Below are positions 1 to 30,199 of a stretch of 30,199 nt of DNA, in pieces. Below the pieces are notes generated by a model that ran no database searches, was not told where the DNA came from, and saw nothing but the letters and a program-made list of their open reading frames with translations. Source of the stretch: a virus. The stretch's first letter is position 1, and each line of letters begins with the position of its first letter. The stretch covers positions 1-30,199 of the IMG/VR virus record IMGVR_UViG_3300023176_000357; one strand, written 5' to 3'. The position numbers were made by a program, and so were the translations under genes.

Positions 1-164
1 GTGTTCTTAACAATATAAACTATTGCTTGGTTTTTGTTAAGGTGTTCCCATTCACCGTCCCATTCTCTAATCTTTACTTGCCCTTTCTTATAGGCGGCGT
101 AACTCCAGGGACATACTTTTTTTATATGTTCAAAATATTCTAACCAGTTTATGTCTGTGTGCAT
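1..164 (-). CDS. Hypothetical protein, 3' end off the left edge
   Basis: An open frame of 54 codons begins at ATG 164 and runs off the window edge. The peptide starts MHTDINWLEYFEHIKKVC and is rich in aromatic residues and Lys/Glu. I do not recognise the family. There is no Shine-Dalgarno upstream of the ATG. Instead a late-promoter-like TTAAATA box (170-176) sits exactly 5 nt before it, an arrangement repeated at other genes here. The gene follows a strong terminator (184-205), so it probably needs this promoter. It is too short to be certain, but codon use and the promoter support a real gene. Confidence 0.6.
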   Translation of the reverse strand, partial: MHTDINWLEYFEHIKKVCPWSYAAYKKGQVKIREWDGEWEHLNKNQAIVYIVKN

Positions 165-169
165 AAGAA

Positions 170-176
170 TATTTAA
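170..176 (-). promoter_or_regulatory. Late-promoter-like box, TTAAATA, 5 nt before ATG 164
   Basis: On the minus strand the sequence reads ATTAAATA-TTCTT-ATG. The 8-mer matches the T4 late consensus TATAAATA at 6 of 8 positions. Using T4 spacing (box from -13 to -6), transcription would start on the A of the ATG. Confidence 0.45.
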
Positions 177-183
177 TCAAAAA

Positions 184-205
184 AATAGGCACCGTAGTGC
201 CTATT
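184..205 (-). terminator. Rho-independent terminator with TACG tetraloop
   Basis: On the minus strand a perfect 9-bp stem (AATAGGCAC / GTGCCTATT) closes a TACG loop on a C-G pair, the extra-stable UNCG type, and is followed by a run of T. It lies just after the stop of the 227-1000 gene and ends that transcription unit. Confidence 0.9.
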
Positions 206-226
206 GAATTTATTATAATTTAATCT

Positions 227-1000
227 TTACTTTTTTTTGCCTCTACCGCGACCTCTACCGCGACCTTCGCCTACTTTCTCATCAGCGGCAGTAGCTTGTG
301 CAATCTTTTCACGACGCTTCTTTAAATACTCGTCTGTATCATCTTCTTTACCGTCATTGTTGATATCATCGTCTTCTTGACCAACTGGGTCCATTTTTTC
401 GCGTAATGCTTTTGAAAGTTCAGCTTTTAGATTTTCAACAGCCATAGCATTATCGCCATCTTGTGCTTTTGCATACGCTTTCTTTTCACGGTTAATTCCA
501 CCGCTTAAATCTTTTGTCATTTTATTATGATCGGAATATTCTTCGTCTGGAGCATTATCCCATTCTTCTTCCATATCATCGTCCATCTCTGGCTCATCAG
601 ATGCTTTTTCACCTGCTGCCATTATAGCTCTCATAGTTGCCATATCCATTTCTTCGCCATTGCTTGGCATTTCAATTTCCATTTCTGGATTATGTGAATG
701 AACATCAGTATGCATAGCATCGTGTGCCATTGGCATATCAACGTGAGTATTTTGTTTTCCGCCCATTAATGTAATCAATTCGTCAATAGCATCAATACCT
801 CTAGCGTTCAAAGATACATTCATTGTAACTTTATCTTCTGGTTGTTCCATGGGAGGCATCATTCCGCCTTCTTCCATGCCGCCGCATTCTTGTAACGACT
901 CTAATATAGTTTTCATGTCGTTAACATCTTTTTGTGCAGTAGACGGTTTGTTACCAGCAACCGCTGAATCCATGTTTTCTAAAATTTTCTTCATATCCAT
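227..1000 (-). CDS. Acidic, Met-rich virion-associated-type protein with an EF-hand-like loop
   Basis: 257 aa, strongly acidic, with a basic GRG-repeat tail (about residues 245-257). It looks like a conserved marine T4-like phage protein, but I cannot assign a function. Residues 58-80 form a short hydrophobic segment (MNVSLNARGIDAIDELI). Residues 212-223 fit an EF-hand/dockerin-type calcium loop: D212, N214, D216, G217, D220, D223, followed by a Lys/Arg helix. Much of the remainder is low-complexity Asp/Glu/Met, as in prohead core or internal proteins. The start ATG has an AGGAAG Shine-Dalgarno 8 nt upstream. It follows the 1005-1562 gene closely and ends at the 184-205 terminator. A head-internal role is inference only. 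Confidence 0.8.
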   Translation of the reverse strand: MDMKKILENMDSAVAGNKPSTAQKDVNDMKTILESLQECGGMEEGGMMPPMEQPEDKVTMNVSLNARGIDAIDELITLMGGKQNTHVDMPMAHDAMHTDVHSHNPEMEIEMPSNGEEMDMATMRAIMAAGEKASDEPEMDDDMEEEWDNAPDEEYSDHNKMTKDLSGGINREKKAYAKAQDGDNAMAVENLKAELSKALREKMDPVGQEDDDINNDGKEDDTDEYLKKRREKIAQATAADEKVGEGRGRGRGRGKKK

Positions 1001-1004
1001 AGTA

Positions 1005-1562
1005 TTAACTTCCTATCGGGCTTTTTGTGTTTTCTGTGTCGCCAATGTCTTTTGATTCGCCTACAGATACACCTTCTACTGGATCAATTTCTCTTTCTTT
1101 ACGAGCCGCTTCTAGCTCTTTTAATAAATCCATTACTCTGTTACCTGCAACTGAATCTTGGGCACTTTCTCCTCCCATATCTTCAGTGTTTAACATTGCT
1201 TCGTATGCTTGTTCCTCTTTTGTTTCTTGGTATTCTTCTTGAGGTTCATTTGGATTACGCACAATAATATGACTTTGAGGAACACTACAAATTTCGCCTA
1301 GGTACTGTTGTAATACTTGAACAGTAGTTGGATAAGTAACTTCGGCTTCCCAATATGTTACTTGTGTATTTTGCAGTTGAGGGAAGTCTAAAGGTCTTTC
1401 TGTAATAGGTGTACGCTTACTAGAACTTAAATTTTCTAAACCGTATTTTTTAAGTCCTATTTCCAAATGGTCTTCAAAGTCTTCTGGTACATCTCCAGCT
1501 ACTCCAATTTTAAACTCGTAAGTTTTTTTTGATTCTGTCAAATATTCTACAAAAGACTTCAT
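1005..1562 (-). CDS. Putative prohead/internal virion protein with capsid-targeting-like N-terminus
   Basis: 185 aa from ATG 1562, whose first residues are MKSFVEYLTESK. This resembles the capsid targeting sequence of T4 internal proteins (MKTYQEFI-type), and L-T-E fits the (L/I)-x-E consensus of the gp21 prohead protease. An upstream in-frame ATG at 1580 would hide this N-terminus. I prefer 1562 because it has AGGGAAGAAAG just upstream and lies about 19 nt after the predicted late start (about 1581). The middle contains a beta/alpha domain (about residues 12-100, EFKIGVAGDVPEDF onward); the C-terminal third is acidic and probably disordered. A DSVAGN motif is echoed in the next gene (DSAVAGN). 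Packaging into the head is inferred, not shown. Confidence 0.75.
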   Translation of the reverse strand: MKSFVEYLTESKKTYEFKIGVAGDVPEDFEDHLEIGLKKYGLENLSSSKRTPITERPLDFPQLQNTQVTYWEAEVTYPTTVQVLQQYLGEICSVPQSHIIVRNPNEPQEEYQETKEEQAYEAMLNTEDMGGESAQDSVAGNRVMDLLKELEAARKEREIDPVEGVSVGESKDIGDTENTKSPIGS

Positions 1563-1585
1563 TTCTTTCTTCCCTATCATATGTA

Positions 1586-2086
1586 TTATTTATCCTTATC
1601 TAGTCCTTTTAGCCTTTCTAATAGACTATTCCTATCTGTTACAACATACCCTTGACCTTCAATCATTCCGTCTTCGCCGGTCGAAGAATCTCTATCCATT
1701 TTTTCTTTTTTTAATTGTAGTTCTATCATTTTTAGTTTTTTATCTAATTTAGCAGTCTTAGCGTCTAAGCTAGTTTTAAGCATGTTGCCTGCAACTTCAA
1801 AAACTCTTCCGCTGTAACGACTTTCTACATTCATACCTAAGTCCATTAGATCGTCATATGCAGTTAATGCACGTTGAGCAATGTCTTCTAGTTCTGCATC
1901 TGCTTTATCACCTAACCCTTTAACTTTAGGCAAAGCAGATGCAATTTTATCAAATTCTTCCATAGCATTGAATGTTTCTTCTTGCTCTACTATTGCAGAG
2001 TCTTTTTTCTTTTCATTAGATTTTGCATCATCTACAATTTCTTTAGACTCAGGTAAATTTAATAATTCTTCTAATTTTTTAGTCAT
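1586..2086 (-). CDS. 16: Small terminase subunit (gp16-like)
   Basis: 166 aa, of the length expected for T4 gp16 (164 aa). gp16 forms a ring that recognises the DNA and stimulates the gp17 packaging motor. The N-terminus has the KLEELLNLPES-type short motif found in marine T4-like gp16. The centre is alpha-helical with a heptad-like Lys/Leu segment (about residues 105-130, SLDAKTAKLDKKLKMIELQL) consistent with the coiled-coil oligomerisation core. Family assignment rests on these features and the neighbouring morphogenesis genes, not on an alignment. The expected partner gp17 is not in this window. It has its own late promoter (2112-2118) and a 20-nt leader. Confidence 0.7.
   Translation of the reverse strand: MTKKLEELLNLPESKEIVDDAKSNEKKKDSAIVEQEETFNAMEEFDKIASALPKVKGLGDKADAELEDIAQRALTAYDDLMDLGMNVESRYSGRVFEVAGNMLKTSLDAKTAKLDKKLKMIELQLKKEKMDRDSSTGEDGMIEGQGYVVTDRNSLLERLKGLDKDK
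1587..1593 (-). promoter_or_regulatory. Late promoter box GATAAATA for the 1005-1562 gene
   Basis: The minus strand reads GGATAAATAATAC, 7 of 8 against T4 TATAAATA. It overlaps the TAA stop of gp16. The predicted start is near 1581, giving a 19-nt leader with AGGGAAG before ATG 1562. Confidence 0.65.
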
Positions 2087-2111
2087 TTGTTACACCATTA
2101 TATGCTACTAT

Positions 2112-2118
2112 TATTTAT
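2112..2118 (-). promoter_or_regulatory. Late promoter box GATAAATA for gp16
   Basis: The minus strand reads ACGATAAATAATAG. The box overlaps the TAA stop codon of the gp4 gene and predicts a start near 2106, 20 nt before the gp16 ATG. Confidence 0.65.
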
Positions 2119-2552
2119 CGTCTAGACCCTGTATGGAAAATATCATTCTCAGTAATAACTCTAAACACTATGCCTTTTTGCTTACACCAAGCATAGGCAG
2201 CGGCCCATTTAGCCTGGTTTACTACCCATGCGGCTTGATTTGCTTTACTTTTTCCTAATTTTTCTCTGAATGATTGATTAGCAGGTTTTACTTCTATAAG
2301 CTCTACACGTTTTTTTCCTTTTGCATCAGAGTATGCTATAAAAAAGTCTGGAACATATATTGTTTGTCGACCTGTTAAAGGATTTTTATATGGTATTCTA
2401 ATCGATTCGTTTGCCCATTGTGCTACGCTAGGATGTTCATCGCAGAATTTCATAAAATGAAATTCCCAACTACTTCTATATGTAGGAGTTTTATTTCCTA
2501 TATATTTTTCAGGAAATTTAAGTGAATATTTTCCATTAGCGTATCTAGACAT
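2115..2552 (-). CDS. 4: Head completion protein gp4 (gp50), nuclease-fold
   Basis: 145 aa, matching T4 gp4 in length and motifs. T4 gp4 acts on the filled head before the tail joins. The diagnostic run is TYRSSWEFHFMKFC, then IRIPYKNPLTGRQTIYVPDF and ELIEVKP. E30, D69 and E87-x-K89 have the spacing of a PD-(D/E)xK endonuclease active site, as in TnsA-like folds. The gene begins 4 nt after the TGA of the upstream 122-aa gene, with only a weak GAG before ATG, suggesting translational coupling. No anomalies in length. Confidence is high because the motif block is strongly conserved across T4-like phages. Confidence 0.9.
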   Translation of the reverse strand: MSRYANGKYSLKFPEKYIGNKTPTYRSSWEFHFMKFCDEHPSVAQWANESIRIPYKNPLTGRQTIYVPDFFIAYSDAKGKKRVELIEVKPANQSFREKLGKSKANQAAWVVNQAKWAAAYAWCKQKGIVFRVITENDIFHTGSRR

Positions 2553-2556
2553 TTGC

Positions 2557-2925
2557 TCATGCTACTATATTTCTTTTTTCTGTTTTATCAGCAGATTCTT
2601 GTCTTCTATAACCTAATGTACTATCTTTTGCTCTGTTATAATTTAAAATTTCGGTTACTATAGCACTAAGTTGCAATTCATTATAGCCTTTTAATGTGTC
2701 AAGCAATTTAAAAACATTTACGTTATCAATTTTTGCTTGTTGTAATAAAACTGTTGCAACTGTTATAGCCGCAGTTTTATCGAAACCTCTTTTTTCAAAA
2801 AACGCAACTACTGCATCTACTTGATTAGAAGGAAAACTAACCTTTTTTGTAAAATAAAGGTCAAAGAATTTTTGTACACCTTTGTCGTTGTAATTACTCG
2901 GTTTATCTTTTGGTAGTCCTGACAT
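2557..2925 (-). CDS. Conserved small alpha-helical T4-like phage protein
   Basis: 122 aa, mostly helical, with conserved-looking blocks FFDLYFTKKVSFPSNQVDAV, FEKRGFDKTAAI and LLDTLKGYNELQLSAIV. I recognise it as the kind of small protein that sits beside gp4 in marine T4-like phages, but I know no function. It has a good Shine-Dalgarno (AAAGGAAAG) before ATG 2925 and sits 11 nt downstream of the tail-tube-like gene, in the same operon as gp4. The context suggests a minor virion or assembly component. Confidence 0.8.
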   Translation of the reverse strand: MSGLPKDKPSNYNDKGVQKFFDLYFTKKVSFPSNQVDAVVAFFEKRGFDKTAAITVATVLLQQAKIDNVNVFKLLDTLKGYNELQLSAIVTEILNYNRAKDSTLGYRRQESADKTEKRNIVA

Positions 2926-2936
2926 AATACTTTCCT

Positions 2937-4205
2937 TTAATCAAATTTAGCTTTTTCAGAGCTCGGCAGTGCATTATATTCTGCTCTCATTTCATTTATC
3001 CCGCCGGCTTTACCTGATGATTGATAAGCGGCAGAAAAATTTTGGAATCTAGCATCGTCTTGCTGTACAGGATTTTCTTCCGCTCTTCTAGATTGTACTA
3101 TATCAGCGGCTTGACTTGCTACAGCGACAGCCGCTGTTGCTAGTAATAGATCTGATCCTGATCCTGATCCGTTGTTTTTAGGAAATACAGTTTGTGCAAC
3201 ACCGCTTACATCTATTCCGGCAGCGCCTCCGATAGCGCCTGTTAGTATACTAAAGCCTTCTTCTCTAAGTCCTTCCGAACTTAAATTCCTTATATTCCTA
3301 AAAAGATTTGCGGCAGCAATTCCTGCGGCGAATGGATTATCAAAATTCTTACCTTTAGTAATATAATCATATAAATCTAATCCAGCTCCAAATATTCCGT
3401 CTATTCCTAGTGTCCCTCCGCCTTGTAAACTTATAGGGCTAGGAGTTACATCATAATGATCTACTGCTCCAAATCCTGCAGGTTCTCCATTTTCTCCTGC
3501 CTCTACTTCACCTCTATCATAAAATACAGTATCATAATTTACTGTAATAGTATTAGTCATTGGTGACGAACCATCAGTGTTATCTAATGTATCATGTTGC
3601 CAATCACTGATAATTGGATTAACTAGAGTATATTTTGTAAATGATTTTTTAGATAATTGAGCTATTTCAATTCTATCAAAGAACGGTACACTAGGTATGT
3701 TGTTGTCCATACCAAATTTGTATGAGTTAGTTCCAGAACCGTCATACAAAGTGTCACCTGTTAATCTGTTGCCGTATGCTCCATTATTCAATGAATGAGC
3801 ACCGTCTGCAAAGTAATACTTGTAATATGCTTCTAATAAAGCTGTAGTTGCACCAAAGTTATCATCATGAAATACAATATTAACCGGAGAATAATCTAAA
3901 CGTGATTGTACATTTTTCTTTCTGTTATACTTGTTTTTTGTTTCAACTGATGCAGTAAATTTAGGTAAATCTGCTTGTTTTACAAGCATACCTATTTCGC
4001 TACTATATTGAGCAACCTCAGGTATAACACTTTTTGCTTCACTTGTGAGGTAAAAAGTAACGTGATATAAAAACTTTAGTTTAGGGGCATGTTTCTGATT
4101 GTCAGTAACATATAAGCGACTAGCATGTTGCCAGTCGGCCATATTACCTTTAGGTCCTAAAACACCATTTGCTAAACTATCAAAAAATCCTGTGAACTTT
4201 GCCAT
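2937..4205 (-). CDS. Tail-tube-superfamily protein (baseplate tube initiator gp54/gp48-like)
   Basis: 422 aa. Residues about 45-230 look like the tail tube fold shared by gp19, gp48 and gp54: a strand pair (FLYHVTFYLTSEA), a long segment beginning VKQADLPKFTASVETKNKYN, then SPVNIVFHDDN, an alanine/tyrosine helix (LLEAYYKYYF) and a late strand ending TNTITVNYDTVFYD. The C-terminal half is Gly/Ala-rich and helical, as in gp54. It lies directly downstream of gp19, so a tube initiator or cap role is likely; gp54 against gp48 cannot be decided here. No Shine-Dalgarno precedes the ATG, and a late box sits exactly 5 nt upstream. Confidence 0.75.
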   Translation of the reverse strand: MAKFTGFFDSLANGVLGPKGNMADWQHASRLYVTDNQKHAPKLKFLYHVTFYLTSEAKSVIPEVAQYSSEIGMLVKQADLPKFTASVETKNKYNRKKNVQSRLDYSPVNIVFHDDNFGATTALLEAYYKYYFADGAHSLNNGAYGNRLTGDTLYDGSGTNSYKFGMDNNIPSVPFFDRIEIAQLSKKSFTKYTLVNPIISDWQHDTLDNTDGSSPMTNTITVNYDTVFYDRGEVEAGENGEPAGFGAVDHYDVTPSPISLQGGGTLGIDGIFGAGLDLYDYITKGKNFDNPFAAGIAAANLFRNIRNLSSEGLREEGFSILTGAIGGAAGIDVSGVAQTVFPKNNGSGSGSDLLLATAAVAVASQAADIVQSRRAEENPVQQDDARFQNFSAAYQSSGKAGGINEMRAEYNALPSSEKAKFD

Positions 4206-4210
4206 ATTAA

Positions 4211-4217
4211 TATTTAT
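4211..4217 (-). promoter_or_regulatory. Late promoter box GATAAATA, 5 nt before ATG 4205
   Basis: The minus strand reads AAGATAAATA-TTAAT-ATG. With T4 late spacing, +1 falls on the A of the start codon. It lies just after the gp19 terminator, so it is the likely promoter of the tube-like/gp4 operon. Confidence 0.7.
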
Positions 4218-4241
4218 CTTATTAAATTAAGTGCGTATATA

Positions 4242-4268
4242 ATAAAAAAGGGAGCTTAACGCTCCCTT
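4242..4268 (-). terminator. Rho-independent terminator after gp19
   Basis: On the minus strand an 8-bp perfect stem (AAGGGAGC / GCTCCCTT) with a 5-nt loop is followed by TTTTTT. It lies 25 nt past the gp19 stop and insulates gp19 from the next unit. Confidence 0.9.
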
Positions 4269-4293
4269 AGTGTTTAGAATGGCTTAGGAGTTA

Positions 4294-4920
4294 TTATACG
4301 CCGCCGCCAGTTACTAGAGTATTAACTGTACGTCCAACTGCTGTACCAATACCTGTACCTTGCGGTGTTTGAATTGCGTTATCGTAACGTATTGATAACT
4401 GAATCGAAACAGGCTCGTTTGAACTATATGCTAACTGTTGGTAAGCCGCATTTTGTACAAAGCAACCGTATAATTCAAATGTTTCTAATACAGTTGGAGT
4501 ATTAGCACCGTTGCCGCCGTCTAATATCTCAATACGTGTAGTAAATTTGTAATCTTGACCTGAAGCCGCACTTGACTGCTCATAGAAGTCAAATTGCTTC
4601 TGAAGTTGTTCGCCAACAAGTTTTTGTACGTTGTTGTTAACGTCTTCACGTAAGTTTAGTGTAATTGCTTCCCAACTATGTCTACCTGCAAGATATGCAC
4701 GTGAGTTATAAACTGGGATTTCAATTTCTTCAAAGTTTACGGTTGGACGAGTAACATCAATAACTTGTTTTGTTAATTCTGTGCTTGGTGTAGTAACACC
4801 AAAATTTTCCAATGTAACACGGAAACGATACTGTAGTTTAGGCATTAACAAGCCTTGGTTACTAGCACTATCCCCTGTTGCTAAAGGAACTGTAATTTTC
4901 GATAATGTTGAAATTGCCAT
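4294..4920 (-). CDS. 19: Tail tube protein gp19
   Basis: 208 aa; T4 gp19 is 163 aa. It polymerises as hexameric rings into the inner tail tube through which DNA passes. Visible family features are LMPKLQYRFRVTLENFG near the N-terminus, the TRPTVNFEEIEIPVYNSRAYLAG strand/loop block, HSWEAITLNLREDVNN, and a C-terminal strand PVSIQLSIRYDNAIQ. The tail of the protein is Gly/Thr-rich. It has its own late promoter (4942-4948), an AGGAGA Shine-Dalgarno and a dedicated terminator, consistent with the high expression a tube protein needs. It sits immediately downstream of gp18, the usual T4-like order. Confidence 0.93.
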   Translation of the reverse strand: MAISTLSKITVPLATGDSASNQGLLMPKLQYRFRVTLENFGVTTPSTELTKQVIDVTRPTVNFEEIEIPVYNSRAYLAGRHSWEAITLNLREDVNNNVQKLVGEQLQKQFDFYEQSSAASGQDYKFTTRIEILDGGNGANTPTVLETFELYGCFVQNAAYQQLAYSSNEPVSIQLSIRYDNAIQTPQGTGIGTAVGRTVNTLVTGGGV

Positions 4921-4941
4921 TCTTTGTTCTCCTGTTACAAG

Positions 4942-4948
4942 TATTTAG
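4942..4948 (-). promoter_or_regulatory. Late promoter box CTAAATA for gp19
   Basis: The minus strand reads GCTAAATACTTG, close to T4 TATAAATACTATT. It predicts a start near 4936 and a 16-nt leader containing AGGAGA. Confidence 0.65.
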
Positions 4949-4954
4949 CAAATT

Positions 4955-4978
4955 TAGGCCCCATATTCCAGGGGCCTA
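4955..4978. terminator. GC-rich hairpin between gp18 and gp19
   Basis: A perfect 8-bp stem (TAGGCCCC / GGGGCCTA) with an 8-nt loop lies 10 nt past the gp18 stop. The T-run (ATTTTTAT) is on the plus-strand side; on the minus strand, which carries gp18, the stem is followed by AATTTGCT, a poor T-tract. It may terminate gp18 transcripts weakly or protect their 3' ends. Confidence 0.6.
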
Positions 4979-4988
4979 TTTTTATGCT

Positions 4989-7900
4989 TTATAAACCTGC
5001 AATCTCTCCTGTGTTTTTAAGTCTTAATGGAATGTAAATGAATTCAACAGCCTTAACAGGTTCAATAGCAATGTCTAAGTATAGTTCATTTCTATCAATT
5101 CTGCTCGGAGTGTTGTTTGATTCATCACAAACAACAAGGAAGTCATACAGTGCTCTTTGACCTACTAGCTCAAGCATTAAGCTCTCTGCCGCTTGTTTAA
5201 TTTCGTCACGTGTAATCTTATCGTTTGGTTCAAAGATATATGGCTTAGCAAGTTGATTCAATTGACTACGTAAGTAAATTACCAAACGTGCTACGTTGAT
5301 TCTATCTAATGCACTCGATCCTCTTGCACGAGTCTTCTGACCAAAGTTAACAAGACCTGCACCTGTAATGAATGTAATTGGGTTTACATTCTGAGCATAT
5401 AGTGTGTCTCTTTGACCTTCGTTAAGTGCAATGCTTGTAAATTCGCCTTCACTATCGATATAACCTACACTTGAAGCGTTAGTAATGCCGCCGCGTCTTG
5501 TACCTGCTGGTGCAAACCATGGGAAGCTAACTTGGTCGCTAAGTGCAACAGTTCTTAAAATCATATGACTTGGAGGAACAACAACATTGTTACCAAAGTT
5601 ATCGCTTGTAAAGCCCCATGGATAAAATACACCAAAGTATTCATCTCGGCTTACTAATCCGTTGTCATTATCTTCAACAGCTAGGTTAACGTTTGTTGCC
5701 CAGTTGTTTAATGAAGTAGCATCTGGTGTTAGTCTTGCTGGGCTATCGCCTACAACAAATGCTGTCAAGCCTCTGTCATAGTTTAGACTAATCATTTCGC
5801 CAATTAGCTCAGGATATCCTGGAGTTGCCATCAAGTTAAAGATTCTTGACTCGTCATCTCTAATATCATCATTTGAGTTAACCATTGCTTGTAGTGATTG
5901 GATAACAACTTTACGCTGTGCTTTACGTCCAAAGCTACCTGAACCATCTTCTTGGTTAGCTGATTCTGTAACCCAACGGTGTGGATAATATCCATCCATT
6001 GCTTCATCATCAAAGCGTCCGTTATCTTCATTTAAGTTAATAGCATTTCTTACAAACTTCTTAACATTAAATCCAGAACGTCTTAGATTCCAAAGGATCA
6101 TTCCTTTTGGATATAGTGCTGGATCCGGAGCATCTGGGTCCATGTATGCACTTAGCATCATTTCGTCAATGTCTCCTGCTGTGTCTGAGTTTGAACCTGC
6201 TGTATTATATCTTGCATCTGCAAATAATACACCATTTTCAGAAGTTTGATCTGACTTGTCAAGTAGTACCCATCTATTTTCTGCACGAGTATTTGTTAAC
6301 TCTGCATTATACTTGTAAATCATTGGATAGTTTTCAATATCTGAAGTATCAATCCAAATATCTCCTGTTACAAGTCCGTTACCGTCAGTGTGTTCTGTTG
6401 GTCTTGTAGAACTTACAATAGGTCCATCTGGGTTTGTTCCAGTATAAGGACTAGGAGCAATAAAGTTTGCATCTCCTTGTGATCCGCGTCCTGCAAAGTT
6501 ATAACCTACCCATGTAGTACCGTTATGAATCATTAAATCAACTTCGTCTACAATTGAGTTATACCATAATGCACCATCGTCAGTTAATGAAGTAACTGGA
6601 TCTTCTGATGCTGTGTAGAATGCAACTTCTGATCCTGCACTGTTAATAGTGCCTCTCCAAAGACTTGCTTGTAATTGCATTGGAGTTGTACTTCCGTCTG
6701 TACCTGGAGCATAATATAAATCTGGTGTTCCAGTGTTTACATTAGTAAATGCACTAAAGCCCATTTCGCTTAGTACTGGACCATCAACTTCAGCATCAGC
6801 AATGCCGTCTGTGATGTGTACTTCGCCGCCTTGAGAATGTTTAATAACAATTCTGTTTGTGCTTGTAACTTCTGCACTTACATTTGGAATTGCGGCTCCT
6901 GTAATTGCGCTTGCAACAACATCGGCGTCACTTGCATTTCCTGTTGTAGTAAACGTAACACTATATGACGCACTAAAGTCTGCATCGCCTCCGTCTGTTG
7001 ATTTAATGAATATTTCATAATCGCCAGCTGTGATGCCGCTTGAGTCTATTGCTGAACCAGTAACTTGAGTTGGTGCAATACCATCTCTTTTGTATACTGT
7101 AAATGTTGCTAATGGTTGTACATCTCCTGCAACATTTGATTTAACATAGATATCGCCGGCAGCTATATTTGCGCCGCCTCCTGTTCTATCTAATTCATAT
7201 AGAGCTTGTTCATTGCTTGCATAAATTGGTGCATCTACGCTATCCCAAAGTTGTGTAGCATCATTAAATACTTTCATTCTCCAACGTGCGCCATTTCCAG
7301 GCTCTGTTGTTTTAATCCAAATAGATCCTGTTGGACGTGAGTATGTGTCGCTAGACTTAAACTCTGGTACTTGTGTATGTTTACTAATTTGAAGTGCTGG
7401 TGGATAATATGTGCCTGCTGTAATATTAAGTTCTCCTAATAATGTAGAATCACCTGTAATTACAACTTCACCGCCGCCAACTGAATCTTCTTGTGCAGAA
7501 GCAGTACCATCACTGTAAATTGCTAGTCTGCCATCTAAAACCTGTGCAGTAATACCTGTAGGTCCGCTTGGTCCGCTAATTGCATCTGCAACATCTGAAT
7601 ATGTATCTGCATCTGTTACAGTAATTGTTGTTCCGTTGATTAAGAAGTTACTTGAAACTTGACTAAATCCTGATTGCGGAATAGTTCCGCTACTTGTTAC
7701 TGCTGGATGACTTGAGCTCCATTGGTCGCTGCCAACTAGTACCCAAGTTCCTGCTACTATGCCTGCATTACTATTGCCTGGGGAACGGTAGAACATTCTT
7801 ACAACTGTGCTACCAAATACAACCGCATAATCTCCGATAGCACCAACAGTTGCACGAGGAACCATTCCGTCTGTGCCGTTAATGCCTAAAGTGCCGCTTG

Positions 7901-8429
7901 TCATATCTGCACTTTCGGTAATTACAATAGGAGTTTTATTTGTAAAAGTTTGACCGCCCGTTGTAGTAATAGCGTTTCCGTTCCATTCAAAAATACCAAA
8001 ATTTGAAATTTGTGTATCTAGCCAATATGTTCCGTTTGCTGGTGTAGCCGCTGGTGCAGTTGCACTAGCTTCTAGTGAAGCAAGATCTAAATCAGCTCTA
8101 ACAACCCAAGCTCTGTTGCTTACGCCTAAATATGAATAAGCCGCTTGTAGTCCATATTCATTAAGTTCTCCTCCATGAATTGGATTATTGTTGTTATCTG
8201 TATAAAATAATGGATCGCCGAATGTGTCGGCTAAATCTCTTTGTGAAGTAAGCAAATACGGTACTCCTGCATTTGCTTTTGTTGTACCTTGTGCTACCCC
8301 TGTGCCTGAAGAGTTTGTTTTATTCTCGGCAGAGGCAACAAAAATCATCGGTGTTGTTCCTGGTTCTGCTGGCGTATAGAAACTTTCGTCTATTACGCTA
8401 ACCTGAACGCCTGGTGATGTCAATGCCAT
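4989..8429 (-). CDS. 18: Contractile tail sheath protein gp18, enlarged
   Basis: 1146 aa against 659 in T4 gp18. The sheath contracts to drive the tube through the envelope. The N-terminus (SPGVQVSVIDES, residues 5-16) and C-terminal region (about 760-1146, including KTRARGSSALDRINVARLV and EPVKAVEFIYIPLRL) are the conserved polymerising core. Residues about 120-735 are a large outward-facing-type insert. Inside it are four Trp-hairpin modules (about 132-150, 366-397, 617-644, 687-725) and a duplicated beta domain (about 268-345 and 490-575). It has an AGGAGA Shine-Dalgarno and a late promoter 41 nt upstream. The protruding-insert role in surface decoration is inference; sheath identity is firm. 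Confidence 0.95.
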   Translation of the reverse strand: MALTSPGVQVSVIDESFYTPAEPGTTPMIFVASAENKTNSSGTGVAQGTTKANAGVPYLLTSQRDLADTFGDPLFYTDNNNNPIHGGELNEYGLQAAYSYLGVSNRAWVVRADLDLASLEASATAPAATPANGTYWLDTQISNFGIFEWNGNAITTTGGQTFTNKTPIVITESADMTSGTLGINGTDGMVPRATVGAIGDYAVVFGSTVVRMFYRSPGNSNAGIVAGTWVLVGSDQWSSSHPAVTSSGTIPQSGFSQVSSNFLINGTTITVTDADTYSDVADAISGPSGPTGITAQVLDGRLAIYSDGTASAQEDSVGGGEVVITGDSTLLGELNITAGTYYPPALQISKHTQVPEFKSSDTYSRPTGSIWIKTTEPGNGARWRMKVFNDATQLWDSVDAPIYASNEQALYELDRTGGGANIAAGDIYVKSNVAGDVQPLATFTVYKRDGIAPTQVTGSAIDSSGITAGDYEIFIKSTDGGDADFSASYSVTFTTTGNASDADVVASAITGAAIPNVSAEVTSTNRIVIKHSQGGEVHITDGIADAEVDGPVLSEMGFSAFTNVNTGTPDLYYAPGTDGSTTPMQLQASLWRGTINSAGSEVAFYTASEDPVTSLTDDGALWYNSIVDEVDLMIHNGTTWVGYNFAGRGSQGDANFIAPSPYTGTNPDGPIVSSTRPTEHTDGNGLVTGDIWIDTSDIENYPMIYKYNAELTNTRAENRWVLLDKSDQTSENGVLFADARYNTAGSNSDTAGDIDEMMLSAYMDPDAPDPALYPKGMILWNLRRSGFNVKKFVRNAINLNEDNGRFDDEAMDGYYPHRWVTESANQEDGSGSFGRKAQRKVVIQSLQAMVNSNDDIRDDESRIFNLMATPGYPELIGEMISLNYDRGLTAFVVGDSPARLTPDATSLNNWATNVNLAVEDNDNGLVSRDEYFGVFYPWGFTSDNFGNNVVVPPSHMILRTVALSDQVSFPWFAPAGTRRGGITNASSVGYIDSEGEFTSIALNEGQRDTLYAQNVNPITFITGAGLVNFGQKTRARGSSALDRINVARLVIYLRSQLNQLAKPYIFEPNDKITRDEIKQAAESLMLELVGQRALYDFLVVCDESNNTPSRIDRNELYLDIAIEPVKAVEFIYIPLRLKNTGEIAGL

Positions 8430-8475
8430 GTCTTTTTCTCCTATGCGGTAAGTGTTGATTCTCTTACGTTACTAC

Positions 8476-8482
8476 TATTTAG
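8476..8482 (-). promoter_or_regulatory. Late promoter box CTAAATA for gp18
   Basis: The minus strand reads GCTAAATAGTAGT. The predicted start is near 8470, giving a 41-nt leader ending in AGGAGAAAAAGAC before ATG 8429. The same CTAAATA variant precedes gp19, so the two most abundant tail proteins share it. Confidence 0.65.
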
Positions 8483-8540
8483 CACGTTATCAAGAAAACC
8501 AGCATGTAAACCAGTCGAAAAAGGTACCAAAAAGGTGAGG

Positions 8541-8546
8541 TAAATA
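8541..8546 (+). promoter_or_regulatory. TAAATA box 4 nt before the HNH-like gene
   Basis: The plus strand reads GGTAAATA-CAGT-ATG. The 14-mer GTAAATACAGTATG is repeated exactly at the start of the 9419-9640 gene. A Shine-Dalgarno-like AGGTGAGG also lies here, so promoter function is uncertain. Confidence 0.35.
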
Positions 8547-8550
8547 CAGT

Positions 8551-8886
8551 ATGCGACCATTATGTAAATGCGGACAACGTCCTGCGGCTATAAATTATAA
8601 AAAAGGTAAGAAAACTTATTATAGGAAGTTATGTGAAACTTGTTTGCGCAACGGAGTAGGTCACGGAATTCCTAAATGGAAGCAAAAAGGTTACGAGAAA
8701 AAAGATACTTGTGAAAAATGCGGATTTGTTTCAAAACATCCTGAGCAGTTCAATGTGTTTCATATCGATGGAGATTTAAATAATTGTAGACCTACTAATC
8801 TAAAAACAATATGCGCTAACTGTCAGCGGATTCTTCAAAAGGACGGGGTGCGTTGGAAGCAAGGTGACCTAGTCCCTGATTTCTAA
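8551..8886 (+). CDS. HNH-like zinc-binding protein
   Basis: 111 aa of a type conserved in marine T4-like phages. Two Cys pairs near the N-terminus (C5-x-C7, C28-x2-C31) suggest a zinc knuckle. The second half looks like an HNH domain: C54-x2-C57, then VFHIDGDLNNCRPTNL with H71, D73 and N84, and C88-x2-C91. The residue after the last Cys pair, usually His in HNH nucleases, is Q92, so nuclease activity is uncertain; it could be a structural DNA-binding protein. It is the only plus-strand gene between gp18 and gp13, and its last 71 bases overlap the convergent kinase-like gene. Confidence 0.85.
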   Translation: MRPLCKCGQRPAAINYKKGKKTYYRKLCETCLRNGVGHGIPKWKQKGYEKKDTCEKCGFVSKHPEQFNVFHIDGDLNNCRPTNLKTICANCQRILQKDGVRWKQGDLVPDF

Positions 8887-9376
8887 AGATAGTTCGAATT
8901 AGTACATCTACATTTCGCTGTAACCTTTTTAGGTCGCCATTGTTATCAATAGTATAATCACACATCCATTGTTCAATACTCATACTCTTGCTTGATTCTA
9001 AAGGAAGTAGATCTGTACGATCTACCCAAATAGCATAGTCAAAAATTTCTTCGTTTTGCATAGCAAAAAATTCACGCTTGTTACGTAATCCGCAATATAT
9101 TTGATTTTCTTTGAATAAATTTCTACCTAATTTAGCAAGATCTTCTCTACAATAATCATGGATCATATTGTACCATAGCTCACGATGATTGTGTCGATCT
9201 GCATAACACTCTTCTTCGTCAGCATAGCCGTACTTGTCTTTTAGTTCGTCAAATATAAAAAGTTTAGAACAGAACTTAGAACTAGACTGAAACGTATAAC
9301 CATATTTTTCTAACATTTCGCAGACGGTATCTTTGCCGTGTCTGCCGTGTCCGACAACAAGTAGTTTAGGTAACAT
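8816..9376 (-). CDS. P-loop deoxynucleoside monophosphate kinase-like protein
   Basis: 186 aa. Residues 9-17 (GHGRHGKDT) form a Walker A motif of the dNMP/adenylate-type kinase group, following a hydrophobic strand LLVVG. The later segment DYAIWVDRTD resembles the strand preceding catalytic or base-sensing residues, and LKRLQRNVDVLIRT a terminal helix. Such kinases phosphorylate dNMPs to feed phage DNA synthesis, as T4 gp1 does; the exact substrate is not readable. The start has AAAGGAT upstream. The last 23 codons overlap the opposite-strand HNH-like gene, so the C-terminal tail is constrained by another frame. Confidence 0.75.
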   Translation of the reverse strand: MLPKLLVVGHGRHGKDTVCEMLEKYGYTFQSSSKFCSKLFIFDELKDKYGYADEEECYADRHNHRELWYNMIHDYCREDLAKLGRNLFKENQIYCGLRNKREFFAMQNEEIFDYAIWVDRTDLLPLESSKSMSIEQWMCDYTIDNNGDLKRLQRNVDVLIRTIFRNQGLGHLASNAPRPFEESADS

Positions 9377-9393
9377 AAATTATCCTTTGCACA

Positions 9394-9411
9394 ATATACT
9401 TTACAGTATAT
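9394..9411. other. AT-rich hairpin in the kinase gene leader
   Basis: A perfect 7-bp inverted repeat (ATATACT / AGTATAT) closes a 4-nt loop, GTAA on the minus strand. It lies upstream of ATG 9376, before the AAAGGAT ribosome site. It might form an mRNA leader structure; TATACT also resembles a sigma70 -10 element. No function is assigned. Confidence 0.35.
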
Positions 9412-9418
9412 AGAATAT

Positions 9419-9640
9419 CTATGCTTTTGTCAAGTATTTTTTACTTTTTTTGAGCTCACGTTTTGCCCAGGCTGCTTCAAACCCAATTTCATGTTGATAT
9501 GCTTCGATATTACCCCAAAGTCTACGTATATAAGATTCGTATGTAGACATAATAGTTTTTTCGTCCCATGATTCAGGAATGAGATGACCTTTTACAATCC
9601 AAAACAAACGATTTGCTTCTTTTTCTTGAAAGTATGTCAT
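9419..9640 (-). CDS. Hypothetical small protein
   Basis: 73 aa, helical and charged, with several Trp residues (LFWIVKG, ESWDEK, RLWGNIEAY, AAWAKREL). I do not recognise it. It sits between gp13 and the kinase-like gene on the same strand. There is no Shine-Dalgarno before the ATG; instead TGTAAATA-CAGT-ATG occurs, part of a perfect ACTGTA-AA-TACAGT palindrome. Confidence 0.6.
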   Translation of the reverse strand: MTYFQEKEANRLFWIVKGHLIPESWDEKTIMSTYESYIRRLWGNIEAYQHEIGFEAAWAKRELKKSKKYLTKA

Positions 9641-9654
9641 ACTGTATTTACAGT
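9641..9654 (-). promoter_or_regulatory. TAAATA box within a palindrome, 4 nt before ATG 9640
   Basis: The minus strand reads ACTGTAAATACAGT directly before ATG. The arms ACTGTA and TACAGT are exact inverted repeats. It may be a late-type promoter or an operator. Confidence 0.35.
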
Positions 9655-9677
9655 GAGTTTAAATTATAGCGCAAACA

Positions 9678-10664
9678 TTAGCCAATAGTGAAGCCGTATC
9701 CAACGCCGCCTGGAACGGCCAATGTAACTTCGGTTTCTAGTTTTTCCATTTCCTGTTGAGCTTCAGCTTTTAATGCGTCACCGTTAAGAGTTGAGCCGCC
9801 TTGAGGACCTGCAATAGTAGCAAATTTAGATCTTGCTTCACCTAACATATATTTACATGCCGCAAGTGTATAATCTTTTAACCATTGGCTTGCTAGATAA
9901 TCATCTAGCAATGCTAAATCAGGTCTATAATTATAAACATATAATAACACATCTTCTTCTGCTCTTGGACGTTGTAATAAGGTTAATTTTTTAGTTTGTG
10001 TGTTCCATTTAAATTCGATAAATGAACCAAACATTCTACCTACAAGTTCTTGGTATTGACTAAAAAAGTCGTAAGTAGCAATACCTCCAAGTTTGCTACT
10101 AGATAGCAAATATGCATTTGTATACGCTAGGTTAAAAGGTTCAAATAAACTTCCCCCTCCTGATTCACCTGACGCATACAATTTAATACTTACTACATCA
10201 CCTATATTCAACGGAGTATTAAATGTAATTGTTCTACTTGCACTGTCTGTTGCATAAGATGTTGTAGTGTCTCCATTTACAGTTACAACAATAGATTGCA
10301 CAGATTCCAAATTATAATTAACTTCAAACGTTTGATTATTGTTTGCTGTTGCAGTATGTCCTATTGAAAATATAGGCCCGCCAGAAGCAGATGTACTTGG
10401 TCTTGACCCAACACTTCTTCTAAAAATTTGGCGGACTTCTACAACTTCGTTTGGCAATGTGTATTCATTTTGATCAATAACTGTAGGCATAAAAAGATAG
10501 CTCTCTTCTACAGAATTATCTGAACGTTGTCTAAACTTACTCAATGCTTTATTTAAAGCAGTTTCATAGTGTATAGGATCAAGTTCTACATCAATCATTC
10601 CTCCGCCTAGGAATAGATTAACATAGTCAAATACTTCTTGTTTTTTCGTTGCTAAGTTTGCCAT
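9678..10664 (-). CDS. 13: Neck protein gp13
   Basis: 328 aa; T4 gp13 is 309. gp13 joins gp14 in the neck complex that seals the filled head and receives the tail. Matching features are the N-terminal LGGGMIDVELDPIHYETALNKAL (T4 has a LGAP-INVEL type segment), and near the C-terminus SQWLKDYTLAACKYMLGEAR, GGSTLNGDALKAEAQQEMEKLE and a final GVGYGFTIG, laid out as in T4 gp13. Residues about 90-165 (NNNQTFEVNYNLE onward) form a small inserted beta domain. It has a CGGAGA Shine-Dalgarno and a late promoter leaving only a 14-nt leader. It diverges from gp14 on the opposite strand. Confidence 0.85.
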   Translation of the reverse strand: MANLATKKQEVFDYVNLFLGGGMIDVELDPIHYETALNKALSKFRQRSDNSVEESYLFMPTVIDQNEYTLPNEVVEVRQIFRRSVGSRPSTSASGGPIFSIGHTATANNNQTFEVNYNLESVQSIVVTVNGDTTTSYATDSASRTITFNTPLNIGDVVSIKLYASGESGGGSLFEPFNLAYTNAYLLSSSKLGGIATYDFFSQYQELVGRMFGSFIEFKWNTQTKKLTLLQRPRAEEDVLLYVYNYRPDLALLDDYLASQWLKDYTLAACKYMLGEARSKFATIAGPQGGSTLNGDALKAEAQQEMEKLETEVTLAVPGGVGYGFTIG

Positions 10665-10683
10665 ATATGTTTCTCCGGTATAG

Positions 10684-10690
10684 TATTTAT
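10684..10690 (-). promoter_or_regulatory. Late promoter box GATAAATA for gp13
   Basis: The minus strand reads CGATAAATACTATA, the best match here to the extended T4 late consensus TATAAATACTATT. The predicted start is near 10678, giving a 14-nt leader with GGAGAA. Confidence 0.8.
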
Positions 10691-10697
10691 CGTTACG

Positions 10698-10704
10698 ATA
10701 AATA
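10698..10704 (+). promoter_or_regulatory. Late promoter box GATAAATA, 5 nt before gp14 ATG 10710
   Basis: The plus strand reads CGATAAATA-TGTGT-ATG. T4 spacing puts +1 on the A of ATG 10710. There is no Shine-Dalgarno. Confidence 0.7.
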
Positions 10705-10709
10705 TGTGT

Positions 10710-12095
10710 ATGCCAAGACTATCATTATACAAACCAGAAAAGGGCAAAGATTATACTTTCATAGACCGACAGGTAAATGAAATGTTTACTGTAGGCGGAA
10801 CTGACCTACATATTCACAAATATCTTGGTCCAGAAAATACAAGCGAAGCAAATGCAACTGCTGATCAGCCTCATTACGACAGTGTAAAAGAAACTAATAT
10901 ACAGGACTTGCTATTTTTAGAAAACAGAGATAGAAAATATGACCCTGACATTTACACAATTAGAGGCATTTACAATGTACAAGACAATGACTTTAATTTA
11001 AGCCAGTTTGGTATATTTTTAGAAAATGATACAATATTTTTAACAATTCATATTAATAGTTCTGTCAAAACACTTGGTAGAAAAATTATGTCAGGGGATG
11101 TTATAGAATTGCCCCATTTAAAAGATGAATACGCATTAAATGATTATGCAGTCGCATTAAAAAGATTTTATGTTGTAGAAGATGTTAATCGTGCAACTGA
11201 AGGGTTTTCGCCTACTTGGTATCCTCATTTATATAGAGTAAAACTTAAACAAATCGTTGATAGTCAAGAGTTTAAAGAGATATTAGACCTACCTGCAGAT
11301 GAAGATGCGCCGGATGGAAATTCTTTAAGAGATGTAATGTCAACTTACCAAAAAGAATTAGAAATAAATGATGCAGTTGTAGCACAAGCAGAAGCTGATG
11401 CGCCTAAATCAGGATACGATACTAGTCATTACTATAGTGTACAGGTTAAATCAACTGAGCAAGGCAGTGATGTAGAAGTTGTAGAAGATAACGGAACAAC
11501 ACAAGTTGCACCCCCTGCTAAGAGCGGGTATACAGGATATTTACTCGGCGACGATAATGTGCCTAATGGTGCTAGTTTTGGTCATGGCATCCAATTTCCT
11601 GCATCTCCAGAAAAAGGTGATTACTTCCTTAGGACAGATTTTATGCCAAAGCGTATGTTTAGATATGACGGCGGTAAATGGGTAAGAATGCACGACTCAG
11701 TAAGAATGACAATGACTAATTCAAGTACAAGATATCACCAAAAAGGAACATTTATTAATAATATAAATGACTTTGTTTATTCAGATAAAGTAGCAAGTGA
11801 TTTACTACGATTAACCGAAGGTGACACTACATTTGATACTGATATATCATACCCAGTTACTAATGGGTTATACATAATACTTAAACACGAAACTGTTTTA
11901 AAGAATTATGTTGTAGCAGACTATACAGATCTAGTAACAAGTTACACTGAAAATAATAGTAATTACGTAAGGATAACATTGCCAGCAGGTGAAACAATTG
12001 ATTATACAGGACAATGGTCACTTGAATTTTATGCAAGTAGAGAATCGCAAAGACAGAGCCTAAGTAAAGCTCTAAAACCAAGGGCTGACAACTAA
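10710..12095 (+). CDS. 14: Neck protein gp14, with C-terminal extension
   Basis: 461 aa from ATG 10710; T4 gp14 is 256. gp14 works with gp13 to close the portal and dock the tail. The N-terminus MPRLSLYKPEKGKDY and VGGTDLHIHKYLGP are typical of marine T4-like gp14. NLSQFGIFLENDTIFLTIHI followed by SGDVIELPH matches the T4 core SNFG...GDLIYFP. I chose the second ATG because the first (10704) lies inside the promoter box. The C-terminal third includes a Trp hairpin (about residues 298-330, GDYFLRT...RYDGGKWVRM) also seen in the sheath and fibres. gp15 starts within its TAATG stop. It is on the strand opposite gp13. Confidence 0.88.
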   Translation: MPRLSLYKPEKGKDYTFIDRQVNEMFTVGGTDLHIHKYLGPENTSEANATADQPHYDSVKETNIQDLLFLENRDRKYDPDIYTIRGIYNVQDNDFNLSQFGIFLENDTIFLTIHINSSVKTLGRKIMSGDVIELPHLKDEYALNDYAVALKRFYVVEDVNRATEGFSPTWYPHLYRVKLKQIVDSQEFKEILDLPADEDAPDGNSLRDVMSTYQKELEINDAVVAQAEADAPKSGYDTSHYYSVQVKSTEQGSDVEVVEDNGTTQVAPPAKSGYTGYLLGDDNVPNGASFGHGIQFPASPEKGDYFLRTDFMPKRMFRYDGGKWVRMHDSVRMTMTNSSTRYHQKGTFINNINDFVYSDKVASDLLRLTEGDTTFDTDISYPVTNGLYIILKHETVLKNYVVADYTDLVTSYTENNSNYVRITLPAGETIDYTGQWSLEFYASRESQRQSLSKALKPRADN

Positions 12096-13588
12096 TGGAA
12101 CATTTTTACGACGGACAAATTAGACGATACCTTAATCAACTTATTAGAATGATGAGCGGGTTTACCTATAAAGATGGTAAGGGACAAGTTACTAAAGTAC
12201 CTGTTCTTTATGGCGATATCACAAGACAAGCCGCAAACATTATTAGAGAAAACTCTGAAAACAAGATTCCAAATGCTCCGCGTATGGGATTATATGTTAC
12301 AGGATTAGAATTAGACAGGAGTAGATTAGCAGATAGTAGCTTTGTAAGTAAAGTTAACATAAGAGAAAGAGCATTTGATTCTGACGGGAATGAATATCTT
12401 AACAAAGACGGAAAAAATTATACTGTTGAAAGGCTTATGCCTACTCCGTACAATTTGTCTGTAAACGTTGATGTTTGGACAACAAATACAGATCAAAAGT
12501 TACAAATACTTGAACAAATTTTTATGCTGTTTAATCCTAGTTTAGAATTACAAACAACAGACAATTATTTAGATTGGACTAGTTTAAGTGTAGTAGATTT
12601 AGAAGAGGTGTCTTGGTCAAGTAGAACTATTCCTGCAGGTACAGAATCCGAAATTGATATATCTACTTTAGGATTTAAAACACCTATATACGTAAGTCCT
12701 CCTGCAAAAGTAAAAAGATTAGGTGTTATTACAGACATTATTACTAGAACATTTGGTAGTACTGAAGATTTATTAGCTAACGGAATTGGCGGAGGCACAG
12801 TTGACAATCCTATAACAATAGACACAGAAAGTTCAACAGGTGATGCTAATCTTAGAACAAGCCTAGTAATAAGTGACACTGGAGAAATAAGTAGAGTCAC
12901 TACCCGTAAAGAGTATGAATATGATGATTATATGCTAGGTATTAGAAAAACAGCATATCAAAATTTAGAACTGTTAGTAATGGAAAACAGTATTAAAATT
13001 ATAAGAAGAGGCATAGTTGGAGGGAAAACTTGGCCCGAATTTATACAAGCATTACCTGAAAAATTCGAAGCAGGCGTAACACAAATAAGATTACGTAGAT
13101 CTGATTGGAATTATGAAATTTCAGGTACTATTGCATTGAACCCTGCAGACGATACAGAAGCTATTGTAAATTGGGACGAAGATACTATACCTACAGATAC
13201 TGTAATTACAGGTCCTAGCGGTGACAGAAGTAAAATAGATTATATTATTGACCCTACTAAATCTAATCCTCAATCTCTAGGATTAACTAGTAATCCAAGA
13301 ATATTGCTTTTAGGTGATATAGGAGATGAAATTAATAAAGACGGAGCCGATGCTTGGAAAAATGCAGATAATACAGACTTCATTGCAGGTGCAAATGATA
13401 TTGTAGAATGGGATGGTTCTAAATGGCACATAGTGTTTGATGCTAGTGCAAGTGATCACGATAGTTCTGGAGAACTAGTATATACAACAAATCTTAATAC
13501 AGGTGTCCAATACAAATTTGACAACAATGAATGGATATTAAGTTTCGAAGGAGAATATCCAACAGGAACCTGGCGTTTATACTTCTAA
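12095..13588 (+). CDS. 15: Tail terminator / sheath stabiliser gp15, extended
   Basis: 497 aa; T4 gp15 is 272. gp15 caps the tail tube and sheath at the head-proximal end and binds gp14. The N-terminus MEHFYDGQIRRYLNQLIRMM corresponds to the FYN-RRYATLMGDLF start of T4 gp15, and KVPVLYGD, PTPYNLSVNVDVWTTN and ILEQIFMLFNPSL follow the same order. The C-terminal part (about 340-497) is an addition rich in Asp and Trp, with two hairpin-like repeats (VEWDGSKWHIVF, YKFDNNEWILSF). It begins in a TAATG overlap with gp14, so translation is coupled. Confidence 0.88.
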   Translation: MEHFYDGQIRRYLNQLIRMMSGFTYKDGKGQVTKVPVLYGDITRQAANIIRENSENKIPNAPRMGLYVTGLELDRSRLADSSFVSKVNIRERAFDSDGNEYLNKDGKNYTVERLMPTPYNLSVNVDVWTTNTDQKLQILEQIFMLFNPSLELQTTDNYLDWTSLSVVDLEEVSWSSRTIPAGTESEIDISTLGFKTPIYVSPPAKVKRLGVITDIITRTFGSTEDLLANGIGGGTVDNPITIDTESSTGDANLRTSLVISDTGEISRVTTRKEYEYDDYMLGIRKTAYQNLELLVMENSIKIIRRGIVGGKTWPEFIQALPEKFEAGVTQIRLRRSDWNYEISGTIALNPADDTEAIVNWDEDTIPTDTVITGPSGDRSKIDYIIDPTKSNPQSLGLTSNPRILLLGDIGDEINKDGADAWKNADNTDFIAGANDIVEWDGSKWHIVFDASASDHDSSGELVYTTNLNTGVQYKFDNNEWILSFEGEYPTGTWRLYF

Positions 13589-13589
13589 G

Positions 13590-13596
13590 ATAAGTA
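13590..13596 (+). promoter_or_regulatory. Late-like box GATAAGTA, 5 nt before Nudix ATG
   Basis: The plus strand reads GATAAGTA-TTTGT-ATG, one base from GATAAATA, with the same 5-nt gap to ATG as at gp14. No clear Shine-Dalgarno is present. Confidence 0.45.
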
Positions 13597-13601
13597 TTTG
13601 T

Positions 13602-14033
13602 ATGAAAGATATAGTTTGTAGCGGTGCGCTATTTTATTCTTTAGATACAAAACGTTTTTTATTTGTACATAGGACTCAAGGTAAACGTAAAGAACTTTGG
13701 GGGCTAGTAGGAGGTACAAATGAATATAAAGAAACTCCTTGGGAAGCTCTAAAACGAGAAATAGAAGAAGAAATAGGCGATATTTCTGTCAAAAAATCCA
13801 TACCTCTAGAAACTTTTGTAAGTAATGATTCAAAATTTCTATTTCACACTTATCTCACTATTGTAGACAAAGAATTCATTCCAAAGTTAAATAATGAACA
13901 TGACGGTTATGCTTGGGTGAGTTTTGGAAAATGGCCTAAACCACTACATGACGGATTAAGAAACACTCTACAAAAGAAAACTAATTTAAAAAAATTAGAA
14001 ACTGTATTTGAAGTTGTAGATTTATTAAAGTAG
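13602..14033 (+). CDS. Nudix hydrolase
   Basis: 143 aa. The Nudix box is nearly complete: G38-x5-E44-x7-R52-E53-I54-x-E56-E57-x-G59, with Asp at the final hydrophobic position. The C-terminal part keeps the beta-strand order of the fold (KFLFHTYLTIVDKEF, YAWVSFGKWPK). Nudix enzymes cleave nucleoside diphosphates linked to another moiety; the substrate here is not readable, and candidates include NTP cleanup, NADH, (p)ppGpp or sugar nucleotides. It follows gp15 by 13 nt, and the cupin begins 6 nt after its stop. Confidence 0.92.
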   Translation: MKDIVCSGALFYSLDTKRFLFVHRTQGKRKELWGLVGGTNEYKETPWEALKREIEEEIGDISVKKSIPLETFVSNDSKFLFHTYLTIVDKEFIPKLNNEHDGYAWVSFGKWPKPLHDGLRNTLQKKTNLKKLETVFEVVDLLK

Positions 14034-14039
14034 GTAATC

Positions 14040-14435
14040 ATGAAAGATAATATTGTAAAACACGACTGGGGCTATGAAATTGTATGGGCTCGTAAACCAG
14101 AATATGTTAGTAAAATAATTGTTTTAGAAAAGGCTGGTGCAAAAACTGACATGGTATTTCACAAGTCTGGTAAAAAATCTTTTTTTGTAAACGAAGGTGC
14201 ATTCAAAATTAGATGGATTGATACAACTAATGGATTACTTAACGAACAACAACTAAGAATGGGCGATGTATATGATGTTCAAGAGATGCAACCATATAGT
14301 TTAGAAAGCATTTACCCTAATAGCAGTCTTACTGAAGTTAATAACGGAATTAGCGAACAAGATAGATTTGTTATCATTTCACAAAAAACGTTTGCGCAAG
14401 GAGAAGAAAATGTTCAGCCTATCAACCAGTCCTAA
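14040..14435 (+). CDS. Cupin-fold protein with degenerate metal site
   Basis: 131 aa with the cupin barrel pattern of the mannose-6-phosphate isomerase type: KHDWGYEIVWA, SKIIVLEKAGA, then MVFHKSGKKSFFVNEGAFKI and MGDVYDVQEMQPYSLE. The usual H-x-H...E and later His are mostly missing: H41 remains, but the second His is replaced within HKSGKKS and the distal P-H is P85-Y86. Catalysis is therefore doubtful; it may bind a ligand. A short Shine-Dalgarno (TAGGTAATC) precedes ATG. It overlaps the next gene by 26 bases. Confidence 0.78.
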   Translation: MKDNIVKHDWGYEIVWARKPEYVSKIIVLEKAGAKTDMVFHKSGKKSFFVNEGAFKIRWIDTTNGLLNEQQLRMGDVYDVQEMQPYSLESIYPNSSLTEVNNGISEQDRFVIISQKTFAQGEENVQPINQS

Positions 14436-14679
14436 ATTTCTCAAAGACTATAATAGTTTACAAGTCCAAATAGAAACAATTCAAGACATTGATACAAAAA
14501 GCAAACTTAATGGCATGTTACGACAACTACGCCTCGAGGTGCAAAGACTAGACACACATCATAAAGAAATATCACCTAGTAGTGCATTGGGGCAAAAAGC
14601 ACACGATACTAGAGATAAAATTCAAAATCTAAGAAGACAAATAGTTAACGGTCTAAAAGATTATAAAGAAGCGCATTAG
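14410..14679 (+). CDS. Small coiled-coil protein
   Basis: 89 aa from ATG 14410, chosen because AAGGAG sits 6 nt upstream; longer in-frame starts within the cupin lack one. It is predicted mostly helical with heptads (YNSLQVQIETIQDIDTK, LNGMLRQLRLEVQRL, KIQNLRRQIVNGLKDY). I do not recognise the family. It ends the plus-strand unit, and its stop is inside a hairpin shared with the convergent gene. Confidence 0.75.
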   Translation: MFSLSTSPKFLKDYNSLQVQIETIQDIDTKSKLNGMLRQLRLEVQRLDTHHKEISPSSALGQKAHDTRDKIQNLRRQIVNGLKDYKEAH

Positions 14680-14691
14680 GCTTGCGCTTCT
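14667..14691. terminator. Bidirectional hairpin spanning both stop codons of convergent genes
   Basis: A perfect 9-bp stem AGAAGCGCA / TGCGCTTCT with a 7-nt loop. The TAG of the plus gene (14677-14679) and the TAA of the minus gene (14676-14678) both lie in the loop. Minus-strand readout gives TATAATCTTTT after the stem; the plus side has no T-tract. Confidence 0.75.
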
Positions 14692-17600
14692 CCCCATCTT
14701 AAAATAAGCGATGCATTAACATCAGCACCACTAATCTTATACACATTAATTGCTAATACATCTGGTCCATTAGGGAAAGTACCTCTACCGCCTATTGACG
14801 TAGTTGTAAGTTCTTTAAGTTTGTCAAGTGACAGCGTTTCAGTTTCACCCGGATTTGCAATAAACGAAAATACTTGCTCTCCAGGCTGTGCATATGCAGG
14901 CTGACTCAAATCAAAATCAATAGTTGCCGCGGAAGCAAAACTACCTCTGAAGCCTTGCGTAAATGTTACCACATAATAGGTTGTACCGCCAAATGACTGT
15001 AAACTTACATTTGCTACTCTAGTATTAGCTGGAAACTCTGTTTGAGACGATGCAACTAAATCATTTATTGCGACACCTTCAGCGTTCCAAGAAGTTTCTG
15101 TAAACACAAGTCTGTTAGAATTAGTGTAAGTATTGTTTGTATATGATTTTGCAAGTGTTATTGTTTCAACACTAGTTGTGCCATCTGTCCCGAATATTTC
15201 TGTTCCAGACCATTCTGCACTCATTCTAATTCTCGTAAAAGAAGTTCCATTTTCTGTTTTGTTTGCTCTGTCAACACTTTGCACTGTAGTTCCTGCGGGG
15301 AATGATCCACCAATTACACTTGTTGAAACAAATCTATCACCGCTTTGGATGTTAGAACTATCAAATACAGTGTCAGGTATGAACCAATCTTCGTCTCCAT
15401 CTTCAAAGGCATAGTCTGTACCGCCGGGTCCGTTACCACCAGCATTCCATGCAGTAAATGTTGCTTGCACTTCGCCTTGTATAGTTGGGCTACCAGTAAG
15501 AACTGTTGCGCCCCCTGCCCATGTTACAGATCCGCCTAGTGCAATCTGTGCAAAACTAGGCTGGCCGCCTGCAGCCTCACTTGATAGTCCGTTCCAAGAA
15601 ATGTCATTTGGATTTATAGGATAGTTCTGAGGATTAAGAACACCTTCAACAATAATTCCGCCTGCTCCAGTATCGGAAGTAATGGATAACGAATCTAGCA
15701 ATAGCTGGGCTCTGTTCAACAGTTCTCTTTCTCCTAGATCGCCTACAACAGCATTTGATACGCTAGGAGCAAGTCTAATTAAAAATGCAGTTTGTTTAGT
15801 TGTACTTACAGGAACACCAGTTGCGGCATAGTTGAAAATGTAACCTCTGTCATCGTCAAACAGTCCATCAATCATATATGCAGAACCCCAGTGACTAATA
15901 ATAGGACTTGTTGTACTACTGATAAGATTTACACCTTTATTGTCTACATGAGAGTCAGCTGATCCTGCTGTAAATGATCTGTTTGCTCCTGCGGAAAAAT
16001 TTGAATATGTTCCTCCTCGGTTACAACCTGTAAGTTGATTAAGTGTGTCGTCTTTACCTGTATATGTTATAATTTCGTTATCAACATAAATTGTACCTTC
16101 TTCAGGGAAGTCAGCAGTATCATCTAAAGTAATTGTAGTCTGTACAGCATCTATTGCTCCGTTTAACCTAGACTTAGAACCTTCATTAAGTGTTTCATAA
16201 CGTACTGGCAAGTTACCAGTTCTCATAAATGCTTCTGTGTTTAGATTGTTACCTTTCAGTCTATGACAGAATGTATAGTCACCATTTGGACCTCTTACCA
16301 TCCAATCAATAAATCCAGCGCCATACCAACTAAACTGCATGCCAATCATTTGCATTTTTGTAACGTCTAATTCGTATCCGCTGGGTCCAGTACCATCTAG
16401 TCTGTCTAAGTTCCATTCGCTTTGAGGTATAATTACATCTTGCACTTTGGACATTTTTACGCCCGTAACATCGTTTACACCTCTAAAATCCGGTGTTACA
16501 TAACACTCAGTATTACTTTCGATATGTGAAATAACATGTGTCATTCCTCTAATAACAACTCTATCACCTTCTTGTAACTGATCTATAAATCTTGTGTTTG
16601 TTCCTACAACAACATTTTTGTCTGTACCAATTGCTATAGTACCAGCAACTTGGAATGTACTTGTTCTTCTTCCTACTGCAAGTGTCTGTCCATCATATTG
16701 AAAGAAAATACCATTTTGGTCATCAAATGGTCCTGATCGTACAACTGCACCGTGCCATTGATAAGTTGCAATCTGACAAATAGCACCTATATCTGCTGTT
16801 GTATTGCCGAGCGCAGTAGTTGCATTAACTGTAAAAGTTCTTTCGTCTATAATACTGTTGACAACATACTGTCCATCATATCCTGTAGTTTGCACTCCGC
16901 TTAATTTTATAGTACATCCTGATTGTAGTCCGTGATCATTGTCGTCTGTTACAATAGTAATTGTGCTACCAGATGCTGTACCCGAAGCTGTTACTGATCT
17001 GACATCATAACTTGGGGCAAACAAACATCCTGTGTTGTACATTGCACCTTTACCTGACTGATAACGAATGTACTTTTTACTTTGACGTATTGCTTGACCT
17101 CCGTGTTGCGGTCCGCCGGTACCTAATTGTACACCCCCGTCAAATGCTCTGTGACTAAAGAAACTATCAGGTCTAATATACACAGATCCGTCTATTTCTG
17201 TAGTAGTGTCAACTGTTCCTGGGTTTCTAGTAATATATCTAATTGTAGTTGGACTTGGAATTTCTGTTACAAAAAATGGTCCGCCTGCAATTTCGTGATT
17301 AGTACCGGACGAACTAATACCTACCATAATACTTGCACCCGGTACTAGTCCATGGTTGTTGTCAAATTCAACTTGTATCGTAGCAATACTACTGTACGAA
17401 ATTGGACTGTTGATTCCTAATTGTGCAGTTGTTGATTGAGATATAGATACTGCTGAATATACGTCAAGTGTATCGCCTAAAACTGCTGTGCCAGTTACAT
17501 CACTAAAATTAGTAATCTCTCCGCCTTCGACAACAACTCTAAATGTTATGTCATTAGTAGGACTTGTTCCGCCTAAACTAGTTCCAGGTATTGTATATTG

Positions 17601-19688
17601 CTCTCCGTCATAAATTTCACTTCCGCCGTCGTTTACTCCAGCAAAAGAATAGCTACCGCTATCTCGTCTGATGTTTATGTCTCCGTTAGATGCATTTGGA
17701 TTTGTAGTTTGACTTGCGCTAAGTCCAGTAAATGAGCCTGTTCCTGTACCATTTCCTGATATAACTAATATTTCTTCAATAGATCCTACAGTACTATCTG
17801 CCGCTGTACTTACTACTTTTATATAGATATCATTGTCAGGTGTTAAGCCGCCTACCTGCGTACCTAGTATTCTTAAAGTGTCGCCTTTATTATAACCACT
17901 ACCTGGGTTGTCAACACCAACTACATCGTAAAATCCAGCATCTACAGTTACACTAAATGTTGCATTTGTAGCAGTACCTGCTACGTTGTTAGACGTGCTT
18001 AAAATTAAATTATTGTAAACCTCTGTGTTACCAACATAACTAGTCGTAATAGGTTCATTCAACGTGATCTCACTGCCTGCTATACTTGTAATTACTCTTT
18101 GTTCTGGTGTTGTGCTATCAAACCAATCATCTGGAATTGTCATACCAGGACTTAGACCAGTAGCATCTTCAAGCATAATTGTTGTTGATCCGGATATTGC
18201 TTCCTCATCAACTCTTACAGTTTTTACGCTGCCGCCTGTACCATATACCGCAGTAACCTGTGTACCGGTATCAATGCCAGTACCCGATAAAGGTGCACCT
18301 AATGGCGGAATATTATTACTGTCCCAAGTGATTGTTGTTGCTCCTGAGGGCACTATTAACGGATTAGTAAACGATCCATTTGAACCTTGGCTTGGTACTG
18401 TAAATCTAGGAGTACCTATACTAGCGCCTGTGTAAAAATCAGCTTTTCTAAGTTGCGTAGTAGATGTTGCTAAAACTTCGTTGTTTGATGTTCCAACCTT
18501 TGCTTTTGCATAATAAGTAAAAGTTGTATTACTAGGTACAGTGTAAATTAAAAATGTTCCTTCAGCACGGTTAAATCCGAGTGCAGAACTTGCCAATGCT
18601 TTAATTGTCATAGGCTGTCCTTGTATTAACCCGTGCGGTCCTATTGTTGTTACAGTAATTAAACTTGCTCCTACTCCGCCGTTTCCTGTACTTGCATCTG
18701 TAACAACATTTGATACAGGAATATCAGAAGCTGACACTTCAAATGTAGAAGGATACCCCCTTTGGAGAGATAACGCTTGCCACTTTGTAGGTTGCAGACC
18801 ATATTCAAAGTCTGCATCGATCATTGCTTGCGGTAATCCAACACGCATACGTTCGATAGCATCAGTACCAAAATCATACGGTCTAGTTCTTATTTCTTTT
18901 ACTTCTAAGAATATTTGTAAATTATCGTCTACTGACATAGCAGAGGTGTCATACTTAAAGTTAACTATTGTTGTACCGTTACTAACAGATTCTGCTCTAG
19001 GATATCCTTCTGAATTACCTGCTGTAAATTTAGTTGTAGCCCCTCTACTAGGATCTGTGAAGCTATATACAATTTCGTTGCTGGTTACATTACTAATAAT
19101 AAGTAAATCTTCTAAACCAATTTTATCTTGTAGTTCTACTCTACCTAAACCTACTGTAAGCGTAGGTAAACTGCTTAACCCGTTTTGAATCACAGAAACT
19201 AAGTCATTTAAAAGTTCAGTTACCCTGGTTGTTGTACTAGCCTCTCCGTCATTGGCTAAAGTTACTTGTGTAGCATCACTTTGTTCTGGAGAGCTATTAA
19301 CGACATTAGGCAAAATATATGTATTAACAGTGTCTCTTAAAAATTGATATGCTTCGTATTCAGGAATTCTATTTCCGTCAATTTGGGGTACTTCTTTGTT
19401 CCAATAAAAACCAGATACACGTCTTGTTTCTTCGTTACCGTTGTATCTTAAATCGAATATTAATGCATCTATTACATATCCACTATCTCTTAAACATTTT
19501 TCTTCGTCATATGTATATCCTGCATAATCAGGATTTCCAGCATCCACTTGGTTTTGAATGTAAGCGACAATTTCTTGTTGCAAAAAAGTTTTATTTTCTT
19601 GCAACAATGCTACGGCATTGGGTCTTGCATTGCCGTCTATTCCTAATCCTGGACTAAATCTATATTCTTTTATAAGTGTTTTTGCCAT
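14676..19688 (-). CDS. Giant modular virion structural protein (fibre/baseplate-associated type)
   Basis: 1670 aa, a large structural protein of the marine T4-like type. The N-terminus has the KCLRDSGYVIDALIFDLRY motif (about 64-83) frequent in such proteins. HGL-containing beta modules recur at about 345-398, 768-820 and 908-958. A GSGYNKGD / GGSEIYDGE repeat appears at about 586-650 and 680-738. A conserved core (about 840-1160) carries FFSHRAFDGGVQLGTG and RQSKKYIRYQSGKGAMYNTG. Near 1190 is a TTITLDDTADFP...YTG element. There is no signal peptide. It has a good AAGGAT Shine-Dalgarno and follows 19698-20813 by 9 nt. Tail fibre or baseplate location is inferred from neighbours. Confidence 0.85.
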   Translation of the reverse strand: MAKTLIKEYRFSPGLGIDGNARPNAVALLQENKTFLQQEIVAYIQNQVDAGNPDYAGYTYDEEKCLRDSGYVIDALIFDLRYNGNEETRRVSGFYWNKEVPQIDGNRIPEYEAYQFLRDTVNTYILPNVVNSSPEQSDATQVTLANDGEASTTTRVTELLNDLVSVIQNGLSSLPTLTVGLGRVELQDKIGLEDLLIISNVTSNEIVYSFTDPSRGATTKFTAGNSEGYPRAESVSNGTTIVNFKYDTSAMSVDDNLQIFLEVKEIRTRPYDFGTDAIERMRVGLPQAMIDADFEYGLQPTKWQALSLQRGYPSTFEVSASDIPVSNVVTDASTGNGGVGASLITVTTIGPHGLIQGQPMTIKALASSALGFNRAEGTFLIYTVPSNTTFTYYAKAKVGTSNNEVLATSTTQLRKADFYTGASIGTPRFTVPSQGSNGSFTNPLIVPSGATTITWDSNNIPPLGAPLSGTGIDTGTQVTAVYGTGGSVKTVRVDEEAISGSTTIMLEDATGLSPGMTIPDDWFDSTTPEQRVITSIAGSEITLNEPITTSYVGNTEVYNNLILSTSNNVAGTATNATFSVTVDAGFYDVVGVDNPGSGYNKGDTLRILGTQVGGLTPDNDIYIKVVSTAADSTVGSIEEILVISGNGTGTGSFTGLSASQTTNPNASNGDINIRRDSGSYSFAGVNDGGSEIYDGEQYTIPGTSLGGTSPTNDITFRVVVEGGEITNFSDVTGTAVLGDTLDVYSAVSISQSTTAQLGINSPISYSSIATIQVEFDNNHGLVPGASIMVGISSSGTNHEIAGGPFFVTEIPSPTTIRYITRNPGTVDTTTEIDGSVYIRPDSFFSHRAFDGGVQLGTGGPQHGGQAIRQSKKYIRYQSGKGAMYNTGCLFAPSYDVRSVTASGTASGSTITIVTDDNDHGLQSGCTIKLSGVQTTGYDGQYVVNSIIDERTFTVNATTALGNTTADIGAICQIATYQWHGAVVRSGPFDDQNGIFFQYDGQTLAVGRRTSTFQVAGTIAIGTDKNVVVGTNTRFIDQLQEGDRVVIRGMTHVISHIESNTECYVTPDFRGVNDVTGVKMSKVQDVIIPQSEWNLDRLDGTGPSGYELDVTKMQMIGMQFSWYGAGFIDWMVRGPNGDYTFCHRLKGNNLNTEAFMRTGNLPVRYETLNEGSKSRLNGAIDAVQTTITLDDTADFPEEGTIYVDNEIITYTGKDDTLNQLTGCNRGGTYSNFSAGANRSFTAGSADSHVDNKGVNLISSTTSPIISHWGSAYMIDGLFDDDRGYIFNYAATGVPVSTTKQTAFLIRLAPSVSNAVVGDLGERELLNRAQLLLDSLSITSDTGAGGIIVEGVLNPQNYPINPNDISWNGLSSEAAGGQPSFAQIALGGSVTWAGGATVLTGSPTIQGEVQATFTAWNAGGNGPGGTDYAFEDGDEDWFIPDTVFDSSNIQSGDRFVSTSVIGGSFPAGTTVQSVDRANKTENGTSFTRIRMSAEWSGTEIFGTDGTTSVETITLAKSYTNNTYTNSNRLVFTETSWNAEGVAINDLVASSQTEFPANTRVANVSLQSFGGTTYYVVTFTQGFRGSFASAATIDFDLSQPAYAQPGEQVFSFIANPGETETLSLDKLKELTTTSIGGRGTFPNGPDVLAINVYKISGADVNASLILRWGEAQA

Positions 19689-19697
19689 GTTATATCC

Positions 19698-20813
19698 TTA
19701 AGCCCCAAATGCTACTGCAAACGCTACTGCTGTTGCATCTACATACTCTTTATTTGTTAAATGATCAGATTGCGTAGGAGCAGAACTTGCAGTAACATTA
19801 TTTCCTACGTTCACATCTCCACCAATACCAATTCCACCTGTCACTATAATAGCTCCTGTTGTTGTGCTAGTAGACTGCGTAGCATCTGTAAATCTAGCTA
19901 ATCCACCTACAGTTATATTTGCACCTATGCCTACACCACCTGTAACTACTAGGGCTCCGTTTGATACACTATCACTATTAGTGTTACCTGTTACATTTGT
20001 TGTGCCTACACTTAAATTTCCCAGCGTTGCGGTTTGTGTATTATAATCATACGTAAAGCCTGCATCGCCGCCAAATTCTAGTGCATCATTAAACTGCACG
20101 TAAGTATCTACACCCCCCGGAGGTGTGCCGCCACTTGGACTAGTTACTGAAGCCCAAGTAAGTGTACCACTTCCGTTAGTGCGTAAAAACTGTCCTGACG
20201 CACCATCCGAACCAGGTAATGTATATACTCTATCAGTACTTATGTTATCTGGAGCACTAAAGCCTACATAACGATTATTTGACGGGTTATAAAGTTTTAA
20301 TTCACCACTTGATCGTACTTGTAAATCTGTTGAAAATAATGTTCCGTTTACTGTAACATTATCATCAACATATAAGTCGTCACCAATTCCTACTCCGCCG
20401 GTGACCCTTAATGCACCACTATCTGCTCCAGTTGTAGCGTTATTATTGTTAATAACTAAAGGATTAGTTATCGTGCCGCCGTTAAATCCTGTTGTAACAT
20501 CAATCAGAGGACGCCAGTCTTGTGTTGTTTCGTGCCAAGTAAGTTTTGCTCCATCTTGAGGTGTAACACTAGTTACATCTGATATATCGTTTAACGCAAC
20601 ACCTGTAATTGTGCCAGTAACATTTATGTCTGCAACATTAGAAGTTCCACTTACTGTCAATGCACCAGTTGATACGCTATCAGCTGTGACGTTTTCAAAG
20701 GAAGGCGAACCCTCGGGAAGTACGTCCCAAGCAAAGCCATTCCACTTCCATTTTGCAGAACCTTGTGTATAAATTTGATCTAGTGCTGGATCATTTGGAA
20801 AATTTATTGCCAT
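19698..20813 (-). CDS. Repeat-containing tail fibre protein
   Basis: 371 aa. The N-terminus FPNDPALDQIYTQGSAKWKW followed by NGFAWDVL is a phage fibre opening, with a Trp hairpin. The body is Gly/Thr/Val-rich beta sequence with three copies of a GA(L/I)xVTGG(V/I)GIG motif: GALRVTGGVGIG, GALVVTGGVGIG and GAIIVTGGIGIG. A fourth, GTLVVTGGVGI, lies in the S74 fibre at 26724-27680. The C-terminus (TNKEYVDATAV) is a short helical trimerisation-type end. SD AGAGGTAA precedes ATG. It is 10 nt downstream of the cupredoxin fibre. Identity as a fibre is firm; which part of the virion is not known. Confidence 0.82.
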   Translation of the reverse strand: MAINFPNDPALDQIYTQGSAKWKWNGFAWDVLPEGSPSFENVTADSVSTGALTVSGTSNVADINVTGTITGVALNDISDVTSVTPQDGAKLTWHETTQDWRPLIDVTTGFNGGTITNPLVINNNNATTGADSGALRVTGGVGIGDDLYVDDNVTVNGTLFSTDLQVRSSGELKLYNPSNNRYVGFSAPDNISTDRVYTLPGSDGASGQFLRTNGSGTLTWASVTSPSGGTPPGGVDTYVQFNDALEFGGDAGFTYDYNTQTATLGNLSVGTTNVTGNTNSDSVSNGALVVTGGVGIGANITVGGLARFTDATQSTSTTTGAIIVTGGIGIGGDVNVGNNVTASSAPTQSDHLTNKEYVDATAVAFAVAFGA

Positions 20814-20823
20814 TCAATTACCT

Positions 20824-21945
20824 CTATAAAGTCGCAAAACTCTTAACTAATATTTGTCCTACCATTGCAGAGTGTGCTGTACATTGGTACCTATAAGTTC
20901 CACTAATAGATGCAGGTATTTTCCAATATAGTGTTCCACTTGTTTTTTGTTGTGCATTTGCACCAGTGCTAATCACACCAGATGTGCTTACATGGACTAA
21001 TCCTGTATTATATTCAACACCTGATACATCTTGTATTGCAAATGGATGTCCAGATACATCTAAATTAAATGCTAGTGTAGTTCCACTTATTGCATAAATT
21101 GTTGGATTTCCTCCTGAATAATGACTGTTCATATTATATGCAACTACACCATTATTAGTAACCTCTAACATGGCTATAGCTGGCATATAAATTTTATCTA
21201 TAGAAAGGCCTGCTACGTCTGTTAGTCCTGAAAAGGTAGTACTACCTAATACACCTGTAAAGTCTATAGTTAATTCGTCGCCATTAATTGTTGTACCAAT
21301 ATTTGTTCCGCCTAATACAGTTAAAGTATCTACTGAACTATTTGCACTTGTTGTGCCTGTGTCTGCATTAATAGTAGCAAAACTATTTGCGCTATCTCCA
21401 CCTTCTGTTGCTTGAGCTGAAATAGTAATAGTATCTGTATTAGGATTTGTAGATATTGTAACATTTGCACCGGCAACAAGATTTAGCGTATCTGTAGCTG
21501 AATCTGCTATGACAGGAGATTGTCCAACTACAGAAATTGTAGAAAATGTATTATTAGAAGATCCTCCTGATCCGCCGCCAACTACTACACTTTGAGGTTG
21601 TACCCATTGCGCATTATCTGCATCTTGATAATATATATACAACACGCCAGTGTCGGTATCAAACCATAATTCTCCTGCAAGAGGGTCAGACGGTGCATTG
21701 TCAGCTAGTTCTATACTTGCAGTAATACCAGCATCTTGTGCTTTGTTTGCAAAAACTGTATTGTCAACGTTACTTAAATCATCTTTTACAAGAGTATAAC
21801 CGCCCTTTAATACTCCGTCATACAAGCGCAGTGTGTTGGTTTTATCTTCAAAAAAGACATCTCCTTTTGAACCGATATTCCTATTAAGGAAATCTGTCTC
21901 TCTTGGAATTATACGAACGTTGTTAAATAGTACCGATTTTGACAT
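20824..21945 (-). CDS. Tail fibre-like protein with C-terminal cupredoxin domain
   Basis: 373 aa. Two short hairpin modules lie near the N-terminus (GDVFFEDKTNTLRLYDG at 28-44; GELWFDTDTGVLYIYY at 91-106 ending W114). A Ser/Thr/Asn-rich beta region (about 125-250) follows. Residues about 250-373 look like a cupredoxin: LAFNLDVSGHPF with H300, then GTYRYQCTAHSAMVGQILV with C355, H358 and M361. The spacing C-x2-H-x2-M is that of amicyanin, and all four type-1 copper ligands are present. Copper binding and electron transfer are inference; the domain might only be a structural adhesin. A late promoter (21978-21984) precedes it. It is the first gene of a block with the repeat fibre and the giant protein. 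Confidence 0.8.
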   Translation of the reverse strand: MSKSVLFNNVRIIPRETDFLNRNIGSKGDVFFEDKTNTLRLYDGVLKGGYTLVKDDLSNVDNTVFANKAQDAGITASIELADNAPSDPLAGELWFDTDTGVLYIYYQDADNAQWVQPQSVVVGGGSGGSSNNTFSTISVVGQSPVIADSATDTLNLVAGANVTISTNPNTDTITISAQATEGGDSANSFATINADTGTTSANSSVDTLTVLGGTNIGTTINGDELTIDFTGVLGSTTFSGLTDVAGLSIDKIYMPAIAMLEVTNNGVVAYNMNSHYSGGNPTIYAISGTTLAFNLDVSGHPFAIQDVSGVEYNTGLVHVSTSGVISTGANAQQKTSGTLYWKIPASISGTYRYQCTAHSAMVGQILVKSFATL

Positions 21946-21977
21946 TAGTTTTTAATACTCTACCTATTGCGATATTG

Positions 21978-21984
21978 TATTTAT
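21978..21984 (-). promoter_or_regulatory. Late promoter box CATAAATA for the cupredoxin fibre
   Basis: The minus strand reads GCATAAATACAAT, close to T4 TATAAATACTATT. It predicts a start near 21972 and a leader of about 27 nt with a weak AGGTAGAG. Confidence 0.65.
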
Positions 21985-21986
21985 GC

Positions 21987-22694
21987 TTAGTCAAACTTCT
22001 TTTTAGAATGAAATAAATTCTTGTAAAGTCTCATTATTGGATTATTTTCTCTACGCATAAAAAATCTTATAAGACTATTTTTGTTTTGAGTAGATGATAC
22101 TTCCATTTTCCAATCGTCCCTTTTGAAGGGAATAACTTGTACTAAAGGGTCTCCTGGAGAAATAGTTATTCTTTCTTTAACCGGTGTATTAATAACACCA
22201 GTAAATTGCACAGGAGTATCATATTTGTCTGTATCAACTATTGCAGGGAAAAATGTATACCGCTCTTCAAAGAAGTAAAACGGTTGAAAAAATAAACAAC
22301 TATAACCAGGAGGTGTTTTAACAATCCAATCGTTGCTTATTTTAAAGTAACTACGTTTTTTGCCTTTTACACTAACAGGACATTGCTCATGATGATGTCC
22401 CGTTACATATGCTTCATTATAACTAGGATGCCTAGAACTGTGTGTAAGTATATCTGTACCTGGAATTTCCTGCATTTCTAAGTCAGTTTCCCATGCATTT
22501 TTTATGATATATCCACTTGTAACAAAGTCAGTAACAGGAACACAAGTTTTAATAGTTGCAATATCTCCTTTGAAAGGCGGACAAAAATTTGTTGTTGAAA
22601 GGTCTTTATACCAGTCTGGTAGAAACTTTTTAGCAGGAACTGGAGAAAAATAATCTACAATATTAGGATCTTCACTTATAAATTTAATTTCCAT
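21987..22694 (-). CDS. DUF6065-like conserved protein
   Basis: 235 aa from ATG 22694; a GTG nine bases upstream is possible, but the MEIKF start is normal for such proteins. The order PVPAKKFLPDWYKDL, TIKTCVPVTDFVTSGYII, DWIVKTPPGYSCLFFQPF, AIVDTDKYDTPVQF and PGDPLVQVIPFKRDDW resembles the DUF6065-type proteins of phages and cyanobacteria. Function is unknown. The ATG lies inside the stop region of the upstream oxygenase-like gene (11-base overlap), so the two are coupled. Family call is from motif memory, moderately sure. Confidence 0.7.
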   Translation of the reverse strand: MEIKFISEDPNIVDYFSPVPAKKFLPDWYKDLSTTNFCPPFKGDIATIKTCVPVTDFVTSGYIIKNAWETDLEMQEIPGTDILTHSSRHPSYNEAYVTGHHHEQCPVSVKGKKRSYFKISNDWIVKTPPGYSCLFFQPFYFFEERYTFFPAIVDTDKYDTPVQFTGVINTPVKERITISPGDPLVQVIPFKRDDWKMEVSSTQNKNSLIRFFMRRENNPIMRLYKNLFHSKKKFD

Positions 22695-23322
22695 AGGACA
22701 CACTGTATTTGTTTGTTTTTAATACATTTAATCTAAAATTTGCACTTATTGTTTTTCTTTCTTCGTGACTTCTATTTCTGCTAACTGCATGGTCGACAAA
22801 TGATGGAAATATAACAATATCACCTTCTTGCAAGTTAATTTGATGATTTTTTATCGGACTAGGAAAATCAAATAATAGTCCTAATCCTACAGATGAAAAG
22901 TAATCATTCCTGTCTACAAATAAAAAATCGCAACTGTTTTCTGGTTGTTCTAAAACATAGTTGCAACTAAATTGAGTAGAACCGTCTATATGATTATGCG
23001 GCTCTTGTCCTTCATTGTAGGCATACTTATTACCCCAAGCATGGAGAGGTTCTACACTTAAACTATCTTTATCAAATGGTTTTAGATCTAATATATAAGG
23101 AATAAAATGTTCTCGTACAACTAATTGTAAAAAATCGTTAAAAGGTATTTCGTCGTGTGCTTTTTGACTGTGAATAGTTGTTTTGCAAGGTGCTAACCAT
23201 GTAGATGGTAAATCAAAATATTCATCATTATCAAAATATGGTAAAAATTTTTCTTTTATTTCTTTATGTTGCTTTATATTAGCATGATAAAAAGGAATAC
23301 CAAATAAATGAGACGTAGACAT
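22684..23322 (-). CDS. 2-oxoglutarate/Fe(II) oxygenase-like protein
   Basis: 212 aa with a double-stranded beta-helix pattern. Metal ligands appear as H111-I-D113 (in EPHNHIDGSTQFSC) and H178 (FPSFVDHAVSRN), with R189 (ERKTISANF) placed to bind 2-oxoglutarate. Strands SCNYVLEQPE and GDIVIFPS surround them. The family hydroxylates proteins, nucleotides or small molecules; no substrate is readable. The ribosome site is AGGAGT. It is between a second oxygenase-like gene and the DUF6065-like gene, so they form one unit. Confidence 0.8.
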   Translation of the reverse strand: MSTSHLFGIPFYHANIKQHKEIKEKFLPYFDNDEYFDLPSTWLAPCKTTIHSQKAHDEIPFNDFLQLVVREHFIPYILDLKPFDKDSLSVEPLHAWGNKYAYNEGQEPHNHIDGSTQFSCNYVLEQPENSCDFLFVDRNDYFSSVGLGLLFDFPSPIKNHQINLQEGDIVIFPSFVDHAVSRNRSHEERKTISANFRLNVLKTNKYSVSYGN

Positions 23323-23330
23323 TAGTACTC

Positions 23331-23942
23331 CTATTGTGCTGGTTCATCTGGTAAAAGAATATTCCAAGAAAGACTTATTCTCGTTCCTCCGGTGTAATGA
23401 CACTGAACATAATGGTCTAGCCAATTAGGAAAAACATACCCGTCACCTACCTTTGGAAAAAACATCATTTGATTGCTACCAAATGTTCTACTACCTCTAG
23501 CTCCTCCTCTAGGATCTAAAAAGCAGATGTTACCTTCGTTTTCTGGAAGGTCTTCTGGTACTTGTAAGTAGTATACGCCAGAAAAGTCGCATCCTGGATG
23601 TGTGTGCGGTGTAGAATAGTCGCCTTCGCGCATTACCATTGCCCAGCATTTAACGTCAAATGCTTCTATAGGAAATGGTTTAATTTTGTCTCCCCATCCC
23701 ATTTCACCAACCATTGCTTTTAATGTGTCTACAATAATATACCTAAGTTGGGAAGACCAATCTGTGTCAAGGTTGGCTAAATCATCTTTGCTGTGCCACC
23801 CGTTTTTACCTTTTAAACTAAATTCTTCAGTTCTTGTTTTTTCTTTTTCTTTTTCTAAAACATAATCGATAATCTGCTTGTTTAATTCAGCAGATTCTGG
23901 AACATCAAATTTAAATAAAGGTGTAGGAAAAAGATCTATCAT
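23331..23942 (-). CDS. 2-oxoglutarate/Fe(II) oxygenase-like protein (PF13759 type)
   Basis: 203 aa. The core reads YSTPHTHPGCDFSGVYYL, ICFLDPRGGARGS, GYVFPNWLDHYVQ and GTRISLSWNIL. H113/H115 and D119 could supply the first metal ligands, H177 the distal His, and R188 the 2-oxoglutarate anchor. The DPR block and RISLSWN ending are typical of the putative 2OG-Fe(II) oxygenases found in marine phages. Substrate unknown; neighbouring virion adhesins are candidates by position only. SD AAGGAG with a palindrome and a TATAAGTA box upstream. Confidence 0.85.
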   Translation of the reverse strand: MIDLFPTPLFKFDVPESAELNKQIIDYVLEKEKEKTRTEEFSLKGKNGWHSKDDLANLDTDWSSQLRYIIVDTLKAMVGEMGWGDKIKPFPIEAFDVKCWAMVMREGDYSTPHTHPGCDFSGVYYLQVPEDLPENEGNICFLDPRGGARGSRTFGSNQMMFFPKVGDGYVFPNWLDHYVQCHYTGGTRISLSWNILLPDEPAQ

Positions 23943-23957
23943 GTACAGTAACTCCTT

Positions 23958-23974
23958 ATATAAGTTACTTATAT
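23958..23974. repeat. Palindrome with embedded TATAAGTA box
   Basis: Arms ATATAAGT and ACTTATAT flank one base, in the short gap between the 23979 and 23942 gene ends. On the minus strand it contains TATAAGTA (23966-23973), 7 of 8 to the T4 late box, predicting a leader of about 18 nt with AAGGAG. It may be a promoter, an operator or a leader hairpin. Confidence 0.5.
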
Positions 23975-23978
23975 GACG

Positions 23979-24341
23979 TTATTCTCCTGCTTTAGGATAT
24001 TTGGCTTTTACTGCATATACTGCATCAACCACTTGGCCAGCGTCTGGTCCGATATCTATGCCTTGGTCTCTTAGATATTTAAAGCCTTTGACCATTTGGT
24101 ATAATTGCCAGTCATTTTTTGGATAAGCAGGTATTCTATTACTTATTGCTTCTTTAGTCTGTGCAGGAATAGCCTCTTCTGCTAAAAGCTCTTCAGGTTC
24201 TATTGCATCTAAACACCATTGCTCAAACTCTTTCTCTGTATATGGTCTAGCAGTGCCATCTGCTTCTATGTGAGTCATCTTTTCGGGAGACATTCCGCGG
24301 CCTCTCCAAAACTCTATTTTTTGTTCTAATGTGTATGCCAT
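23979..24341 (-). CDS. Conserved small protein, possible fibre assembly factor
   Basis: 120 aa, soluble, with a helix-rich start (LEQKIEFWRGRGMSPEKM) and a C-terminal segment DWQLYQMVKGFKYLRDQGID. I recognise no defined family. It follows the last of the three adhesin paralogues with only a 1-nt gap, and AGGAAG lies within the end of that gene. A chaperone or attachment role for the adhesins is a guess from position. Confidence 0.72.
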   Translation of the reverse strand: MAYTLEQKIEFWRGRGMSPEKMTHIEADGTARPYTEKEFEQWCLDAIEPEELLAEEAIPAQTKEAISNRIPAYPKNDWQLYQMVKGFKYLRDQGIDIGPDAGQVVDAVYAVKAKYPKAGE

Positions 24342-24342
24342 G

Positions 24343-25122
24343 TTAACTTCCTACGTCTGTTTCTTCAAAACCGTTTATGCCATAAACGTTTATTACTGTT
24401 GTGTTACTACCGCTTCTAGCGTTGCCTTCAGCGTTTCTAAATACCATGCCTCTTGGCATATACCAGTTTTGACCGTTTGTACCGGTCATTGGTTCTGCAT
24501 GGTTCCAATCGCAACTCCACCAAACATAAGTTTCGCCGTAGTCTCTAGTTCTATGAGCAGATGTTCCTACAACTGCTACGCCTGTCTGTGTATTAGAGTT
24601 AGGCAATGCTCCAAAATAAAAGTCTGCGATTTGAAAACTTTCACCGTTTGCGTCTGTTCTATAACCCGCATTACCTGTATACCAGTTGGTTATAGGACAC
24701 AAGCTGGTTCTATTTGAGTTGTAGTCTGCGTTTATAGCGCCGTCGTTTGATGCTCCCCAGCTTTGACTGTATTGATAGTTGCTGTCGCTATCTTCGTTGC
24801 CTTCACCGTCTATGAATCTAAAATAAGGACGACTACCATCTGAGTCAGGATCGACTGTTAGGTATATACATCTATACATTGCATACCTATGATTAGTGTT
24901 ATCCCAACGCACAGTTAATGAGCTCCATTCTGCTGTACTTCTTTGACTTGTAACCAGCGTCATGTCTCCAAGGCCTGCAAAAGTGTCTGTATTATTTAGA
25001 TCATAATAACCTTTGAGAGCCTTTGTTGTTGTATCTTGAAAGATAGCTCCTACAGTACTATCTCTGTTCCCGCCACTTGCTTGGGGGAACGTCATTCCAT
25101 ATTGATTTAATACGATTGCCAT
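24343..25122 (-). CDS. Tandem adhesin-like virion protein, paralogue 3
   Basis: 259 aa. It shares the fold pattern of its two upstream neighbours: short N-terminal L-x-QY motif (LNQYGMTF), a GAIFQD-type hairpin, WSSLTVRWDN-NHRYAMYR, SWGASNDGA, and a final TTVINVYGINGFEETD. The middle region (about 130-220) is different from the others. Starts in a TAATG overlap with paralogue 2. A receptor-binding role is inferred from tandem duplication and the fibre context. No signal or membrane segments. Confidence 0.78.
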   Translation of the reverse strand: MAIVLNQYGMTFPQASGGNRDSTVGAIFQDTTTKALKGYYDLNNTDTFAGLGDMTLVTSQRSTAEWSSLTVRWDNTNHRYAMYRCIYLTVDPDSDGSRPYFRFIDGEGNEDSDSNYQYSQSWGASNDGAINADYNSNRTSLCPITNWYTGNAGYRTDANGESFQIADFYFGALPNSNTQTGVAVVGTSAHRTRDYGETYVWWSCDWNHAEPMTGTNGQNWYMPRGMVFRNAEGNARSGSNTTVINVYGINGFEETDVGS

Positions 25123-25919
25123 TAGTAATTTACACTCTCTGATTCTTCGTATCCGCCTACGCCAAACACGCTTATTATTGTACTACATCCTGTGCCGCCA
25201 CGTACTGATCCTTCATGACTTCCAAAACGTAACCCATCTATTTTATAAACCTCTCCATTGCTTGCGCCGCCAAGTGCATCAGGCGCATTGCCTAGATTTA
25301 CTTCTCCGTAGCCTTGGCTATGCAATACACCATTTGGTGTTCTACATGTACTTAAACATTTGAATACCGGACGGTTTTGACTATTGGAACTAGGTATTCC
25401 GCCTGAAATACGTATAACAGCTAGGTTATGACTTTCGCCATTTGCTTGCGTTCTATAGTCTGATCTAGAACGATCTCCTACTGTTTCCCAAATTGAGCTG
25501 TACCAATAGTTGTTAGATGCTCCGTCATAACCGTCATTTGAACACCCCCAAGCGTTTACATATCCGTATTCGCTGTCATCAATTAACGAGCCGTTGTTGT
25601 ATACACGTAGCCAAATACCGCCAGTTGTTGTAACATCGTTGGTTAGCATGTATACATCATATGATAGATATCTAGGCGTCCAGTTTAAATCTAGTGTAGT
25701 CCAAGAACCATAAACCTTTCTATGAGCTACAAGATTGCCGCCGCCCATAGCATGCCAACCTTCACCGTTGCCTACATTATCGGCAAGATCGTGATACATT
25801 TCATAGGCTTTATTGTCGCCATTGAATACTATGTCTCCAACTTCTGGGCTAATTGTTTTTCTTTGAGCATGAGTAATGCTCGGTAATCTAACTGAATACT
25901 GTGTTAATTGTGTTGCCAT
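25122..25919 (-). CDS. Tandem adhesin-like virion protein, paralogue 2
   Basis: 265 aa from ATG 25919; an upstream in-frame start at 25964 lies inside the previous gene and is rejected. Shared features are LTQYSVRL, VGDIVFNGDNKAYEMY followed by GW, SWTTLDLNW, YGYVNAWGCSNDG and CSTIISVFGVGGYEES. Cysteines are more numerous than in the other two (about residues 198-250). It overlaps both neighbours by TAATG, so the three are translated as a coupled set. Confidence 0.8.
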   Translation of the reverse strand: MATQLTQYSVRLPSITHAQRKTISPEVGDIVFNGDNKAYEMYHDLADNVGNGEGWHAMGGGNLVAHRKVYGSWTTLDLNWTPRYLSYDVYMLTNDVTTTGGIWLRVYNNGSLIDDSEYGYVNAWGCSNDGYDGASNNYWYSSIWETVGDRSRSDYRTQANGESHNLAVIRISGGIPSSNSQNRPVFKCLSTCRTPNGVLHSQGYGEVNLGNAPDALGGASNGEVYKIDGLRFGSHEGSVRGGTGCSTIISVFGVGGYEESESVNY

Positions 25920-26713
25920 TATCCCATATCTCTTTCTTCGTAACCCGTAATACCATAAGCACAAAATACTGCATTTATACCTTCTGCGGCATCTCTTGCA
26001 TTGCCAGTACTCCAGTATATCCTACATCCTGTTATAGGCCACCAGTTTAGGCCTCCATTAGTGCTTTTTGTATTACTATTCTGGTCTTGTCTATAAATTC
26101 CGCCGAACAAGCCGCCACCTGTTCTATTTTCACTTCTATAACTATACCAACCATTTATAATTTTTTGCTCATGTGAATTTGTAGGTAAATTAGCTACAAA
26201 TGTTTGCATGTGATAGTGATCTTCTGCTGTTGATGCCAATTGATAAGAACCGTTAGTAGGCGAAATAAAATGTCTACTAGTTGGGTTTGAATTTAATCTA
26301 TTGTTTTGATGTGCAAGATCCCAACCATCATTTGCACAGTGAAATCCAATAGCAGTGCCATAATCACTGCCGCTGTCTACACCGCTATCATTTCTCCAGC
26401 GTAACTGTAGATAGGCATTGCTAGAACCGGGATCGGCTAGCACACAACTTACTTCGTAAAACGCATATCTATAATTCGAACTGCCCCAATTTAAATCCAA
26501 ACTTGACCAAGTTCCAGATACTGCTTGCCTTGCTAGTAGATGTCTTCCGCCAACTCCGTACCAACCATCAGTGCCGTATGCATTATTTTTATACAGCTCA
26601 TAGGATTTGTTTTCAGTGTTATATCTTATATCACCTTCGACTGGTGATCCAGTACGATTTGCTTTTGTACCTGCTCCTATTTTAACTGAATACTGTTTTA
26701 ACTTTGTTGTCAT
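25919..26713 (-). CDS. Tandem adhesin-like virion protein, paralogue 1
   Basis: 264 aa. N-terminal LKQYSVKIGAG, then VEGDIRYNTENKSYELY and GW form the hairpin module also seen in other virion proteins here. Then WSSLDLNWG-NYRYAFYE, YGTAIGFHCANDG and INAVFCAYGITGYEERD. The last block is the best-conserved ending among the three paralogues. It follows the S74 fibre by 10 nt. Likely distal fibre or tip protein; not assigned to a named family. Confidence 0.8.
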   Translation of the reverse strand: MTTKLKQYSVKIGAGTKANRTGSPVEGDIRYNTENKSYELYKNNAYGTDGWYGVGGRHLLARQAVSGTWSSLDLNWGSSNYRYAFYEVSCVLADPGSSNAYLQLRWRNDSGVDSGSDYGTAIGFHCANDGWDLAHQNNRLNSNPTSRHFISPTNGSYQLASTAEDHYHMQTFVANLPTNSHEQKIINGWYSYRSENRTGGGLFGGIYRQDQNSNTKSTNGGLNWWPITGCRIYWSTGNARDAAEGINAVFCAYGITGYEERDMG

Positions 26714-26723
26714 TTATCAAACT

Positions 26724-27680
26724 CTACTTTTTTAATTCTTCTACCTGCGCTTTCAACTCTTTAATTGCTTCTACAAGCAAAGGAATAACTTTTTCATATT
26801 GGATAGTAAGATAATTTTCGCCGCTTATACTGTTATTGTTTTCATCAATATCAAATGGTGCTGGCTTCACTATCTCCGGAAGTACTTCCTGTACTTCTTG
26901 AGCAATAAGTCCAACTTGTTGACTGTAGTCGTCATACCCATATTCTTCTGCTTTTTTGTTTTGAGTATATACAACACCATTAAGTGATGCAACTTTATCT
27001 AGTGCATCGCTAATATTTTCTTTTATATCTTTTAATCTTTTATCAGAATAAAATGCAGTAATTGCGTTGGTTGCTCTAATTTCGCCGGCTGTACCTGAAG
27101 CGTTAGTGTTAACACCTAAACTATCTACACGCATGTCTGCGGCAAATGTTGTACCACTTATACCTACGCCGCCTGTTACAACAAGTGTACCTGTAGTTTT
27201 ACTACTAGAGGTAGTGTTATCAGCAAGTTTTAGTTGTCCTGTGCTAGGATTGTATTGGAGATTAGCGTTAACTAAAACATCTGTAATTGTAGCATTACTA
27301 TTTGCATTACTAAAAGTAATATACTGTGTAGCGTTTGTAGTAGTAGTTGTTCTACTTATGTATGGGTCTCCCCAATTAAGTGTACCGCTTGCATTTGTTT
27401 GTAAAAATTGATCTGCACTTCCGTCTGCATCCGGTAGTGTCCATGTGACATTACTACTAACTGTTGCAGGTGCTTGAAAAGCCACCCAATTACTACTATC
27501 AGAATCCATCAAACGCATATCACCTTGTCCGTTTATTTCAAGATTCTTTGTAACAATTACATCGCCTAAAGGATTTAAAATTAAATCTTCACCTGCTTGT
27601 ACTGTTTCAATAGTATTTGTTTCAACTGATAGCGAACCTAATCCTGGAAGTGCTACACCGTTTGATATTCTACGTCCCAT
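26724..27680 (-). CDS. Tail fibre with S74 intramolecular chaperone
   Basis: 318 aa. The body is beta-rich and contains VTGGVGISG (about 168-176), like the repeats of the 19698-20813 fibre. From residue 211 the C-terminus is a Peptidase_S74/endosialidase-type chaperone: YSDKRLKDIKENI with S212 and K217 at the known +5 spacing of the cleavage Ser-Lys pair, then VGLIAQEVQEVLPEIV, LTIQYEKVIPLLVEAIKEL and a coiled-coil end. Such domains trimerise the fibre and cut themselves off. It predicts a mature fibre of about 211 aa. SD AAGGAT. Confidence 0.92.
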   Translation of the reverse strand: MGRRISNGVALPGLGSLSVETNTIETVQAGEDLILNPLGDVIVTKNLEINGQGDMRLMDSDSSNWVAFQAPATVSSNVTWTLPDADGSADQFLQTNASGTLNWGDPYISRTTTTTNATQYITFSNANSNATITDVLVNANLQYNPSTGQLKLADNTTSSSKTTGTLVVTGGVGISGTTFAADMRVDSLGVNTNASGTAGEIRATNAITAFYSDKRLKDIKENISDALDKVASLNGVVYTQNKKAEEYGYDDYSQQVGLIAQEVQEVLPEIVKPAPFDIDENNNSISGENYLTIQYEKVIPLLVEAIKELKAQVEELKK

Positions 27681-27690
27681 ATCTTAATCC

Positions 27691-28011
27691 TTAAACCGTT
27701 GCTGTCTCAATGCCCATAGTCATTGCAGACACATCGTTTCCGCTAGATGTAACAATCACTCGTGTTCCGGATTCAATAACTAATCCAGTTCTTTCTAGCA
27801 CTCCGTTAGGTACTAAGTCTGCACCAAATTCTATGTACTCGTCATCTGTTGCTGTATCAGCACTAGAAAGTGCTATATTTATAGTTACAGCACTTGATGA
27901 TCTATTACAAACGTTCACAGTTACGACAGAGAATATATCGTTACCAACGGTATATATTACTTCTGGAGTCGCCGCTACTAAGTTTGCTGATCCTAATCTT
28001 CCTGTTGCCAT
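27691..28011 (-). CDS. Small beta-rich virion protein
   Basis: 106 aa, MATGRLGSANLVAATPEVIY at the start, then alternating strands (SVVTVNVCNRSSSAVTINIA, GVLERTGLVIESGTRVIV) and MTMGIETATV at the end. This is a small virion-type protein common in marine T4-like fibre loci; function unknown. TTGGAGAT gives the ribosome site, and a late box (28030-28036) gives a leader of about 13 nt, so it may begin a transcription unit with the downstream fibres. Confidence 0.8.
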   Translation of the reverse strand: MATGRLGSANLVAATPEVIYTVGNDIFSVVTVNVCNRSSSAVTINIALSSADTATDDEYIEFGADLVPNGVLERTGLVIESGTRVIVTSSGNDVSAMTMGIETATV

Positions 28012-28029
28012 TTTATTTAATCTCCAATG

Positions 28030-28036
28030 TATTTAT
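28030..28036 (-). promoter_or_regulatory. Late promoter box CATAAATA for the small virion protein
   Basis: The minus strand reads ACATAAATACATTGGAG. It overlaps the stop (TAA) of the upstream fibre. The predicted start near 28024 leaves a 13-nt leader beginning at GGAG. Confidence 0.65.
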
Positions 28037-30199
28037 GTTAAAAAGTAGTTCCAAGCAATTGGAAGACCTGTTACGCCTCCCTGGAAGTTTACATTTGCTT
28101 GCACACTTATTGCTCCGCCTGTTGTAGTTGTGATTTGATCGTTTGCAATATAGATAAATCCTGACGTCACACTATTTACGTTCAGTGACGCACCACCGCC
28201 ACCAATTTGTGAGCTAATATACGCTTTGATTGCTCTTTGTGTTGGAATAACACTATCTGAATCTTGTGTAAAGAACGGGTCTGTACTAAATTCCTCAATA
28301 GTTGCTGATCCACCACCTAGTGTTACCTCACCTAGTGTTAGTTCTTGTAGTCCTGCTATGTTAAATGCATCTGCATTCAATGTTGCAATACCAGTTGACT
28401 GCTCAATAGTAAACAGCTCACCAACTCTAAAGTTACCATCCTGGTCTGTACTTGTGTAGAATACACGACCACCGTTGCTATCAACAGTTTCTCTGTCTTG
28501 GTTAGGATCAACTAATGGTAGTCCTGGATAGTTTGTATTTTCAAAGTTTCCAGTTCCAATATCAAGGAAGTCGTGTCCTGTTAATCTTACTTGTGAATAA
28601 CGTATGCGTGTTGTTACCTCTACGCCGTGTTCAGGTGAACTAAAGATCGGCATTTCTGGACTAATTTGGAAGAATGCATTATATGATCCTTCGTAATCGC
28701 CTCTAAATGTAAGAACATTTACTAGTTTAAATGTTTGATCTGGTAAGTGACTAAACACTACGTTTGATCCAGATACTGGTCTATTTGTGCTGTTTCTTAT
28801 TGCAATAAAGTTACCACTTTGATAAATGTCAGCATAACCGTTACCGTCACTTATACTTGCACTTGCACTTACGTAGCCTGCGCCTCTGTTCTTAAAGTCA
28901 ATGATACCAATAACACCGTTGCCAACTCTAACTTGAACTGGAGCTTCGTAAATGTTATTAGGATCAGTAATACTCATACTAGGTGTACTTGTATAGTTAG
29001 ATCCTGGATCAGTTATTCTGATTGCAAATATTTTTGTTTCTGAAACATATGCTCTAGCTTTTGCTCTTGCACCTGCTCTGACTCTATTTGTAGTAGTTGA
29101 ATTATCATCAACATATACAAACATTGAATCATAATTTGGATTACCAAATGCTACTTTACTGCTGGTTGCATTAGCTGGCACTGTTCCGGCTCTTTGTGTC
29201 CAATTAATACCATCTGAGGATGTATGAACTGTTGTGCTATTAGTAAGAGCAAACACGCCTCCACCATAAACAATATAGTCATTATTGAATCCTACATCTA
29301 GTATAGTCCAACTATCTGCGTTATCGTTGCTATATGCAATATCTGCATTTGCATTATCGTTAGCAACAATCCATTTGTTATTACCAAATGCAACACTATT
29401 CCATCCGGTGTTACCTGCGGCTGTTAAAACTGCTGTAGTCCAGCTATTGCCGTCGTCGGTTGAATAAGCAATAGTATTACTGTCTGAAGCTACTGCTACC
29501 CAAGTACCTGCACCATATTCTAAATCGGCCCAATTATTTCCTACCGGAAGTGAAATTGCAGTCCAACTTGTTCCGCCGTTAGCTGTTATTGCTCCTGTGC
29601 TAGTGCCGCCTTCTATTACCATCCATTTTCCGTTACCGTATGACATAGGCATATTGCCGCCACTTCCGGACAATGCTTGAGCACCTTGTGTCCAAGTTAA
29701 ACCGCCATCATAACTGTATGCTGAATATCCTTGAGGATTTATTGCAACTGCAACATCTTGATTAGGCGTTGCTGTACCGCTACCTGCTCCAACACCGGTT
29801 GCAACAAATATAGTTCCTGGTTGATTTGATAACGCACCAATAGAGGTATATGCTGTATCTGATACTGTTAGAATTGTGTAAGAACGTCCCACAATAAAAC
29901 TACCAGCAACCTCTTGTGCTGTTAATGCTCCACTTGCTACCGATGCAACTCTCTGGGTACCGCCTGCAAATGATGGATTTGTACCAGACTCGGTCCAGTC
30001 AACACCATCATAACTATATTCAGAAGTTACACCTGATGCTACACCCATAAACTTGCCGCCTCTTGCATTGCCTGTAATATCAAATGCCTGAACTTCGCCG
30101 TTTGTACTGTTTACACTAGTAAGGGTAATTGTAATATCATTAGTATTGTTTTCTCCACCAACTAAACTACCTAAAATTGTAAGGGTATCATTGCGCTCA
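28033..30199 (-). CDS. Large fibre protein with Asp-box beta-propeller repeats, 5' end off the right edge
   Basis: The frame stays open to the window edge (ATG 30048 is internal), so the true start is outside. Numbering from 30048, Asp-box-like motifs (S-x-D-x-G-x-T-W) occur at about residues 12, 112, 155, 196, 240 and 277, e.g. SYDGGLTW and STDDGNSW, suggesting a beta-propeller. A nested FIVGRSYTILT...GTIFVATG module lies at about 51-92. The C-terminal part (about 505-660) has QDGNFRVGELFTIEQSTG, NIAGLQELTLG and IPTQRAIKAYISSQI, which are typical of marine T4-like fibre proteins. Propeller fold and sugar binding are inference. Confidence 0.88.
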   Translation of the reverse strand, partial: ERNDTLTILGSLVGGENNTNDITITLTSVNSTNGEVQAFDITGNARGGKFMGVASGVTSEYSYDGVDWTESGTNPSFAGGTQRVASVASGALTAQEVAGSFIVGRSYTILTVSDTAYTSIGALSNQPGTIFVATGVGAGSGTATPNQDVAVAINPQGYSAYSYDGGLTWTQGAQALSGSGGNMPMSYGNGKWMVIEGGTSTGAITANGGTSWTAISLPVGNNWADLEYGAGTWVAVASDSNTIAYSTDDGNSWTTAVLTAAGNTGWNSVAFGNNKWIVANDNANADIAYSNDNADSWTILDVGFNNDYIVYGGGVFALTNSTTVHTSSDGINWTQRAGTVPANATSSKVAFGNPNYDSMFVYVDDNSTTTNRVRAGARAKARAYVSETKIFAIRITDPGSNYTSTPSMSITDPNNIYEAPVQVRVGNGVIGIIDFKNRGAGYVSASASISDGNGYADIYQSGNFIAIRNSTNRPVSGSNVVFSHLPDQTFKLVNVLTFRGDYEGSYNAFFQISPEMPIFSSPEHGVEVTTRIRYSQVRLTGHDFLDIGTGNFENTNYPGLPLVDPNQDRETVDSNGGRVFYTSTDQDGNFRVGELFTIEQSTGIATLNADAFNIAGLQELTLGEVTLGGGSATIEEFSTDPFFTQDSDSVIPTQRAIKAYISSQIGGGGASLNVNSVTSGFIYIANDQITTTTGGAISVQANVNFQGGVTGLPIAWNYFLT

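Follow-up and report, generated by a model that had tools for sequence, protein, structure and literature searches.

Metal bound within a phage tail fibre has a precedent in the iron of T4 gp37 and of marine phage fibres, which is held by conserved histidines in HxH pairs and shared along the trimer axis (PMC11705849). A 'Ferrojan' or Trojan horse role has been proposed for such iron in marine phages (PMC11705849). Blue copper proteins are also known from phage genomes, where plastocyanin (PetE) is encoded as an auxiliary metabolic gene (PMC3037559). Among cyanophage tail proteins, those of the gp9 type are annotated as 'baseplate wedge tail fiber connector' (PHROG_677; Syn9 gp102, S-TIM4 gp9), and virion proteomes have been described for S-SM1, Syn9 and S-TIM4. 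In the gp9-type annotations examined, a copper domain goes unmentioned. No earlier description of a cupredoxin on phage fibres was found in the open-licence literature, an absence that is not proof of novelty.

The DNA analyzed here is a 30,199-base fragment of a virus record (henceforth, the window), and a single copy of the domain was analyzed in the window itself. It belongs to a fibre-like protein of 373 aa found in the ORF list (20824-21945, minus strand), which matches PHROG_677 (tail) over residues 181-370 (E 1e-44). The protein begins with a module of residues 1-118 (RIIPRE...GELWFDTDTGVLYIYY; 21592-21945, minus strand) and ends with the cupredoxin domain, residues ~248-373 (20827-21204, minus strand). 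The predicted copper ligands, all read from the minus strand, are H300, the first ligand, within a GHPF motif (codon CAT, 21046-21048); C355, the sole cysteine of the protein (TGT, 20881-20883); H358 (CAC, 20872-20874); and the axial M361, replaced by Gln in some relatives (ATG, 20863-20865). All four lie in the frame of ORF 20824-21945, within GTYRYQCTAHSAMVG, and C355, H358 and M361 show the C-x2-H-x2-M spacing of amicyanin. Judged from its sequence, the domain holds the ligand set of a type-1 site: two His, one Cys and an axial Met or Gln. A preliminary description of this DNA had reported these ligands within 20824-21200; their identity, numbering and spacing were correct, as were the coordinates, which take in the domain and the stop codon.

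The domain resembles the amicyanin/plastocyanin-type cupredoxins (PF00127, TIGR02657) in its predicted fold and four ligands, and it has the short C-x2-H-x2-M loop of amicyanin. It differs from them in being fused to fibre chains, in having no known electron-transfer partner, and in scoring far below both curated cut-offs: a single-sequence search gave 13.7 bits for Pfam PF00127 (Copper-bind), whose gathering score is 21.2, and 17.6 bits for the amicyanin model TIGR02657, whose equivalog cut-off is 110.2. PF00127 was matched at E 0.01 or better by 2 of 16 relatives. The likeness to the HxH iron fibres (PMC11705849) lies in a metal site, here a predicted one, within a tail fibre, in conserved histidines and in a marine phage origin. 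However, the histidines of the 373-aa protein are found at 275, 300, 318 and 358 only and form no HxH pair, and an iron fibre of this kind was rejected on that basis; the set is of copper type, with Cys and Met, and one site would lie inside each cupredoxin domain instead of being shared along the trimer axis. PetE is likewise a phage-borne blue copper protein, carried by similar phage genomes, such as that of S-CAM1 (SXBG_00207), but it is a free photosynthetic protein, unlike the virion cupredoxin. The 108-aa cupredoxin ORF at the PetE locus of S-CAM1 scored no better than E 0.07 against the profile of the virion domain and hence represents a separate branch. A displaced photosynthetic plastocyanin gene was also discarded, as the domain is fused to fibre or baseplate chains and stands far from the plastocyanin-type ORF.

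When residues 248-373 were modelled with AlphaFold2 from 25 sequences, a fold of 10 strands was obtained (pLDDT 92.6, pTM 0.86). The top Foldseek matches in the PDB were all cupredoxins with a probability of 1.00, yet with TM-scores of just 0.4-0.58; amicyanin, rusticyanin, AcoP, plastocyanin, multicopper oxidase, NirK and CuA domains were found. The best VIA-align match was CuNiR (Z 12.3, rmsd 2.5 over 114 residues), in the second NiR domain, which is not known to carry a type-1 site; hence, the protein nearest in backbone differs from the one nearest in its metal site. Both the low TM-scores and a best alignment on this NiR domain count against the copper-site reading. At the sequence level, a single-sequence PDB search detected amicyanin weakly (E 0.74), while a family profile retrieved amicyanin at E 1.5e-6, nitrite reductase at 1.4e-5 and plastocyanin at 3.8e-5. 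A profile from a wider alignment gave the same PDB relation, and the significant profile matches were copper proteins only. In the amicyanin alignment the YQCTAHxxM loop pairs with YHCTAHPFM, but the first His is two residues off (HPF in the phage domain, PHN in amicyanin). The equivalence of H300 therefore rests on the fold and on the NirK alignment, in which the histidine of the HP motif pairs with the first His of HGLSIH.

On the predicted structure, a Greek-key beta-sandwich of the plastocyanin/azurin type, the C-terminal domain belongs to the cupredoxin fold superfamily. This fold had been named as a check in the preliminary description, and Foldseek and VIA-align agree on it. The model of the full-length 373-aa protein has a pLDDT of 48 and is confident for the C-terminal domain only. 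The domain had also been placed 'at the tip' of the fibre: its C-terminal position is sound, and a structural tip goes beyond the part that is confidently modelled.

A scan with two peptide patterns for cellular relatives yielded one match of 21 residues, in a Gemmatimonadetes MAG, and no match to the domain was found in plasmid sequences. In BFVD, the domain model matched by fold a 'blue type 1 copper protein' from Fadolivirus as well as 'beta-sandwich' proteins from Pithovirus and Marseillevirus records. A weak, sub-threshold likeness to the plant At5g54830-like domain (PF25489) was seen in L041:5359-6579 and in three members of the broad alignment.

Ligand conservation was measured in 52 copies, non-redundant at 80% and not chosen by their ligands, with a mean pairwise identity of 37% and a minimum of 13%. 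C355 and H358 were kept in 52/52, H300 in 50/51 and M361 in 49/52, the three exceptions being Gln in every case. The codons vary synonymously in this set: H300 is CAT in 28 copies and CAC in 22, C355 is TGT in 34 and TGC in 18, and H358 is CAC in 23 and CAT in 29. A summed entropy as low as that of the ligand columns was reached in 6 of 200,000 random draws of four columns, and 45 of the 52 domains contain exactly one Cys. A wider, 17-row alignment shows H300, Y353, C355 and H358 as invariant, with M361 kept in 16 rows; this alignment was built from ligand-bearing copies, so that the 52-copy set is the fair test of conservation. Homology, together with conservation of the four ligand columns, rules out a chance motif. 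The near-invariance of the ligands among these non-redundant copies also bears out the conservation in homologous fibres that the preliminary description had named as a check.

Copies without ligands do exist. In the T4-GC 399 protein, which contains two cupredoxin repeats, the first repeat has the ligands and the second lacks all four in Syn9, S-SSM5 and P-SSM4; in L090 the second repeat keeps them. One domain copy of P-HM2 is also ligand-free. Partial losses are rare, and in the second T4-GC 399 repeat all four ligands vanish together while the fold signature is kept, which indicates that the fold can persist without metal. This second repeat serves as a natural control: because ligands are lost in one repeat and kept in others, they are not needed merely for holding the fold. 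These ligand-free copies fit the idea that the domain is a metal-free adhesin, a sturdy beta-sandwich derived from a copper protein, with ligands persisting for packing in a virion that carries no metal. An unneeded site decays, however, and the family of the window keeps the four residues together down to 13% identity; this, along with the rarity of partial losses, makes us regard a metal-free adhesin as unlikely. The same near-invariance at low overall identity disfavours the option, offered in the preliminary description, of a stable fold that simply kept its ligands.

A tblastn search with the Syn9 domain matched 342 phage records; the records are redundant, with many S-RIM and ACG isolates, and should not be read as independent lineages. 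For scale, the Syn9 gp8 baseplate query matches 473 records. Most of the 342 belong to Synechococcus and Prochlorococcus phages, and marine single-cell viruses, one Pelagibacter phage, an Actinomycetia phage and the podophage P-GSP1 are also represented. When 15 cyanophage records were searched in full, 14 of them had the domain at one to five places per genome, with a maximum of five in P-HM2. The remaining record, S-CREM2, whose virion proteome has been described (PMC10665884), yielded no domain copy in its genome. The domain was likewise absent from the controls T4, PA5oct, Atu_ph07 and Pelagibacter phage HTVC008M in whole-record searches. By homology, what had been presented as a single case belongs to a family that is widespread, and many cyanophages have several copies in each genome.

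The proteins that carry the domain are diverse. In cyanophage gp9-type baseplate proteins it is found at the C-terminus, and the window protein has in common with them the C-terminal half and the domain (35-42% identity). The N-terminus differs: Syn9 gp102 has T4_gp9_10_N (E 1.3e-10, above cut-off) followed by the C-terminal cupredoxin, which therefore sits on a true T4 baseplate homologue, whereas no match to T4_gp9_10_N was found in the 373-aa protein of the window. Hence, the gp9-type name of PHROG_677 fits the window protein through its C-terminal half only. The T4-GC 399 protein, of ~1387 aa, follows the gp9 protein and adds a YHYH domain to its two cupredoxin repeats. The Pfam YHYH match in the Syn9 protein (L041:6586-10746) has an E of 1.2e-17, and L090 has such a protein as well. 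Two relatives with 70% identity to the first 118 residues of the window protein (L006 and L009) end without a cupredoxin. Most near relatives (L003, L007, L008 and others) have instead a MAINFPN-type N-terminus followed by a C-terminal cupredoxin; in the window, that N-terminus belongs to the adjoining fibre-like gene (19698-20813, minus strand), which lacks a cupredoxin. L002 has two cupredoxins within one protein. Sister genes with the RIIPR N-terminus contain an inserted cupredoxin with either Gln or Met in the axial position, axial Gln being known from stellacyanins; an inserted domain with C-x2-H-x2-Gln was observed in the sister fibre gene of L003, L005, L007 and L013. C-terminal and internal copies were found among Sf-CH8, S-H34, Bellamy and S-SKS1. 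Such comparisons identify the domain as a shuffled module, which gp9-type, T4-GC 399-type and other tail proteins bear as an appendage, an insertion or a repeat. The label 'phage fibre-like', used in the preliminary description, is supported by the PHROG matches, by the neighbouring genes and by relatives annotated as tail or baseplate proteins.

The C-terminal position in fibre-type and gp9-type proteins, and the analogous proposal for iron in marine phages (PMC11705849), would suit a function at the host surface: the copper-loaded domain might dock to a copper or redox protein of the host, or exploit its copper uptake in the manner of a Trojan horse. There is, however, no known partner; baseplate proteins also have the domain at internal positions and in tandem, and it occurs in phages of unrelated hosts. 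We give this proposal a low probability; copper might act directly in host contact, which would be the more surprising outcome.

The surroundings of the gene are mosaic, in that a jumbo-phage-type sheath bearing a Flagellin_IN motif and a fibre cassette of cyanophage type lie side by side (4989-8429; 14676-19688). The tail sheath, of 1146 aa, is closest to those of jumbo phages Phosso, Atu_ph07 and PA5oct, and the gp15-like protein is closest to PA5oct relatives. A neighbour of 1670 aa has 47.7% identity to an S-CAM1 virion protein. A cyanomyophage origin of the window is thus unsupported, while the fibre cassette is cyanophage-like. Eight contigs that carry relatives of the fibre also encode a sheath 63-69% identical to that of the window, which thus belongs to an uncultivated group of marine myophages with a cyanophage-like fibre cassette. 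Other genes of the window include a 2OG-Fe(II) oxygenase gene near the fibre gene (22684-23322), two probable paralogues that match phrog_2415, a family of no known role (24343-25122 and 25919-26713), and a fibre-like protein that ends in a Peptidase_S74 intramolecular chaperone (26724-27680).

Evidence is in hand for the predicted fold, the homology to blue copper proteins, the conservation of the ligands, the shuffling of the module and its association with tail proteins. Fold and ligands together indicate that the site is probably a genuine type-1-like copper site and the domain a metal-stabilised tail module. The explanation that we favour, with somewhat more confidence than doubt, is that of a cupredoxin with an amicyanin-type type-1 copper site, mobile on marine tail proteins and acting as a metal-stabilised bead. 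The 373-aa protein, whose presence in the virion is suggested by homology, would form part of the tail, probably in trimeric form as other fibres do. Its site would acquire copper, or some soft metal like it, either from seawater or from the cell as it lyses, and the bound metal would tie the C-terminal ligand loop to the beta-sandwich much as a disulfide does, in a protein that has a single cysteine and is synthesised under the reducing conditions of the cytoplasm. This might stabilise a terminal or interstitial bead for protein-protein or host contact. As the domain is repeated, inserted and appended, with ligands mostly kept and sometimes lost together, a structural bead is more fitting than a protein devoted to electron transfer.

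The bacterial cytoplasm, in which tails are assembled, contains little copper, and this counts against the copper bead. Zinc is more available there, and the sites of cupredoxins are able to hold Zn as well as other soft metals; the site might therefore be a structural one of zinc type, filled with another metal such as Zn during assembly. The ligand set is nevertheless exactly that of copper, and copper proteins account for all the significant profile matches; hence, we hold such a use of another metal to be quite improbable.

Since a domain with nearly unchanged ligands is found in hundreds of phage genomes, the virions of phages that carry it are likely to contain copper. Should six gp9 trimers attach as assumed from T4, the gp9-type copies by themselves would bring about 18 Cu to each particle. 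The broader proposal that marine tailed phages, most sequenced cyanomyophages included, carry tail copper in a conserved family of virion cupredoxins, several to a genome, that are needed for tail stability or host adsorption is put forward tentatively, as we are nearly evenly divided about it and lean slightly against. If it were true, phage particles would constitute an uncounted pool of copper-binding ligands in seawater, the copper counterpart of the iron-fibre idea. At the level of annotation, proteins named 'baseplate wedge tail fiber connector' or 'hypothetical' hold a predicted copper domain. If the sites are filled, these domains would form a class of virion metalloproteins, beads of the blue-copper type with which abundant marine viruses equip their baseplates and fibres, and would offer a metal-based alternative to disulfides for the stabilisation of fibres of cytoplasmic origin. 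This would link phage particles to trace-metal chemistry, and the dependence of phage infectivity on copper would become directly testable.
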